A DNA stretch of 64,000 nt from Herbidospora yilanensis (GTDB taxonomy: Bacteria > Actinomycetota > Actinomycetes > Streptosporangiales > Streptosporangiaceae). Below the pieces are notes generated by a model that saw nothing but the letters and a program-made list of their open reading frames with translations, did no database searches and was not told the DNA's origin. Shown piece after piece: positions 1-64,000 of this stretch; positions within the stretch are counted from its first letter, which is position 1; every line of letters starts with the position of its first letter. Location of the stretch: the NCBI RefSeq assembly GCF_001570565.1, contig NZ_BBXE01000019.1, forward strand, positions 62,001 to 126,000. The letters are read 5' to 3'. The position numbers were made by a program, and so were the translations under genes.

Positions 1-64
1 AGAAGAGACGCTTCACGGCGTCAATGCTAGGTGCGGTGGGGGGTGGTCCCTCTTGCGGCCCGAT

Positions 65-78
65 ATGTCATGTGACAT
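65..78. promoter_or_regulatory. Inverted-repeat operator candidate at the hydroxyproline operon start
   Basis: The arms ATGTCA and TGACAT flank a 2-nt centre. The palindrome overlaps a possible -10 (TATGTC, 64-69) and the ATG at 77, so a bound repressor would block transcription of a leaderless mRNA. ATGTCA recurs at 4639-4644 before the GntR gene of the same locus, which makes that protein the likely ligand. The pairing is inferred. Confidence 0.45.
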
Positions 79-1252
79 GGTACAAACCGTGGACGTTCTC
101 GTGGTCGGCGCCGGGATCGTGGGCGCTTCATGCGCCTATGCCCTTATGCGGGCCGGTGTGCGAGTAACGGTAGTCGATCGCGGGGGAGTGGCGTCGGGCA
201 CCACCGGCGCGGGCGAGGGCAACATCCTGGTGTCCGACAAGGAGCCGGGACCGGAACTGGAGCTGGCCCTCAGGTCCAACGACCTCTGGCGAGAGCTGGC
301 CGAGGAGTGCGGCGGCTTCGAGTGGGAGCCGAAGGGCGGCCTCGTCGTGGCCGAGACACCGGAGGTCCTCGACGCCCTCACTGCCTTCGCCGAGACCCAG
401 CGCCGGCACACCCGGGCCGCCGGAGCCGGCCCCGGCGATCCGGAGACCACGCCGCCCGCCTCGGGCGCGGTCGCCGCCGTCCCCGTCGCGGCCGGGAACC
501 TGCGTGACTTCGAGCCGCACATCGCCGACGGCCTCGCCGGGGGCCTGCACTACCCGCAGGACGCGCAGGTGCAGCCCATGCTGGCCGCCGCGCGCCTGCT
601 GAAGGCCTCCGGGGCGCGGCTGGTCCGTACCGCCGTGGAGCGTTTTCTCGTCTCCGGAGACCGGGTGACCGGGCTGCGCACGGGGCAGGGCGACCTGCAC
701 GCCGACGCCGTCGTCAACGCGGCGGGCACGTGGGCCGGGAACTTCCCGCAGGCGCCGCTGCCCATCCGGCCGCGCAAGGGGTTCATCCTGGTCACGCAGC
801 CGTTCGCGGTCCCGCCGGTCCGGCACAAGGTCTACACGGCCGCCTACGTCACCAACGTCGCCAGCGACGCCGAGGGGCTGGAGACCTCCGCCGTCATCGA
901 GTCGACCCGGGCGGGAACCGTGCTCATCGGGGCCTCCCGGCAGCGGGTCGGCCACGACACGGCGATCGACTACCCCGTCCTGGCGAGACTCGCCAGGCAG
1001 GCGATCGGGTTGTTCCCGGTGCTCAAGGACCGGCAGGTCATGCGGGCCTACGCGGGGCTGCGGCCGTACTCGCCGGATCATCTGCCGGTCATCGGGCCCG
1101 ACCACCGTCTCCGGAACCTCTTCCACGCCTGCGGGCACGAAGGCGCCGGCATCGGCCTGGCGCCGGCCACCGCCGAGATGATCACCGCCCAGATCGCCGG
1201 CGCGCGGCCGGCGGTCGATCCGGCGCCCTTCGCCCCGGGGAGGTTCGCGTGA
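77..1252 (+). CDS. FAD-dependent oxidoreductase, D-hydroxyproline dehydrogenase beta-subunit type
   Basis: A DadA/glycine-oxidase fold flavoprotein of 391 aa. The dinucleotide-binding motif VVGAGIVGAS lies at residues 9-18 and the C-terminal substrate and FAD segment with CGHEGAGIGLAP near 356-367. It probably oxidises cis-4-hydroxy-D-proline to the pyrroline carboxylate, passing electrons to the partner subunits. I start at ATG 77 because it leaves the usual short N-terminus before the Rossmann strand and has a possible -10 seven nt upstream; TTG 53 and ATG 65 are also in frame. The next gene overlaps by 4 nt (GTGA). Substrate assignment rests on the epimerase and deaminase downstream; sarcosine- or proline-type oxidases have similar sequences. 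Confidence 0.85.
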   Translation: MVQTVDVLVVGAGIVGASCAYALMRAGVRVTVVDRGGVASGTTGAGEGNILVSDKEPGPELELALRSNDLWRELAEECGGFEWEPKGGLVVAETPEVLDALTAFAETQRRHTRAAGAGPGDPETTPPASGAVAAVPVAAGNLRDFEPHIADGLAGGLHYPQDAQVQPMLAAARLLKASGARLVRTAVERFLVSGDRVTGLRTGQGDLHADAVVNAAGTWAGNFPQAPLPIRPRKGFILVTQPFAVPPVRHKVYTAAYVTNVASDAEGLETSAVIESTRAGTVLIGASRQRVGHDTAIDYPVLARLARQAIGLFPVLKDRQVMRAYAGLRPYSPDHLPVIGPDHRLRNLFHACGHEGAGIGLAPATAEMITAQIAGARPAVDPAPFAPGRFA

Positions 1253-1485
1253 TCGAGTTCCGGTTCGAGGGACGCCCGGTCGCCGCCGAGGAAGGCCAGT
1301 CGATCGGGGCCGCCCTGCACGCCGCCGGGATCCGGTCGTGGCGGACCACCCGGTTCGGCGGCCGGCCGCGCGGGCTCTTCTGCGCCGTCGGCGCCTGCTT
1401 CGACTGCCTGCTCACCGTCAACGGCACCCCCGACCAGCGCGCCTGCCAGACCGTGGCCCGCGCGGGCGACGAGGTGACCGGATGA
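1249..1485 (+). CDS. (2Fe-2S)-binding protein, D-hydroxyproline dehydrogenase gamma-subunit type
   Basis: A 78-aa plant-type ferredoxin-like subunit. Cysteines at residues 45, 50, 53 and 66 follow the C-x4-C-x2-C-x12-C spacing that binds one [2Fe-2S] cluster. Such small subunits (HcnA/SoxD-like) sit between the two flavin subunits of hydrogen-cyanide-synthase-type and hydroxyproline dehydrogenases. It overlaps the genes on both sides by 4 nt, so translation is probably coupled and subunit ratio fixed. Confidence 0.85.
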   Translation: MIEFRFEGRPVAAEEGQSIGAALHAAGIRSWRTTRFGGRPRGLFCAVGACFDCLLTVNGTPDQRACQTVARAGDEVTG

Positions 1486-2726
1486 CCTACGACCTGGCCG
1501 TCGTCGGGGCCGGGCCCGCCGGGCTGACCGCCGCCAGGGTGGCCGCCGCGCGGGGCCTTCGCGTGGCCCTCCTCGACGCCTACGCCAAACCCGGCGGCCA
1601 GTTCCTCCGGGGGACCGCGCCGCCCCGCCTGACCGGCGTCGACGTCATGCTCGGGCAGCGCGTCTGGGCGGTCGAGAAGTCCTCCGGCGGCTTCCGGGTC
1701 CACGCGTCCGCGACCACGACCGCCGCCACCCTGCTGGTCGCCACCGGCGCCCACGACCGGGTCGTGCCGTTCCCGGGCTGGGATCTGCCGGGCGTGCTGA
1801 CCGCCGGAGGCGCGCAGGCCCTGGTGAAGGGGGAGCGGATCAGGCCCGGCGAGGAGGCGGTGGTGGCCGGCACCGGGCCCTTCCTGCTGCCCGTCGCGGT
1901 CACACTGCTCGACGCGGGGGTGCGGGTCAAGGAGGTCCTGGAGGCCAACCGGCCCTCGCCCCGGATGGCCGCCGCGCTGGCCCGGGTCCCGTCGAAGGCC
2001 GGAGAGGCGCTGGGCTACGCCCGGCGGCTGGCCGCCGCGCGGGTGCCGTACCGGACCGGGCACGCCGTGGTCGCCGCCCACGGCGAGGACTCCGTCGAGG
2101 GCGTCACCGTCGCCCGGCTCACCCCCGGCTGGCGGCCCTACGCCTGGCGCACCGTCGACTGCGACACCGTCGCCGTCGGCTACGGCTTCACCCCGCAGGT
2201 CGACCTGCTGCTCCAGCTCGGCTGCGCGGTCGAGGGCGACCACGTCGTCACCGACGACCGGCAGCGGACCTCCGTCGATGGGGTGCTGGCCGCCGGCGAG
2301 GTCACCGGGGTCGCGGGGGCGCCCGGCGCCGTCGTCGAGGGCGCGCTGGCCGTGCACTCCCTGGTCGGCGAACCGCCGCCCCGGCTGCTCGCCGAGAAGG
2401 CGCGGCTGCGCCGGTTCGCGCGGGCCCTCGACCTGTCCTATCCGGTACGCGACGGCTGGCGTGACTGGCTCACGCCCGACACCGTCGTCTGCCGCTGTGA
2501 GGAGGTCACCCTGCGCGCGATCGACGAGGCCCGCGACCTCGGCGCGCACGACCCCCGCACCGTCAAGCTGCTGGCCCGGCCCGGAATGGGCTGGTGCCAG
2601 GGCCGCATGTGCGGCCACGCCGTCGCCAGGCTCACCGGGCATGAGCCGGCCCCCCAGAAACGGCCGTTCGCCCAGCCGATCACCCTCGCAGACCTGACCC
2701 TGCACGATCGAGAGGACAACGCGTGA
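1482..2726 (+). CDS. FAD/NAD(P)-binding oxidoreductase, D-hydroxyproline dehydrogenase alpha-subunit type
   Basis: A 414-aa flavoprotein with GAGPAGL near residues 10-16 and a second nucleotide-binding region in the middle. The C-terminus carries a BFD-like [2Fe-2S] site: Cys337-x-Cys339 and Cys372-x4-Cys377. This architecture (pyridine-nucleotide-disulphide oxidoreductase plus a C-terminal cluster) is typical of the HcnB-like alpha subunit that takes electrons from the beta subunit through the ferredoxin-like gamma subunit. ATG 1482 overlaps the stop of the gamma gene, and its own stop overlaps the next GTG, so this is one transcription unit. Confidence 0.85.
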   Translation: MTYDLAVVGAGPAGLTAARVAAARGLRVALLDAYAKPGGQFLRGTAPPRLTGVDVMLGQRVWAVEKSSGGFRVHASATTTAATLLVATGAHDRVVPFPGWDLPGVLTAGGAQALVKGERIRPGEEAVVAGTGPFLLPVAVTLLDAGVRVKEVLEANRPSPRMAAALARVPSKAGEALGYARRLAAARVPYRTGHAVVAAHGEDSVEGVTVARLTPGWRPYAWRTVDCDTVAVGYGFTPQVDLLLQLGCAVEGDHVVTDDRQRTSVDGVLAAGEVTGVAGAPGAVVEGALAVHSLVGEPPPRLLAEKARLRRFARALDLSYPVRDGWRDWLTPDTVVCRCEEVTLRAIDEARDLGAHDPRTVKLLARPGMGWCQGRMCGHAVARLTGHEPAPQKRPFAQPITLADLTLHDREDNA

Positions 2727-3592
2727 TCCGACCCTGGCACGGAATCATGGTGGCCACCGCACTCCCCTTCACGAGAGACCTGACCGTCGACTACGACGCC
2801 TTCGGCGCCCACTGCCGGCGGCTCGTCGACGAGGGGTGCGACGGCGTGGTGCCCAACGGCTCGCTGGGCGAATACCAGACCCTCACGCCCGACGAGCGCG
2901 CCCGGGTGGTCCGGACCGCCGTCGAGGCCGTCGGCGGCGAGCGGGTGCTGCCCGGCGTGGCCGCCTACGGCTCACGCGAGGCGCTGAGCTGGGCCGAACA
3001 GGCCCGCGACGCGGGGTGCGCGAGCGTGATGCTGCTGCCGCCCAACGCCTACCGGGCCGACGAGGGCGCGGTCCTGGAGCACTACCGGACCGTCGCCAAG
3101 GCCGGGCTGCCGATCGTCGCCTACAACAACCCGATCGACACCAAGGTCGACCTGACCCCGGCGTTGCTGGCCCGGCTGTTCGGCGAGGGCCTGATCGTGG
3201 CGGTGAAGGAGTTCACCGGCGACGTGCGGCGGGCGTACATGATCAGGGAGCTGGCTCCCGAGCTCGACCTGCTCGTGGGCTCCGACGACGTCGTCCTGGA
3301 ACTGCTCACCGCGGGGGCGAAGGGCTGGATCGCCGGGTTCCCCAACTCGGTGACCCGCAGGTGCGTCGACCTCTACCGGGCCGCCGCGGCCGGGGACCTG
3401 ACCACCGCGCTGCCGCTGTACCGGGATCTGCACCCCCTGCTCAGATGGGACGCGCGGGTAGAGTTCGTGCAGGCGATCAAGTTGTCGATGGACGTGGCCG
3501 GGCTCAACGGCGGCGCCTGCCGGCCGCCCCGCCTGCCGCTCCCCGCCGACGTCGCGGCCGAGATCAGCGCCGCCACAGAGAAGGTCATGTGA
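2723..3592 (+). CDS. DapA/NanA-family lyase, probable 1-pyrroline-4-hydroxy-2-carboxylate deaminase
   Basis: A 289-aa class I aldolase-fold enzyme. The Schiff-base lysine is Lys162 in AVKEFTGD, the conserved tyrosine is Tyr134 in YNNP, and an NGSLGE loop stands in the usual substrate-binding position. In hydroxyproline operons this family deaminates 1-pyrroline-4-hydroxy-2-carboxylate to 2-oxoglutarate semialdehyde. That role is inferred from context; sequence alone would also fit dihydrodipicolinate synthase or another 2-keto-acid lyase. The GTG start gives a 4-nt overlap with the upstream gene. Confidence 0.8.
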   Translation: MIRPWHGIMVATALPFTRDLTVDYDAFGAHCRRLVDEGCDGVVPNGSLGEYQTLTPDERARVVRTAVEAVGGERVLPGVAAYGSREALSWAEQARDAGCASVMLLPPNAYRADEGAVLEHYRTVAKAGLPIVAYNNPIDTKVDLTPALLARLFGEGLIVAVKEFTGDVRRAYMIRELAPELDLLVGSDDVVLELLTAGAKGWIAGFPNSVTRRCVDLYRAAAAGDLTTALPLYRDLHPLLRWDARVEFVQAIKLSMDVAGLNGGACRPPRLPLPADVAAEISAATEKVM

Positions 3593-3593
3593 C

Positions 3594-4592
3594 GTGCGCA
3601 CCCGAAGGATCTTCCACGCGGTGGACTCCCACACCGAGGGCATGCCCACCCGCGTGATCACCGGCGGCGTCGGGGTGATCCCCGGCGCCACCATGGCCGA
3701 GCGCCGCGAGCACTTCATGGCCCACCTCGATCACGTCCGCACCCTCCTCATGTACGAGCCCCGCGGCCACGCCGCCATGAGCGGCGCCGTCCTCCAGCCG
3801 CCCACCCGGCCCGACGCCGACTGGGGCGTGCTCTACATCGAGGTCTCCGGCTGCCTGCCGATGTGCGGCCACGGCACCATCGGCGTGGCGACCGTGCTGG
3901 TCGAGACCGGCATGGTCGAGGTCGTCGAGCCCGTGACCACGATCCGGCTCGACACCCCGGCCGGCCTGGTCACCGCGTCGGTGGCGGTCCGCGACGGCGT
4001 GGCCGAGTCGGTCACGATCGAGAACGTGCCCTCCTACGTCGAGGGCCTCGGCCGCACCGTGAAGGTCGGCGGGTTCGGCGAGCTCACCTACGACCTGGCC
4101 TACGGCGGCAACTTCTACGCCATCCTGCCGATCGAGTCGGTGGGGCTGCCGTTCGACCGGGCGTACAAGCAGCAGATCCTGGACGCCGGTCTCGCGATCA
4201 TGGACGCGATCAACGAGGACGAGCCCGTCCACCCCGTGGACCCCGGCATCCGCGGCTGCCACCACGTGCAGTTCCTCGCGCCCGGGTCGACCGCCCGGCA
4301 CTCGCGGCACGCGATGGCCATCCACCCCGGCTGGTTCGACCGCTCGCCGTGCGGCACCGGCACCAGCGCCCGCATGGCCCAGCTCCACGCCCGGGGCGAC
4401 TTGCCGATCGATGCCGATTTCACCAATGAGTCGTTCATCGGGACGCAGTTCACCGGACGCCTCGTGGGAACGGCCACCGTCGGAGACCGGCAGGCCGTGG
4501 TGCCGCACATCACCGGCCGCGCCTGGCTCACCGGCACCGCGCAGTACTTCCTTGATCCACGGGACCCGTTCCCGCGGGGATTCCTGCTGTGA
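3594..4592 (+). CDS. 4-hydroxyproline 2-epimerase (proline racemase family)
   Basis: A 332-aa PLP-independent racemase-fold protein. Both catalytic cysteines are present: Cys91 in MCGHGTIG and Cys253 in SPCGTGTSA. Family members with two cysteines are racemases or epimerases, whereas 3-hydroxyproline dehydratases have threonine at the second site. In this operon it would convert trans-4-hydroxy-L-proline to the cis-D form, the substrate of the dehydrogenase. GTG 3594 follows the previous stop by 1 nt. No oxoglutarate semialdehyde dehydrogenase follows, so the last step of the pathway must be encoded elsewhere. Confidence 0.88.
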   Translation: MRTRRIFHAVDSHTEGMPTRVITGGVGVIPGATMAERREHFMAHLDHVRTLLMYEPRGHAAMSGAVLQPPTRPDADWGVLYIEVSGCLPMCGHGTIGVATVLVETGMVEVVEPVTTIRLDTPAGLVTASVAVRDGVAESVTIENVPSYVEGLGRTVKVGGFGELTYDLAYGGNFYAILPIESVGLPFDRAYKQQILDAGLAIMDAINEDEPVHPVDPGIRGCHHVQFLAPGSTARHSRHAMAIHPGWFDRSPCGTGTSARMAQLHARGDLPIDADFTNESFIGTQFTGRLVGTATVGDRQAVVPHITGRAWLTGTAQYFLDPRDPFPRGFLL

Positions 4593-4603
4593 CCAGGCGG
4601 TCG

Positions 4604-4649
4604 CGTACCGGTCCGAACCGGTACGATCACCAGATCCGATGTCACGGAT
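4604..4649. promoter_or_regulatory. Promoter/operator region of the GntR regulator
   Basis: A perfect inverted repeat with 9-bp arms (CGTACCGGT at 4604-4612, ACCGGTACG at 4617-4625) and a 4-nt centre overlaps a possible -10 TACGAT (4622-4627). A second element, ATCCG-ATGTCA-CGGAT (4634-4649), contains the same ATGTCA half-site as the palindrome at 65-78. Either could be the regulator's own operator. Confidence 0.45.
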
Positions 4650-4658
4650 GGGAGTGGG

Positions 4659-5336
4659 ATGAGTGCGGGAGCAGAGGGACTCGGCCTGCCGGTCGTGGGT
4701 GAACGGCAGAGCCTGCGCGAACAGGTCGCGCAAGCCCTCAGAGACGCCTTGGTCGCGGGCGAGATGAGGCCGGGGGTCGTCTACTCCGCGCCGGTGCTCG
4801 CGGCCCAGTTCGGCGTCTCCGCGACCCCGGTCCGCGAGGCGATGCTCGACCTGGCCAAAGAGGGCCTGGTCGAGGCGGTGCGCAACAAGGGGTTCCGGGT
4901 CACCGAGATGTCCGACTCCGACCTCGACGACATCACCGAGATCCGCCGCCTCATCGAGGTGCCCACGGTCGCCAGGCTGGCCGAGTCGGGGCGCGAGGGC
5001 GACTTCGAGCGGCTGCGCCCGCTGGCCCGCGAGATCGTCAGCTCGGCCGAGCGCGGCGACCTGCTCACCTACGTGAACGCCGACCTGCGCTTCCACGTCG
5101 AGCTGCTGAGCCTGGCGGGCAACGCCCACCTGGTCGAGGTGGTGCGCGAACTGCGCGGCCGGGCCCGCCTCTACGGGCTGAAGGGCCTGGCCGACGCCGG
5201 GAAGCTGGTCGACTCGGCGCGCGAGCACGTCGAACTCCTCGACGCCCTGATCGACGGCGACCGGGCCGCGGCCGAGCACATCATGGGCCACCACATCCAG
5301 CACGTCCGCGGCATCTGGGCCAACAAGCCGGAGTAA
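4659..5336 (+). CDS. GntR-family transcriptional regulator, FadR/FCD type
   Basis: A 225-aa regulator. The N-terminal winged helix-turn-helix spans about residues 18-85 (core LAAQFGVSATPVREAMLDLA) and an all-helical FCD ligand-binding domain spans about 90-218, with metal-binding-type residues in FHVELL, EHVELLDAL and HHIQH. Its position after the catabolic operon suggests that it senses hydroxyproline or a pathway intermediate and represses the operon. The gene has its own promoter region with a long inverted repeat. ATG 4659 is preceded by GGGAGTGGG. Confidence 0.88.
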   Translation: MSAGAEGLGLPVVGERQSLREQVAQALRDALVAGEMRPGVVYSAPVLAAQFGVSATPVREAMLDLAKEGLVEAVRNKGFRVTEMSDSDLDDITEIRRLIEVPTVARLAESGREGDFERLRPLAREIVSSAERGDLLTYVNADLRFHVELLSLAGNAHLVEVVRELRGRARLYGLKGLADAGKLVDSAREHVELLDALIDGDRAAAEHIMGHHIQHVRGIWANKPE

Positions 5337-5337
5337 C

Positions 5338-6228
5338 TCACCCGGAGCGGGCGGCCCCCACCGAGGCGACCACCACACACCCGATGGCGGCCCACTCGCG
5401 CAGGTGCAGGATCTCGCCGAGCACGACGAGCCCCACGAGGGCGGCGACGGCCGGTTCGAGCGACATCAGGATGCCGAACACCCGCTTCGGCATCCTGCGC
5501 AGCGCCTCCAGCTCCAGCGAGTAGGGGATCACCGACGACAGCAGCCCGACGCCGAGCCCGATCAGCAGGATCGCCGGGTCGAGCAGCCCCAGGCCGCCCG
5601 AGACGATCCCCGGCGGCGCGATCACGAGGGTCGCGACGACCATGGCGAAGGCCAGCCCCGACGTGCCGGGGAACCGCTGCCCCACCGACGCCGACAACAG
5701 GATGTACGCCCCCCAGCAGACCCCGGCCCCGGCGGCGAACGCGATCCCGACCCAGTCGGCGTTCGCGGCGTCGCCCCAGGGGGCGAGCAGCACGATCCCG
5801 GTCGCGGCCAGCCCCACCCAGAGGAGGTCGAGCCGCCGCCGGGACGCCGCCACGGCCACGGCCAGCGGCCCCATGAACTCGATGGCGACCGCGATGCCGA
5901 TGGGCAGCCGCGCCAGCGCCTCGTAGAACGAGAGGTTCATCAGCGCCAGGATCGCCCCGAACGCCACCCCGATCCCGATGCTCTCCCACGAGAGCCCCCT
6001 GACCCGGGGCCGGACGAACGCGACCAGCACGAGCGTGCCCGCGGCGATCCTCAGGAAGACCACGGCGGTGGGGGAGAGCTGCGCGAACAGGTTCTTGGCC
6101 AGCCCCGCGCCGATCTGCACCGAGACGATGCCCAGCATCACCAGCAGCGGCGGCGGAACGGCGTCGGCGAGCCGGAACGACCCCTTGTACGCCCCCGCGT
6201 CAGCGGTCACTTTCGTCCCACCCCTCAC
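5338..6228 (-). CDS. EamA/DMT-family transporter (RhtA-like)
   Basis: A 296-aa integral membrane protein with two tandem EamA repeats and about ten hydrophobic segments. RhtA-type members export amino acids such as threonine and homoserine. It runs convergently to the GntR gene, the two stops being 1 nt apart. The GTG at 6228 is the longest sensible start; a GTG at 6210 with a GGTGGG element 6 nt upstream is an alternative. A possible -10 TACAGT lies at 6252-6247. Substrate unknown. Confidence 0.85.
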   Translation of the reverse strand: MRGGTKVTADAGAYKGSFRLADAVPPPLLVMLGIVSVQIGAGLAKNLFAQLSPTAVVFLRIAAGTLVLVAFVRPRVRGLSWESIGIGVAFGAILALMNLSFYEALARLPIGIAVAIEFMGPLAVAVAASRRRLDLLWVGLAATGIVLLAPWGDAANADWVGIAFAAGAGVCWGAYILLSASVGQRFPGTSGLAFAMVVATLVIAPPGIVSGGLGLLDPAILLIGLGVGLLSSVIPYSLELEALRRMPKRVFGILMSLEPAVAALVGLVVLGEILHLREWAAIGCVVVASVGAARSG

Positions 6229-6230
6229 CC

Positions 6231-6295
6231 GGAATCAGCGGGTCTCACTGTAAGGGGCAAAACCCAAGATCGCTCCTGATTCCGCTCTGTGAGAC
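6231..6295. repeat. Interleaved inverted repeats upstream of the EamA gene
   Basis: Two inverted pairs cross one another: GGAATCAG (6231-6238) with CTGATTCC (6276-6283), and GTCTCAC (6242-6248) with GTGAGAC (6289-6295). A small GGG/CCC hairpin lies between. In RNA this topology could form an H-type pseudoknot; in DNA it is two palindromes sharing a spacer. It lies between the ABC permease stop and the EamA start. Confidence 0.5.
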
Positions 6296-6306
6296 GGTCC
6301 GGGGAG

Positions 6307-7071
6307 CTACTCCCAGCGGAACCAGCGGGCCGCCGCGGCCAGGGCCAGCACCGCCCACGACAGCAGCACCAGCGCCGCGCCCATGGGGAATCCGCCCACC
6401 CCGGTCAGCACCGACCGCACTCCGTCGGTCAGGGCGGTGATCGGCAGGATCTCCAGCAGCGGCCGGATGCTCTCGGGGAAGGCCGAGACGGGCAGCACCA
6501 CCCCGCCCAGCGCGAGCAGCAGCAGGTAGACCAGGTTGGCCCCGGCCAGCGTCGCCTCGGCGCGCAGGGTGCCGGCCATCAGCAGCCCGAGGCCGCTGAA
6601 GGCCGCCGTGCCCAGGACGACCAGCAGCGCCACCGTCAGCGGGTTGCCGTGGGGCGACCAGCCGAGCGCGAGCGCCACCAGCACCAGCACCACGATCTGC
6701 AGCACCTCCACCACGATCACCGCGGCGGTCTTGGCCAGCATGAGGCCGGTCCGCGACAGGGGAGTGGCCCCCAGGCGTTTCAGGACGCCGTAGCGCCGCT
6801 CGAAGCCGGTCGCGATGGCCTGGCCGGTGAACGCCGTCGAGAGCACCGCCAGGGCCAGCACGCCGGGCGCGACGAAGTCGACCCGGGGGCCCTCGACGTC
6901 GAGGAACGGCGCCTTGGAGAAGCCCACGAGCAGCAGGATCGGGATGATCAGCGTCAGCAGGAGCTGCTCGCCGTTGCGCAGCGTGGCGCGGACCTCCGCG
7001 CCCGCCTGGGCGAGCACCATCCGCGCGAGCGGGGCGGCCCCGGGCGCCGGAGACAGGTCGAGGGTGGTCAA
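6307..7071 (-). CDS. ABC-2 type transporter permease
   Basis: A 254-aa membrane protein with six predicted hydrophobic segments in the ABC-2 fold, including LLLTLIIPILLLVGF near the N-terminus and a C-terminal segment ending at WFRWE. It pairs with the ATPase upstream. I start at TTG 7071: it overlaps the ATPase stop by 4 nt and is preceded by GGAG with 5-nt spacing. Such pairs export drugs or lipids; the substrate is unknown. Confidence 0.88.
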   Translation of the reverse strand: MTTLDLSPAPGAAPLARMVLAQAGAEVRATLRNGEQLLLTLIIPILLLVGFSKAPFLDVEGPRVDFVAPGVLALAVLSTAFTGQAIATGFERRYGVLKRLGATPLSRTGLMLAKTAAVIVVEVLQIVVLVLVALALGWSPHGNPLTVALLVVLGTAAFSGLGLLMAGTLRAEATLAGANLVYLLLLALGGVVLPVSAFPESIRPLLEILPITALTDGVRSVLTGVGGFPMGAALVLLSWAVLALAAAARWFRWE

Positions 7072-7976
7072 CGTAGCTCCCGTCCGGTCAGCTCCAGGAA
7101 GACGTCTTCCAGGGTGCGCCGCTCGATGCTGAGGTCTTCGGTCGTCACGCCCTCGGTGGCGCACCACGCGGTCACCGTGGCCAGCATCGACGGGTCGACC
7201 TGGCCCTCGATGATGTAGTGGCCGGCCGGGGACTCCTTGGCCGCGCTCCCGGGCGGCAGGGCGCTGAGCACCTCGTCGAGGTTGAGCCCCGGGCGGGCCC
7301 GGAACCGGAGCTGGCGCTCGGCGCCGGTCAGCTCGGCGGGAGAGCCCTCGGCGACCACACGGCCCCGGTCGATGATCACGACGTGGTCGGACAACTTCTC
7401 GGCCTCGTCCATGTGGTGGGTGGTGAGCACCACCGACACCCCGGCCGCGCGCAGCTCGCGCACCATGTCCCAGCAGGCGTGCCGGGCCTGCGGGTCGAGC
7501 CCGGCCGTCGGTTCGTCGAGGAAGACCAGTTCGGGACGGCCGATGACGGCCGCCGCGAGCCCGAGCCGCTGCTGCTGGCCGCCGGACAGCCGCCGGTAGG
7601 GGGTGCGGGCGTGGTCGGCGAGCCCCAGCCGGTCGAGCAGGGCCGACGGGTCGAGCGGGTGGGCGTGGAAACGCGAGACCAGCCGCAGCCACTCTCCGGC
7701 GCGGGCCGCCTGGGGCACCCCGCCGGACTGGAGCATGATCCCGATCCGCGGCTTCAGCTCCGGATCGTCGGGCGCGAGCCCGAGGACCCGCACCGAGCCC
7801 GAGTCGGCCGTGCGGAAGCCCTCGCAGATCTCGATCGTCGAGGTCTTCCCGGCGCCGTTGGGGCCGAGCACCGAGGTCACCTCGCCCCGGCGGCAGCGCA
7901 GGTCGAGGTGGTCGACCGCGGTCACCCGGCCGTAGCGCTTGACCAGATCGCGGACCTCGACCGCGGCGTCTTCCAT
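7068..7976 (-). CDS. ABC transporter ATP-binding protein (DrrA-like)
   Basis: A 302-aa ATPase. Walker A is GPNGAGKTS near residue 38, the signature is LSGGQQQRLGLA, Walker B is LVFLDEPTAGLD, and the H-loop lies in TTHHMDEAE. A C-terminal domain of about 80 residues follows, as in daunorubicin-resistance (DrrA) type ATPases. It is the first gene of a two-gene efflux operon. ATG 7976 begins the conserved N-terminus; an in-frame upstream extension has no family character. Confidence 0.9.
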   Translation of the reverse strand: MEDAAVEVRDLVKRYGRVTAVDHLDLRCRRGEVTSVLGPNGAGKTSTIEICEGFRTADSGSVRVLGLAPDDPELKPRIGIMLQSGGVPQAARAGEWLRLVSRFHAHPLDPSALLDRLGLADHARTPYRRLSGGQQQRLGLAAAVIGRPELVFLDEPTAGLDPQARHACWDMVRELRAAGVSVVLTTHHMDEAEKLSDHVVIIDRGRVVAEGSPAELTGAERQLRFRARPGLNLDEVLSALPPGSAAKESPAGHYIIEGQVDPSMLATVTAWCATEGVTTEDLSIERRTLEDVFLELTGRELR

Positions 7977-8125
7977 GCCTCCGAGTGTAGGGAGTGAGCA
8001 CCCCGCCTCCGTCCGCGACCGGGCCGGTAAAGGCTTGCTCCGGGAACGCCCACGGTCCCCGACAGGGGTGTTTGTGCGTGTAAGGGTGGAATTGTCCCCA
8101 CGGCTCAACGCAAGGAGGGCGGCGC

Positions 8126-8902
8126 ATGTCCGAGTTCACGAGCTATGCACCCGGCGTGCCGTGTTGGGTGGACGTGTCCACTCCCGACATCGACGCGTCC
8201 ACGGACTTCTACACCGAGCTCTTCGGCTGGACGGCGGTCTTCGACGAAGAGAGCGAGGACTACGGCGGCTACGGCGTGTTCCGCCTGCACGGCAAGAACG
8301 TCGCCGGGGTCGGCCCGGTCTACCAGGAGGGCATGCCCGCCGCCTGGAACACCTACATCTGCACCGACGACGTCGCCAAGACCACGGAGATGGTCCGCGA
8401 GAGCGGCGGCACCATCGTCACCGAGCCCGTGCAGATCATGAACGAGGGCCGCACGGCCGGCTTCCTGGACCCCGCCGGGGCCTACATCTGCGCCTGGCAG
8501 CCGATCGACAAGATGGGCGCCCAGCTCGCCAACGAGCCCGGCACGCTCAACTGGAGCGAGCTGATCACCCGCGACACCTTCTCGTCCAAGGAGTTCTACG
8601 GCGAGGTCTTCGGCTGGACGGCCGAGACCCGGCCCATGGGGGACATGGAGTACACCACCTTCGCCCAGAACGGGCACGTGCTGGGCGGGATGATGGCCAT
8701 GCCCGACCACATGCCGGCCGAGGTGTCGTCGTACTGGCTGGCCTACCTGGGGGTCGACAACCTCGACGCCTCCCTCCGGGAGTCGGCGCGGCTGGGCGCG
8801 AGCCAGATGGTGGGGCCGACCGAGGTGCCCGGGATGGGCAACTTCGCGATCATCACCGATCCTCTCGGAGCGGCCGTGGGGCTCTGGGAGAGCACCCCCT
8901 GA
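8126..8902 (+). CDS. VOC-family protein with two glyoxalase-fold domains
   Basis: A 258-aa protein made of two VOC (vicinal oxygen chelate) modules of about 120 residues each. Both contain the same core (the sequence around FYTELFGWTA in the first, FYGEVFGWTA in the second), so the gene arose by internal duplication. Actinobacterial members act as hydroxylases or glyoxalase-like enzymes, but most have no known substrate. AAGGAGG at 8113-8119 supports ATG 8126. A terminator follows directly. Confidence 0.82.
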   Translation: MSEFTSYAPGVPCWVDVSTPDIDASTDFYTELFGWTAVFDEESEDYGGYGVFRLHGKNVAGVGPVYQEGMPAAWNTYICTDDVAKTTEMVRESGGTIVTEPVQIMNEGRTAGFLDPAGAYICAWQPIDKMGAQLANEPGTLNWSELITRDTFSSKEFYGEVFGWTAETRPMGDMEYTTFAQNGHVLGGMMAMPDHMPAEVSSYWLAYLGVDNLDASLRESARLGASQMVGPTEVPGMGNFAIITDPLGAAVGLWESTP

Positions 8903-8907
8903 AACGC

Positions 8908-8940
8908 GAGAACCGGCCGGTGAGCACCCGGCCGGTTCTC
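8908..8940. terminator. Bidirectional hairpin terminator
   Basis: A perfect 13-bp GC-rich stem (8908-8920 with 8928-8940) and a 7-nt loop lie between the convergent VOC and GH95 genes. Neither side has a long U-run, as is usual in actinobacteria. Confidence 0.8.
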
Positions 8941-8951
8941 CCGTGATTCGG

Positions 8952-11900
8952 TTAGAAGGCGATGTCCTGCCAGGTCGAGACCTGGTTGGCGGGCAGCGCG
9001 TAGGGCAGCACGGCCATCCGGTCGACGGCGCCGGTCATCCGCTCGCCGCCGCCCTGGTTGGCGGCGAAGATCAGCGGCCGGGTGTTGCAGCCGTAGATGC
9101 CGGTCGAGCCGGTGGTGCCGCCGCCCGCGCGGACGCCGTCGACGTAGACGTCGATGGCGCCGTTGCGGTTGAGGGTGATCACCAGGTCGATGTAGCGGCC
9201 GGTGGGCAGCGTCGCGTTGGTCGTGACACCCTGCCCGGCGCCGATGAGGCGCAGGCGGTTGTCCGGCGTGACGTCCATCAGGACGCCGTCGGTGCCGGGG
9301 TTGCCCGAGGGCTGCGAGTCGAACAGGCGGCGGTAGCCGGAGCCGCCGATCTTCACCTCGGCCGCGAACGTGGCCTCACGCAGGTAGCCGAGGGTGGTCG
9401 GCTGCTCGGTGCGGACGTAGTTCTGGCCGTCCAGGATCAGGCCGCCGTCGGTGTCGTAGGCCGCCGCGCCGTTGACCACGACGCCGTCGCGGCCGGAGCC
9501 GGACTGGTCGGCGATGGTCGTGCCCGATTCCGGGTCCCAGGCGACGATGGCACGGTCGGCCGGGGGAACCGCACACGGGTTCAGGGCGGCGCCGGTGGCG
9601 GCGCTGATCGACCAGCCGGAGCCGGCCAGGGTCGCCTGGACACGCGCCGAGGTCGCTCCGGTGGACGGACCGGCCGTGACGTTGACCGTGATCTCGCGGC
9701 TCTCGCCCGCCGGAACCGGGGCGACCGGGGTCGAGGCCGGGTCGGCGGTCCAGCCGGAGGGGAGCTGGAGGGTCAGGGTGCCCGCCGGGGACGCGTTCTG
9801 GATCGCGGTGACGGTGGCCTTGACCGGGACGGTCTGACCGGCGCTGATCTCGGCGGGAGCCGAGACCGAGAGCTGGATCTCGTTGTAGAGGGTGTACGAA
9901 CGGCCCGCCTCGGCGCCGAACCTGAGGGTGTCGCCGGTGCGGATCGCGTCGACCGGCTTGCCCTGGTCGTCGACGAACGAGTAACGGGCGTTGATCGCGC
10001 CGGCGCGGACCTTCAGCTCACCGGTGTCACCGGCCTTGATGACGGCCTTGGTGAGGCTGCTGTTGGCCCACTCGACGTCGACGGTCGCGTTGCCCCGGGC
10101 GCGCAGCCCGGAGATCGACCCGTTCTTCCACACGGCCGGGAGGGCCGGGAGGACGTGGACGGTGTCCTGGTGCGACTGCAGCAGCATCTCGGTGACACCC
10201 GAGGTGGCGCCGAAGTTGCCGTCGATCTGGAACGGCGGGTGGGTGTCGAACAGGTTGTCGAGGGTGCTCGACTTGAGCTGCTCGCTCAGCATCTTGTGCG
10301 AGTGGTCGCCGTCGAGGAGACGCGCCCAGAAGTTGATCTTCCAGGCCTTCGACCAGCCGGTGCCGCCGTCGCCGCGGGCGGTCAGCGAGATCTTGGCGGC
10401 CTCGCCCGCGGGGGTGCCGGCCTTGATCGCGTTGCCCGGGTGCACCGCGAACAGGTGCGAGACGTGGCGGTGGGTGTTGCCGGGGTTGTCCAGGTCTTCC
10501 TTCCACTCCTGGAGCTGGCCCCAGGAGCCGATGCGGATGCCCGGGTCGAGCTTGGCCAGGGTGTTGGTCAGCTCGGCCTGCAGCGCCGTGTCGACCTTGA
10601 GGGTCTTGGCGGCGTTCAGGGTGTTGGTGAGCAGCTCGGTGACGATCTGCTGCGACATCGAGGCCCCGGCGGTGAACTGGCCGTTCTCCGGCGAGTACGA
10701 CGGCGAGACCACGAGCTTGCCGTCACGCGGGTCGGTGTGCAGGAAGTCCAGCCAGAACTCGGCCGCGCCCTTCATCACCGGGTAGGCGGTGCGCTTGAGG
10801 TACTTCACGTCGTTGCTGAACCGGTAGTGGTCGTACATCTGCTGGGTGGTCCAGGCCGCGGCCTCGGGGAACCAGAACGACTCGGCGTAGTTGTGCAGGC
10901 CCGTGAAGCCCCAGGGGTTGGTCTCGTTGTTCACGACCCAGCCTCGGGCGTTGTACATGTCGGTCGCGGTCTTCCTGCCTGGGGCGACCATCGAGGCGAT
11001 GTACTCGTCGTAGGGGATCGTGGTCTCGGCGAGGTTGGTCTGCTCGGCGAGCCAGTAGTTCATCTGCAGGTTGATGTTGACGTGGTAGTCGGCGTCCCAC
11101 GGCGGGTTCGTGACGTTGTTCCACACGCCCTGCAGGTTGGCCGGCAGCGACCCCTCACGCGAGGAGGAGATCAGCAGGTAGCGGCCGTACTGGTAGAACA
11201 GGGCCTCCAGGTAGCGGTCCTGCGCCGACGAGCCGCCCGAGTAGGACGAGCGCAGCACGTTGGTGGGCACGCTCGGCGCCTGCTGGCCCAGGTTCAGCTT
11301 CACCCGGTCGAACAGCCCGTGGTAGTCGTTCAGGTGGGCCTGCTTGAGGGCCGCGTACGACATCGACGACGCCCAGTTGGCCCAGTGGCGCACGTTGTCG
11401 TGCGGGTCCTCGGTCCGGTAGGTCGGGTACTCCATCGAGTAGTCGGTGCCGGCCGAGATCACGAACCACGCGGCGTCGGCGTTGGCGACCGTGATGCGGT
11501 CGGTCCCGTCGGTCCGGGAGCCGCCCTCGGTCACGACGTTGACCTGCGACTCGAAGTTGAGCCCGTTGTTGGCCAGCTTGCCGCGGATGGTCATGCGGCC
11601 CTTGGAGACGCTGACCGTCTTGTCGTTGCGCGGCGAGGTGTGGCGGACGGTGAAGTTCACCTTGCCGGCCGCGTCGGCCGAGACGCGGCCCACGATGACG
11701 TTGTTGGGGTAGGACGCGAAGTACTCGCGCTTGTAGGTGACGCCGGCGTCCTTGTAGGTGACGGCGGCGACCGCGTCGTTCAGGTTCAGCGACCGCTTGT
11801 AGTCGGTCGGGTTCGCCGGCGCGCCCGGGAAGTCCAGGAACATGTCGCCGAACGTCTGGTAGGACCCGAAGTTCGTCTTGCCCTGGCCGAGGCGCTGCGC

Positions 11901-12287
11901 CACCTGGGCCGGGGTCATCTGCTTGTTCTGGTCGATGAGCGCCTGGACGTCGGCGATCGCGGTGGGCCGCGGCGTCGTCCAGTTGCCGAAGTTGTAGCCG
12001 TTGGAGCCGGGGCCGCCGGTCCAGAGGGTCTTCTCGTTGAACTGGATCTGCTCGGTGGCGACGCCACCGTAGATCATCGCGCCGAGGGCGCCGTTGCCGA
12101 TCGGGAGGGCCTGCGACTCCCAGTTGGTCGCCGGCTTGTCGTACCAGAGGGTCAGATCGTCCTGCGCGGCTGCGGCCTCCTGGACCTGAGCCGTGGCGGT
12201 GCTGCCCTGCAGCACCGGCACGCCCAGAGCCATGGCCAGCCCCAGCGCCGTGGCGGCGCCGAGCAGCCGCCGTGGGGGGTGACTCAC
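8952..12287 (-). CDS. Secreted glycoside hydrolase family 95 alpha-L-fucosidase, multidomain
   Basis: A 1111-aa exported enzyme. A Sec signal peptide covers residues 1 to about 34 (Arg-rich start, then a LGAATALGLAMALGVPVL core). The GH95 catalytic region follows to about residue 790, with FNEKTLWTGG, HRHVSHLFAVHP, GDGGTGWSKAWKINFWARL and FQIDGNFG, all hallmarks of 1,2-alpha-L-fucosidase folds. A NEW3-like beta-sandwich (about 800-895) and a LamG/concanavalin-type domain (about 905-1110) come next, probably for carbohydrate binding. Some GH95 enzymes act on galactose instead of fucose, so the sugar is not certain. The gene stands alone; GTG 12287 has AAGGA upstream. Confidence 0.9.
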   Translation of the reverse strand: MSHPPRRLLGAATALGLAMALGVPVLQGSTATAQVQEAAAAQDDLTLWYDKPATNWESQALPIGNGALGAMIYGGVATEQIQFNEKTLWTGGPGSNGYNFGNWTTPRPTAIADVQALIDQNKQMTPAQVAQRLGQGKTNFGSYQTFGDMFLDFPGAPANPTDYKRSLNLNDAVAAVTYKDAGVTYKREYFASYPNNVIVGRVSADAAGKVNFTVRHTSPRNDKTVSVSKGRMTIRGKLANNGLNFESQVNVVTEGGSRTDGTDRITVANADAAWFVISAGTDYSMEYPTYRTEDPHDNVRHWANWASSMSYAALKQAHLNDYHGLFDRVKLNLGQQAPSVPTNVLRSSYSGGSSAQDRYLEALFYQYGRYLLISSSREGSLPANLQGVWNNVTNPPWDADYHVNINLQMNYWLAEQTNLAETTIPYDEYIASMVAPGRKTATDMYNARGWVVNNETNPWGFTGLHNYAESFWFPEAAAWTTQQMYDHYRFSNDVKYLKRTAYPVMKGAAEFWLDFLHTDPRDGKLVVSPSYSPENGQFTAGASMSQQIVTELLTNTLNAAKTLKVDTALQAELTNTLAKLDPGIRIGSWGQLQEWKEDLDNPGNTHRHVSHLFAVHPGNAIKAGTPAGEAAKISLTARGDGGTGWSKAWKINFWARLLDGDHSHKMLSEQLKSSTLDNLFDTHPPFQIDGNFGATSGVTEMLLQSHQDTVHVLPALPAVWKNGSISGLRARGNATVDVEWANSSLTKAVIKAGDTGELKVRAGAINARYSFVDDQGKPVDAIRTGDTLRFGAEAGRSYTLYNEIQLSVSAPAEISAGQTVPVKATVTAIQNASPAGTLTLQLPSGWTADPASTPVAPVPAGESREITVNVTAGPSTGATSARVQATLAGSGWSISAATGAALNPCAVPPADRAIVAWDPESGTTIADQSGSGRDGVVVNGAAAYDTDGGLILDGQNYVRTEQPTTLGYLREATFAAEVKIGGSGYRRLFDSQPSGNPGTDGVLMDVTPDNRLRLIGAGQGVTTNATLPTGRYIDLVITLNRNGAIDVYVDGVRAGGGTTGSTGIYGCNTRPLIFAANQGGGERMTGAVDRMAVLPYALPANQVSTWQDIAF

Positions 12288-12332
12288 GGGTGTTCCTTAT
12301 GGGTCGGGTTGGTGATCTCACAATGAAATAGC

Positions 12333-12351
12333 ACCGAAACTTAACCGAAAC
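12333..12351. promoter_or_regulatory. Direct-repeat operator candidate upstream of GH95
   Basis: ACCGAAAC occurs twice (12333-12340 and 12344-12351), so the repeats are 11 bp apart and fall on one face of the DNA. CGAAAC-type half-sites resemble those of actinobacterial LacI-family sugar regulators. It lies about 50 bp upstream of the fucosidase start, where a repressor would act. Confidence 0.4.
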
Positions 12352-12735
12352 AAGCTCTGAGATCCGATGAATTTCGTCGCAACCAACTTGTGACCCACGC
12401 CTCACCGAGTGGTCTAGTCCGATGGATAGGGGCTTTTGATCTTCGGATGACGATCAATGGGGTGGATGTGCAGCCAGAGATCGGATCAATTTCCGGCCAC
12501 CGGCCCGATAGACATCGGATCTATGGGCCTCCGGGTGGGGGCCTGGTACAGACCGGCCCGGATCGGCCGTGCGGAATGGAAGGCATACGGCCGTGCGGCT
12601 CCCCTCCGCAGGGCTCGCGAAAAACGGGAAATGGCCGCCGAAAGCGGGGGATCGGCCGGTGAAGGGGACGTCGTCCCAGGTCAGGGATCGGAGGATGCCT
12701 CTCGGGCTATATGCTCGACCTGCTCTGCCGGGCCG
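12352..12735. other. Intergenic region between GH95 and the suf locus
   Basis: No convincing gene. The short open frames here have no codon bias and no family resemblance. A 10-bp motif occurs in inverted orientation at 12360-12369 (AGATCCGATG) and 12513-12522 (CATCGGATCT), with a partial copy GATCGGATC near 12479. The region holds the promoters of the two divergent transcription units. Confidence 0.5.
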
Positions 12736-12741
12736 TTTGAC

Positions 12742-12758
12742 TTAGGTAAGCCTTACCT
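12742..12758. promoter_or_regulatory. IdeR/DmdR-type iron box upstream of the suf operon
   Basis: TTAGGTAAGCCTTACCT contains a perfect palindrome with 7-bp arms (AGGTAAG and CTTACCT) and closely matches the DtxR/IdeR consensus TTAGGTTAGGCTAACCTAA as I recall it. It overlaps a possible -35 TTGACT (12737-12742), a position suited to repression by iron-loaded IdeR, so the operon would be induced by iron shortage. Confidence 0.75.
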
Positions 12759-12822
12759 GGGTGACAAATTGCATTCCCCACGAATGCGGGGTTCCGTTTG
12801 TCGTGCGGGAAGGAATTACGCC

Positions 12823-12837
12823 ACACTGATGTTGTGA
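12823..12837. promoter_or_regulatory. SufR-type palindrome overlapping the sufR start codon
   Basis: ACACT-N5-TGTGA matches the palindrome I recall as the mycobacterial SufR site. The right half contains the GTG start at 12834, and the left half overlaps a possible -10 (CACACT, 12822-12827). This fits a leaderless sufR mRNA that is autoregulated at its start site. Confidence 0.65.
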
Positions 12838-13565
12838 AAAACGTGACCGGGACCAGCGCAGGGGAGACCACGCGGTCCTCCGGCGTGCCCTCGGAACGGG
12901 GAACACGGGCGCGGGTCGCGCGCCTGATCCTCGAACACGGCCCGGTCACCGCCGCCGACCTCGGCGAACGGCTGGGGCTCACCCCGGCCGCCGTGCGGCG
13001 GCACCTCGACAACCTTCTCTCCGAGGGGATGATCGAGCCCCGCCAGGCACACCAGAAGGGGCAGCGGGGGCGCGGCCGTCCGGCCAAGCTGTTCGGCATC
13101 ACCGATGCCGGGCGCAGCGCCTTCGAACACGCCTACGACGACCTCGCCGGCAGCGCCCTGCGGTTCCTGGAGGAACGGCTGGGGGCCGAAGCGGTCACCG
13201 ACTTCGCCCGGCAGCAGGTCGCCGGGCTGGTCGCCCGGCTGGCGCCCGCGATGCGGCAGATCCCCGCCGAGCAGCGGGTCCGCATGCTCGCCGAGGCCCT
13301 GTCGGCCGACGGATACGCCGCCTCGTCCACCAAGACGGCGACCGGCGGGGAGCAGCTCTGCCAGCACCACTGCCCGGTCGCCCACGTCGCGGCCGCGTTC
13401 CCGCAGTTGTGCGAGGCCGAGACCGAAGCGTTCGGGCGTCTCCTGGGCACGCCCGTCCAGCGCCTGGCCACCATCGCCCACGGAGACGGAATCTGCACCA
13501 CCCACGTCAGCCCCCACGCGCTGGCGCGAGCCACTCGTATAGAGAGCAAGGAGCCCGGAAGGTGA
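12834..13565 (+). CDS. sufR: SufR, Fe-S-dependent ArsR/DeoR-like repressor of the suf operon
   Basis: A 243-aa regulator. The N-terminal winged helix (about residues 20-85, core [20 protein letters not shown]) is followed by a helical region and a C-terminal cysteine cluster (CQHHCPVAH, then a Cys in PQLCEAE) that matches the [4Fe-4S] ligands of SufR. Holo-SufR represses suf transcription; loss of the cluster derepresses it. I prefer GTG 12834 to the longer TTG 12798, because the protein then starts MKNV as in relatives I recall and the SufR palindrome falls on the start. Its stop overlaps the sufB GTG by 4 nt. Confidence 0.9.
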
Positions 13566-14974
13566 CTGTCACCGACCGCCCGGAGCTGGAAGGCCTCGGG
13601 AACTACAAGTTCGGCTGGTCCGACCCCGACGCCGCCGGCGCCGTGGCGCGCCGCGGCCTGAACGAGGACGTCGTGCGGAACATCTCCGCGCTGAAGAACG
13701 AACCCGAGTGGATGCTCGACCTGCGTCTCAAGGGGCTGCGCCTGTTCGGCCGCAAGCCCATGCCGACCTGGGGCTCCGACCTCACGGGCATCGACTTCGA
13801 CAACATCAAGTACTTCGTGCGGTCGACCGAGAAGCAGGCGGCGTCCTGGGACGAGCTGCCCGCCGACATCAAGAACACCTACGACAAGCTGGGCATCCCC
13901 GAGGCCGAGAAGCAGCGGCTCATCGCGGGCGTCGCGGCCCAGTACGAGTCCGAGGTGGTCTACCACAAGATCCGTGAGGACCTTGAGGAGAAGGGTGTCA
14001 TCTTCGTCGACACCGACACCGGCCTGCGCGAGCACGAGGAGCTCTTCAAGGAGTACTTCGGCTCGGTGATCCCCGTCGGCGACAACAAGTTCGCCGCGCT
14101 GAACACCGCCGTGTGGTCGGGCGGCTCCTTCATCTACGTGCCGCCGAACGTCAACGTCGAGATCCCGCTCCAGGCCTACTTCCGGATCAACACCGAGAAC
14201 ATGGGCCAGTTCGAGCGGACCCTGATCGTCGTCGACGAGAACAGCTACGTCCACTACGTCGAAGGCTGCACCGCCCCGATCTACTCCAGCGACTCGCTGC
14301 ACAGCGCGGTCGTGGAGATCATCGTGAAGAAGGGCGCCCGCTGCCGCTACACGACCATCCAGAACTGGTCGAACAACGTCTACAACCTGGTCACCAAGCG
14401 CGCCGTGGCGTACGAGGGCGCGACCATGGAGTGGATCGACGGCAACATCGGGTCCAAGGTCACGATGAAGTACCCGGCCGTCTACCTGATGGGCGAGCAC
14501 GCCAAGGGCGAGACCCTCTCCATCGCCTTCGCCGGCGAGGGCCAGCACCAGGACGCCGGCGCCAAGATGGTGCACCTGGCGCCCAACACCTCCAGCACGA
14601 TCATCAGCAAGTCGGTCGCGCGCGGCGGTGGCCGCACCTCCTACCGGGGCCTGGTCCAGATCGAGGAGGGCGCCGCCGGATCGGCCTCCACGGTCAAGTG
14701 CGACGCCCTGCTGGTCGACCAGATCAGCCGCTCCGACACCTATCCCTATGTCGACGTCCGCGAGGACGACGTGTCCATGGGCCACGAGGCGACCGTCTCG
14801 AAGGTCTCCGAAGACCAGCTCTTCTACCTGATGAGCCGCGGTCTGAACGAGGACGAGGCCATGGCCATGATCGTGCGCGGCTTCGTCGAGCCGATCGCCC
14901 GTGAACTTCCCATGGAGTACGCCTTGGAGCTCAACCGTCTGATCGAACTTCAGATGGAAGGAGCGGTGGGCTAA
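13562..14974 (+). CDS. sufB: Fe-S cluster assembly scaffold SufB
   Basis: A 470-aa subunit of the SufBCD scaffold on which Fe-S clusters are built. Family hallmarks include [26 protein letters not shown], the [10 protein letters not shown] segment and the C-terminal beta-helix ending [20 protein letters not shown]. Length and N-terminus match actinobacterial SufB. The GTG start overlaps the sufR stop, giving translational coupling. SufD follows after 2 nt. Confidence 0.97.
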
Positions 14975-14976
14975 CC

Positions 14977-16095
14977 ATGGGTCTTGAGACCAAGCCGCTC
15001 GTGACCCTGCACGAGACGGCCTCCTTCGACCTGGCCGACTTCCCCGTCCCGACCGGACGTGAGGAGCAGTGGCGGTTCACGCCGCTGTCGCGGCTGAAGG
15101 GCCTCCACGACGGTACGGCCGTCAACGACGGCAACGACCGCACCGAGGTCCTGACCCCGTCCGGGGTGAGCTACGAGCTGGTCAGCCGGGAAGACCCCCG
15201 GATCGGCACGGCGGGCAAGCCGGCCGACCGGGTGGCGGCGCAGGCGTACAACGCGTTCGAGAAGGCCGGTGTCATCACCGTGCCCAAGGAGCTCGTGGCG
15301 TCCGAGCCGATCGTGGTCAACGTCCACGGGCAGGGCGGCACGGTGTTCCGCCACCTGCTCGTCGACGTCAAGCCGATGGCCGAGGCGGTCGTCGTGCTGA
15401 ACTACACGGGCACCGGCGTGCAGGGCGCGAACGTCGAGTTCGTCGTCGGCGACGGCGCCAAGCTGACCGTGGTGTCGAACCAGGACTGGGACCGCGACGC
15501 CGTCCAGGTGGCGCAGTACACGACGCTGGTCGGCAGGGACGCCACGTTCAAGTCGGTCGTGGTCACCCTCGGGGGCGACGTGGTGCGGATCTCGCCGCGG
15601 GTGGCCTACACGGCGCCCGGCGGGCGGGCCGAGCTGGTCGGGCTCTACTTCGCCGACGCCGGTCAGCACCTAGAGCACCGTCTCCTGGTCGACCACAGCG
15701 TGCCCAACTGCGCCTCCGACGTCACCTACAAGGGCGGCCTCCAGGGCGACGACGCCCACACGGTCTGGATCGGCGACGTGATCATCCGCGCCGAGGCCGA
15801 GGGCACCGACACCTACGAGCTCAACCGCAACCTGCTGCTGACCGACGGCGCCCGCGCCGACTCGGTGCCGAACCTGGAGATCCTCACCGGTGAGATCGCC
15901 GGGGCGGGCCACGCGTCGGCCTCCGGCCGGCTCGACGACGAGCACATGTTCTACCTGCAGGCCCGCGGCATCCCCGCCGACGAGGCCCGCAAGCTCATCG
16001 TCCACGGCTTCTTCAACGAGCTGATCCAGCGCATCGAGGTGCCGGAGATCCAGGAGAAGGTGCTGGCCGCCGTCGAGGCGGAGCTGGCCCGATGA
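14977..16095 (+). CDS. sufD: Fe-S cluster assembly protein SufD
   Basis: A 372-aa paralogue of SufB that forms the SufB-SufD heterodimer holding SufC. The parallel beta-helix core and the C-terminal signature (ASGRLDDEHMFYLQARG, then EARKLIVHGFFNE) are clear. The N-terminal REEQWRFTPLSRL helix is typical. Its stop overlaps the start of the Rieske gene by 4 nt. Confidence 0.96.
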   Translation: MGLETKPLVTLHETASFDLADFPVPTGREEQWRFTPLSRLKGLHDGTAVNDGNDRTEVLTPSGVSYELVSREDPRIGTAGKPADRVAAQAYNAFEKAGVITVPKELVASEPIVVNVHGQGGTVFRHLLVDVKPMAEAVVVLNYTGTGVQGANVEFVVGDGAKLTVVSNQDWDRDAVQVAQYTTLVGRDATFKSVVVTLGGDVVRISPRVAYTAPGGRAELVGLYFADAGQHLEHRLLVDHSVPNCASDVTYKGGLQGDDAHTVWIGDVIIRAEAEGTDTYELNRNLLLTDGARADSVPNLEILTGEIAGAGHASASGRLDDEHMFYLQARGIPADEARKLIVHGFFNELIQRIEVPEIQEKVLAAVEAELAR

Positions 16096-16421
16096 GCTTC
16101 GAGCCCGTGTTCGAGAAGGTCTGCAAGGTCGAGGACGTCCCCGACGAGGGCGTCATCGGCGTCGAGGTCGACGGCACCCCCGTGGCCCTCGTCCGCGAGG
16201 GCACGGAGGTGTACGCCGTCCACGACGTCTGCTCCCACGCCGAGGTGCGCCTCAGCGAGGGAGAGGTCTACGACGGCACGCTGGAATGCTGGCTGCACGG
16301 ATCGTGTTTCGACATCCGTACCGGCAAGCCGACGGGCCCTCCGGCGACCAGGCCCGTTCCCACATACCGAGTCAAGATCGAAGGCGACGACGTGTATGTC
16401 TCGCTCTCGAAGGAGTCATAA
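16092..16421 (+). CDS. Rieske [2Fe-2S] ferredoxin of the suf operon
   Basis: A 109-aa Rieske-type protein. The cluster ligands are in CSHAEVRLSEG (C-x-H) and CWLHGS (C-x2-H), as in the small ferredoxin subunits of non-haem oxygenases. In actinobacteria such a gene sits regularly between sufD and sufC; it may supply electrons or be an early cluster acceptor, but this role is not settled. It overlaps sufD by 4 nt and lies 1 nt before sufC. Confidence 0.92.
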   Translation: MSFEPVFEKVCKVEDVPDEGVIGVEVDGTPVALVREGTEVYAVHDVCSHAEVRLSEGEVYDGTLECWLHGSCFDIRTGKPTGPPATRPVPTYRVKIEGDDVYVSLSKES

Positions 16422-16422
16422 C

Positions 16423-17168
<746 letters not shown>

Positions 17169-17169
<1 letters not shown>

Positions 17170-18434
17170 TGTTCGACGTCGATCTCATCAGAAAGGACTT
17201 CCCGGTCCTCTCTCGTGAGCTGCCAGGAGGGCGCTCGCTCGTCTACCTGGACTCCGGCAACTCCTCGCAGAAGCCGAACCAGGTCATCGACACGATGCGC
17301 GACCACCTGGCCCACCACTACAGCAACGTCGGCCGCGCCCACCACACGCTGGGCGCGGAGTCGACGGCCGCCTACGAGGACGCCCGCGACGTGATCGCGG
17401 CGTTCGTCGGCGCCCCGTCGCGCGACGAGATCGTCTTCACCAAGAACGCCTCCGAGGCGCTCAACCTCGTCGCGTACGCCTTCGGCAACCCGATCGCCAC
17501 CGACGAGCGCTTCCGGGTCGGGCCGGGCGACGAGATCGTGATCAGCGAGATGGAGCACCACTCCAACATCGTGCCGTGGCAGTTCCTCGCCCAGCGGACC
17601 GGCGCCACGTTGCGCTGGTTCAAGGTGACCGACGAGGGCCGCCTCGACCTCGGCGACCTCGACGACCTGGTCAACGAGCGCACCAAGATCGTGTCGATCG
17701 TGCACCAGTCCAACGTGCTGGGCACGGTCAACTCGGTCTCGCCGATCCTGGCCCGCGCCCGCGAGGTCGGCGCGCTGATGATGCTCGACGCGTCCCAGTC
17801 GGTGCCCCACATGCCGGTCGACGTCACCGAGCTCGGGGTCGACTTCGTGGCCTTCACCGGCCACAAGATGGTCGGCCCGTCGGGCATCGGCGTGTTGTGG
17901 GGCCGCCGTGAGCTGCTCGACGCCATGCCGCCGTTCCTCGGCGGCGGCGAGATGATCGAGGCGGTCTGGATGGACCGCTCGACCTACGCGCCGGTGCCGC
18001 ACAAGTTCGAGGCCGGCACCCCGCCGATCGTCGAGGCCATCGGCCTGGGCGCGGCGGTCAACTATCTGACCGGCATCGGCATGGCCGACGTCAAGGCCCA
18101 CGAGAAGGCGCTGACCGGCTACGCCCTCGACGCGCTCGGCGAGATCCCCGGCCTGAAGGTGATCGGCCCGCGCACGAACATCGCGCGGGGCGGCACGATC
18201 TCGTTCACCCTGAAGAACCTGTCGGGTGACGACATCCACCCTCACGACGTCGGGCAGATCCTCGACGACGCGTTCGGCATCGCCGTCAGGGTCGGTCACC
18301 ACTGCGCCAGGCCGCTTCACCTGCGGTTCGGCATCCCCGCCACCACTCGTGCGTCGTTGTACCTTTACAACACCACGGATGAGATCGACGCCCTGGCGCG
18401 GGGGCTCCACCATGTGCAGAAGGTGTTCGGATGA
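17169..18434 (+). CDS. sufS: Cysteine desulfurase SufS (group II)
   Basis: A 421-aa PLP enzyme that takes sulfur from cysteine and hands it to SufU. The PLP lysine lies in FTGHKMVGPSG and the catalytic cysteine in VGHHCARPLH. EMEHHSNIVPW and the THHTLGAES-type N-terminal region identify group II. It overlaps sufC by 1 nt and sufU by 4 nt. Confidence 0.97.
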
Positions 18435-18862
18435 TCGCTGAGTCGATGTACCAGGAACTGATCCTGGAGCACTACAAGCACCCCCAGGGCCGTGGCCTGC
18501 GCGACCCGTTCGACGCCGAGGTCCACCACGTCAACCCCACCTGCGGCGACGAGATCACGCTGCGGGTGAAGGTCGACGAGGGCAAGGTCCTCGACGTCTC
18601 CTACGAGGGTCAGGGCTGCTCGATCAGCCAGGCCGCCGCCTCGGTGCTGCACGAGCTGGCCACCGGGTCGACCGTCGAGGAGAGCCTCGGCGTCGTCGAC
18701 GAGTTCACCCGGCTGATGCAGGGCCGCGGCCAGGTGGAGGCCGACGAGGACGTCCTCGGCGACGCGGTCGCGTTCGCCGGGGTCGCCAAATATCCGGCCC
18801 GGGTGAAGTGCGCCCTGTTGTCGTGGATGGCGTACAAGGACGCCGTGGTGAGGAGTGCCTGA
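18431..18862 (+). CDS. sufU: Zinc-dependent sulfurtransferase SufU
   Basis: A 143-aa IscU-fold protein. Three cysteines (in NPTCGDEI, GQGCSISQA and RVKCALLSW) and an Asp of the CGDE motif make the zinc site typical of SufU. In Gram-positive bacteria SufU accepts persulfide sulfur from SufS by ligand swapping at zinc and passes it to SufB; it is not a scaffold. It is coupled to sufS by an ATGA overlap. Confidence 0.95.
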   Translation: MIAESMYQELILEHYKHPQGRGLRDPFDAEVHHVNPTCGDEITLRVKVDEGKVLDVSYEGQGCSISQAAASVLHELATGSTVEESLGVVDEFTRLMQGRGQVEADEDVLGDAVAFAGVAKYPARVKCALLSWMAYKDAVVRSA

Positions 18863-18863
18863 G

Positions 18864-19232
18864 ATGAGCAAGCCGACCGAGACCCCGACGGCCGCCCCCT
18901 ACGACGGCGACCTGTCCAACGACGAGGTCATGGAGGCCCTCCGCGACGTCGTCGACCCCGAGCTCGGCGTGAACGTCGTCGACCTCGGCCTGATCTACGG
19001 CCTCAACCTCGACCCCGCCGGCGAGGGCGAGAAGCCGGTCGTGACGATCGACATGACGCTGACCAGCGCGGCCTGCCCGCTGACCGACGTCATCGAAGAC
19101 CAGGCCAACTCGGCGCTCGCCGACCTGGTCAGCGGCGTGGTCATCAACTGGGTGTGGCTGCCGCCGTGGGGCCCCGACAAGATCACCGACGACGGTCGTG
19201 ACCAACTGAGGATGCTCGGCTTCAACGTGTGA
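18864..19232 (+). CDS. sufT: SufT-like metal-sulfur cluster assembly factor (DUF59/MIP18 family)
   Basis: A 122-aa DUF59 protein with DVVDPELGVNVVDLGLIYG and the reactive-cysteine segment TSAACPLTDV. Members help deliver Fe-S clusters to target proteins. ATG 18864 lies 1 nt after sufU and has GAGGAG about 8 nt upstream. It is the last gene of the operon; a hairpin terminator follows 45 nt later. Confidence 0.92.
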   Translation: MSKPTETPTAAPYDGDLSNDEVMEALRDVVDPELGVNVVDLGLIYGLNLDPAGEGEKPVVTIDMTLTSAACPLTDVIEDQANSALADLVSGVVINWVWLPPWGPDKITDDGRDQLRMLGFNV

Positions 19233-19277
19233 TTCCCAATGGGATTCCCGGTGTAAGATACGAGGGTTGACTTCAAA

Positions 19278-19304
19278 GGCCGTCCGCTTTGGGAGCGGGC
19301 GGCC
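19278..19304 (+). terminator. Hairpin terminator of the suf operon
   Basis: A 10-bp stem (19278-19287 with 19295-19304, one G-U pair) and a 7-nt loop, followed by GTTTGC. It lies 45 nt after the sufT stop and before the leader of the helicase gene. Confidence 0.7.
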
Positions 19305-19537
19305 GTTTGCCGCGACTGTGAACCGCGGCGACTGCACACTGCTATGCAGTTTCTCGCGCCACGATGAGATCGGCGCGTTTATCGGGCGGTGCGCAGAGAT
19401 GGCACTCGGCACCTTTGGAAGGGGTGCCCTCCCCCGATGCGGCGGACTGCCGCCCCGGTTTAATTTGGCTCGTCCTTTCGCAGAAGAGACGCGCCTGCGT
19501 GCTGCGGCACGTCCTCTCACCGAAAGGCACGACCAAC
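19305..19537 (+). promoter_or_regulatory. Long structured 5' leader of the DEAD-box helicase gene
   Basis: About 230 nt with no convincing protein gene but several local hairpins: CTGCA/TGCAG near 19332, GGCACC/GGTGCC near 19408, GCGGC/GCCGC near 19440, and a composite one at about 19489-19520 built on CGTGC-TGCG-GCACG with flanking pairs. A seven-codon open frame begins at ATG 19344. Cold-shock helicase mRNAs often have such leaders. Confidence 0.45.
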
Positions 19538-21352
19538 GTGACCATGCTCGAACCGACCATGTCCGCGACCGACTCCACCGACGAGGCCGTCAACGGCTTC
19601 GCCGCGCTGGGGCTGCCGCGCCCACTGGTCACCGGGCTCGCCCGTCAGGGCATCGAATCGCCGTTCCCCATCCAGGAAGCCTGCATCCCCGACATCCTGA
19701 CCGGGCACGACGTGCTCGGCCGGGGCCAGACCGGCTCGGGCAAGACGCTCGCGTTCGGGCTGCCGATGATGGCCCGCATCGCCGGTGACCGCGCGCTGCC
19801 CAAGCGCCCGCGCGCCATCATCCTGGTCCCCACCCGTGAGCTCGCGCTCCAGGTGAACGACGCCCTGGAGCCGCTCGGCCGGGGCCTGTCGCTGCGGATG
19901 AAGACCGTCGTCGGCGGCATGTCGATGGGCCGGCAGATCGAGGCGCTGCGCCGCGGCGTCGAGGTGATCGTCGCCACGCCGGGCCGTCTCACCGACCTGA
20001 TCGAGCAGGGCGAGTGCTCGCTCGAAGACGTCGAGATCAGCATCCTCGACGAGGCCGACCACATGTGCGACCTCGGCTTCTTCCCGGTCGTCAGCGCGCT
20101 GCTCGACCAGACCCCGGTCCACGGCCAGCGGCTGCTGTTCTCGGCCACCCTCGACGGCGACGTCGACCAGCTCGTCAAGCGGTTCCTCGTCGAGCCGATC
20201 ACCCACTCGCTCGCCCCGGCCACCTCGCCGGTCGAGACGATGGAGCACCACCTCGTGCAGGTGAGCTGGCAGGACAAGCCGGCCGTCACCGCCGAGATCG
20301 CCAACCGCGAGGGCCGCACCATCCTGTTCGTGCGCACCCAGCACGGCGTCGACCGCGTCGTGAAGCAGCTCGCCCGCGTCGGCGTCCAGGCCGGCGGCCT
20401 GCACGGCGGCAAGCGGCAGAACCAGCGCACCCGCATCCTCGGCGAGTTCCGCGAGGGCGGCATCAAGGTGCTCGTCTGCACCGACGTCGCCGCGCGCGGC
20501 ATCCACGTCGACGACGTCTCGCTCGTGCTGCACGTCGACCCGCCGGCCGACCACAAGAGCTACCTGCACCGCGGCGGGCGCACCGCGCGGGCGGGCGAGA
20601 AGGGCAGCGTCCTGACGCTGGTCATGCCCAACGAGCGCCGCTCGACCGACGCCATGGCCCGGCGCGCCGGCATCTCGCCGTCGCGGCACCGCGCCATTCC
20701 GGGCGCCCCGGTGCTGGCCGACATCGCCGGGGCCCGCGAGCCCAGCGGCGAGTCGATCCCGGTCTGGGAGCCCGACATCCGCAAGCCGCTCCGCCCCCGC
20801 TCCGGCGGCCGCGAGGAGCGTCCGTCGGGTGGCCGCAAGCGCTTCGAGGGTCGTCGCCGGTACGACGGCGACCGTCCCCAGGGTGGTCACGACGACCGTC
20901 CCCGCCGCGACTTCGGCGACGACCGGCCGCGCCGTGAGGGCGACGACCGGCAGCGCCGCGAGTTCGGGCACCGTCCGCGCTTCGCCCACGACGACCGGCC
21001 GCGCCGCGAGGGCGACGACCGTCCCCGCCGCGAGGGCGACCGGCCCCGCTTCCAGGGCGACGACCGGCCGCGCCACAACGACGACCGGCCCCGTCACCGC
21101 GACGAGCGGCCCCGTTTCCAGGGCGACGACCGGCCGCGCCGGGACGCCGCCGCCCCGGCTCCGGCCCGGGGTCACTTCCGTGACGACCGCGCGCCCAGGG
21201 CGTACAACAACGACCGCGAGCGCCCGGTCCGCGACGACCGGGGCGAGCCCCGCACCTTCGGCGAGGACCGCGCCCGCGGCGGCTTCCGCGGCCGGTCGGG
21301 CGGCGGCGGCTTCCGCCAGGGCCGTCCGGGTGGCCGCTTCAACGGCCGCTAG
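19538..21352 (+). CDS. DEAD-box ATP-dependent RNA helicase with repetitive charged tail
   Basis: A 604-aa helicase. The motifs are in order: Q motif (PFPIQEACIP), Walker A GQTGSGKT, PTRELALQ, TPGR, LDEADHM, FSATLD, RTQHGV, DVAARGIHV and HRGGRTARAG. The last 190 residues or so are intrinsically disordered and made of DDRPRR-type repeats, ending in an RGG-like GGRFNGR. Such tails bind RNA without specificity and promote condensates. I start at GTG 19538 (AAAGG upstream); the longer frame runs through the leader. It probably unwinds mRNA or rRNA in the cold. Confidence 0.93.
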   Translation: MTMLEPTMSATDSTDEAVNGFAALGLPRPLVTGLARQGIESPFPIQEACIPDILTGHDVLGRGQTGSGKTLAFGLPMMARIAGDRALPKRPRAIILVPTRELALQVNDALEPLGRGLSLRMKTVVGGMSMGRQIEALRRGVEVIVATPGRLTDLIEQGECSLEDVEISILDEADHMCDLGFFPVVSALLDQTPVHGQRLLFSATLDGDVDQLVKRFLVEPITHSLAPATSPVETMEHHLVQVSWQDKPAVTAEIANREGRTILFVRTQHGVDRVVKQLARVGVQAGGLHGGKRQNQRTRILGEFREGGIKVLVCTDVAARGIHVDDVSLVLHVDPPADHKSYLHRGGRTARAGEKGSVLTLVMPNERRSTDAMARRAGISPSRHRAIPGAPVLADIAGAREPSGESIPVWEPDIRKPLRPRSGGREERPSGGRKRFEGRRRYDGDRPQGGHDDRPRRDFGDDRPRREGDDRQRREFGHRPRFAHDDRPRREGDDRPRREGDRPRFQGDDRPRHNDDRPRHRDERPRFQGDDRPRRDAAAPAPARGHFRDDRAPRAYNNDRERPVRDDRGEPRTFGEDRARGGFRGRSGGGGFRQGRPGGRFNGR

Positions 21353-21363
21353 TCAGCAGTAGA

Positions 21364-21397
21364 GAACGCCGGTTCCCCATGCGGGGGACCGGCGTTC
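21364..21397 (+). terminator. Hairpin terminator of the helicase gene
   Basis: A 15-bp stem with one G-U pair (21364-21378 with 21383-21397) and loop ATGC lies 11 nt after the stop. Confidence 0.8.
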
Positions 21398-21496
21398 CGT
21401 CGTCTCACGGCACGTCGGACGGCCGTTCCCCGCGATGGAACATCCGTGTCACGCCCTAGGTGACAGAGATTCGCCGAAACGACGGGGACATGAACC

Positions 21497-22846
21497 ATGC
21501 GCAACCCACAAGGGCTCCGCGTGCCGATCCACCTGGGCCGCGGCGCCGCCGAGCCGCTGCCCGACCAGCTCGCCGGACAACTCCGCCAGGCCATCGACTC
21601 GGGACGACTCGCGGCGGGGATCCGCATGCCGTCCACACGGACCATGGCCGTGGCGCTCAAGATCTCCCGGGGGGTGGCGCTGACGGCGTACCAGATCCTG
21701 CACTCCGAGGGGTACGTCACCAGCCGCCACGGGTCGGGCACCTACGTCGCCGCGCGGGCGCGGCAGGCCGAACGGGCGCCGCTGCGCCCGCCGGCCCGCC
21801 CGAACGTCGTCGACATGCGGCCCGACCAGCCGACCGCCGACGCCTTCCCGCTGGCCGAGTGGCGGGCGGCCTGGCGCCGGGCCGGCCACCGCGCGCCGAG
21901 CGCCGCCGAGCCGCCGCCCGGCGGGCTGCCGGAGCTGCGGTCGGCCATCGCCGCCCACCTGCGCGACACCCGGGGGCTGGTGCTCGACCGGCACGAGATC
22001 GTGGTCACCACCGGCTGCGAGACGGCGCTCCAGCTCGCGGTTCCCGAGGGCCGCCCGGTCGTCGGGATCGAGGACCCGGCGCTGCCCCGCCTCAGGAGGG
22101 CCCTGACGGGTCATACGGGGCACGTGGTGCCCGTCCCGGTCGGTTCCGCCGGACCGCAGGTTCCGGCCGGTGTGGACGCTCTGGTGCTCACGCCCGACCG
22201 CAACGAACCGCTGGGCCACCGGCTGCCGACCGAGCACCGGCGGGCGCTGGCGGCCTGGGCGGCCGACCGGGGGACCTACCTGATCGAGCCGGCCTTCGAC
22301 GGGCTGTTCAACGCCGGCCTGAACCCGTGCCCGTCGCTGCTGGCCCTGGGGGAACCGGCGAGGACGATCATGCTCGGCTCGTTCCGCGAGCTGCTGACGC
22401 CGGGGATGCGGCTGGCCTATCTCGTCGTGCCGCGCCACCTGGCCGACGGGGTGCGGAAGCGGGCCTGCGCGGTGCCGGAGACCTGCCAGCGGGCCGCCGC
22501 CGACCTGCTGGCCACGGGCGCGGTCACCCGGCGGGTCGACCGGCTGTCGGCGATCTTCGCCCGGCGCCGGGCGACGGTCCGCCAGGCGCTGGCGGGGGTC
22601 CGGCGCGACACCCGGGTCGTCGGCACCGAGACCGGCGCCGCCGCGACCCTGCTGCTGCCCCGGGCGCTCCCGGCTCTCGCGCTGGCCGAGCAGCTCCGGG
22701 CGCGCGGGGTCAGGGTGGCCACCCTCGCGGCCTTCCACCACCCGGGCGGCCGGGCCGGGAACGGGATCGTGTTCGGCTTCGGCCACCTTGAGGAGCCGGA
22801 GTTGCGCCGGGCTCTGCGGATCATGGTCCGCACCCTCTCGCCGTGA
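21497..22846 (+). CDS. MocR-family regulator with a degenerate aminotransferase domain
   Basis: A 449-aa GntR-type winged helix (about residues 15-80; [21 protein letters not shown]) fused to a fold-type I aminotransferase-like domain. The position of the PLP Schiff-base lysine, in the family motif GTFSKTLAPG, reads [10 protein letters not shown] with Glu298. The usual EDDYD and TPSHQYPTG motifs are also lost (EPAFDGLF and TPDRNEPLG). It should therefore not form an internal aldimine and may bind another ligand or none. The target is unknown; hisE follows with its own promoter. Confidence 0.8.
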
Positions 22847-22931
22847 CTTTCCCACGCCTCCGATGGAAGCGGTCCCGGGCCGGGAAGCCGAGCGCCACTG
22901 ACCGGTGTTCGCGCCGGTGGAGTGGCCCGGG

Positions 22932-22970
22932 GGCGACCTGGAGGCGACCTGGAGGCGACCTGGAGGCGAC
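22932..22970. repeat. 11-bp tandem repeat, 3.5 copies
   Basis: The unit GGCGACCTGGA occurs three times in perfect copies, then GGCGAC. It lies in the gap between the MocR gene and hisE. The function is unknown; replication slippage is enough to explain it. Confidence 0.85.
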
Positions 22971-23018
22971 ACGGTCTCGCTCAGTGGACGCTGCCGTGAT
23001 CCATGCGGCGACCCGCAT

Positions 23019-23024
23019 TAGGCT
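23019..23024 (+). promoter_or_regulatory. -10 element of a leaderless hisE promoter
   Basis: TAGGCT is followed by 7 nt and the GTG of hisE, so transcription would start at or next to the start codon. No Shine-Dalgarno is present. Confidence 0.55.
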
Positions 23025-23031
23025 TGGGCGA

Positions 23032-23295
23032 GTGACGACGTTCGATGAGCTCTACGACGTGCTGTCCGAGAAGGCCCGCACCCGTCCCGAAGGGTCGGGG
23101 ACCGTTAAGGCGCTCGACGCCGGGGTCCACTCGATCGGCAAGAAGATCGTCGAGGAGGCCGCCGAGGTCTGGATGGCGGCGGAGTACGAATCGGCAGACC
23201 GGACCGCTGAGGAGATCTCGCAGCTTCTCTACCACCTCCAGGTGCTCATGCTGGCCCGCGGGATCGGGCTCGACGAGGTCTACAAGCATCTTTAG
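23032..23295 (+). CDS. hisE: Phosphoribosyl-ATP pyrophosphatase
   Basis: An 87-aa all-helical MazG-like enzyme for the second step of histidine synthesis, hydrolysing phosphoribosyl-ATP to phosphoribosyl-AMP. [14 protein letters not shown] and the downstream [14 protein letters not shown] carry the metal-binding acidic residues. The start is GTG 23032, from the leaderless promoter; an in-frame upstream extension runs into the tandem repeat and is not conserved. It pairs with hisG. Confidence 0.95.
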
Positions 23296-23312
23296 GGCAC
23301 CCCCGGGTGCCC
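23295..23312 (+). terminator. Hairpin between hisE and hisG
   Basis: A 7-bp stem (GGGCACC with GGTGCCC) and 4-nt loop begin at the last base of the hisE stop. It could be an attenuator or a partial terminator that lowers hisG expression. Confidence 0.45.
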
Positions 23313-23354
23313 GGACCTCGCTCATCTCAGAGGCCATCCCGAAAGGTTCCAACA

Positions 23355-24200
23355 ATGCTTCGCCTTGCCGTACCGAACAAGGGCGTGTTGTCCGAGGCCG
23401 CCCAGGTCATCCTGAAAGAGGCGGGTTACCGCCCCCGAAAGGACAGCAAGGAGCTCGTGGTCGTCGACCCGGAGAACTCCTGCGAGTTGTTCTTCCTCCG
23501 TCCCCGTGACATCGCGGTCTACGTCGGCGAGGGCACCCTCGACGCCGGCATCACCGGCCGCGACATGCTGATCGACTCCGGCGCCCCGGCCGACGAGGTG
23601 GTGCCGCTCGGCTTCGGCCGGTCGACCTTCCGCTTCGCCGCGCCTCCCGGCGCGTTCTCCAACGTCAAAGACCTCAACGGCAAGCGGGTCGCGACCGCCT
23701 ACGCCGGTCTGCTGGCCGGTTACCTGGAGGAGCAGAGCGTCGACGCCCGCGTCATCAAGCTCGACGGCGCGGTCGAGACGGCGATCCGGCTCGGCGTGGC
23801 CGACGCCGTCGCCGACGTCGTGGAGACCGGCACCACCCTGCGCAACGTCGGCCTGGAGGTGTTCGGCGACCCGATCACCACGTCCGAGGCGATCCTGATC
23901 AAGCAGGTCGGGGCGCCCGAGAACAACGGCTTCCAGCAGCTCATCCGGCGCCTCCAGGGCGTGCTGGCCGCGCGCGACTACGTGATGATCGACTACGACA
24001 TCCGGGTCGAGCGCATCGACGAGGCCATCGAGGTCACTCCGGGCATGGAAGGGCCGACGGTCTCGCCGCTGCACCGCGAGGGCTGGGTGGCGGTCCGCGC
24101 GATGATCCGCCGCAAGGGCCACCAGCAGGTCATGGACAGGTTGTGGGACCTCGGCGCCAAGGCGATCCTGATCACCGACATCTACGCCTGCCGGCTCTAG
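23355..24200 (+). CDS. hisG: ATP phosphoribosyltransferase, long form
   Basis: A 281-aa enzyme for the first committed step of histidine synthesis. The catalytic lobes include RLAVPNKGVL, the DAGITGRDML segment and the PRPP-binding region VADVVETGTTL. The C-terminal ACT-like domain (from about residue 210) gives histidine feedback inhibition. ATG 23355 has GAAAGG 8 nt upstream. It follows hisE by 59 nt, as in other actinobacteria. Confidence 0.96.
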   Translation: MLRLAVPNKGVLSEAAQVILKEAGYRPRKDSKELVVVDPENSCELFFLRPRDIAVYVGEGTLDAGITGRDMLIDSGAPADEVVPLGFGRSTFRFAAPPGAFSNVKDLNGKRVATAYAGLLAGYLEEQSVDARVIKLDGAVETAIRLGVADAVADVVETGTTLRNVGLEVFGDPITTSEAILIKQVGAPENNGFQQLIRRLQGVLAARDYVMIDYDIRVERIDEAIEVTPGMEGPTVSPLHREGWVAVRAMIRRKGHQQVMDRLWDLGAKAILITDIYACRL

Positions 24201-24212
24201 GCGAACGGCCCG

Positions 24213-24244
24213 CCGGCCGGTCCCGCTACTTCGGGACCGGCCGG
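24213..24244. terminator. Bidirectional terminator overlapping the EAL-gene stop codon
   Basis: A perfect 13-bp stem (24213-24225 with 24232-24244) has a 6-nt loop that contains the stop codon of the opposite-strand gene. The last codons of that gene therefore form half of the stem. Confidence 0.75.
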
Positions 24245-25467
24245 TTGGCGACGTGCCTGATCAGGTCGCTGACGTGGACCGTGCCCAGGCAGCGGCCCAC
24301 TTCGTCCACCACCACGAGGTCGTCGTAGACCCGCTTGGCGTCCTGCCCGGCGACCTGCATGGCCGCTATCGCCGGCGTCGTCTTGGGCACCAGCCGGGCG
24401 CTGTCGGCGATCCGGTGGGCGGGCTTCTTGGCGTGCAGGGCATGGCCGTAGGCCCCCGCCATGTAGAGCAGGAAGCGGCTGCGGTCGACCATCGACTGCG
24501 GCCGCTGGTATTCGTCGACCAGGATCACGCTGGTGATCGAGGCCTCGTTGCCGAAGGCCTGCACGACGTCCTCCGAGGTCGCCGTGATCGGCAGCGTCAC
24601 GGCCGGCATCAGGAACTCCTGCACCCTCGGCCCGAGGAGATGGGCCAGGTTCGGCGAGGTCTCGGTCGCCGGGACCGGCACGTGCACCCGCCCGTCGGCC
24701 GGCCGCCAGTCGCCCGGCGCGAGCAGCGGCCCGGTGGCCAGCCTGACCCCCCACGCCCGCACCGCCGCGAGCTGGACCTCGTCCTGCACGCCCGGCGCCA
24801 GGATGTGCGCCGCCACGCCCTTGGCCACCGTGACCAGCGCCTCGGCGACGGCCGCCCGGCGGGCGTCCTTGGGGGCGCGCTCCACCAGTTCGGGGGAGAT
24901 CAGGATGACGTAGGGGGAGGCGTCGGCCAGCACGTCGAGCGGGACGTGGCGGACCCCGGCCCCGCCGAAGGCGATCAGGTAACCGGCCGCGCGCAGCCCG
25001 TCGACCCCGGCCAGCAGCCGGGACCGGTCGGCCGGGTCGAGGTCGCCCTCGATGGTCAGGATGATCTCGCGCGGCCGCCGCCCGGCCACCCGCATCGCCT
25101 CGTGCAGCGGCGCCAGCCCCGCCGAACCGGCCGAGACGGCGGCGACCGGGATGGGCAGCACGAGGGGGAGCCGCGCGTCGTGCTCGGCGGCGGCGCGGAT
25201 GCCCGCGACGGTGCCGCCGACGTCGGCCCGCTCGGCGGCGGGGGTGCTCGCGTTGACCTGTATGGCGATCACACCGCCGGTGTCGAGGTCGACGACGGGC
25301 GTGAAGCCGGCGACCGGGCCGAAGGCGTTCGGCGGGCCGCCGGTGGGGTTCTGGGGCGCGGCCGCCCACGCCGGCACGTACCCCGACACGGTGAACGGGC
25401 CGGTCGTGGAGGACTGCTCACCTGGTGAGACGGCGACCGGCGCCGGATAGGGCATGGGAACCGACAC
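24226..25467 (-). CDS. Degenerate EAL-domain protein with C-terminal CBS pair
   Basis: About 413 aa. Residues about 45-280 have the EAL phosphodiesterase fold pattern (PVVDLDTGGVIAIQVNAS to GVRLATGPLLAP), but the EAL motif itself reads AIQV and the metal-binding DDFG region reads FGGAG, so c-di-GMP hydrolysis is unlikely. The C-terminal 115 residues (from about LPITATSEDVVQAF) form a CBS pair, an adenine-nucleotide sensor. It may be a c-di-GMP or nucleotide receptor. The start is GTG 25467, 6 nt after a -10-like CAGAAT; ATG 25455 is nearly as good. It runs divergently from acVLRF1. Confidence 0.7.
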   Translation of the reverse strand: MSVPMPYPAPVAVSPGEQSSTTGPFTVSGYVPAWAAAPQNPTGGPPNAFGPVAGFTPVVDLDTGGVIAIQVNASTPAAERADVGGTVAGIRAAAEHDARLPLVLPIPVAAVSAGSAGLAPLHEAMRVAGRRPREIILTIEGDLDPADRSRLLAGVDGLRAAGYLIAFGGAGVRHVPLDVLADASPYVILISPELVERAPKDARRAAVAEALVTVAKGVAAHILAPGVQDEVQLAAVRAWGVRLATGPLLAPGDWRPADGRVHVPVPATETSPNLAHLLGPRVQEFLMPAVTLPITATSEDVVQAFGNEASITSVILVDEYQRPQSMVDRSRFLLYMAGAYGHALHAKKPAHRIADSARLVPKTTPAIAAMQVAGQDAKRVYDDLVVVDEVGRCLGTVHVSDLIRHVANRPVPK

Positions 25468-25589
25468 ACGACGATTCTGGTGCGCCTGTCCGCCGTCATT
25501 GAGGCCGGTGATTTTAAATTCACCCACATTTCCCCATACCGACAACCGTGGACGTCCTGCTCCGGCCCCAGCCGCTACTCTGGGCGTCC
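25468..25589. promoter_or_regulatory. Divergent leaderless promoters of the EAL and acVLRF1 genes
   Basis: On the minus strand CAGAAT (25479-25474) stands 6 nt before GTG 25467. On the plus strand TACTCT (25576-25581) stands 8 nt before ATG 25590. Neither start has a Shine-Dalgarno. Confidence 0.5.
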
Positions 25590-26258
25590 ATGAGCGCACG
25601 CCCGGCCGCCGGGGGCGGACGGTGGGTGTCGATCCCCCCGTCCCGGCTGCCCCGCTGGCTCGCCAACTTCGCCACCCGCCACGGCGGGCCGCCGTCGGAG
25701 ACGGGCACCCCGGAACAGGTGGTGTTCACCGCCCCGGACGGGGCCGTGGCGGAGTGTCACGTCCCGTTCGGCCCTCTGGAGCCACGCCCCGGCGCCCTCG
25801 CCGAGGCGCTGATCTCCCACGTCTCCCGTGACCGCCGGGTCGCGGTTCTCCTCGTACGTCTCGGCGGATACGCCGCCGGCGTCTTCGAGGGCGACCGGCT
25901 CCTCGTCTCCAAGGTCGGCTCCCGGCTGGTCCACGGCAGGAGCGCCGCCGGAGGGTGGTCGCAGCAGCGGTTCGCCCGCCGCCGGGAGAAGCAGGCCGAC
26001 GAGGCCCTCGGGGCCGCCGCCGACGTGGCCGCCCGCGTACTGCTGCCGTCGGTGGCCGAAGGGCTGGCCGGGTTCGTCGCCGGGGGAGACCGCAAGGCGA
26101 TCGACGAGCTCCGGGGCGACCGGCGGCTCGCGCCCCTGTTCGTGCTGGAGACCGGGCCGTTCCTGACCGTTCCCGATCCCCGGCTGGCGGTGCTGGAGAA
26201 GACGCCCGAGGAGTTCCGGGCGGTGCGGATCAGGGTGGTCGATCCGCCCCCGGGTTAA
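25590..26258 (+). CDS. acVLRF1-family peptidyl-tRNA hydrolase
   Basis: A 222-aa actinobacterial Vms1-like release factor. The catalytic loop GGWSQQRFARRREKQ (residues 121-135), with the Gly-Gly-x-x-Gln arrangement, corresponds to the GGQ-like loop of eRF1 and Vms1 that releases nascent chains from stalled 50S subunits. Members of this family act in ribosome-associated quality control. ATG 25590 follows a leaderless-type -10. An ABC-F ATPase, another ribosome-acting factor, follows 116 nt later on the same strand. Confidence 0.88.
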   Translation: MSARPAAGGGRWVSIPPSRLPRWLANFATRHGGPPSETGTPEQVVFTAPDGAVAECHVPFGPLEPRPGALAEALISHVSRDRRVAVLLVRLGGYAAGVFEGDRLLVSKVGSRLVHGRSAAGGWSQQRFARRREKQADEALGAAADVAARVLLPSVAEGLAGFVAGGDRKAIDELRGDRRLAPLFVLETGPFLTVPDPRLAVLEKTPEEFRAVRIRVVDPPPG

Positions 26259-26285
26259 GAAGTCGGGGATTTCGCCGGGCCACCA

Positions 26286-26374
26286 TACAATCGACGCATG
26301 CGCACTCCCGATTGATCACTTCCGTGTCCCCACGGTCCTGAAGCATTCGCTACTCACGGGAGTGTCCCCCAACC
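26286..26374 (+). promoter_or_regulatory. Candidate uORF-controlled leader of the ABC-F gene
   Basis: The -10 TACAAT (26286-26291) stands 6 nt before ATG 26298, which opens a five-codon ORF. CACTCCCG (26303-26310), inside that ORF, is perfectly complementary to CGGGAGTG (26357-26364), which contains the only good Shine-Dalgarno (GGGAG) for ATG 26375. Between them CCGTG/CACGG (26322-26335) forms a nested hairpin. A ribosome held on the uORF would free the Shine-Dalgarno, as in translational attenuation of antibiotic-resistance genes. Confidence 0.55.
26298..26315 (+). CDS. Five-codon leader peptide MRTPD upstream of the ABC-F gene
   Basis: ATG CGC ACT CCC GAT TGA. It would be translated from a leaderless transcript starting at 26298. 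Codons 2-5 form the anti-Shine-Dalgarno arm of the leader. Evidence for translation is only the promoter spacing and the overlap with the stem. Confidence 0.4.
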   Translation: MRTPD

Positions 26375-27973
26375 ATGATCATCGCAACAGACATCGAACT
26401 GCGCGTGGGCTCGCGCCTCCTCATCGAGGGAGCGTCGTTCCGGGTCAACCCCGGCGACAAGATCGGCCTGGTCGGCCGCAACGGAGCGGGCAAGACCACG
26501 CTCACCAAGACCCTCGCCGGCGAGGGCCAGCCCGCCGGCGGCACCGTCACCATCACCGGCGCGGTCGGCTACCTGCCGCAGGATCCGCGCACCGGCGACC
26601 TCCAGGTGATCGCCCGCGACCGCATCCTGTCGGCGCGCGGCCTCGACGAGGTCATCCGCGACCTGCGCCGGGCCGAGCTCGGCATGACCTCGGCCGACCC
26701 GCGCACCCGCGACAAGGCCGTGAAGGCCTACGGCCGCCTCGAAGACCGGCTCCACGTGCTGGGCGGCTACGCCGCCGAGTCGGAGGCCGCCTCGATCGCC
26801 TCCAGCCTGGGCCTGCCCGACCGGGTGCTCGGGCAGCCGCTGGAGACCCTCTCGGGTGGTCAGCGAAGGCGGGTCGAACTGGCGCGCATTCTTTTCTCGG
26901 GATCGGAGACTCTCCTTCTCGACGAGCCGACAAACCACCTCGATGCCGACTCGATCGGCTGGCTTCGTGATTTTTTGCGTTCCCACCAGGGCGGCTTGAT
27001 CATCATCAGCCACGATGTTGGTCTACTTGAAGCGACGGTAAACCGGGTGCTCCATCTCGACGCGAACCGGTGCGTGATCGACACGTACAACGTCGGCTGG
27101 AAGGCCTACCTGACGCAGCGCGAGACCGACGAGAAGCGCCGCAAGCGCGAGCGGGCCAACGCCGAGAAGCAGGCCGGGGTGCTGATGGCGCAGGCCGACA
27201 AGATGCGCGCCAAGGCCACCAAGGCCAAGGCGGCGCAGGACATGCAGCGCCGCGCCGAGCGCCTGCTGCGCGGGATCGAGCCCGAGCGCCGCTCCGACAA
27301 GGTCGCCAAGCTGCGTTTCCCGTCGCCCGCGCCCTGCGGCCGCACCCCGCTGTCGGCCGTCGACCTGTCCAAGTCCTACGGCTCGCTCGAGGTCTTCACC
27401 GACGTCGACGCGGCCGTCGACCGGGGTCACCGGGTCGTCATCCTCGGCCTCAACGGCGCCGGGAAGACCACGCTGCTGCGCATCCTGGGCGGCATCGAGA
27501 AGCCCGACACCGGCGAGGTGCGCCCCGGCCACGGCCTGAAGATCGGCTACTACGCCCAGGAACACGAGACCCTCGACCCGACCCGCACGGTGCTCGAGAA
27601 CATGCGCTCGGCCGGCCCCGACCTGGCCGACGTCGACCTGCGCAAGGTGCTCGGCTCGTTCCTGTTCACCGGCGACGACGTCGACAAGCCCGCCGGGGTG
27701 TTGTCGGGCGGCGAGAAGACCCGGCTGGCCCTGGCCACGCTGGTGCTCTCCAGCGCCAACGTGCTGCTCCTCGACGAGCCCACCAACAACCTCGATCCCG
27801 CCTCGCGGGAACAGGTGCTGACGGCTCTGCGCTCTTACACAGGGGCGATCGTCTTGGTCACCCACGACGAAGGAGCCGTGGAGGCGCTGCAACCCGACCG
27901 GGTGATCCTGCTGCCCGACGGCGTCGAAGACGCGTGGAGCGAGGAATTTTCCGATCTCGTCGCCCTCGCCTGA
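26375..27973 (+). CDS. ABC-F family ribosome-associated ATPase (Rv1473-like)
   Basis: A 532-aa protein with two ABC domains and no membrane segments. Domain 1 has GRNGAGKTT, LSGGQRRRVELA and LLLDEPTNHLD; domain 2 has GLNGAGKTT, LSGGEKTRLALA and LLLDEPTNNLD. A basic, helical linker of about 80 residues (KRRKRERANAEK onward) would reach into the ribosome. From memory it is very similar to M. tuberculosis Rv1473, linked to macrolide tolerance. Codons in 26885-27060 use A/T third bases (TTT, TTG, CTA, GTA, CTT) unlike the rest of the gene. Confidence 0.93.
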   Translation: MIIATDIELRVGSRLLIEGASFRVNPGDKIGLVGRNGAGKTTLTKTLAGEGQPAGGTVTITGAVGYLPQDPRTGDLQVIARDRILSARGLDEVIRDLRRAELGMTSADPRTRDKAVKAYGRLEDRLHVLGGYAAESEAASIASSLGLPDRVLGQPLETLSGGQRRRVELARILFSGSETLLLDEPTNHLDADSIGWLRDFLRSHQGGLIIISHDVGLLEATVNRVLHLDANRCVIDTYNVGWKAYLTQRETDEKRRKRERANAEKQAGVLMAQADKMRAKATKAKAAQDMQRRAERLLRGIEPERRSDKVAKLRFPSPAPCGRTPLSAVDLSKSYGSLEVFTDVDAAVDRGHRVVILGLNGAGKTTLLRILGGIEKPDTGEVRPGHGLKIGYYAQEHETLDPTRTVLENMRSAGPDLADVDLRKVLGSFLFTGDDVDKPAGVLSGGEKTRLALATLVLSSANVLLLDEPTNNLDPASREQVLTALRSYTGAIVLVTHDEGAVEALQPDRVILLPDGVEDAWSEEFSDLVALA

Positions 27974-28087
27974 TCATAAATTTACCGGGTACGGATCTTT
28001 TCCCTGGGAGTAGGTAGCCGATCGAGCCGAAATGACTGATCATGGCGTGAGTAACGCTGCGGAAGTCTGGCACTACAGGAGGTACTC

Positions 28088-28303
28088 GTGGCCGAGACTC
28101 TGAAGAAGGGCACCCGGGTGACCGGGGCCGACCGTGAAAAACTGGCCAGCGATCTCAAGAAGCGCTATGCCGCGGGTGAGAGCATCCGCGCCCTGGCCGC
28201 TTCCACCGGCCGGTCGTACGGATTCATCCACCGCATCCTCAGCGAGTCGGGCGTGACTCTGCGAGGACGCGGCGGGGCGACCCGAGGCAAGACCAAGCGC
28301 TAG
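28088..28303 (+). CDS. Small helix-turn-helix protein (Rv1473A-like)
   Basis: A 71-aa basic protein. The helix-turn-helix lies at about residues 24-54 (KKRYAAGESIRALAASTGRS), and the C-terminus is a charged GRGGATRGKTKR tail suited to nucleic acid binding. Homologues sit beside the ABC-F and enoyl-CoA hydratase genes in many actinobacteria; the function is not known to me. The start is GTG with a strong AGGAGGT 5 nt upstream. Confidence 0.85.
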   Translation: MAETLKKGTRVTGADREKLASDLKKRYAAGESIRALAASTGRSYGFIHRILSESGVTLRGRGGATRGKTKR

Positions 28304-28417
28304 TTCCGCCTCGCGCCGCGCGACCGCAGCCGCTCGTGTACCTCAGATCCAGAGCGGTCCGCTCCCGAGCCGACCGGCCGGGGTCGGACAACCGAACAGG
28401 GTTCGGTAGGCTCGGGC

Positions 28418-29263
28418 GTGACCGCCAGGAAGGGGTTGCGGGCTGTGAACGACGCTGTGGAAGCGGCACAAGGGGGGAGAGCGGAGCAGATCTCGGCGAG
28501 CGCGCTCGCTGAGGTCGGACTGCGCTACGAGGTGGACGGCGAGATCGCGACGATCACGCTGAACCGGCCGGACAAGCGGAACGCCCAGACGTTCGCCACC
28601 TGGTCGGCACTGGCCCGGATCGGGGATGACCTCCCCGAGGCCGTGCGGATCGTCGTCGTGAAAGGCGAGGGGCCGTCCTTCTCCGCAGGCATCGACCTGC
28701 GACTGTTCACGCCCGGGGGAGTCCCCGGTGAGGGCTCGTTCTCCTCGGTGCTCGGTGAGGGCTTCGAGGAGCGGATCGCCCAGGCGCAGAAGGCCTTCCT
28801 GTGGCTGCGTCGTCCGGAGATCATCTCGATCGCGGCCGTCCAGGGCCACGCGATCGGGGCCGGATTCCAGCTCGCGCTCGCGTGCGACCTGCGGATCGTG
28901 GCCGACGACGTGCAGTTCTGCATGAAGGAACCGGCGCTCGGCCTGGTGCCCGACCTGACGGGGACCAAGCCGCTGGTCGATCTCGTGGGGCTGCCGAGGG
29001 CACTGGAGTTGTGTGTCACCGCCCGGAAGGTCGGGGCGGAGGAGGCGCTGCGCCTCCGGCTGGCCGAGCTGGCCGTTCCGGTTGAGGAGCTGGATACGGC
29101 CGTGGCCGACCTGGCGGCGGCGCTGCTCGCGACGGAGCGCTCCGCCGCGACCGCGACCAAACGGCTGCTGCAGGGTGCGGGAGGCCGCACACTGGAGGAG
29201 CAGGCCGCCGCGGAGAGAGCCGAGCAGGTGGTCCGCATACGGTCGTTGTTCGCCTCGGGCTGA
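28418..29263 (+). CDS. Enoyl-CoA hydratase/isomerase family protein (EchA12-like)
   Basis: A 281-aa crotonase-fold enzyme. The first oxyanion segment is SFSAGIDLRLF and the second GHAIGAGFQLALACDLRI; the acidic position normally catalytic falls in KEPALGLVPD. It probably hydrates enoyl-CoA in fatty-acid oxidation, but crotonases have many reactions. GTG 28418 follows TAGGCT (28407-28412) by 5 nt; GTG 28446, with AGGAAGGGG upstream, is an alternative. The ABC-F, HTH and EchA order is conserved with M. tuberculosis as I recall it. Confidence 0.86.
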   Translation: MTARKGLRAVNDAVEAAQGGRAEQISASALAEVGLRYEVDGEIATITLNRPDKRNAQTFATWSALARIGDDLPEAVRIVVVKGEGPSFSAGIDLRLFTPGGVPGEGSFSSVLGEGFEERIAQAQKAFLWLRRPEIISIAAVQGHAIGAGFQLALACDLRIVADDVQFCMKEPALGLVPDLTGTKPLVDLVGLPRALELCVTARKVGAEEALRLRLAELAVPVEELDTAVADLAAALLATERSAATATKRLLQGAGGRTLEEQAAAERAEQVVRIRSLFASG

Positions 29264-29302
29264 TCCTGAAATAGCCCTGGTTCGTAAAGGGTTGGCCAGG
29301 AC

Positions 29303-31186
29303 ATGGCGATGATGGGCGGCCCGAACTCGGGCTGGGCGATGATGCAGTCGATGCGCCGCGACGGCGACGTCATGAAGGAGCGCCTCGCGCCCGGCACGGT
29401 CCGGCGCATCGCCGGCTACGCCGCGCCGTTCCGGTGGTCGATCGCCGGGTTCCTCGTCCTGATCATGGTCGGGGCGCTGATCGTGGTGGCCAACCCGCTG
29501 CTGATCAAGCAGGTCATCGACGTGGCGATCCCGGCGAAGGACACCGGGCTCGTCATCTGGTTCGCGGTCGCCATCGCCGGGCTGGCGCTGTTCGACGCCG
29601 TGCTGTCGCTGGGGGAGCGCTGGTTCTCGGCCCGCATCGGCGAGGGGCTGATCTACAACCTGCGCACGCAGGTCTTCGACCACGTGCAGCGGATGCCCGT
29701 GGCGTTCTTCATGCGGGCGCAGACCGGCGCGCTGGTCTCCCGGCTCAACGGCGACGTCATCGGCGCGCAGCGGGCCGTCACCAGCACGCTGTCGTCGGTC
29801 GTCTCCAACGTGATCAGCCTGGTCGTCGTCCTGATCACCATGCTGGCGCTGTCGTGGCAGATCACCCTGGTCGCGCTGGTCATGCTGCCGATCTTCATCA
29901 TCCCGGCCAAGTGGGTGGGGCGGCGCATGTCCAGGTACACGCGCGAGCAGATGGAGCTCGGCGCCGAGATGAGCTCGGTGATGACCGAGCGGTTCAACGT
30001 CGCCGGGGCGATGGTCGCCAAGCTCTACGGCCGTCCGGCCGACGAGACGCGCCACTTCGCCGAGCGGGCCGCCCGGGTCCGCGACGTCGGCGTCACCGTC
30101 GCCATGCTCGGCACGGTGTTCCGCGTCGCGCTGGGCCTGATCGCCGCGCTGGCGACCGCCCTGGTCTACGGGTTCGGCGGCGTGCTCGCGGTCGACGGCT
30201 CGTTCGAACTGGGCACGCTGGTGGCCATGTCGGCCCTGCTGATGAGGCTGTACGGCCCCCTCACCGGCCTGTCCAACGTCCACATCGACGTGATGACCGC
30301 CCTGGTCAGCTTCGACCGCGTCTTCGAGGTGCTCGACCTCAAGCCGATGGTCGACGAGAAGCCCGACGCCCGGCCGGTCCCGGCCGGACCGGTCACCATC
30401 GAGTTCGACGACGTCCGCTTCCGCTACCCGGCCGCCTCCGAGGTGTCGCTGGCCTCGCTGGAGTCGGTGGCCCGCCCCGACACGGGCGAGTCGGCCGAGG
30501 TGCTCAAGGGCGTCACCTTCACCGCCCGGCCCGGCCAGATGATCGCCCTGGTCGGCCACTCGGGCGCCGGCAAGACCACCACGACCTCGCTGGTCTCCCG
30601 CCTGTACGACGTCGACGCCGGCGCGGTGCGGCTCAACGGCCTCGACGTGCGCGACGCCACGATGGAGTCGCTGCGCGACACCGTGGGCGTCGTCATGCAG
30701 GACCCGCACCTGTTCCACGACACCATCGCCGCCAACCTGCGCTACGCCCGCCCCGAGGCCACCGACGAGGAGATCTGGGAGGCCCTGCGGGCGGCCCAGA
30801 TCGCCGACCTGGTCGCCGCGCTGCCCGAAGGGCTCGACACGGTCGTGGGGGAGCGCGGCTACCGGTTCTCCGGCGGCGAGAAGCAGCGGGTGGCGCTGGC
30901 CCGGCTGCTGCTCAAGGCCCCGCCGGTGGTGGTGCTCGACGAGGCCACCGCCCACCTCGACTCGGAGTCGGAGGCGGCCGTCCAGCAGGCCCTGAAGACG
31001 GCCCTGGCGGGCCGGACCAGCCTGGTCATCGCCCACCGGTTGTCGACCATCCGCGAGGCCGACGTGATCCTCGTCATGAACGAGGGCCGCGTCGTGGAGC
31101 TCGGCCGGCACGACGAGCTGATGGTCATGGACGGCGGCTACGCCGAGCTCTACCGGACCCAGTTCATGAGTAGCCCAGCCGTTTGA
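29303..31186 (+). CDS. ABC transporter, fused permease and ATP-binding protein
   Basis: A 627-aa half-transporter of the exporter (MsbA/LmrA) type. Six transmembrane segments lie between residues 45 and 345, and the ATPase domain from about 370: Walker A GHSGAGKTT, signature FSGGEKQRVALA, Walker B VVVLDEATAHLDS, H-loop IAHRLST. It would work as a homodimer exporting lipids or drugs; substrate unknown. The 3' end overlaps the convergent sulfotransferase gene by 23 nt. Several ATGs near the N-terminus leave the start uncertain by a few residues. Confidence 0.92.
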   Translation: MAMMGGPNSGWAMMQSMRRDGDVMKERLAPGTVRRIAGYAAPFRWSIAGFLVLIMVGALIVVANPLLIKQVIDVAIPAKDTGLVIWFAVAIAGLALFDAVLSLGERWFSARIGEGLIYNLRTQVFDHVQRMPVAFFMRAQTGALVSRLNGDVIGAQRAVTSTLSSVVSNVISLVVVLITMLALSWQITLVALVMLPIFIIPAKWVGRRMSRYTREQMELGAEMSSVMTERFNVAGAMVAKLYGRPADETRHFAERAARVRDVGVTVAMLGTVFRVALGLIAALATALVYGFGGVLAVDGSFELGTLVAMSALLMRLYGPLTGLSNVHIDVMTALVSFDRVFEVLDLKPMVDEKPDARPVPAGPVTIEFDDVRFRYPAASEVSLASLESVARPDTGESAEVLKGVTFTARPGQMIALVGHSGAGKTTTTSLVSRLYDVDAGAVRLNGLDVRDATMESLRDTVGVVMQDPHLFHDTIAANLRYARPEATDEEIWEALRAAQIADLVAALPEGLDTVVGERGYRFSGGEKQRVALARLLLKAPPVVVLDEATAHLDSESEAAVQQALKTALAGRTSLVIAHRLSTIREADVILVMNEGRVVELGRHDELMVMDGGYAELYRTQFMSSPAV

Positions 31187-32039
31187 GCTCCTCGCGGGCG
31201 ACCTTGCCGACCAGTTCGGCGTCGGTGTGGGCGAGGCGGCGGCGGGCGCCGACCCGGGGCGCGCCGGTGCCGTAGAGGGCGATGGTCGAGATCTTGGCGC
31301 CGAGGAACTCGCCCACCTGGCCGAACGTCTCGGCCGGGGACTTGTGCAGGTCCTCGTACCGGATCGTCAGAAGCTGGTCGGCGGGGAGCTCCTTGCGGAG
31401 CACCGCCGACAGGCGGATCGCGGCGCGCCAGCGCAGCGCGCTCTTGCCCGCGACCGGCATCTCCTTCCAGCGCAGCTTGTGCTCGGCGTTGTTGACGCCG
31501 AGGAACGGGCTGGGGAACTCGCTGTCGTCGGACATCATGTGGGGCTTGAACCAGGCCATGGTCGCCGGGTCGGCCAGCATGTCGGCGACGACGTCGCGGC
31601 CGTCGCGGATGACCTGGACGAACCGGGCGTCGGGGAAGGCCTGGAGCAGGACGGGGGCGCTGTAGAGCAGGTCGGGGCTGGCGTCGCCGAAGCGGGTCAG
31701 CTCGGAGGCGGTCACGCACGGGCCCGCCCCGATGATGCCGCCGGCCTCCTTGCACGTGCCGGAGCACTCGCCGCACGCGCCCGGCACCACCTGCCAGGCC
31801 TCGGCCAGCACGTCGCGGATCACCCGGGGCGCCCCCGGGCTGCGCGCGATCGACGGCCGCCGCGCGAACGCGTAGACGACACGGGAAACCGCGCCCCGGC
31901 CCATCGTGAGATGCACGCCGGGCGAGCGCTTGATGGCACGGGCGAGCAGGTCCGCGCCGCTGTGGGGGGCGGCGAGCACGAAGACCGGCTGTCGGACCTT
32001 GACGCCGTTTACCACGAGAATGTGGGTCGGTGGTCGCAT
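31164..32039 (-). CDS. Sulfotransferase family protein with a cysteine cluster
   Basis: A 291-aa PAPS-dependent sulfotransferase-fold protein. The 5'-phosphosulfate loop is VFVLAAPHSGADLLA (family PxSGT-type), and the 3'-phosphate-binding segment includes RFVQVIRDGRDVVADM. IRYEDLHKSPAETF matches the conserved C-terminal motif. An unusual Cys-rich stretch (ACGECSGTCKEAGG, then GPC) lies near residues 80-105 and could bind metal or form disulfides. The acceptor is unknown. ATG 32039 follows the -10-like TAGGCG by 6 nt. Confidence 0.82.
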   Translation of the reverse strand: MRPPTHILVVNGVKVRQPVFVLAAPHSGADLLARAIKRSPGVHLTMGRGAVSRVVYAFARRPSIARSPGAPRVIRDVLAEAWQVVPGACGECSGTCKEAGGIIGAGPCVTASELTRFGDASPDLLYSAPVLLQAFPDARFVQVIRDGRDVVADMLADPATMAWFKPHMMSDDSEFPSPFLGVNNAEHKLRWKEMPVAGKSALRWRAAIRLSAVLRKELPADQLLTIRYEDLHKSPAETFGQVGEFLGAKISTIALYGTGAPRVGARRRLAHTDAELVGKVAREELKRLGYS

Positions 32040-32070
32040 AGGTAGCGCCTAGTCTGACACTCTTTGGGGG
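32040..32070. promoter_or_regulatory. 31-bp divergent leaderless promoter
   Basis: On the minus strand TAGGCG stands 6 nt before ATG 32039. On the plus strand CACTCT (32058-32063) stands 7 nt before GTG 32071. The two promoters must overlap, so the genes may compete for polymerase. Confidence 0.45.
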
Positions 32071-32988
32071 GTGTCCGAACGTACTCCACCCCGTCTCCGG
32101 CACGGTGACACCGTGGCCGTCGTCGCGCCTTCGGGTCCGGTCGACCTCGACCGGCTCAACCGCGGCCGCCACGTGCTCACCGGCCTCGGCCTGAACGTCC
32201 GGTTCGGGCCCCGCATGCTGATCCGCCGCGGCTACCTCGCCGGGCCCGACCAGGCCCGCGCCGCCGACCTCCAGGAAGCCTGGTGCGATCCGGAGATCGC
32301 GGCCGTGATCTGCGCCCGGGGCGGCTACGGCGCCACGCGGGTGCTCGACCACCTCGACTGGGACAAGATGGAGGCCGTCCGGCCGAAACCCCTCGTGGGG
32401 TCGAGCGACATCACCGCCCTCCACCTGGCCTTCCAGCGCCGTCTGGGGGTGGCCTCGTTGTTCGGCCCGATGCCGGCCTGCTCGACGATCAGCGACGAGG
32501 ACGGCCCGGAGCCCCGGTCGTTGTCCCATCTCAAGGCCTCGCTCATCTCCAGCCTGGAGCCCCGGCCGGTCAAGGGCGACCAGGTGCTCGTGCCGGGTTC
32601 GGCCATCGGGCCGCTGACCGGCGGCAACCTGACGCTGCTCGCGGCGCTCTGCGGCACGCCCCACCAGATGGAGGCGCGGGGCCGGATCGTCCTGCTGGAG
32701 GACGTCCGTGAGGAGCCCTACCGAATCGACCGTATGCTGACCCAGCTACTCCAAGCGGGCTGTCTCGACGGCGCGGCCGGCTTCGCCCTCGGGTCGTGGG
32801 TGGAGTGCGGGGAGGCGCTCCCGGTGCTGGTGGAACGCCTCGGACCCCTGGGAGTTCCGATCATCGCGGGGCTGCCGATCGGTCACGGGACACCACAGTT
32901 CAGTGTGTGGCTGGGGGCCGATGGGGTTATTGATACCGAATCGTGCTCTCTCACCGGCCTCATCGGCAACCAGGACAAGGCACCCTGA
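32071..32988 (+). CDS. Peptidase S66 LD-carboxypeptidase family protein
   Basis: A 305-aa serine peptidase of the LdcA/MccF family. The nucleophile is the Ser in VGSSDITALH, and the Glu (LLEDVREEPYRIDRML) and His (PIGHGTPQ) complete the triad. LdcA cleaves the L,D bond of murein tetrapeptides in cell-wall recycling; MccF members cleave microcin-type nucleotide-peptides. No signal peptide, so it acts in the cytoplasm. It starts at GTG 32071, immediately after a compact divergent promoter. Confidence 0.9.
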   Translation: MSERTPPRLRHGDTVAVVAPSGPVDLDRLNRGRHVLTGLGLNVRFGPRMLIRRGYLAGPDQARAADLQEAWCDPEIAAVICARGGYGATRVLDHLDWDKMEAVRPKPLVGSSDITALHLAFQRRLGVASLFGPMPACSTISDEDGPEPRSLSHLKASLISSLEPRPVKGDQVLVPGSAIGPLTGGNLTLLAALCGTPHQMEARGRIVLLEDVREEPYRIDRMLTQLLQAGCLDGAAGFALGSWVECGEALPVLVERLGPLGVPIIAGLPIGHGTPQFSVWLGADGVIDTESCSLTGLIGNQDKAP

Positions 32989-33024
32989 AGCTGGCAACAC
33001 GCCACGCTTGTAAGGGGATGAGCC

Positions 33025-33930
33025 TTGGGTCTGTTGCGGCGACTCCGCAGCCGGATTCGGCCTGACCAGCCAGTGCAGCCTGCCTCCCGGCCCGTCGAGG
33101 ACGTCGATCTTGACTCCCTCCTCGCCCTGGTCGTCGAGACGATGGGCTACAGCTGCGCGTTCGAGGACGACGGCGCCACCCTGATCATGGGGGGCGACGA
33201 GACGTCCCGTACCGTCAACCTGGTCGGGCTCCGCCGTGAGGCGGCCCGCAGGTCGCGCGAAGACTGGCCGATGCTGGTCTCCGAGCACCTGTCCCACGCC
33301 GTGTCGGGCGAACCGTTCGACGCGTGCAACCTGGGCCGGATCAAACCGCTGCTGCGCACCCGCCTGCACGCGGCCGACGACCCGGCGATCCCCGACCCCT
33401 CGCGCATCATCGGCCGCCACCTGAGCGCCGACCTGATCGAGGTGCTGACGATCGGCGGCCGTCCGGTCCGGCCGGAGGAGGCCTTCTGCTGGCCGATTCC
33501 ACCGGCCGAGGCCCTCGACGTCGCGCTCGACAACGCGCTGGCCGACGAGCGGATCACCGCCGAGTACCTGCAGCTCGGCGGGGTGAGCGTGCGGATGATC
33601 AGCGCGCCCACGGCCGTGGCACACCTGCGCCGGCTGCCCGGCCCGCCCGACGGGCTGCTCGTCGTGCTGCCCCACCCGGGCGCGATGGCCGTCCACCCGA
33701 TCGAGGGCATCGGCGTCGTGCGCGCCCTGGAGCGCATGCGGGTGTACGCCCAGCGCGAGTTCGACGACCGCGACGGCGGCCTCAGCCCCCACGTCTACTG
33801 GTGGCACCGCGACCGGCTGACCCGCATCCAGGCCGACCTGGTTCCCCAGGACGGCCAGGTCAGGCTCGTGGTGACGCCGCCCGCCGACTTCGCCCGCCTG
33901 CTGGCCCGCCTCGCCGGAGACGCCAACTAG
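33025..33930 (+). CDS. Conserved actinobacterial protein of unknown function
   Basis: A 301-aa soluble protein with no family I can name. Residues about 25-75 form one alpha/beta unit (VVETMGYSCAFEDDGATLIM), the middle resembles DUF1444-like proteins (SEHLSHAVSGEPFD), and the C-terminal part has VVLPHPGAMAVHPIEG and YWWHRDRLTRIQAD. No signal peptide or membrane segment. TTG 33025 is chosen because AAGGGG lies 8 nt upstream. It lies 36 nt after the S66 peptidase gene. Confidence 0.7.
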   Translation: MGLLRRLRSRIRPDQPVQPASRPVEDVDLDSLLALVVETMGYSCAFEDDGATLIMGGDETSRTVNLVGLRREAARRSREDWPMLVSEHLSHAVSGEPFDACNLGRIKPLLRTRLHAADDPAIPDPSRIIGRHLSADLIEVLTIGGRPVRPEEAFCWPIPPAEALDVALDNALADERITAEYLQLGGVSVRMISAPTAVAHLRRLPGPPDGLLVVLPHPGAMAVHPIEGIGVVRALERMRVYAQREFDDRDGGLSPHVYWWHRDRLTRIQADLVPQDGQVRLVVTPPADFARLLARLAGDAN

Positions 33931-33933
33931 CGG

Positions 33934-35691
33934 CTAGCCGATCGCCTGGGCCGCGTGGATCAGCGGAACGTGGCTGAACGCCTGCGGGAAGTTGCCCACC
34001 AGGCGGCCCTGCACGGGGTCGTACTCCTCGGAGAGGAGGCCGACGTCGTTGCGCAGGTCGAGCAGGTGCCGGAACAGGTCGCACGCCTCCTTGCGCAGGC
34101 CCATGCGGGCCTTGGCCTCGGCGAGCCAGAAGCTGCAGGCCAGGAACGCGCCCTCGCGGCCGGGCAGGCCGTCGACCGGGTTGCGCTCGCTGGTGGAGTA
34201 ACGCAGCACGAACCCCTCCGGCGTCGTGAGCTCGCGCTCGATCGCGTTGATGGTGCCGATCACGCGGTGGTCGTCGGGGGGCAGGAAGCCCATCGTGGGG
34301 ATGAGCAGCGTCGCGGCGTCGAGCTCCGTGGAGCCGTAGGACTGGGTGAAGGTGTTGCGGCCGGGGTCGTACGCCTTCTCGCAGACCTCGTTGTGGATCT
34401 CGTCGCGCAGCGCCCTCCACCGCTCGGCCGGGCCCGAGCGGCGCTGTCTCTCCATCGTGCGGATGACCCGGTCGCAGGCGACCCAGGCCATCACCTTGGA
34501 GTGGGTGAACTGACGGCGCGGGCCGCGCACCTCCCACAGGCCCTCGTCGGGCTGCTGCCAGCCGGTCTCCAGGAAGTCCATCATCTTGCGGGTCAGCTTC
34601 CAGGCATGGTCGTCGGGGTGGAGGCCGCCCACGCCGGCCTGGTAGAGCGAGTTGACGACCTCGCCGTAGACGTCGAGCTGGAGCTGGCCGGCGGCGCTGT
34701 TGCCGATGCGGACCGGCAGCGAGTTCTCGTATCCGGGCAGCCAGTCGAGGGTCATCTCGGGGAGGCGGCGTTCGCCGGCGACGCCGTACATGATCTGGAG
34801 GTCCTGGGGACGGCCGGCGATCGCGCGCAGCAGCCACTCGCGCCAGGCCTTGGCCTCTTCGATGTAGCCGCTGGTCAGCAGGGCGTCGAGGGTCATCGAG
34901 GCGTCGCGCAGCCAGCAGAACCGGTAGTCCCAGTTGCGGACGCCGCCGAGGTCCTCGGGCAGGCTGGTGGTGGGCGCGGCGACGATGCCGCCGGTGGGGG
35001 CGTAGGTCAGCCCCTTCAGGGTGATCATCGAGCGGACCACGGCGTCGCGCCACTGACCGGTGTGGGTGCCCTTGGAGACCCAGTCCTCCCAGAGCTCGCG
35101 GGCGTAGTCGAGTTCGTCCAGCGGCTCGATCATGGGCGGCGCGGGCGCGTGGGAGGGGTGCCAGCTGAACACGAACGACAACTTGTCGCCCGCCTCGACC
35201 CGGAAGGTGCCCTTGTGGCGGTAGTCGCTGCCGTGCAGGTGGACCGGCGAGTGGATCCAGGCGGAGTCGGGACCCCCGACCGCCTGGAGGCTGCCGTCGC
35301 GGCGGCGCACCCACGGGACGATGCGGCCGTAGTCGAACCGGATGCGGATCTCGCAGTTCATCTCGACCGAGCCGGCCACGCCCTCGACGACCCTGACCAG
35401 GCGGGGGTGCTCGTGGCGTACCGGCATGAAGTCGATCACCCGGGCGGTGCCGGTGGGGCTGTCCCAGGTGGATTCGAGAACGAGCGTGTCGCCCCAGTAG
35501 CGGCGGCTGGAGGCCGTCTCCATTCCGGAGGCCCAGATGCGCCAGGCGCCGTGGCGCTGATTGCCCAGCAGCGCGGCGAAGCACGCGGGGGAGTCGAAAC
35601 GGGGCAGGCAGAGCCAGTCGACCGAACCGTCGCGGCCCACCAGGGCCGCCGACTGCATGTCGCCGATCAGCGCGTAGTCCTCGATCCGCAT
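33934..35691 (-). CDS. Glycoside hydrolase family 15 protein (glucoamylase/trehalase type)
   Basis: A 585-aa enzyme. The N-terminal beta-sandwich begins IEDYALIGDMQSAALV, and the (alpha/alpha)6 catalytic barrel includes YRFCWLRDASMTLDALL and the C-terminal TSERNPVDGLPGREGAFLAC, with the general acid and base glutamates of GH15. No signal peptide. Mycobacterial trehalases belong to this group, so trehalose or maltooligosaccharides are likely substrates. It precedes a small membrane protein by 4 nt on the chromosome but is transcribed after it. Confidence 0.9.
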   Translation of the reverse strand: MRIEDYALIGDMQSAALVGRDGSVDWLCLPRFDSPACFAALLGNQRHGAWRIWASGMETASSRRYWGDTLVLESTWDSPTGTARVIDFMPVRHEHPRLVRVVEGVAGSVEMNCEIRIRFDYGRIVPWVRRRDGSLQAVGGPDSAWIHSPVHLHGSDYRHKGTFRVEAGDKLSFVFSWHPSHAPAPPMIEPLDELDYARELWEDWVSKGTHTGQWRDAVVRSMITLKGLTYAPTGGIVAAPTTSLPEDLGGVRNWDYRFCWLRDASMTLDALLTSGYIEEAKAWREWLLRAIAGRPQDLQIMYGVAGERRLPEMTLDWLPGYENSLPVRIGNSAAGQLQLDVYGEVVNSLYQAGVGGLHPDDHAWKLTRKMMDFLETGWQQPDEGLWEVRGPRRQFTHSKVMAWVACDRVIRTMERQRRSGPAERWRALRDEIHNEVCEKAYDPGRNTFTQSYGSTELDAATLLIPTMGFLPPDDHRVIGTINAIERELTTPEGFVLRYSTSERNPVDGLPGREGAFLACSFWLAEAKARMGLRKEACDLFRHLLDLRNDVGLLSEEYDPVQGRLVGNFPQAFSHVPLIHAAQAIG

Positions 35692-35695
35692 GTGA

Positions 35696-36289
35696 TCAAG
35701 CTACCCGCCGGGCCTTCATGAAGAACTGGGTGACCGGCCCGATCATCAGGGCGAACACCAGCGTGCCCACCCCGGCGACGCCGCCGAGCAGCCATCCGGC
35801 CGCCAGCACGGTCAGTTCGATGATCACCCGGGCCAGCCGGATCGACGGGCCCAGCCGGTGGAGTCCCGTCATGAGCCCGTCGCGCGGCCCGGGACCGTAT
35901 CCCGCGCCGATGTAGAGGGCGGTCGCGCCGCCGACGGTGACCACGCCGGTCAGCAGATAGGCCCACTGGACGATCCAGTGACCGGGCGCGGGGGCCAGCC
36001 AGACGGTCAGGTCGAAGAACCAGCCGAGCAGCAGCACGTTGCTGATCGTGCCCAGGCCCGGCCTCTGGCGCAGGGGGATCCAGAGCAGCATCACGGCCGC
36101 CCCGACGATGACGACCCACGCGCCGATGCTGAGCCCGAAGTGGCGGGACAGGCCCTGGTGGAAGACGTCCCAGGGGGCGCTGCCGAGGTTCGACTCGATC
36201 TGGAGGCCGGAGCCGGCGCCGTAGAGGAAGAGACCGGCGTAGAGCCGGACGAGCCGCATAGAGGTGGGATGAGTGGACGTTTGCACCAT
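35696..36289 (-). CDS. YczE/YitT-family integral membrane protein
   Basis: A 197-aa protein with about five transmembrane segments and the family motifs GLFLYGAGSGLQIESNLG, PWDVFHQGLS and GYGPGPRDGLMTGL. YczE-like proteins regularly accompany divergently transcribed MocR regulators, as here; they may be transporters, but the substrate is unknown. ATG 36289 has GGGGCGATT just upstream; the longer frame to 36334 is unlikely. Confidence 0.85.
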   Translation of the reverse strand: MVQTSTHPTSMRLVRLYAGLFLYGAGSGLQIESNLGSAPWDVFHQGLSRHFGLSIGAWVVIVGAAVMLLWIPLRQRPGLGTISNVLLLGWFFDLTVWLAPAPGHWIVQWAYLLTGVVTVGGATALYIGAGYGPGPRDGLMTGLHRLGPSIRLARVIIELTVLAAGWLLGGVAGVGTLVFALMIGPVTQFFMKARRVA

Positions 36290-36363
36290 AATCGCCCCAG
36301 TGTGACGGCGGCCCGGCTCGGGTAACAGAGCCAATCGCGGAAATTGGCCTTAAGCTGGCCGCC

Positions 36364-37752
36364 ATGACGCGCACCATGGCCCCCGAGCAGCTCGCCCGCC
36401 TGCTCGCCGTCCCGCCCGGCGCCCGGCCCTACTACCGGGCGCTGGCCGAGGCGCTGCGCGGCCGGGTGCACGACGGCGCGATCCCGGTCGGGGTGCGCCT
36501 GCCGGCCGAACGCCACCTCGCCGCCGCGCTCGGCGTCAGCCGGACCACCGTGACCGCCGCCTACGACCTGCTCAAGGACCACGGCTACGTCACCGCGCGC
36601 CAGGGCTCGGGCAGCACGACCGCGCTCCCCGTCGGCGGCGACACCCCCTGGACGATCCCGGTCCCCGGCGACGGCATGATCCCGCTGCACGTCGCCTCGA
36701 TGCCGGCCGCCTCCCAGGTCGCCCCCGCCGTGGCCGCCGCCGCCGCGGGCTACCACCGCCACCTGCTCGGCATCGGCTACGACCCGGTCGGCCTGCCCGC
36801 CCTGCGCGAGGCGGTGGCCCGGCGCTACACCGAACGCGGCGTGGCCACCCGGCCGGAGCAGATCCTCGTCACGCCCGGCGCCCAGCAGGCCATGCACCTG
36901 CTGTTCGCGCTGCTGGTCAGGCCGGGCGACCCGGTGCTGCTGGAGTCGCCGACCTACGCCCACGCGATCCAGTCGGTCCGGCTCCACGGGGCCAGGGCGG
37001 TGGCGGCGGGGGAGCTGATGGAGAGCTCCCTGCGGCAGGCGAAGGTCGCCTACGTGCTGCCCGACTTCCACAACCCGACCGGCACGCTGATGGACGCCGC
37101 CCGCCGCGCCGCGCTCGTGGCCGCCGCCCGCCGCCACGACGTCACGCTGATCTGCGACGAGACCTGGGGCGAGGTGGCCGTCGACGACGTCGTCATGCCG
37201 CCGCCGCTGGCCCGCTGGGACACCGACAACCGGGTGATCACGATCGGGTCGGCCTCGAAGCTCTGGTGGGGCGGGCTCCGGGTCGGGTGGTTGCGAGGCA
37301 CGGCCGAGCTGGTCGAGCGGTTGTCGGTGCTGCGGTCGGGCGTCGACCTGGCCACGGCGGTGTTCGACCAGCTCGTGGTGGCCGAGCTGGTCCCTCGGGT
37401 GGAGGAGTCCCGGGCCGAGCGCCGCGCCTGGCTGGCCGCCTCCCGCGACGCCCTGACGGCGGCGCTGGCGGAGCACCTGCCCGGCTGGACCTACCCCCGG
37501 CCGGTCGGCGGCGGGTCGATCTGGGCGAAGCTCGACGTGCCGTCGGCGGCCCCGGTCGTCCAGGCGGCCGCCGCGAACGGGGTCAGGCTCGCGCCCGGAC
37601 GGTGGTTCGGGGTCGACGGCGCCTGCGAGGGCTACCTGCGGTTGTCCTACTGCCATCCGCCCCACGTGCTGGCCGACGCGGTCGCCAGGATCGCCGCCGG
37701 GCGGCCGGGCCGGGGGCCGGTGGCCGACAACCGGCTCACGCCGAGTCTTTGA
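36364..37752 (+). CDS. MocR-family PLP-dependent transcriptional regulator
   Basis: A 462-aa GntR winged helix (about residues 25-90) fused to an aminotransferase-like domain that keeps the PLP lysine, Lys299 in GSASKLWWGGLRVG, and the DETWGE acidic motif. It is therefore an intact MocR protein, unlike the one at 21497. It is divergent from the YczE-like gene and probably controls it. A TTAAGC hexamer 8 nt before the ATG suggests a leaderless mRNA. The 3' end overlaps the next, convergent gene by 17 nt. Confidence 0.9.
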   Translation: MTRTMAPEQLARLLAVPPGARPYYRALAEALRGRVHDGAIPVGVRLPAERHLAAALGVSRTTVTAAYDLLKDHGYVTARQGSGSTTALPVGGDTPWTIPVPGDGMIPLHVASMPAASQVAPAVAAAAAGYHRHLLGIGYDPVGLPALREAVARRYTERGVATRPEQILVTPGAQQAMHLLFALLVRPGDPVLLESPTYAHAIQSVRLHGARAVAAGELMESSLRQAKVAYVLPDFHNPTGTLMDAARRAALVAAARRHDVTLICDETWGEVAVDDVVMPPPLARWDTDNRVITIGSASKLWWGGLRVGWLRGTAELVERLSVLRSGVDLATAVFDQLVVAELVPRVEESRAERRAWLAASRDALTAALAEHLPGWTYPRPVGGGSIWAKLDVPSAAPVVQAAAANGVRLAPGRWFGVDGACEGYLRLSYCHPPHVLADAVARIAAGRPGRGPVADNRLTPSL

Positions 37753-38350
37753 TCCCCCGGGCCAGCGGCGCCCGCCAGCCCCGCCGCATCGCCAGGAACC
37801 GCAGCGTGAAGGCCAGCACGGCGGCGGCCAGGACGGCCAGCGGGCCGCGTACGCCGAACTCGAAGAGCGCGGCCAGCGTGAACGCGCCCAGGAAGGCGGG
37901 CACCGCGTAGAGCTGGCGGTCGTAGAGCAGCGTCGGCCGCTGGCCCGACAGGACGTCGCGCAGCACGCCGCCGCCCACCGCCGTGACCACCCCGAGCAGC
38001 ACCGCGTGCAGCGGCGACAGGCCGAACAGCAGCGCCTTCTCGGTGCCGGTGGCGCAGAACAGGCCCAGCCCGGCCGCGTCGAAGATCAGGATGCTCGGCA
38101 GCAGCCGCGCCACCTGCGGGTGCCAGAAGAACACGATCGCCGCCGCCACCAGCGGGACCAGGACGTAACCCGCGTCGTGCAGCGCGGCCGGCTGCACGCC
38201 CAGGAAGACGTCGCGCAGGATCCCGCCGCCCACCGCGGTGAAGAACGCCAGCACCACCATGCCCACGACGTCGAGGCGGGTGGCGACCCCGGCGAGCGCG
38301 CCGGAGATGGCGAAAACGAAGATCCCGGTCAGGTCGAGCACCCATGTCAC
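37736..38350 (-). CDS. Trimeric intracellular cation (TRIC) channel family protein (UPF0126)
   Basis: A 204-aa membrane protein with seven hydrophobic segments in two repeated halves. Each half has the family motif: GGGILRDVFLG and GGGVLRDVLSG. Prokaryotic TRIC proteins are homotrimeric K+-permeable channels. It is convergent with the MocR gene. Confidence 0.9.
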   Translation of the reverse strand: MTWVLDLTGIFVFAISGALAGVATRLDVVGMVVLAFFTAVGGGILRDVFLGVQPAALHDAGYVLVPLVAAAIVFFWHPQVARLLPSILIFDAAGLGLFCATGTEKALLFGLSPLHAVLLGVVTAVGGGVLRDVLSGQRPTLLYDRQLYAVPAFLGAFTLAALFEFGVRGPLAVLAAAVLAFTLRFLAMRRGWRAPLARGIKDSA

Positions 38351-38429
38351 CAGGACATCTTGTCAGGGTTGACTTACCGATGATGTGATGCGGGTCACTC
38401 TGTCCAGCATCCCCCTGAGGAGACGCGGA

Positions 38430-40253
<1,824 letters not shown>

Positions 40254-40359
40254 TCATCCGACCCCGACGCGCGAACATTCGCTCCCGTTGCCAAGTTGTG
40301 ATCACTTTTTCCGCCACTCACCCGCAACTTTTGGCGGAGATTTTCCGTCTATGACGTAG

Positions 40360-40383
40360 GCGCGCTTCATGCCGGAAGCGCGC
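40360..40383 (+). promoter_or_regulatory. Leader hairpin of the secreted His-rich protein gene
   Basis: A 9-bp stem (GCGCGCTTC with GAAGCGCGC) and 6-nt loop lie 30 nt before ATG 40413. It could stabilise the mRNA or attenuate transcription. An 8-bp palindrome GTGATCAC at 40298-40305 lies further upstream. Confidence 0.4.
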
Positions 40384-40412
40384 GTTGTAACGGGGAGAGG
40401 AAGCACCCTCTT

Positions 40413-41369
40413 ATGATCAAGCGCATCGCCACCGCTCTGGTGGCGGCCGCTGCGATGAGCGCCTCGGCGCTCGTCTCCGCGGCCCCCGCCTTAGCGGACC
40501 CGGGTCACGGGCACGGTCACCACGACGGTCCCAACCCGAGAATCACGAATGTCTGGGTCAACCCCGGCCAGGTTGTCCTGAAGGGCAAGTGGGACTCCGA
40601 GGTCGTGTCGATCAACGTCAAGGGCGTGGACATCAAGCACGCCAAGATCGTGGTCGACCACAAGGGTAGCTGGGGCCGAGACGACTGGGACGGCCCCGGC
40701 TGGGACGACAAGTCGGCGGACAGCACCACCGCCGACGCGTCGGAGGAGAAGAAGGCGCCGTGGAAGCCCGTGTGGTTCTCCACCTCCGAGAGCGTGAAGA
40801 TCGACACGAAGGACCCCAAGGGGTTCTACTCCGTGAAGGTCTACGCGCGTGGGTTCGACGGCAAGCTCTACACCAGCTCTTCCGGCTTCACGGTCAAGCA
40901 CGTCAGCTATGACCCGCCGAAGCCGCCGAAGGGCCCCAAGGCCACGCGGATCGTCGACTTCGACGCCGGCCCCGAGCCGGTGAAGAAGGGCCGCTACGTC
41001 ACCCTGACCGGGAAGCTTCAGGTCGCCCAGTGCTACGGCGACTGGTACTACGACTACAAGAAGCACGACCGCGCCTATGTCGAACTCGACGGGAGCGTCA
41101 AGCCCGTCGACGACGGCTGGAGCGGCTGCTACGACTCTCGCGACTACTGGCACGGCTGGTACAAGCTGGGCTGGCAGGACATCGACGTCTACTTCCTCCC
41201 CGCGGGTTCGCACAAGTGGAAGTACGTGAAGACCATCGAGACCAACCCCAACGGGTCGTTCTACACCAAGGTCAAGGCCTGGGGCAGCGGCACGTGGGGC
41301 GTCCGTTACGACGGTAGCCACGGTTTCGGTTCTTCCGAGGCGAGCGACTACGTGAAGGTCGTCAGGTAG
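40413..41369 (+). CDS. Secreted protein of unknown function, His-rich N-terminus
   Basis: A 318-aa exported protein. The signal peptide covers residues 1-29 (MIKRIATALVAAAAMSASAL, cleavage after ALA). The mature N-terminus is DPGHGHGHHDGP, a likely metal-binding stretch. The rest is polar and rich in Lys, Asp, Trp and Tyr and looks like beta-sandwich repeats: one around KGFYSVKVYARGFDGKLY, another around GSFYTKVKAWGSGTWGVRY. No enzyme motif is visible. GGGGAGAGG lies upstream of ATG 40413 and a strong terminator follows. Confidence 0.8.
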   Translation: MIKRIATALVAAAAMSASALVSAAPALADPGHGHGHHDGPNPRITNVWVNPGQVVLKGKWDSEVVSINVKGVDIKHAKIVVDHKGSWGRDDWDGPGWDDKSADSTTADASEEKKAPWKPVWFSTSESVKIDTKDPKGFYSVKVYARGFDGKLYTSSSGFTVKHVSYDPPKPPKGPKATRIVDFDAGPEPVKKGRYVTLTGKLQVAQCYGDWYYDYKKHDRAYVELDGSVKPVDDGWSGCYDSRDYWHGWYKLGWQDIDVYFLPAGSHKWKYVKTIETNPNGSFYTKVKAWGSGTWGVRYDGSHGFGSSEASDYVKVVR

Positions 41370-41380
41370 TTTCCTCAACG

Positions 41381-41413
41381 AGCCCGGGCCTCCCCTCCAC
41401 GGAGGCCCGGGCT
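41381..41413 (+). terminator. Strong hairpin terminator
   Basis: A perfect 13-bp stem (41381-41393 with 41401-41413) and 7-nt loop lie 11 nt after the stop of the secreted protein gene. Confidence 0.85.
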
Positions 41414-41536
41414 TCCCCGTCTCCGGGGGCGAAACATTGCGGTTGACCAGTGAAACTTTCTTCGGGGCGCGCAGGTCAGCGGGCGGCCCCGCCGGTGATC
41501 GTTGGCAGGGTCACGGAGGCCTCGTATGGTTCCGCA

Positions 41537-42991
41537 ATGTCCAGACACGTTAGGCACGTCATCGCCGCGGCGGTCCTGCTCCTCGGAGTCATGGTCGCCC
41601 TCCCGGCCCGGGCCGCCGTGGTCGGCGGCTTCGACTTCGACCGGGCCCAGGTGTCGGTCACCGGGCTCCAGGTCCCGTGGGGGTTCGCCTTCCTCCCCGA
41701 CGGGAGCGCCCTGGTCACCGAACGCAACACCGGCCGCGTCATGCAGGTGCGGCCCGGCCAGACCCCGGTCGCCGTGGCGACCGTCAGCGGCGTGTCCGCC
41801 TCGGGCGAGAGCGGCCTGCTCGGCATCGCCGTCTCCCCGACCTACGCCCAGGACCAGTGGGTCTACGTCTACTTCACCACCGCCTCCGACAACCGCCTGG
41901 CCCGCTTCCGCCTGAGCGCGCCCTCGACCCAGAACGTGCTGCTGTCGGGCATCCCGCGCGCGACCGTCCACGACGGCGGGCGCATCGCCTTCGGCCCCGA
42001 CGGCATGCTCTACCTGGCCACCGGCGACGCCGGGACCACGTCGAACGCCCAGAACGTGAGCTCGCCCGCCGGGAAGATCCTCCGCATGAACCCCGACGGG
42101 AGCATCCCGTCGAGCAACCCCATCGCCGGTTCGCGGGTCTACAGCCTGGGCCACCGCAACGTCCAGGGCCTGGCCTGGGACGGCCAGGGCCGCATGTACG
42201 CCACCGAGTTCGGCCAGAACACCACCGACGAGATCAACCAGATCGTGGCGGGCGCCAACTACGGCTGGCCGACGTGTGAGGGCACCTGTAACAACCCCTC
42301 GTTCCGCGACCCGATCGTCACCTGGACGACCGCCGAGGCCTCCCCGAGCGGCCTCGCCTACGCCAACAACACCCTGTTCGCGGCGGCCCTGCGCGGCACC
42401 CGCCTGTGGGCGGTGTCGCTGACCGGCTCGGGCGGCTCGGCCGGCGCCACCGCCCAGTTCCAGGGCCAGTACGGCCGCCTCCGCGCCGTCGCCGTCGGCC
42501 CGGACGGCTGGTTGTGGATCGGCACCAGCAACCGCGACGGCCGGGGCACCCCGGTCGCCGCCGACGACCGCATCATCCGGGTCCCCCCGGCGGGCGTGAA
42601 CCCGTCGCCCAGCCCGTCTCCGTCTCCCTCGCCCAGCCCCTCGCCGTCTCCCTCGCCGTCGCCGAGCCCGCAGCCCGGCGGGCCGTGCTCGGCGGCCGGG
42701 ACCGTGCAGAGCCAGTGGGGCAACGGCTACGTCGTGCAGCCCGTGACGGTCGCCAACACGGGCACCTCGGCCCTGAGCGGCTGGCGGGTGACGTTCACGC
42801 TCCCGGCCGGGCACACGCTCTCGGGTTCGTGGAACGCCACGCTCACCGTCTCGGGCCAGACCGTCACGGCCCGCAACCTGAACTACAACGGCGGCCTCGG
42901 CCCGAACGGCAGCACCACGTTCGGCTTCCAGGTCACCCGGCCCACCGGTGACACCGCCACGGTGAGCGGTTACACTTGCGCCTCCCCGTGA
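41537..42991 (+). CDS. Secreted PQQ-type sugar dehydrogenase fused to a CBM2 module
   Basis: A 484-aa exported protein. A signal peptide (residues 1-26, ending PARA) is followed by a six-bladed propeller of the glucose/sorbosone dehydrogenase type (about 30-355; GLQVPWGFAFLPDGSALVTER, LGHRNVQGLAWD). A Pro-Ser linker (about 356-376) leads to a family 2 carbohydrate-binding module (about 378-484) with a terminal disulfide-type Cys pair. Its likely role is extracellular oxidation of sugars while bound to cellulose or chitin. ATG 41537 follows TATGGT by 6 nt; the longer frame is unlikely. Confidence 0.88.
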   Translation: MSRHVRHVIAAAVLLLGVMVALPARAAVVGGFDFDRAQVSVTGLQVPWGFAFLPDGSALVTERNTGRVMQVRPGQTPVAVATVSGVSASGESGLLGIAVSPTYAQDQWVYVYFTTASDNRLARFRLSAPSTQNVLLSGIPRATVHDGGRIAFGPDGMLYLATGDAGTTSNAQNVSSPAGKILRMNPDGSIPSSNPIAGSRVYSLGHRNVQGLAWDGQGRMYATEFGQNTTDEINQIVAGANYGWPTCEGTCNNPSFRDPIVTWTTAEASPSGLAYANNTLFAAALRGTRLWAVSLTGSGGSAGATAQFQGQYGRLRAVAVGPDGWLWIGTSNRDGRGTPVAADDRIIRVPPAGVNPSPSPSPSPSPSPSPSPSPSPSPQPGGPCSAAGTVQSQWGNGYVVQPVTVANTGTSALSGWRVTFTLPAGHTLSGSWNATLTVSGQTVTARNLNYNGGLGPNGSTTFGFQVTRPTGDTATVSGYTCASP

Positions 42992-43015
42992 CCCGTCCAG
43001 GACCACTCGTCCCTC

Positions 43016-43031
43016 CCGGGCGTCAGCCCGG
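43016..43031. terminator. Short hairpin between convergent genes
   Basis: A 6-bp stem CCGGGC/GCCCGG and 4-nt loop overlap the SDR stop. This is weak evidence for a terminator. Confidence 0.4.
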
Positions 43032-43886
43032 AAGGGTCTCGCCGCCGATCGGGGCCAGCACCTCGCCGGTGTAGTAGGACGACAGGCGTCCCGAGGCGAA
43101 GAACACGTAGGACGGCGCGATCTCGTCGGGGTCGGCGGCCCGCTTCATCGGGGCCTGCTCGCCGAACTTCGCCACCTTCTCCTCGGGGAAGGTGGCCGGG
43201 ATCAGCGGGGTCCAGACCGGCCCGGGGGCGACCGCGTTGACGCGGATGCCCTTGTCGACCAGGTTCTGCGCCATCGACATGGTGAAGGCGTTGATCGCGC
43301 CCTTGGTCGCGGCGTAGTCGATCAGGGTCTTGTTGCCGCGCAGGCCGTTGATCGACGAGGTGTTGATGATCGACGCGCCGTCGCCCATGTGCCGCAGGGC
43401 CGCCTTGGTGACCCGGAAGTAGCTGTGGATGTTCACCGCGAAGGTGTGGTTCCACTGGTCGTCGTCGAGTTCGTCGAGCGAGTCGACCGGCTGCTGGTAG
43501 GCGACGTTGTTGACCAGCAGGTCGAGCCCGCCCAGTTCCTTGACGGCCTGCTCGACCACCTCCTCGCAGTGGTCGGCCCTGCCGAGGTCGCCCGGCAGCA
43601 GCACGCAGCGGCGGCCCTCCCGTTCGACCAGGCCGCGGGTGTGCTCGGCGTCCTCGTGCTCGCTCAGGTAGGCGACGGCGACGTCGGCCCCCTCCTTGGC
43701 GAAGGCGACCGCCACGGCCCTGCCGATTCCCGAGTCGCCTCCGGTGATCAGGGCCTTGCGGTCCTTGAGCAGGTCGCGCCCGGCGTAGTCGCGCATCTCG
43801 TCGCGGGGCTCGGGCGCCATGTCGCCGCTGCTCCCGGGATAGCGCTGCGTCTGACCGGGTGGTGTCTGGTTCGGTTCCTCAGGCAT
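43023..43886 (-). CDS. SDR-family oxidoreductase (YghA/general stress type)
   Basis: A 287-aa short-chain dehydrogenase with an N-terminal extension rich in Pro, Gln and Glu (MPEEPNQTPPGQTQRYPGSS), typical of the stress-induced YghA/GSP39 group. The cofactor loop is ITGGDSGIGRAVA; the catalytic set is Ser in NTSSINGL and YAATK. The substrate is unknown. ATG 43886 begins the family N-terminus; the upstream frame is spurious. It neighbours other stress and signalling genes. Confidence 0.9.
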   Translation of the reverse strand: MPEEPNQTPPGQTQRYPGSSGDMAPEPRDEMRDYAGRDLLKDRKALITGGDSGIGRAVAVAFAKEGADVAVAYLSEHEDAEHTRGLVEREGRRCVLLPGDLGRADHCEEVVEQAVKELGGLDLLVNNVAYQQPVDSLDELDDDQWNHTFAVNIHSYFRVTKAALRHMGDGASIINTSSINGLRGNKTLIDYAATKGAINAFTMSMAQNLVDKGIRVNAVAPGPVWTPLIPATFPEEKVAKFGEQAPMKRAADPDEIAPSYVFFASGRLSSYYTGEVLAPIGGETLPG

Positions 43887-43915
43887 GCTGCGACCCTGCC
43901 CAGGCCGCTGATCGC

Positions 43916-45760
43916 CTAACGGAGGTCGAGCACGTCCATCAGCACGATGACCCCGGCGGTCTGGCCGTCTTCGGCGAGCATGCGGGAGAACTCGATGCTC
44001 AGCCGGGTGGTGCGGCCCCGCCGGTTGACGGCGTCGACGGCCATGCCGTCGGGCCAGTCGCGGGTTTCCGCGTCGCCGATCATGGCCCGCAGGTGGGCGG
44101 CGAGGGCGTCGAGGGGGAGGCCGATGTCCAGGCCGGTCAGCGGACGCCCGGTGGCCTCGTCGGCGCGCACGCCCCACAGCTCCTCGGCGCCGGGGCTCCA
44201 GATCAGGACACGCAACTCGGTGTCGACGACGGCGACGGCGTCGCCGAGGCTGCGGACCATCGCCGAGACGAACGCGTTGGCCTTGTCGAGCTCGTCGCCG
44301 CGGGCGTTGAGGGCGTCGTTGATCTGCTGGAGCTCGTCGTTGGTCGACTGGAGCTCCTCGTTCATGGTCTCCAGTTCCTCGTTGGTCGACTGGAGCTCCT
44401 CGTTGGTGGTCTCCAGTTCCTCGTTCGTGGACTGGAGTTCCTCATTGGTGGTCTCCAGCTCCTCGTTGAGCGACTGGAGCTCCTCATAGGCGTGCTCGAG
44501 CTCCCGGCCGGCCTGTTCGAGCTCGTCGCGCAGGCGGCGGTAGCGGGTGACGTCGGAGAAGTTGACGGCGACGCCGACGAGGCCGCCGTCGCCGTTCTGC
44601 AGGGGGACCACCGAGATGTCGTACACGCCGGTCTCGGAATGACCCGATCGTTGCCAGCTCACCTGCTGGAGCTCGACGGTGCGCAGGTCGGTCTGGGCCT
44701 GCTCGATCACCGAGCGCAGTTCGACCGGCCGGTAGGAGACCTCCAGGTCCTGGAAGGGACGGCCGATGTCACGCGCGTTGAGACCGAACAGCGTCTCGGC
44801 TCGGCTGTTGACCAGGGCGAGCCTTCCGTGGGTGTCGAGGCCGAGCTGGGCGACCGGGCCCGACGCCAGCGCGGCGCTCTCCAGCTCGCCGATCGTCGTG
44901 GGGGAGGGCAGCGCGGACGACCAGGCGGGCCGGGCCCCGGAGGACCCGGTCCCGGTCTTCTTGAACAGCCGCATGCGCAGGTCGAGGGGTTCGAACCTGT
45001 CGTTGTGGTTGAGCAACATCTCGGCCTTGCCGAGGAACAGGTAGCCGGGGTTGGTCAGCGCGAAGTGGAACCGCCGGACGATGTTGAGCTGCGTCTCGGT
45101 GTTGAAGTACATCAGGGTGTTGCGGGCCAGCAGCAGGTCGACCCGGGAGATCGGGGCGTCGCGCGTCAGGTCGTTGCGGCCGAAGATCACCTGGCGGCGC
45201 AGGTCGCGGCGGAAGGCGTGGAGACCCTCCGACGACTCGAAGTAGGCGTCGCGGAGTTCCGGGGGGACCTCGGCCATCTGGCGGTCGGTGTAGGTCGCGC
45301 CGCGGGCCACCTGGAGCGCCTGTTCGTCGAGGTCGGTGGCGTAGATCTTGACGCGTTTCCTGAACTCCTCGACGCCGAGCTCCTCGGCGAGGACCATCGC
45401 GAGGCTGTAGGCCTCCTCGCCGGTGGCGCAGCCGGCGCTCCAGACGCGGATGCCCTGGCCCGCCCGCTTGCCGGCGACGATGGCGGGCACGACCCGCTCG
45501 CGGAGCACCTGCCAGGCGGCCGGGTCGCGGAAGAAGCTGGTCACGTTGATCAGCAGGCTGTCGAACAGCCGGTCGAACTCCGCGGGCTCCAGCTCCAGAT
45601 AGTCGCGGTATTCGCTGTGGTCGCGGAGTTTGAGGGATTCCAGCCGCCGGGCGATGCGGCGCATCAGGGTGGTGCGCTTGTAGCCGGTGAAGTCGAAGCC
45701 CCTGGTCTCCTTCAGCATCGCCAGGAGGTCGTCGAAGTCACGTTCGTCAGCCGGGATCAC
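43916..45760 (-). CDS. CheR-type methyltransferase with PAS domains and a heptad coiled coil
   Basis: A 614-aa protein. CheR N-terminal helices and the SAM-dependent domain fill residues 1 to about 275 (VWSAGCATGEEAYSLAM). A PAS-like segment follows (about 300-410), then a coiled coil of ELQSTNEELETTNE heptads (about 425-480), then a second PAS domain. The methyl acceptor is not obvious, since no chemoreceptor is nearby. GTG 45760 lies 6 nt after TAGGGT, whose TAG is also the stop of cheB. Confidence 0.88.
   Translation of the reverse strand: MIPADERDFDDLLAMLKETRGFDFTGYKRTTLMRRIARRLESLKLRDHSEYRDYLELEPAEFDRLFDSLLINVTSFFRDPAAWQVLRERVVPAIVAGKRAGQGIRVWSAGCATGEEAYSLAMVLAEELGVEEFRKRVKIYATDLDEQALQVARGATYTDRQMAEVPPELRDAYFESSEGLHAFRRDLRRQVIFGRNDLTRDAPISRVDLLLARNTLMYFNTETQLNIVRRFHFALTNPGYLFLGKAEMLLNHNDRFEPLDLRMRLFKKTGTGSSGARPAWSSALPSPTTIGELESAALASGPVAQLGLDTHGRLALVNSRAETLFGLNARDIGRPFQDLEVSYRPVELRSVIEQAQTDLRTVELQQVSWQRSGHSETGVYDISVVPLQNGDGGLVGVAVNFSDVTRYRRLRDELEQAGRELEHAYEELQSLNEELETTNEELQSTNEELETTNEELQSTNEELETMNEELQSTNDELQQINDALNARGDELDKANAFVSAMVRSLGDAVAVVDTELRVLIWSPGAEELWGVRADEATGRPLTGLDIGLPLDALAAHLRAMIGDAETRDWPDGMAVDAVNRRGRTTRLSIEFSRMLAEDGQTAGVIVLMDVLDLR
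44324..44487. repeat. Coding minisatellite (42-bp period) in the CheR gene
   Basis: About four units of 42 bp, each two 21-bp heptads, encode alternating ELQSTNE and ELETTNE. The DNA copies are similar enough to expand or contract by slippage, which would change coiled-coil length by whole heptads. Confidence 0.8.
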
Positions 45761-45769
45761 ACCTCGACC

Positions 45770-46780
45770 CTATGCCCGGGTGGCGTCGTCCTCGGTACTG
45801 AGCCGCGACTGCATCACCCTGATGGTCTCCAGCGCCTCGCGCGTCTGCTCGGCCTCGTCGGCGAGCCGAGAGAAGGACAGCCGGTGCCCCCGCTGCTCCG
45901 CGGAGTGGAGCATGCGCTGGAGCAGCCGTCCGCGCTCCTCCAGGCGCAGCACGGCCACCCACAGGGCACGTTCGACGGCCTCGGCCTGCCCGGCGATCAT
46001 GGTGTCCATCGACCACGAGTGGCCCACCCGGCAGTCGTAGCGGGGGTCCGGGTCGCCGGGCCGGGTGTACAGCGGGCCGCTGCAGTCGGGGCAGGTGAAG
46101 CCGGACAACTCGCCCTCGGGAGGGGTGGTGGGCAGCCGGGGGGTCAGATAGCGGGCCAGGTCGCGCAGCAGTTCGCCGTCGGGCGCGACCTCCTCCGCGA
46201 TCACCGGCGACCGGGTCTGCTCCACGATCCATTCGGGCAGCCGCCGGGCCGGCAGGACCTGGCCCCGGCCGCTCGCCCGCAGCGCCGCCGACGGCATGCC
46301 GGGGAAGGCGCACTCCTCCGGGTCCTGTACGGCCACCACACCGCCGTGCCGTTCCACCAGCTCACAACCGCGCGCCCCGTCGTCGAGGGTGCCGCTGAGC
46401 ACCACCCCGGCGACCCTCGGGCCGGCGGCGACGGCGGCGCTCATGAAGAGCAGGTCGGCGGCCGGGCGGTAGCCGTTGTACCGAGGTCCCCGGCTCACCC
46501 GCTGGCGGTCGTCGTGCACGAGCAGATGGTGGTCGGCCACCGCCACCCGGATCTCCCCGGGCACGAGCGGCAGCCCGTCCTCGGCGGGCGCCGCCTTCAG
46601 CGGCCCGGCGCGGTCGAGGATGCCCGCCAGCACGCTCGACCCCGACGCGGCCACGTGCAGGACGACCAGGACCGCCGCCGGCAGGCCCGGGGGGAGACGG
46701 GCCACCAGGGCCCGCAGCGGGTCGACGCCGCCGGCCGACGCGGCGACGACCACGAGGTCTCTTCCCTGACGGCTGTCCAC
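45770..46780 (-). CDS. CheB-type methylesterase without receiver domain
   Basis: A 336-aa protein. The catalytic Ser15 in AASAGG, a His in VVLHVAAS and the Asp in SGTLDDGARG match CheB. The phosphorylation-dependent receiver domain is missing, so activity must be controlled otherwise. After the esterase domain comes a CPDCSGPL...YDCRVGH zinc-ribbon-like segment and a helical tail. GTG 46780 has AGGGG 6 nt upstream; ATG 46816 is an alternative. It is followed by cheR after 9 nt. Confidence 0.85.
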   Translation of the reverse strand: MDSRQGRDLVVVAASAGGVDPLRALVARLPPGLPAAVLVVLHVAASGSSVLAGILDRAGPLKAAPAEDGLPLVPGEIRVAVADHHLLVHDDRQRVSRGPRYNGYRPAADLLFMSAAVAAGPRVAGVVLSGTLDDGARGCELVERHGGVVAVQDPEECAFPGMPSAALRASGRGQVLPARRLPEWIVEQTRSPVIAEEVAPDGELLRDLARYLTPRLPTTPPEGELSGFTCPDCSGPLYTRPGDPDPRYDCRVGHSWSMDTMIAGQAEAVERALWVAVLRLEERGRLLQRMLHSAEQRGHRLSFSRLADEAEQTREALETIRVMQSRLSTEDDATRA

Positions 46781-46845
46781 GGGGTTCCCCTGCCCGCTAT
46801 CTCGGCATATGCACATAAGTCCGCAAAATAGGGTAGGGACCCCGA

Positions 46846-47508
46846 ATGATCCTCTCGCTCGCCGTCGTCCACGACGACCAGGCCGAACTCGGCCTCGCCC
46901 TGTCCGGCGACCTCGACTGGACCTGGACAGAGTGGCTGGAGAGCTCTCTGGCGTGCCTGCTGTTCCGGCGGTTCGAGCGGGTGACCCTCGACCTGGGCGC
47001 GGTGGGCTTCTGCGACCTGGAGGGGGCCCGGGTCCTGCTCCGCTTCACGGCGCTGGTGGAGCTCGACGGGGCGACCCTGCGCACGACCGGCGGCGGTCCG
47101 GCCGCCCGCCTGCTCGGGCTGCTGTCCCGGGCTCCGGCGGAGAGCACGCCCGCCACGGGCGGCGAGGCCGTGGCCGAAGCGGCCACCCGGCATCTGCCGG
47201 TGGTCCGCGGCGCCCGGCCCGGCACGGAGTCCCGGCTGCGCCGGCCGCTCGACGCGGGCGTGCCGGCCGCCGATTCCGCGGTCCATCCGGCCATGCGGCG
47301 GGCGGCGGAGCTGAGCGCCATCATGCGGGAGGAGGTGCGGACCATGCGGGAGCGCGCCGCCGCCAACTGCGCCGACGTGGCCGAACTGCACGAGCGGCTG
47401 GCGCGCATGCACACGTTCGCCGGGCCCGGGCTCGACTGTGACCGCGGCTCCCACCGGCGCAAGGCCGCGGAGTTCCGGGCCAGGAGCAACCGCCTCGCCC
47501 CCGCCTGA
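46846..47508 (+). CDS. STAS-domain protein with helical C-terminal extension
   Basis: A 220-aa protein. The STAS domain (about residues 1-95) resembles anti-anti-sigma factors, but the phosphorylatable Ser of the DSSG motif is replaced: the sequence is FCDLEGARVL with Glu59. The C-terminal part has a helical region (MRRAAELSAIMREEVRTM). It may be an anti-sigma antagonist outside kinase control, or a ligand-binding STAS. It diverges from cheB; TAGGGT (46829-46834) is a possible -10. Confidence 0.75.
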   Translation: MILSLAVVHDDQAELGLALSGDLDWTWTEWLESSLACLLFRRFERVTLDLGAVGFCDLEGARVLLRFTALVELDGATLRTTGGGPAARLLGLLSRAPAESTPATGGEAVAEAATRHLPVVRGARPGTESRLRRPLDAGVPAADSAVHPAMRRAAELSAIMREEVRTMRERAAANCADVAELHERLARMHTFAGPGLDCDRGSHRRKAAEFRARSNRLAPA

Positions 47509-47576
47509 CCTTCTGCGCGGGCACCCGTGGGGGCATGGTGTCACCAGTGTCGATCAGGCGATGGAGATGAGGTGAG

Positions 47577-48674
47577 ATGAGCGATTCGGCGGCCGACGCG
47601 TTCGAGAGCGAGTTCATCGAGTTCCAGAATCGCCTGGCGTACCTGCGGGAGTCGCGGGCGTACGTGACCGACCGCCTCGGCCACGACGAGTGGGTCGAGG
47701 CCGCCCTGCTGGAGCTCGACGTGGCCGCCGAGGAGCTCAAGGTCCGCCAGGAGGAACTGCTCTCCTGGGCCGACCAGGTGGCCGTCGAGAAGAGCCCGGC
47801 CGAGCCCGAACGCCTCCTGCTGCGCGCCGCCTTCACCGGCTCGCCGTTCCCCACCCTGATCGTGACCGGCGACGACGGGGTGATCCGGCGGGCCAACGCC
47901 GCCGCGCTCGCCCTGCTCGACGTGACCCGGTCGTACGCGGCCGGACGGCCCTTCCCGGTCTTCGCCGACCTGCGCTTCCGGGCCGCCCTGCGGTCGGCGC
48001 TGGCGGCGGCGGGCCGGACCGGCGAGGCCCGGACGGTCCGGATGCGGCTGGCGCGGCGGCGGCTGCCCCCGGTCGACGTCACGCTCGCCATCGCCCCGCT
48101 CGACCTGCCGGGCGAGCGGCCCCACCTGCTGATCGGCACCGCGATCGTGCCGCCGCCGGAACCGGTGACGCCGTCCGGGCCCGAGATCCAGCCCGCGCGC
48201 GAGGACGTGTTGTGCTCCTTCGCCCGGCTGCTGCTCTCGCCCGGGTTCTCCCTCGGCCAGGCGGCCGGCGCGCTGCGGGAGGCCCTGGCCGACTGGGTGT
48301 ACGTCGACCTGGTGGACGAGACCGGCGCGTGGCGCCCGTCGGCGGTCGTGGCCGGTGAGGGCGTCTCGGCCGACGACCACCGGCCGCTCGCCCTGCCGCG
48401 CCGGGTCCTGGAGAGCGGGCGCCTGGCGCTGGAGAGCCCGCTCGACGATCTCGGCGTCCTGGGAGAGGACGCCGACGGGGTCAGGGTGGCCGCGCGGCTG
48501 GGGGTCGGCTCCCTGGTCTGCGTGCGGCTCGCCGCCCGCCGCCCGATGGGCACGGTGACGCTCGCGCGCCGCGGCGGCGCACGGCCTCCGCTCTCCCTGG
48601 CCGAGGCCGGCCTGCTGCGCGAACTGGGCGACCAGCTCGCCCTCCGGCTCGACCTCGACGAACTTTTGGCCTGA
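47577..48674 (+). CDS. PAS-GAF sensory protein without output domain
   Basis: A 365-aa protein. An N-terminal coiled coil (residues 1-75; LELDVAAEELKVRQEELLSW) leads to a PAS domain (about 80-195; GSPFPTLIVTGDDGVIRRAN) and a GAF domain (about 215-365). In relatives a PP2C phosphatase or histidine kinase follows; here the gene simply ends. It probably signals through a partner, perhaps the STAS or CheR protein nearby. GAGGTGAG precedes the ATG. Confidence 0.75.
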   Translation: MSDSAADAFESEFIEFQNRLAYLRESRAYVTDRLGHDEWVEAALLELDVAAEELKVRQEELLSWADQVAVEKSPAEPERLLLRAAFTGSPFPTLIVTGDDGVIRRANAAALALLDVTRSYAAGRPFPVFADLRFRAALRSALAAAGRTGEARTVRMRLARRRLPPVDVTLAIAPLDLPGERPHLLIGTAIVPPPEPVTPSGPEIQPAREDVLCSFARLLLSPGFSLGQAAGALREALADWVYVDLVDETGAWRPSAVVAGEGVSADDHRPLALPRRVLESGRLALESPLDDLGVLGEDADGVRVAARLGVGSLVCVRLAARRPMGTVTLARRGGARPPLSLAEAGLLRELGDQLALRLDLDELLA

Positions 48675-48731
48675 CCGGGGGCGTGGCGCGGCCGATGCGG
48701 GGCAGGCGGACCCTTGTCGGAAGGAGAAACG

Positions 48732-49148
48732 ATGACAACCGCCCGCGAGATCATGACTCCGAACGCGGAGTGCGTGAACTCCGACCAGACCATCGCCGAC
48801 GCCGCCGAGAAGATGCAGCGCCTCGACGTCGGCTCCCTGCCGATCTGCGGCGAGGACAACCGCCTCAAGGGCATGATCACCGACCGCGACATCGTGGTGA
48901 AGGTGATCGCCCAGGGCCGCGACCCCAAGTCATGCCTGGCCGGTGAGCTGGGGGGCAAGGAGGTGGTGACGATCGGCGCCGACGACGACGCCCAGGAGAT
49001 CCTGCGCACGATGGGCGAAGGCAAGGTCCGCCGCCTGCCCGTGATCGACGGTCACACCCTGGTGGGGATGGTCGCCCTGGCCGATGTCGCCAAGGCCCTT
49101 CCGGAAACGTCGGTCGGCGACCTCATGGCGGCGCTGACCACCGACTGA
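48732..49148 (+). CDS. CBS-domain protein (hypoxic-response type)
   Basis: A 138-aa protein made of two CBS motifs (REIMTPNAECVNSDQTI and GKEVVTIGADDDAQEIL), each ending in a nucleotide-binding-type segment (GMITDRDIVVKVIA, GMVALADVAKAL). Small CBS proteins such as M. tuberculosis HRP1 are induced by hypoxia. It may sense AMP/ATP. AAGGAG lies 6 nt before ATG 48732. Confidence 0.9.
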   Translation: MTTAREIMTPNAECVNSDQTIADAAEKMQRLDVGSLPICGEDNRLKGMITDRDIVVKVIAQGRDPKSCLAGELGGKEVVTIGADDDAQEILRTMGEGKVRRLPVIDGHTLVGMVALADVAKALPETSVGDLMAALTTD

Positions 49149-49218
49149 CGCTCTTCGCCGGCCCGGTCGTGCCGCCACGGCCGGGCCCTGAAGGAAACAC
49201 GGAGGAGAGGCAGACACC

Positions 49219-49617
49219 ATGCCCGCACGCCAGGAACTCCCCGACACGTTGAAGCGCTCCCCGAAGAAGGCCCAGCGGACCTGGCTCAAGGCCCACGACT
49301 CGGCCGTCGAACAGTACGGCGAGGGCGAACGGGCCCACCGGACCGCCAACGCGGCCCTGAAGCACGGTTTCGAGAAGGTCGGCGACCACTGGGAGCCCAA
49401 GGCCCAGAAGGGCCCCTCCGACCGGCAGGCCGAGAAGAGCACCCCCAAGCCCGGCAAGACCGCCGAGGGCGTCGACGCCAACGCCTCCAAGCAGCACCTC
49501 TACGACGTGGCCAAGCGCCTGGAGGTGCCGGGCAGGTCCTCCATGAGCAAGCCCGAGCTGGTCGAGGCGATCAAGAAGGCGAACCGGAGGGCGTCGGCCA
49601 AGGCCCGCTCGAAGTGA
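49219..49617 (+). CDS. ChaB-family protein with Rho-N/SAP-like tail
   Basis: A 132-aa basic protein. ChaB domain at residues 1-60 (LPDTLKRSPKKAQRTWLKAH); a low-complexity Lys/Pro linker; and a C-terminal SAP or Rho-N-like helix pair (KQHLYDVAKRLEVPGRSSMS) ending in a basic ASAKARSK tail. The combination suggests nucleic acid binding. ChaB was tied to cation transport in E. coli, with little proof. It belongs to the stress cluster by position. Confidence 0.85.
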   Translation: MPARQELPDTLKRSPKKAQRTWLKAHDSAVEQYGEGERAHRTANAALKHGFEKVGDHWEPKAQKGPSDRQAEKSTPKPGKTAEGVDANASKQHLYDVAKRLEVPGRSSMSKPELVEAIKKANRRASAKARSK

Positions 49618-49623
49618 CCGCCG

Positions 49624-50397
49624 TCAGCCCGCGAGGAACGCGCGCACGATCGGCCCGGTGACCTCCGGGTCGATCGTGTGGGTCTGGCCGTCGAGGGCCA
49701 CCACGTGGGCCCCGTCGATCGCCGTGCCCAGGGCCGCCACCATGCCGCGCAGCCGGTCGGGGCTGGCCGCGCCGTCGAGGACCAGCGTGGGCGGCGGGCG
49801 CAGGCCGGCGAGCCGTCCGGGCAGCTCCCGGTCGGTCACGAGCAGGGCGTCGTAGACGGACGAGGGCGCCAGCGCCTCCAGGCGCCGCCAGAAGGGGGCG
49901 TTCCTGGCCTGCTCCACCATGTGGGGCGGCATGCCGATGATCTTGAGCTGGAAGTATTCGACCGCCTCCTCGCGCCGCCCATGGGAGACCAGCTCGGTCA
50001 GGTGGCCGGCGTGGTCGGCGGGCGAGGGGTTCTCGTTCTGGTAGGGCGGCTCGTAGAGGGCCAGCCGGGTGATGCGGGCCCCGTCGAGCAGCGCGTTCAG
50101 CGCCAGCAGCCCGCCCGAGGAGTAGCCGAACACGGCCGCCTCGCCGCCCGCGACCTCGATCATGGCCTTCAGGTCGTCGACCTCGTCGGCGATCCGGTAG
50201 GGCAGCGCCACCTCGCCGCTGCCGCCGCGCCCCCGCCGGTCGTAGACGAAGACCGTGAAGTGGCCGGCCAGCGCCTCGGCCAGCGGCAGGCCGGTGGCGC
50301 GCTCGTTGAAGACCCCCAGCACGACGATCACCGGCGGCCCCTCGCCGACCCGGTCGTAGGCCAGCGTGGTGCCGTCACGCGAGGTCGTAATCATCAT
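49624..50397 (-). CDS. Alpha/beta hydrolase
   Basis: A 257-aa hydrolase-fold enzyme. The nucleophile elbow is GYSSGG with Ser near residue 95, the oxyanion segment lies in VVLGVFNER, and the likely His is in GQTHTIDPE. Substrate unknown. TAGAAC lies 7 nt before ATG 50397, so the mRNA is probably leaderless. It is separate from the polyketide genes upstream of it. Confidence 0.88.
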   Translation of the reverse strand: MMITTSRDGTTLAYDRVGEGPPVIVVLGVFNERATGLPLAEALAGHFTVFVYDRRGRGGSGEVALPYRIADEVDDLKAMIEVAGGEAAVFGYSSGGLLALNALLDGARITRLALYEPPYQNENPSPADHAGHLTELVSHGRREEAVEYFQLKIIGMPPHMVEQARNAPFWRRLEALAPSSVYDALLVTDRELPGRLAGLRPPPTLVLDGAASPDRLRGMVAALGTAIDGAHVVALDGQTHTIDPEVTGPIVRAFLAG

Positions 50398-50527
50398 GAC
50401 AACCGTTCTATCAGCCGAGCCGATGACCATCGGCGCACCTCGGTCCGGCACGTCTGCACCGCCGCGGAGACACTTCCCGGCGATAGCCCCCCCGACGGCG
50501 CCCCTACGAGGCCGGGTCTGACCGCCG

Positions 50528-51544
50528 CTAGGCCAGGAGTGCGACGGCCGCGCGGAAGGCCCATGGGAGCCGCCGCGCGGCCGGCGCGATGAGGTCGCCG
50601 GCCACCCGGTTGCCCCGCACGGCCACCAGCGCCTCCGTGAGCGCCCGGTGCCGCCGCGACAACCGCCTCCAGGCGCGCTCGTACGCACCGGGATCGCCGG
50701 TCCGCAGGGCCGCGACCAGCGCCTCGGCCGAGCGCGCCGCCAGCGAGATCCCCTCCCCGGTGAGCGCGTCGACGTATCCGGCGGCGTCGCCGACCAGCAG
50801 CACCCGCCCGGCCACCCGCGCCCTGGCTCCCTGCCGCAGCGGCCCGGCCCCCCTGACCGGCGAACACGCGGGGCCGAGCCGGTCGCGCAGCGCGGGGAAG
50901 GCCGCCAGGTGCTCCTCGTAGGGGACACGCCGCGAGCTCAGCACCGCCACCCCCACCAGATCGGCCCCCACGGGCGTCACATAGGCCTCCGCGCCCGGCG
51001 ACCAGTGCACCTCGACGTGGGAGTTCCACGGGGCGACCGCGAAATGGCGGCGCAGACCGTGGCGGCGTGCCCGCCGGGGCGGGAGGGTCAGCCCCAGGGC
51101 GGCGCGTAAGGGGGAGTGCAGCCCGTCGGCCGCGACCAGCCAGCGGGCCCGGCCGAACCCGTCGGCCTCGACGTCGCCGGGCCGCTGCCGGAACCGCTCG
51201 ACCCGCCCGGCGACCACGCGCACCCCGAGTTCGGCGGCCCGCTTGGCCAGGGCCTCGTGCAGGATCGTGCGCCGGACGCCGAGCCCGGACGACCCGCGCG
51301 GGAACGGCGCGGTCACCGAGCCGCCGGCGTCGAGGTAGGCGATGCCGCGCAGCGGCCACCCCTCCGGCCGCACCCCCAGCGACCGCAGCGCCTCGGCCCC
51401 CGTGGGCATCAGGCCCTCTCCGCACGCCTTGTCGACCGGGGCCGCCCGGGGTTCGACGACGACGGCCTCCATCCCGGCCAGCGCGGCGTGGCAGGCCGTC
51501 GCCAGCCCGGCGGGCCCGCCGCCCGCGATCAATAAGTCGATCAC
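50528..51544 (-). CDS. FAD-dependent oxidoreductase (geranylgeranyl reductase/SrsC-like)
   Basis: A 338-aa flavoprotein of the p-hydroxybenzoate hydroxylase fold. The N-terminal FAD loop is IAGGGPAGLATA, DKACGEGL is the group marker, and VLLVGDAAGYVDALTGEGI the second FAD motif. In alkylquinone loci such an enzyme hydroxylates the resorcinol ring; geranylgeranyl reductases also have this pattern. It is the last gene of a three-gene operon and overlaps its neighbour by 4 nt. Confidence 0.85.
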   Translation of the reverse strand: MIDLLIAGGGPAGLATACHAALAGMEAVVVEPRAAPVDKACGEGLMPTGAEALRSLGVRPEGWPLRGIAYLDAGGSVTAPFPRGSSGLGVRRTILHEALAKRAAELGVRVVAGRVERFRQRPGDVEADGFGRARWLVAADGLHSPLRAALGLTLPPRRARRHGLRRHFAVAPWNSHVEVHWSPGAEAYVTPVGADLVGVAVLSSRRVPYEEHLAAFPALRDRLGPACSPVRGAGPLRQGARARVAGRVLLVGDAAGYVDALTGEGISLAARSAEALVAALRTGDPGAYERAWRRLSRRHRALTEALVAVRGNRVAGDLIAPAARRLPWAFRAAVALLA

Positions 51545-52056
51545 GCGGTTTCCAGCCGGGCCAGCGCGGCCTCCTCACACCGGATGCGGACCACCATCAG
51601 CCCCGCGTTCAGCACCGTGAAGACCAGCGCCGTGACCCAGGCGGAGTGCACGAGGGGCAGTGCCAGGCCCTCGACGGCCACCGCGACGTAGTTGGGGTGG
51701 CGCAGGACGCGGTAGGGGCCGCCCGTGACCGCCTTCAGCCCCGGCACCACCACGACCTGGGTGTTCCACTGGTGCCCCAGCGTCCTGATGCACCACCAGC
51801 GCAGCGCCTGGGAGGCCGCCACCAGCGCCAGCATCGTCCAGCCGAGGGCGGGCACGAAGGGTCGGTCGGCGGCGTACACCTCGATCAGGCAGCCCGCCAG
51901 CAGCCCGGTGTGCAGCACCACCATGAAGGGATAGTGGCCCTGACCGGCCACGATCCCGCCCCGGGCCAGGCTCCAGCGGAGGTTGCGCTTGGCGACGACG
52001 AGTTCGGCCAGGCGCTCGGCCCCGACGAGGGCGACCAGCACGGCGTACCAGCCCAT
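51541..52056 (-). CDS. Isoprenylcysteine carboxyl methyltransferase-family protein (SrsB-like)
   Basis: A 171-aa membrane enzyme with about five hydrophobic segments and the ICMT motif GPYRVLRHPNYVAV, where SAM binds. In srs-type operons it O-methylates the alkylresorcinol made by the type III PKS. ATG 52056 shares its first base with the upstream stop and has GGAG 5 nt before it. Confidence 0.85.
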   Translation of the reverse strand: MGWYAVLVALVGAERLAELVVAKRNLRWSLARGGIVAGQGHYPFMVVLHTGLLAGCLIEVYAADRPFVPALGWTMLALVAASQALRWWCIRTLGHQWNTQVVVVPGLKAVTGGPYRVLRHPNYVAVAVEGLALPLVHSAWVTALVFTVLNAGLMVVRIRCEEAALARLETA

Positions 52057-53099
52057 CACCACTCCAGCAGGACGAGTTCCGAGCAGAACCCCGGGCCCAT
52101 CGCGATCATGAGGCCGGGGGTGCCCCTGGGGGGATCGAGCGCCATCGTGTCGGCCAGCACGCGCAGCACCGACGACGACGACAGGTTGCCGACCTCGGCC
52201 AGCGACCGCCACGTCACTTCGAGCGCGCCGGGCGGCAGGTCCAGCGCCTCGACGACCGCCTCCAGGACCCTCGGCCCGCCGGGGTGGCAGACCCAGGCCG
52301 TGACGTCCTTCCTGGTCAGCCCGTGGTCGGCCAGGAAGTCGTCGACGTCGCCGGGCAGGTAGGTGCGGACCACGGCCGGGACGCTGGCGTCCAGGACCAC
52401 CCGGAAGCCGCCGTTGGTGATGTCCCAGCCCATGACCTGGTCGGAGTCGGGATAGAGGTGGGAGCGCGAGTCGACCACGCGGGGCCCGGGGCCCTCGGAC
52501 GTGGTGGCCACCACGGCGGTCACGCCGTCGCCGAACAGGCCGCCCGCGACCAGGTTGGCGATCGAGCGGTCGTCGCGCTGGATGGTGAGGGAGCAGAACT
52601 CCACCGACAGCAGCACCGCGACCTGGCCGGACTTCGCCGACAGGTAGTCGTGCACGCGGGCGATCCCGGCCGCGCCGCCCACGCAGCCCAGGCCGAACAG
52701 CGGCAGGCGCTTCACGTCGGGCCGCATGCCCAGCCGGGAGGCGATGCGGGCCTCGATCGACGGCGCCGCGATGCCGGTCACCGTGGTGAAGAGGATCATG
52801 TCGACGTCGCGGGGGGTCAGGCCGGCCGCGTCGAGGGCCGCCGCGACGGCCTGGGAGCCCAGGTCGACCGCCGCCGCGACGAACACGTCGTTGGCCGCGC
52901 CGAAGCCGTCGAGTTTCACGTAGTCGTCGAGGGGCAGTACGAGATGCCGGAACTCGACTCGGGCGTGCCGGTGCAGTCGTTCGAGAACGCGGCGTTCGGT
53001 GGCGTCGAGGAAGCCCAGCCGGGCGATCGCATCGGTGATCTCGGCCTGCGCGTAGCGGTTCGGCGGCAGGACGCCATGAACTGCGGCGATACGTGACAT
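52056..53099 (-). CDS. Type III polyketide synthase (alkylresorcinol synthase/SrsA-like)
   Basis: A 347-aa thiolase-fold enzyme. Catalytic Cys139 lies in LFGLGCVGGAAG, the His in VCHPGGPRV and the Asn in EVGNLSSSSV. It probably extends a long-chain acyl-CoA starter with malonyl-CoA units to give resorcinols or pyrones. It is the first gene of an operon with an ICMT-like methyltransferase and a flavoprotein, the same order as srsABC of Streptomyces griseus as I recall it. GGGAG precedes ATG 53099; an in-frame upstream start is not supported. Confidence 0.9.
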   Translation of the reverse strand: MSRIAAVHGVLPPNRYAQAEITDAIARLGFLDATERRVLERLHRHARVEFRHLVLPLDDYVKLDGFGAANDVFVAAAVDLGSQAVAAALDAAGLTPRDVDMILFTTVTGIAAPSIEARIASRLGMRPDVKRLPLFGLGCVGGAAGIARVHDYLSAKSGQVAVLLSVEFCSLTIQRDDRSIANLVAGGLFGDGVTAVVATTSEGPGPRVVDSRSHLYPDSDQVMGWDITNGGFRVVLDASVPAVVRTYLPGDVDDFLADHGLTRKDVTAWVCHPGGPRVLEAVVEALDLPPGALEVTWRSLAEVGNLSSSSVLRVLADTMALDPPRGTPGLMIAMGPGFCSELVLLEW

Positions 53100-53160
53100 C
53101 GCACTCCCAGATCGGCAGAAATCCATCCCCTTCCGATCTCTGCCCACCCCTCACGGGTTC

Positions 53161-53970
53161 ATGTGCGTCCCGCTGGGAACCCCAACCTCTGTGCTCCTGG
53201 GATTAGCGCTCGCCTGCCACCCCGGGCCGACGCTGGCGGTCACCGCCCTCGTGACCGCGCTGGCCGCCGGATCGGGGCGGGACCTCGCCGGGTGCCTGCT
53301 CGTGCTGGCCGCCGTGCTGGCCGGGCAGTTGTCGGTGGGCTGGTCGAACGACGCCGTGGACGCGGGCCGCGACCGGGCGCTGGGCCGGACCGGGAAACCG
53401 GCGGTCTCCGGGCTCGTGTCGGTGCGGCCCCTGTGGTCGGCCGCCGCGGTCGCCCTGCTGGCGTGCGTGCCGCTGTCGCTGGCCAACGGGCTGCTCGCGG
53501 GCGGGTTCCATCTGCTGGGGGTGGCCGCGGCGTGGGCGTACAACCTCGGGCTGAAGGCCACGGTCTTCTCGTGGGCGCCCTACGCGATCGGGTTCGGGCA
53601 GTTCCCGGCGTTCGTGTCGCTCGGGCTGCCCGGTCAGCCGTGGCCCGCCTGGTGGTCGGTGACCGCCGGGGCGCTGCTCGGGATCGGCGCCCACCTGGCC
53701 AACGTGCTCCCCGACATCGACGGCGACCTGGAGACGGGGGTGCACGGCCTGCCCCAGCGGCTCGGCCGCCGCCGGACCCTGCTGCTCACCCCGGTCTTCC
53801 TGGTCGCCGCCGTCGCCGTGCTCTGGTGGCCCGCGGCGCTGCTCGCCGCCACGCTGGCACTGGCGCCCCGGCTGGTGCGCCATCCCGCCGCGCCGTTCCA
53901 GAGCGCCGTCGCGGTCGCCGCACTGGCCGTCGTGCTCCTGCTGGCCCGCGGAACCGGTCAGCCCTTGTAG
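53161..53970 (+). CDS. UbiA-family prenyltransferase
   Basis: A 269-aa membrane protein with eight or nine hydrophobic segments. The first Asp-rich motif is NDAVDAGRD, the second DIDGDLETG; both bind Mg-diphosphate. It attaches a prenyl chain to an aromatic or similar acceptor. It diverges from the PKS operon with 61 nt between, so a prenylated product of that locus is possible. GTG 53191 is an alternative start. The 3' end overlaps the convergent rtcB by 13 nt. Confidence 0.85.
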   Translation: MCVPLGTPTSVLLGLALACHPGPTLAVTALVTALAAGSGRDLAGCLLVLAAVLAGQLSVGWSNDAVDAGRDRALGRTGKPAVSGLVSVRPLWSAAAVALLACVPLSLANGLLAGGFHLLGVAAAWAYNLGLKATVFSWAPYAIGFGQFPAFVSLGLPGQPWPAWWSVTAGALLGIGAHLANVLPDIDGDLETGVHGLPQRLGRRRTLLLTPVFLVAAVAVLWWPAALLAATLALAPRLVRHPAAPFQSAVAVAALAVVLLLARGTGQPL

Positions 53971-55112
53971 TTGAACACCTGGCGCAGCGTGTGCTGCACG
54001 GTCACCAGGTCGGTCTGGTCGGCCATGACCCGGTCGATCGGCTTGTAGGCCTCCGGGTGCTCGTCGACCAGGGCCGAGGCCCGGTCGGCGTTCCACGTCC
54101 GCCCCTCCATCGCCTTCTTCAGCGACGACGCGGTGAGCGTCCGCTTGGCCTGGCCGCGCGACATCCGCCGCCCCGCGCCGTGCGAGCACGAGTTGTAGGA
54201 GTCGGCGTTGCCCTTCCCGCGCACGATGTAGGACCGCGTCCCCATCGAACCCGGGATGACGCCCTCGTCGCCGGTGTCGGCCTTGATCGCGCCCTTACGG
54301 GTGATCCACAGCGACTTGCCGTGGTGCGTCTCCTTCTGGGTGAAGTTGTGGTGGCAGTTGATCGTCCGGACCCGGCGGCCCTTCCCGACCACCGAGAACA
54401 GCGCGTTCGACAACACCGCGTCCATCCGCGCCCGCGAGGCCATCGCGTAGGCCTGCGACCACGTCATGTCGTCGATGTAGGCGGCGAACTCGGGCGTCCC
54501 CTGGACGAAGTAGGCCAGGTCGGGATCTTCCAGCCCGATCGCCGCCTGCTTCATCGCCTTCTTCGCGTCGGCGATGTGGCGGGTGGCGAGCTGGTTCCCG
54601 ATCCCGCGCGAACCGGAGTGGAGCACCGTCCACACGCGGTCGCGCTCGTCGAGGCAGACCTCCACGAAGTGGTTGCCCGACCCGAGGGTGCCGAACTGCG
54701 TCGCCACCGTCCTGTCCTGCTTCGGGGTCAGTTCCGTGTACGGCCGCCCGATCGCCTCCAGCGCCCGGTCGATCGCCCGGTCGTCGTGGCCCCGGCCCAC
54801 TCCGGCCGGGATGCGCCGCTCGACCAGCGGCATCAGCGCGTCGAGGTGCTCCGGCAGGTCGGCGGCGGTCAGGTCGGTCTCGGTCGCGATCATCCCGCAC
54901 CCGATGTCGACCCCGACGGCGGCGGGGATGATCGCGCCCTCGGTGGGGATGACCGAGCCGACGGTCGCGCCGATCCCGATGTGCGCGTCGGGCATGAGCG
55001 CGACGTGCCCGGACACGAAACGCAGGCGCGCGGTCCGGGCCGCCTGCTCGATCGTTCCGGGGTCGATCTCGCTGGCCCAGGACAGCAGGTTGTGGGCGAC
55101 TTCCTTCGGCAT
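53958..55112 (-). CDS. rtcB: RtcB-family RNA ligase
   Basis: A 384-aa protein with the metal site motifs GVDIGCGM and GSGNHFVEV and the guanylylated His in SHGAGRRMSR. RtcB joins 2',3'-cyclic phosphate and 5'-OH RNA ends with GTP, repairing tRNA or rRNA cut by toxins. No RtcA or RtcR regulator is adjacent. It is convergent with the UbiA gene. Confidence 0.94.
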   Translation of the reverse strand: MPKEVAHNLLSWASEIDPGTIEQAARTARLRFVSGHVALMPDAHIGIGATVGSVIPTEGAIIPAAVGVDIGCGMIATETDLTAADLPEHLDALMPLVERRIPAGVGRGHDDRAIDRALEAIGRPYTELTPKQDRTVATQFGTLGSGNHFVEVCLDERDRVWTVLHSGSRGIGNQLATRHIADAKKAMKQAAIGLEDPDLAYFVQGTPEFAAYIDDMTWSQAYAMASRARMDAVLSNALFSVVGKGRRVRTINCHHNFTQKETHHGKSLWITRKGAIKADTGDEGVIPGSMGTRSYIVRGKGNADSYNSCSHGAGRRMSRGQAKRTLTASSLKKAMEGRTWNADRASALVDEHPEAYKPIDRVMADQTDLVTVQHTLRQVFNYKG

Positions 55113-55248
55113 GATGATCTCCTGTTCAGTGCGACCAGTGTGCCGAACCGGGGTTGAGCGTTCCCAATGGTTTTCCTCTGGAGGAATCCCCGCTGATCGG
55201 GCGCGGTTGTACCTGCTCTAAACTGGCATACAGAATGGAGATGGTTAC

Positions 55249-56232
55249 GTGCTGGTCGACTCGTTCGGGCGTGTCGCGACGGACCTGCGGGTGTCGCTGA
55301 CCGATCGGTGCAACCTCCGGTGCAGCTACTGCATGCCGCCGGAAGGTCTCGACTGGCTGCCCAAACCCGACCTGCTGACCGCCGACGAGATCGTCCGCCT
55401 GGTCACCGTCGGGGTGCGCGACCTGGGCGTCACCGAGGTCCGCTACACCGGCGGCGAGCCGCTGCTGCGCCGTGAACTGGTCGACATCGTGAGCCGCACC
55501 TCCGGCCTCGGCGCCGAGATCTCCCTGACGACCAACGGCATCGGCCTGGCGAAGCTGGCCGCCCCGCTCGCCGAGGCGGGCCTCCACCGGGTGAACGTGT
55601 CGCTCGACACGATCGACCGCGAGACCTTCAGGAAACTCGCCCACCGCGACCGCCTGCCCGACGTCCTCGACGGCCTGGCCGCCGCCGACGCCGCGGGCCT
55701 GCGCCCGGTGAAGGTCAACGCCGTCCTGATGCGCGACGTCAACGACCACGAGGCGGCCGGCCTGCTGCGCTACTGCCTCGACCGCGGCTACCAGCTCAGG
55801 TTCATCGAGCAGATGCCCCTCGACGCCCAGCACGGCTGGAGCCGCGAGAACATGATCACCGCCGACGAGATCCTGGACGTGCTCGGAGCCGAGTTCACGC
55901 TCGAAGACGCCGACCCGAAGGAGCGCGGCAGCGCCCCCGCCGAACTGTTCCGCGTCGACGGCGGCCCCGCGACGGTCGGCGTGATCGGCTCGGTCACCCG
56001 CCCGTTCTGCGGCGCCTGCGACCGCGTCCGCCTGACCGCCGACGGCCAGATCCGCAACTGCCTGTTCGCCACCGAGGAGTCCGACCTCCGCACGGCGATG
56101 CGCGAAGGCGCCTCCGACGCCGACCTCGCCGCCCGCTGGACCGCCTCGGTCGCCCGCAAGAAGCCCGGCCACGGCATCGACGACCCCCAGTTCCTCCAGC
56201 CGGCCCGCCCGATGAGCGCGATCGGCGGCTGA
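55249..56232 (+). CDS. moaA: GTP 3',8-cyclase MoaA
   Basis: A 327-aa radical SAM enzyme for the first step of molybdenum cofactor synthesis. The N-terminal [4Fe-4S] motif is RCNLRCSYCMPPEG; the C-terminal cluster lies in FCGACDRVRLTADGQIRNCLF. The GG motif at the C-terminus is SAIGG. GTG 55249 has GGAG 8 nt upstream. It is followed by a DUF6457 gene, as in other actinobacteria. Confidence 0.97.
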   Translation: MLVDSFGRVATDLRVSLTDRCNLRCSYCMPPEGLDWLPKPDLLTADEIVRLVTVGVRDLGVTEVRYTGGEPLLRRELVDIVSRTSGLGAEISLTTNGIGLAKLAAPLAEAGLHRVNVSLDTIDRETFRKLAHRDRLPDVLDGLAAADAAGLRPVKVNAVLMRDVNDHEAAGLLRYCLDRGYQLRFIEQMPLDAQHGWSRENMITADEILDVLGAEFTLEDADPKERGSAPAELFRVDGGPATVGVIGSVTRPFCGACDRVRLTADGQIRNCLFATEESDLRTAMREGASDADLAARWTASVARKKPGHGIDDPQFLQPARPMSAIGG

Positions 56233-56274
56233 CCGGCTGGGCCCGTCCTGTTTTCCACGGTCTGGAGGCCGCCC

Positions 56275-56508
56275 GTGAACGTGCTGGAGGAATGGACCGC
56301 CCTGGTCTGCCGCGAACTCGGCATCGACCCGGCCGTCGTCGACCGCGATCTGGTGCTCGACCTGACCCGCGACGTGGCCCACGGGGTCGCCCGCCCGGCC
56401 GCGCCGCTGACGGCCTACCTCCTCGGGCTGGCCCAGGGCGCCGGAACCGCGCCGCCCGACGCGGTGGCGGTCCTCTCGGCCAAGGCGGCCGAATGGAGCC
56501 GAGACTAG
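56275..56508 (+). CDS. DUF6457 protein, molybdopterin-linked
   Basis: A 77-aa acidic, mostly helical protein (LEEWTALVCRELGIDPAVVD). DUF6457 genes occur beside or fused to molybdenum cofactor genes; function unknown. The GTG start has GGAGG 6 nt upstream. The 3' end overlaps the convergent MFS gene by 4 nt. Confidence 0.8.
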   Translation: MNVLEEWTALVCRELGIDPAVVDRDLVLDLTRDVAHGVARPAAPLTAYLLGLAQGAGTAPPDAVAVLSAKAAEWSRD

Positions 56509-58049
56509 GAGACTCGAAGGCGGGCTTCGGCGTCCTCGCCGGGCCTGAGCGGTTCGGTGTTCCTCGGGCCGCGCAGGGCGACGTAGAGGAGCAGGACGCC
56601 CATGACGGCGGCGCCGACCCACATGGACCGCTGCCAGCCGTCGACGAAGGACTGCTGCGCGGCGTGGACCAGGTCCTGGGCATGGCCGCCGGTCCCGGGG
56701 GCGGCCTCGATGGCGTTGGCGATGCCTTCGCGGGCCGTGTCGGCGGCCGCCGCGGGGATGCCGTCGAGCCTGTCGCCGATGGCGCCGCGGTAGCCGTTCG
56801 CGAGCAGCGCGCCGAGCATGGCGACGCCCAGGGCGGTGCCGAACTCGCGGGTGACGTCGTTGAGCGCGGAGGCGACGCCCTGCTTGGCGCGGGGCAGGCC
56901 GCTGGTGATGGCCTCGGTGGAGGGTGTCATCGACAGGCCCATGCCGGCGCCCATGGCGACCATGCCGGCCAGGATGGACGGGTAGCCGCCGTCGACCGAC
57001 ACGAACAGCGCCATCAGCGCGAGGCCGAGGGTGGCCAGGGCGACGCCGACGGCCATGGTGGAGCGGGCGCCGATCTTCGCCGCCATCTTCGGGGCCAGGC
57101 CGGAGGCCGTCATCATCATGACGGCCATGGGCATCATCGCCACGGTCGACAGCAGGCCGGACCAGCCCAGGACGGCCTGGAAGAACGGGAAGAGGACGAC
57201 GGCGACACCGGCCTGAACGCCGAAGACGACGAGCAGGGTGATCGAGCCGCCGGCCAGGCCGCGCTCACGGAAGAGCCGCACGTCCAGCAGGGACGCGTCG
57301 CGGCGGCGCAGCTCCCAGGCGACGAAGGCGATGGCGGCGACGACGCCGACGGCCAGGGCGATCAGGGTGATCGGGTCGGTCCACCCACGTTCGGGGCCCT
57401 CCTGCAGGACGAAGATGAGCCCGATCACGGCGATGGCGGAGACCAGCGCACCGACGGTGTCGAAGGCGTGGGCGGAGCGCTCGCGGGAGTCGGGCACCGA
57501 CTTCAGCGTCATCGCCAGCGCGATGACGACCAGGGCCACGGGCAGCAGGAACAACCACCGCCAGTCCGCGACGTCCACGAGGAGCGCGGAGAGGAACATG
57601 CCCAGGATGCCGCCACCGCCGGCGACGCCGGTCCACACGCCGATCGCCTTGCCCCGTTCCTCCTCGGGGAAGGTGGCGGTGATGACGGCCAGCGTGATCG
57701 GCATGATCATCGCAGCGCCGACCCCCGCCGCCACCCGCGCGCCGATCATCACGGCGGCCGACGGAGCGAACCCCGCGACGACGGCGGCCACGCCGAAGAC
57801 GACCAGTCCGGTGATCAGCATGGGCTTGCGGCCCAGCCGGTCGCCGATCGCACCGAACGGCAGCAGCAGCGCGGCCAGGACCAGGGTGTAGACATTGATG
57901 ATCCACAGAACGGTGGTCTGCGAGGCGCCCCACTCGACGGCCATGTGGGTCTGGGCGACGCTCAGGCCGGACACGGACGCGATGACGGCCATCAACGCCA
58001 TCGAGACGGCGATCAGGATCGCCCGAAGCTGAGGCTGACGGGTACTCAT
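56505..58049 (-). CDS. MFS drug exporter, DHA2 (EmrB/QacA) type
   Basis: A 514-aa transporter with 14 transmembrane segments. Motif A is GAIGDRLGRKPM and the antiporter motif C region lies in GVAGGGGILGMFLSA. It exports drugs or cationic compounds with H+ antiport. It is divergent from an XRE-cupin regulator that probably controls it. ATG 58049 has GGAAGGAAA upstream; the longer frame enters the regulator's promoter. Confidence 0.9.
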   Translation of the reverse strand: MSTRQPQLRAILIAVSMALMAVIASVSGLSVAQTHMAVEWGASQTTVLWIINVYTLVLAALLLPFGAIGDRLGRKPMLITGLVVFGVAAVVAGFAPSAAVMIGARVAAGVGAAMIMPITLAVITATFPEEERGKAIGVWTGVAGGGGILGMFLSALLVDVADWRWLFLLPVALVVIALAMTLKSVPDSRERSAHAFDTVGALVSAIAVIGLIFVLQEGPERGWTDPITLIALAVGVVAAIAFVAWELRRRDASLLDVRLFRERGLAGGSITLLVVFGVQAGVAVVLFPFFQAVLGWSGLLSTVAMMPMAVMMMTASGLAPKMAAKIGARSTMAVGVALATLGLALMALFVSVDGGYPSILAGMVAMGAGMGLSMTPSTEAITSGLPRAKQGVASALNDVTREFGTALGVAMLGALLANGYRGAIGDRLDGIPAAAADTAREGIANAIEAAPGTGGHAQDLVHAAQQSFVDGWQRSMWVGAAVMGVLLLYVALRGPRNTEPLRPGEDAEARLRVS

Positions 58050-58133
58050 GGTTTCCTTCCGAGAAGTGTGTGCCGGCTCGGCCGGTGAGATGGCGACGTG
58101 GACCATCCGTGTTCGACGTTAGGGCCGCATTGC

Positions 58134-58155
58134 AGCAAAGGCATACAATGTTGCT
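58134..58155. promoter_or_regulatory. Operator candidate between MFS and XRE genes
   Basis: AGCAA (58134-58138) and TTGCT (58151-58155) flank 12 nt that contain TACAAT (58144-58149), a near-perfect -10 placed 7 nt before the XRE start. This is a likely autoregulatory site. Confidence 0.45.
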
Positions 58156-58156
58156 C

Positions 58157-58753
58157 ATGACGCAAGAAGATGGGCAGCTGGACGGCCTCGTACGCAAACG
58201 CATCCGCGCCCTGCGCGTCGCGCAGGGCTGGTCACTGGAGGAACTGGCCACCCGCGCCAACCTCAGCCAGTCGTCACTGAGCCGCATCGAGAACGGTCAG
58301 CGCCGCCTCGCCCTCGACCAGCTCGTCGTCCTCGCCCGCGCCCTCGACACCACACTCGACCAGCTCGTGGAGAACGCCGCCGACGACGTCGTCATCAGCC
58401 CGATGATCGACGGCGCGCACGGCCTGATGCGCTGGCCGATCAAGGGTGATCCCGGCATGAGCGTCGTGCGTCAGCGGATGACCGAACCGCCGCCGGACAA
58501 CCCGGCCCGGATGCGCGCCCACCCCGGCCGCGAATGGCTCGTCGTGCTCTCGGGCATCGCGATTCTCCTGCTCGGCCACCGGCGGTTCAGGATCGAGACC
58601 AACCAGGCCGCGGAGTTCCCCACGATGATGCCGCACGCGATCGGCGCCGAGGGCGGGCCGTGCGAGATCATGGGCATCTTCGACCGCGACGCCCGCCGCG
58701 GCCACCGGCGCGACGATGACGAGTGCGACGGCGCGCCGGGGTCCTGCGAGTAG
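58157..58753 (+). CDS. XRE-family regulator with cupin-like domain
   Basis: A 198-aa regulator. Helix-turn-helix at residues about 12-65 (LEELATRANLSQSSLSRIE), followed by a small beta-rich cupin domain (about 100-180; HPGREWLVVLSGIAILLLG) that would bind a ligand. It probably represses the adjacent exporter. It starts at ATG 58157 from a leaderless promoter. The frame stays open after the stop for another 400 nt. Confidence 0.85.
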   Translation: MTQEDGQLDGLVRKRIRALRVAQGWSLEELATRANLSQSSLSRIENGQRRLALDQLVVLARALDTTLDQLVENAADDVVISPMIDGAHGLMRWPIKGDPGMSVVRQRMTEPPPDNPARMRAHPGREWLVVLSGIAILLLGHRRFRIETNQAAEFPTMMPHAIGAEGGPCEIMGIFDRDARRGHRRDDDECDGAPGSCE

Positions 58754-58948
58754 CCGCTCCCGCCGGCGTCGAATGCCGCGACCGACGGCTGCCACGCCGA
58801 ACACGTACCCCATCGCGGCGCCGCCGGGTTCACCGTCGAGGAGGAGCGGACCATCACCCGCGGCGAGGCCATCGGCCGCTGCGCCCACGGCAGCCTGCGG
58901 CGCATCCGCGGCCGGCACCCGGTCCTCGCGAGCCGACCGCCGGCCGAG
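58754..58948 (+). pseudogene. Possible gene remnant after the XRE regulator
   Basis: This stretch is open in the frame of the XRE gene, after its TAG, and has protein-like composition from about 58830 (GFTVEEERTITRGEAIGRC). No start codon or ribosome site precedes it. It may be the tail of a lost gene, for example of a methyltransferase type, or chance. I cannot name a family. Confidence 0.3.
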
Positions 58949-59031
58949 GTGGGGGAGATGCGCAGATCTTTTTCCGCGAGAGGGTCAGACGAGGCCGCGA
59001 GTAAAGGCGACAGAAAAGGTCTGGAGATAGG
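58949..59031. other. Intergenic DNA without recognisable gene
   Basis: Between the remnant and the three-hairpin element I see no gene. On the minus strand TTTT (59017-59014) lies 15 nt beyond the last hairpin and may help end that transcript. Confidence 0.4.
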
Positions 59032-59139
59032 GCGACGCCGGGTGGTTACGGGGGCAAACCACCCGGCGTCGCTTCATCGGCGTTCCGACGGGGGCCCGGA
59101 ACGCCGGCACCAGCGCTCCGACGGGGGACCAGAGCGCTT
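59032..59139 (-). ncRNA. Candidate small RNA: three hairpins with a common C-rich loop
   Basis: On the minus strand the stems are 9 bp with one mismatch (59138-59130 with 59120-59112), 10 bp (59106-59097 with 59087-59078) and 16 bp, perfect (59072-59057 with 59047-59032). All three loops have nine nt, GTCCCCCGT, GGCCCCCGT and TGCCCCCGT, while the stems are unrelated. A -10 TACAGT (59151-59146) and -35 TTGACG (59177-59172, 20-nt spacing) point to transcription from about 59139. C-rich loops recall the actinobacterial 6C RNA. The strand is inferred. Confidence 0.55.
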
Positions 59140-59184
59140 GGCTAAACTGTACACCTACCACCCTTAGGATGCGTCAAGACTTAG

Positions 59185-59502
59185 TCACGACCCGATCTCG
59201 CGTCGATGCCGTGGTATCTCGTTTTGGTTAGCTTCATCCATGTCCTGAAGTGGGGGAAGGTCCTTTCCCCGCTCGTTGGCACCGATCACGGCAAGGTACG
59301 GCAAAAGCACCGCGCCGGCGATGAAGAGCCCCCGCAGCCACAGCGGCGCACCGGGCCACGCCACGGCCAGGATGAGGCACACGACGCGGATCGACATCTT
59401 GATCACATAGCTGATCTCGCGTTTGCGGATGTCGGCCGACAGGGACGGCTGCGCGTCGGTCACCTGGTGAACGGTCGTCTTCCGCCGTTGAAACAGCTTC
59501 AC
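59185..59502 (-). CDS. DUF3099 membrane protein
   Basis: A 105-aa protein with two transmembrane segments (about residues 37-53 and 56-75; VCLILAVAWPGAPLWLRGLF) and a polar C-terminus. The function is unknown. It starts at GTG 59502, 6 nt after TAGGGT, so the mRNA is probably leaderless. It is divergent from dodecin; the RNA candidate begins just beyond its stop. Confidence 0.85.
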   Translation of the reverse strand: MKLFQRRKTTVHQVTDAQPSLSADIRKREISYVIKMSIRVVCLILAVAWPGAPLWLRGLFIAGAVLLPYLAVIGANERGKDLPPLQDMDEANQNEIPRHRREIGS

Positions 59503-59556
59503 GATGCAACCCTACGCCCGGGGCATATGATCGTTTCGCGACGACAGGGAGGCACC

Positions 59557-59772
59557 ATGTCTGACCGCACCTACCGGGTGACCGAGATCGTGGGAACGTC
59601 GGGAGAGTCCGTCGACCAGGCGATTCGCAACGGGATCAGGCGGGCGTCGCAGACGCTGCGCCATCTCGACTGGTTCGAGGTGACGGAGGTCCGCGGCCAC
59701 ATCCAGGACGGCGAGGTCGCCCACTTCCAGGTGGGCATGAAGGTCGGTTTCCGCCTGGAAGACTCCGAATAG
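59557..59772 (+). CDS. Dodecin, flavin-storage protein
   Basis: A 71-aa protein that forms hollow dodecamers holding flavin or coenzyme A. The flavin-stacking Trp is in HLDWFEVTEV and the Gln in HFQVGMKVGF. AGGGAGG precedes ATG 59557 and TATGAT (59525-59530) is a good -10. A strong terminator follows. Confidence 0.95.
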   Translation: MSDRTYRVTEIVGTSGESVDQAIRNGIRRASQTLRHLDWFEVTEVRGHIQDGEVAHFQVGMKVGFRLEDSE

Positions 59773-59779
59773 CAGAAGA

Positions 59780-59806
59780 GGCGGCCCCGTGCAACACGGG
59801 GCCGCC
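59780..59806. terminator. Bidirectional hairpin terminator
   Basis: A perfect 12-bp stem (59780-59791 with 59795-59806) and CAA loop lie between the convergent dodecin and TldE genes. Confidence 0.85.
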
Positions 59807-59828
59807 CCTTGACACCCTTGTCAGATCA

Positions 59829-61192
59829 TCAGTTGGCCTGGCTCACGGTCGACATGTTGAAGTCGGGCACCCGCAGCGGCGGCATGATCGTGCGGGTGAA
59901 GTAGTCGTTCCACTCGCGCGGCAGGGTCTGCGACGCCGCGCCGACCTCGGTGATCCGGCCGAGCAGGTCGACCGGCGACTCGTTGAAGCGGAAGTTGTTC
60001 ACCTCGCCCGTGACCTCGCCGTTCTCGACCAGGTAGACGCCGTCGCGGGTCAGGCCGGTGAGCAGCAGCGTCTGCGGGTCGACCTCGCGGATGTACCACA
60101 GGCATGTGAGCAGCAGGCCGCGCTCGGTGGCCGCGATCATCTCCTCCAGCGACTTCCCGCCGGCCGGGCCCTCCATGATCAGGTTGTCGATCGCGGGGGT
60201 CTCGGCGAGGCCGGTGATCTCGGCCGAGTGGCGGGTCTGGATGAGGTTGGCCAGCTTGCCGTCGGCGATCCACTTCGTCGGGCCCAGGGTGAAGCCGTTG
60301 TCGAAGACCGACGACTCCCGGCTCGACGCGTGGGCCACCGTGAAGCCGCCGCACTCCACCCCGGCCCGGCCCGGGTCGCTGTAGAGGTCGATCGGCAGCT
60401 TGGCCAGTTCTTCGCCGACGCGGGTGCCGCCGCCCGGCTTGGCGAAGACGGTGCGGCCGTCGAAGGCGTCGCGGGCGCCCGCCGACCAGTACAGATAGAT
60501 CATCAGGTCGGCCACCGCGCCCGGGGGCAGCAGCGTCTCGTAGCGGCCGGGGGCCAGGTCGACCTTGCGCTTGGCCCATTCGAGGCGCTGGGCCAGCGTC
60601 GCGTCGAGGGCGTGGACGTCGACGTCGGTGAAGTCGCGGGTGGCCGCGCCGACCCACGCCGAGCGGCTCATGTCGGGCGACTTGGCGTTCAGCTCCAGGC
60701 GGCCGGTCGGCTGGTCGTGGCGGCGGCGCAGGCCCGTGGTGGTGCCCACGAAGACCGAGTTGACCAGGTGCTCGGCGAAGCCGTAGAGCCGGCGGCCCCC
60801 GGCCTCGGCCGCCGCGAACGCCTCGCCGAGCGCCGGGGCCAGGTCGCGGAAGACCGCGATCGAGGTCTCCTCGGCCGGGCGGTCCCAGTCGGCGGCGGCC
60901 TCTCCGGCCACCAGCGGGCGGGCGTCTTCGGACGGCTGCGCGTCGCGCGCCGCCCGGTCGGCCGCGGCCACGACGTCGGCGATCTGGCCGGGCGTGACGG
61001 CCGCCCGGGAGACGACGCCGGTGCCGCTGCCGTTGACGGAGACGACGGTCAGCCGCGAGCCCCGGGCGACGCCGTTGGTGGTCAGGGTGTTGCCGGCGAA
61101 CCGCAGGTTCGCGGTGGTGTCCTCGTCGACGATGACGACGCGGTCGTCGGCGCCGGGCAGCGCCAGCGCGCGCTCGACTACTTCCTGCGGGG

Positions 61193-61196
<4 letters not shown>
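59829..61196 (-). CDS. TldE/PmbA-family metalloprotease partner
   Basis: A 455-aa protein of the TldE (PmbA) family, which lacks the metal site and forms a heterodimer with TldD to degrade unfolded or modified peptides. Typical segments are the C-terminal LTGLTRDGVYLVENGEVTGE and NNFRFNESPVDLL. GTG 61196 overlaps the TldD stop by 4 nt (GTGA), so the pair is translationally coupled. Confidence 0.93.
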
Positions 61197-62686
<1,490 letters not shown>

Positions 62687-62700
62687 GGAGGGGATCCTAG

Positions 62701-63522
<822 letters not shown>

Positions 63523-63524
63523 CC

Positions 63525-64000
63525 ATGGGAATCCTCGAAGGCAAGCGCATCCTCGTCACCGGCGTCCTGACCGACGCCTCGATCGCCTTCAGCGTGGCCA
63601 AGCTGGCCCAGGAGGAGGGCGCCCAGATCGTCCTCACCGGGTTCGGCCGCCTGAGCCTGGTCGAGCGCATCGCCAAGCGGCTGCCCGAGCCGCCGCCGGT
63701 GCTGGAGCTCGACGTCAGCAACACCGAACACCTCGACAGCCTGGCCGAGCGGGTCGGCGAACACCTCGGCGGGCTCGACGGGGTCGTGCACTCCATCGGG
63801 TTCGCGCCGCAGACCGCCCTGGGCGGCAACTTCCTCAACACCTCGTGGGAAGACGTCGCCACCGCCTTCCAGATCTCCACCTTCTCCTACAAGTCGCTGT
63901 CGATGGCCTGCCTGCCGCTGATGAAGCAGGGCAGCTCGGTCGTCGGCCTCGACTTCGACGCGTCCAAGGCGTGGCCGGTCTACGACTGGATGGGCGTGGC
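63525..64000 (+). CDS. inhA: Enoyl-ACP reductase InhA/FabI, 5' part
   Basis: The window contains the first 158 residues. NADH-binding loop LVTGVLTDASIAFSVAKLA (FabI-type TG-x-x-x-D-x-SIA), then VVHSIGFAPQTALGG, which corresponds to the SIGF segment of InhA. The catalytic Tyr and Lys lie beyond the window. It reduces enoyl-ACP at the end of each elongation cycle and forms an operon with fabG. Confidence 0.95.
   Translation, partial: MGILEGKRILVTGVLTDASIAFSVAKLAQEEGAQIVLTGFGRLSLVERIAKRLPEPPPVLELDVSNTEHLDSLAERVGEHLGGLDGVVHSIGFAPQTALGGNFLNTSWEDVATAFQISTFSYKSLSMACLPLMKQGSSVVGLDFDASKAWPVYDWMGV

Follow-up and report, generated by a model that had tools for sequence, protein, structure and literature searches.

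The minus strand of the 64-kb stretch of Herbidospora yilanensis DNA analyzed here (the window) carries a member of a conserved RNA family, in which consecutive hairpins present a fixed, C-rich loop; the family, its strand, and its fixed loops are real. We consider it most probable, at roughly 0.65, that this is a stand-alone small RNA (sRNA) gene whose C-rich loops would pair with G-rich sites in mRNAs, in the manner of the 6C/B11 RNA of actinobacteria or of sX13 of Xanthomonas, and within this explanation we infer transcription, action in trans, mRNA pairing, and the direction of regulation.

Three hairpins are present at 59032-59138 of the window, all confirmed from the sequence and the inverted-repeat listing. 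Read on the minus strand, hairpin A, the first of the RNA (59112..59138), has nine pairs, including one U-G, around the loop GUCCCCCGU at 59121-59129; hairpin B (59078..59106) has 10 bp around the loop GGCCCCCGU at 59088-59096; and hairpin C (59032..59072), a probable terminator, has 16 bp around the loop UGCCCCCGU at 59048-59056. The corresponding plus-strand loops of A, B, and C are ACGGGGGAC, ACGGGGGCC, and ACGGGGGCA, respectively, and each of the three minus-strand loops contains five C, with CCCCCGU as the loop core. A first-pass annotation of this DNA had described stems of 16, 10, and 9 bp sharing one loop, and these are indeed present, with the third stem reaching nine pairs on the minus strand only, where one of them is U-G; the plus strand has a mismatched C-A in its place (for this stem, the inverted-repeat listing holds the seven outer pairs alone). 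The same annotation took all of the stems to be unrelated, which does not hold for hairpins A and B, since they are 80% alike over 30 nt. This likeness fits a tandem duplication of hairpin A, of which B is the probable copy.

The heptamer ACGGGGG occurs eight times in the window, against 27.7 copies expected from dinucleotide shuffles, i.e., about 3.5 times more rarely than expected, and three of the eight copies are the loops of hairpins A to C, within 80 bp. Since so large a share of the window's copies sits in three adjacent loops, the hairpin loops exceed chance. The minus strand folds at -75.6 kcal/mol (z = -6.85) and the plus strand with z = -4.12; for each strand, 0 of 200 shuffles were as stable. 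A blunter hairpin count against shuffles used a nine-pair threshold, which misses hairpin A; it returned zero triples even in the real window, and 2 hairpins with a G5 or C5 loop in the window versus 1.45 in shuffles, and so lends no support when taken alone. A G-quadruplex on the plus strand was set aside because only three G5 tracts are found there, and a coding RNA was judged unlikely because indels of one or two bases between the hairpins would break the frame.

We then compared the element across relatives, from which two covariance models were built, as had been proposed at the outset: R1, from 15 sequences, and R2, from 19 sequences of a two-hairpin form. Eighty named loci were selected by a letter pattern of hairpin C, from at least 118 matching stretches, and 78 of them (L088 and L153 were left out) were scored with R1. 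Three-hairpin matches of more than 100 bits were obtained for 71, which represent 52 distinct sequences, while the remaining 7 scored 44 to 65 bits. Two-hairpin rows were obtained via R1, a letter pattern, or the named-locus listing, and alignment A5 leaves out the relatives without a C run in the first hairpin (L025, L066, L075, and L077) as well as some repeats. In these four relatives, hairpin C retains both its C run and GUG.

Across 53 distinct three-hairpin rows (among the matches listed), 99.9% of 1837 cells were paired, and both-side changes were found in 10 of 35 pairs. None of 500 shuffles, which leave the kinship among rows in place, reached these pairing and both-side figures, and 14 of 500 reached the real number of further pair types; when the structure was slid along the same rows, only 35-52% of cells were paired. 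The 19 two-hairpin rows were 99.0% paired, with both-side changes in 12 of 21 pairs and 0/500 shuffles reaching the real value on every measure. Read on the minus strand, the three-hairpin rows contain 97 G-U cells versus 0 A-C cells, and the two-hairpin rows 31 versus 0. Since the G-U cells would be mismatches if the plus strand were read, the RNA is the minus strand, with its C-rich loops, as initially proposed.

The loop motif CCCCCG[U/C] occurs three times in 53/53 three-hairpin rows (among the matches listed); in the two-hairpin rows, it occurs twice in 14/19 and once in 5/19. In Nocardiopsis, hairpin B has other stem letters, with pairing kept around the same loop core. Over the 53 rows, both-side changes affect five of nine pairs in stem A, three of 10 in B, and two of 16 in C, and 14 of the 16 pairs of stem C and 5 of the 10 of stem B never vary. 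The invariance of hairpin C is partly built in, since the named loci were picked by its pattern; A and B are free of this bias. The stems are thus conserved too, contrary to the idea that selection acts on the loops alone, and the conservation of stem C is higher than loop pairing alone would require. As for the origin of the third hairpin, in the two-hairpin form the first hairpin is similar to A as well as to B, and the simplest history would be an ancestor with one A-type hairpin plus C, in which a tandem copy of A arose in the Streptosporangiales.

Conserved stems around a loop repeated two or three times could also be expected of an RNA that binds or titrates a protein, with the C-rich loops catching an RNA-binding protein (or Rho) instead of mRNAs, and RNA sponges built from several hairpins with a recurring loop are known. 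However, the C-rich-loop RNAs B11 and sX13 work through pairing, according to the published accounts cited below, and we regard protein titration as distinctly unlikely.

On the minus strand of the window, the order is DUF3099 gene, stop, TTGACG, TACAGT, and hairpins A, B, and C. The -35-like TTGACG (59172..59177) and the -10-like TACAGT (59146..59151), with TG immediately 5' of the latter, are both on the minus strand and separated by a 20-nt spacer. Among the matches listed, TTGA[C/T] is found in 50/50 relatives with upstream sequence, and the full pattern TTGA[C/T]-N21-TANNNT in 49/50, versus 5/10000 mononucleotide-shuffled rows, where the pattern was picked after inspecting the relatives' rows, the rows are mutually related, and 2 of the 52 distinct relatives were left out because their upstream sequence is too short. 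These counts agree with the original suggestion of a promoter-like pair just past the DUF3099 stop from which transcription would begin at the first hairpin. Promoters of the main sigma factor do not usually have a spacer of 20 nt, which could imply an activator; a simple sigma-70 scan with spacers of 16-18 nt found no promoter upstream of hairpin A. In several two-hairpin relatives, GTGNCATACT or a similar sequence resembles an extended -10. We also observed a CCY-N2-GGG dyad inside the spacer in 25/50 relatives (among the matches listed), which would suit a spacer-bending activator.

At the other end, a T-rich tail (at least four T in 9 nt) follows hairpin C in 44/52 relatives (among the matches listed), although the window's own tail (CCCTATCT) is weak. 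Judged from the promoter-like signal and the tail, the RNA gene would be ~115 nt long and lie at about 59024..59140 on the minus strand; R1 matches 59025-59144 at 142.9 bits, with the window's row included in the model's own alignment. Beyond hairpin C lies a convergent HTH-cupin gene, followed by an MFS gene. That the DUF3099 and HTH-cupin genes converge at the hairpins, and that so many relatives have the T-rich tail, is what would be seen if the hairpins were stacked terminators of convergent genes and the RNA itself functionless. A terminator does not need a conserved loop, whereas here the loop letters are fixed while the stems change; moreover, a promoter-like signal precedes the hairpins just past the DUF3099 stop, and the element occurs in differing gene contexts. 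We therefore consider stacked terminators very unlikely, including the plain triple terminator raised in the first-pass annotation, although the last hairpin may terminate.

Both covariance models were searched within the window's phylum and recover the RNA across the class Actinomycetes. R1 matched 87/296 genomes of the class, and R2 matched 143/394, from 53 of 137 genera and with one match each, five of the 143 being hairpin C alone. Neither model type found a copy in the other 251/394 class genomes, which means that the class as a whole can do without the function. In a phylum-wide draw, R2 matched 9/198 genomes, all within the same class. R2 also matched 36 of 40 close relatives, i.e., 35/37 members of the window's own family and 1/3 other members of the order, the two own-family misses being assemblies of 99% (G016) and 84% (G035) completeness. 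Carriers among the matches listed include Nonomuraea, Microbispora, Actinomadura, Nocardiopsis, Streptosporangium, and Actinopolymorpha, together with Embleya and Yinghuangia of the Streptomycetaceae. Within the class, the RNA is thus widely distributed, yet by no means present everywhere.

The gene just upstream in the window (59185..59502, minus strand) encodes a small DUF3099 membrane protein of 105 aa (Pfam PF11298, 81 bits), and a protein search found a DUF3099 match in 48/60 related genomes. In close relatives, the hairpins beside DUF3099 are kept nearly letter for letter, and in three class-level relatives a divergent, shorter form lies beside it. A letter pattern placed the element at 24/30 DUF3099 loci and misses some true copies that R2 finds (e.g., in genomes G007 and G022). 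Counted as loci, with some genomes repeated, DUF3099 precedes the RNA in the same orientation at 62 of the 70 named loci for which 900 nt or more of upstream sequence is available and at 66 of all 80 (both among the matches listed), and in two overlapping sets at 18/19 class loci and 33/33 further loci. The eight exceptions among the 70 are all Nocardiopsis (among the matches listed), in which no DUF3099 was found within 1500 nt upstream at 8/8 loci with enough sequence and the RNA is kept. In a group of Streptomyces-like genomes, which probably belong to the genus Streptomyces, judging partly by gene order, the arrangement is TldD-DUF3099-RNA-moaA-symporter-subtilase.

In addition to DUF3099, a gene for a small Cys-rich protein (71-88 aa in five examples) lies no more than 900 nt 3' of the RNA, in the same orientation, at 62/158 loci of a redundant set. 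The protein carries the motif CSAKGC...WNNP...CEEH, is found beside the RNA in many actinobacteria (e.g., L202:11682-11915, plus strand), and in the two examples searched reached the cut-off of neither a Pfam nor an NCBIfam family. In the Streptomyces-like genomes, its gene often begins ~30 nt past hairpin C, on the same strand. With so short a gap, the gene could hardly have a promoter of its own, and, hairpin C being terminator-like, the arrangement would suit a cis-acting 5' leader whose hairpins attenuate or stabilize the Cys-protein mRNA, the free sRNA being a by-product. Against a leader, no such gene lies 3' of the RNA at 96/158 loci; of eight RNA-bearing genomes searched, seven (among them that of the window) gave no match to the Cys-rich protein, although the RNA hardly varies in such relatives; and the minus-strand ORFs that directly follow the RNA in the window all lie antisense to the HTH-cupin gene. 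That the RNA persists without either the DUF3099 or the Cys-protein neighbor speaks for an independent function. As a general explanation, a leader is in our view unlikely; a second, leader role in Streptomyces is possible.

For the stand-alone sRNA gene that we favor, we found no counterpart in Rfam. An Rfam scan of the window, advised along with an RF01066 (6C) search in the first-pass annotation, gave no family at its cut-off at this RNA, and at the loci of 20 relatives no family matched at E up to 2. When E up to 10 was allowed in 58700-59600, nine matches appeared, all far under their cut-offs, and RF01066 was not among them. One of them, the alphaproteobacterial sRNA ar7, aligns to these hairpins at 17.2 bits against a cut-off of 60 (E 0.66), and we take it for a chance resemblance between C-rich loops. 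A literature search found no report of an sRNA linked to DUF3099 or to the SCO1821 neighborhood; it was a search outside supplementary tables, in one of which the RNA may be listed.

Since the general plan, C-rich-loop hairpins of which the last is terminator-like, is shared with 6C, we examined this family more closely. 6C is described as two stem-loops, each with at least six C (PMC8388888). The window has three hairpins with five C each, and the two-hairpin relatives mostly have five or six C. The true 6C of this genome lies elsewhere (contig C45:1372-1447, plus strand; 61.1 bits), with seven C in both loops, and the 6C model matched 24/30 RNA-bearing genomes, 18 of them above cut-off, but never at the element's locus. 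Conversely, R1 run on the genome of the window did not return the 6C locus, even with E up to 10 allowed. With the 6C model unmatched here and a separate 6C locus in the same genomes, membership in 6C is refuted, in line with the initial impression of a 6C-like shape in a non-6C place. A diverged 6C RNA, for which the common plan is the argument, is the least probable of the explanations and deserves hardly any weight; a distant common origin of the two is possible.

Our preferred explanation, an sRNA acting through its loops, draws on RNAs of similar build. Like 6C/B11, the RNA is actinobacterial and consists of stable C-rich-loop hairpins, of which the last is probably a terminator; it differs in its separate locus, its CCCCCGU loops with five C instead of at least six, its three hairpins in the window, and DUF3099 as the usual neighbor. 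In Mycobacterium marinum, the C-rich terminator loop of B11 (6C RNA) is described as the seed (PMC12395582), and for one B11 target in M. abscessus, either loop is stated to suffice (PMC10470900). In the description available of Xanthomonas sX13, three stems carry apical C-rich loops of 4C, 4C, and 5C, and mRNAs carrying GGGG motifs are repressed (PMC3771888). The window RNA likewise has three stems with three C-rich loops, a likeness of architecture by description, while sX13 is proteobacterial and is described as having an unstructured 5' region. C-rich loops have also been described for scr5583 and scr1434, two Streptomyces sRNAs that are conserved and highly expressed (PMC3765725); they carry the names of other neighbor genes, and the comparison with the present RNA is by description alone. 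In S. coelicolor, moaA is given as SCO1821 (PMC4021200), so that, from the DUF3099-RNA-moaA order of a Streptomyces-like genome, the RNA would be expected beside this gene.

In this sRNA mechanism, the RNA would begin at hairpin A, finish after hairpin C, and consist almost entirely of three stable stems presenting CCCCCGU. By analogy with B11 and sX13, the loops would pair with G-rich stretches (the complement being ACGGGGG) at or near the ribosome-binding sites of several mRNAs, close to their start codons, and pairing would lower the translation or stability of these targets. The terminator hairpin C would be a main seed, which fits the retention of its C run in relatives whose first hairpin has lost its own; the same retention suggests, at the level of sequence, that hairpin C may matter most.

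We also counted candidate target sites in the 40 nt before gene starts. In a three-hairpin relative, ACGGGGG was found 2 times before 490 starts against 1.2 expected, with 2 on the antisense strand. In a Streptomyces-like genome with 243 starts, ACGGGGG was found 6 times against 1.0 expected, and the unrelated GAGGGGG 7 times against 1.1, while in an RNA-less genome with 244 starts, GGGGG was found 12 times against 4.5 expected; all of these counts are small, and all starts were crudely predicted by a purpose-made gene finder. Specific support for ACGGGGG as a target site did not emerge from them.

A combined interpretation, which we put forward tentatively and consider doubtful as a whole, is that of a second C-rich-loop regulator beside 6C, with CCCCCGU as its seed. 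It would double as a leader of the Cys-protein gene in Streptomyces-like and other genomes, and it would stand alone, with a third, tandem-duplicated seed hairpin, in the Streptosporangiales, where none of the genomes checked yielded the Cys gene.

Together, these results describe an RNA family that is common in Streptomyces relatives and in the Streptosporangiales and for which the loci tested gave no match to a family of Rfam 15; a new family could be seeded from the alignments and covariance models obtained here. Where one GC-rich genome holds two C-rich-loop RNAs that differ in their seeds, target discrimination becomes testable, and the step from two loops to three offers a natural experiment on the number of seeds.
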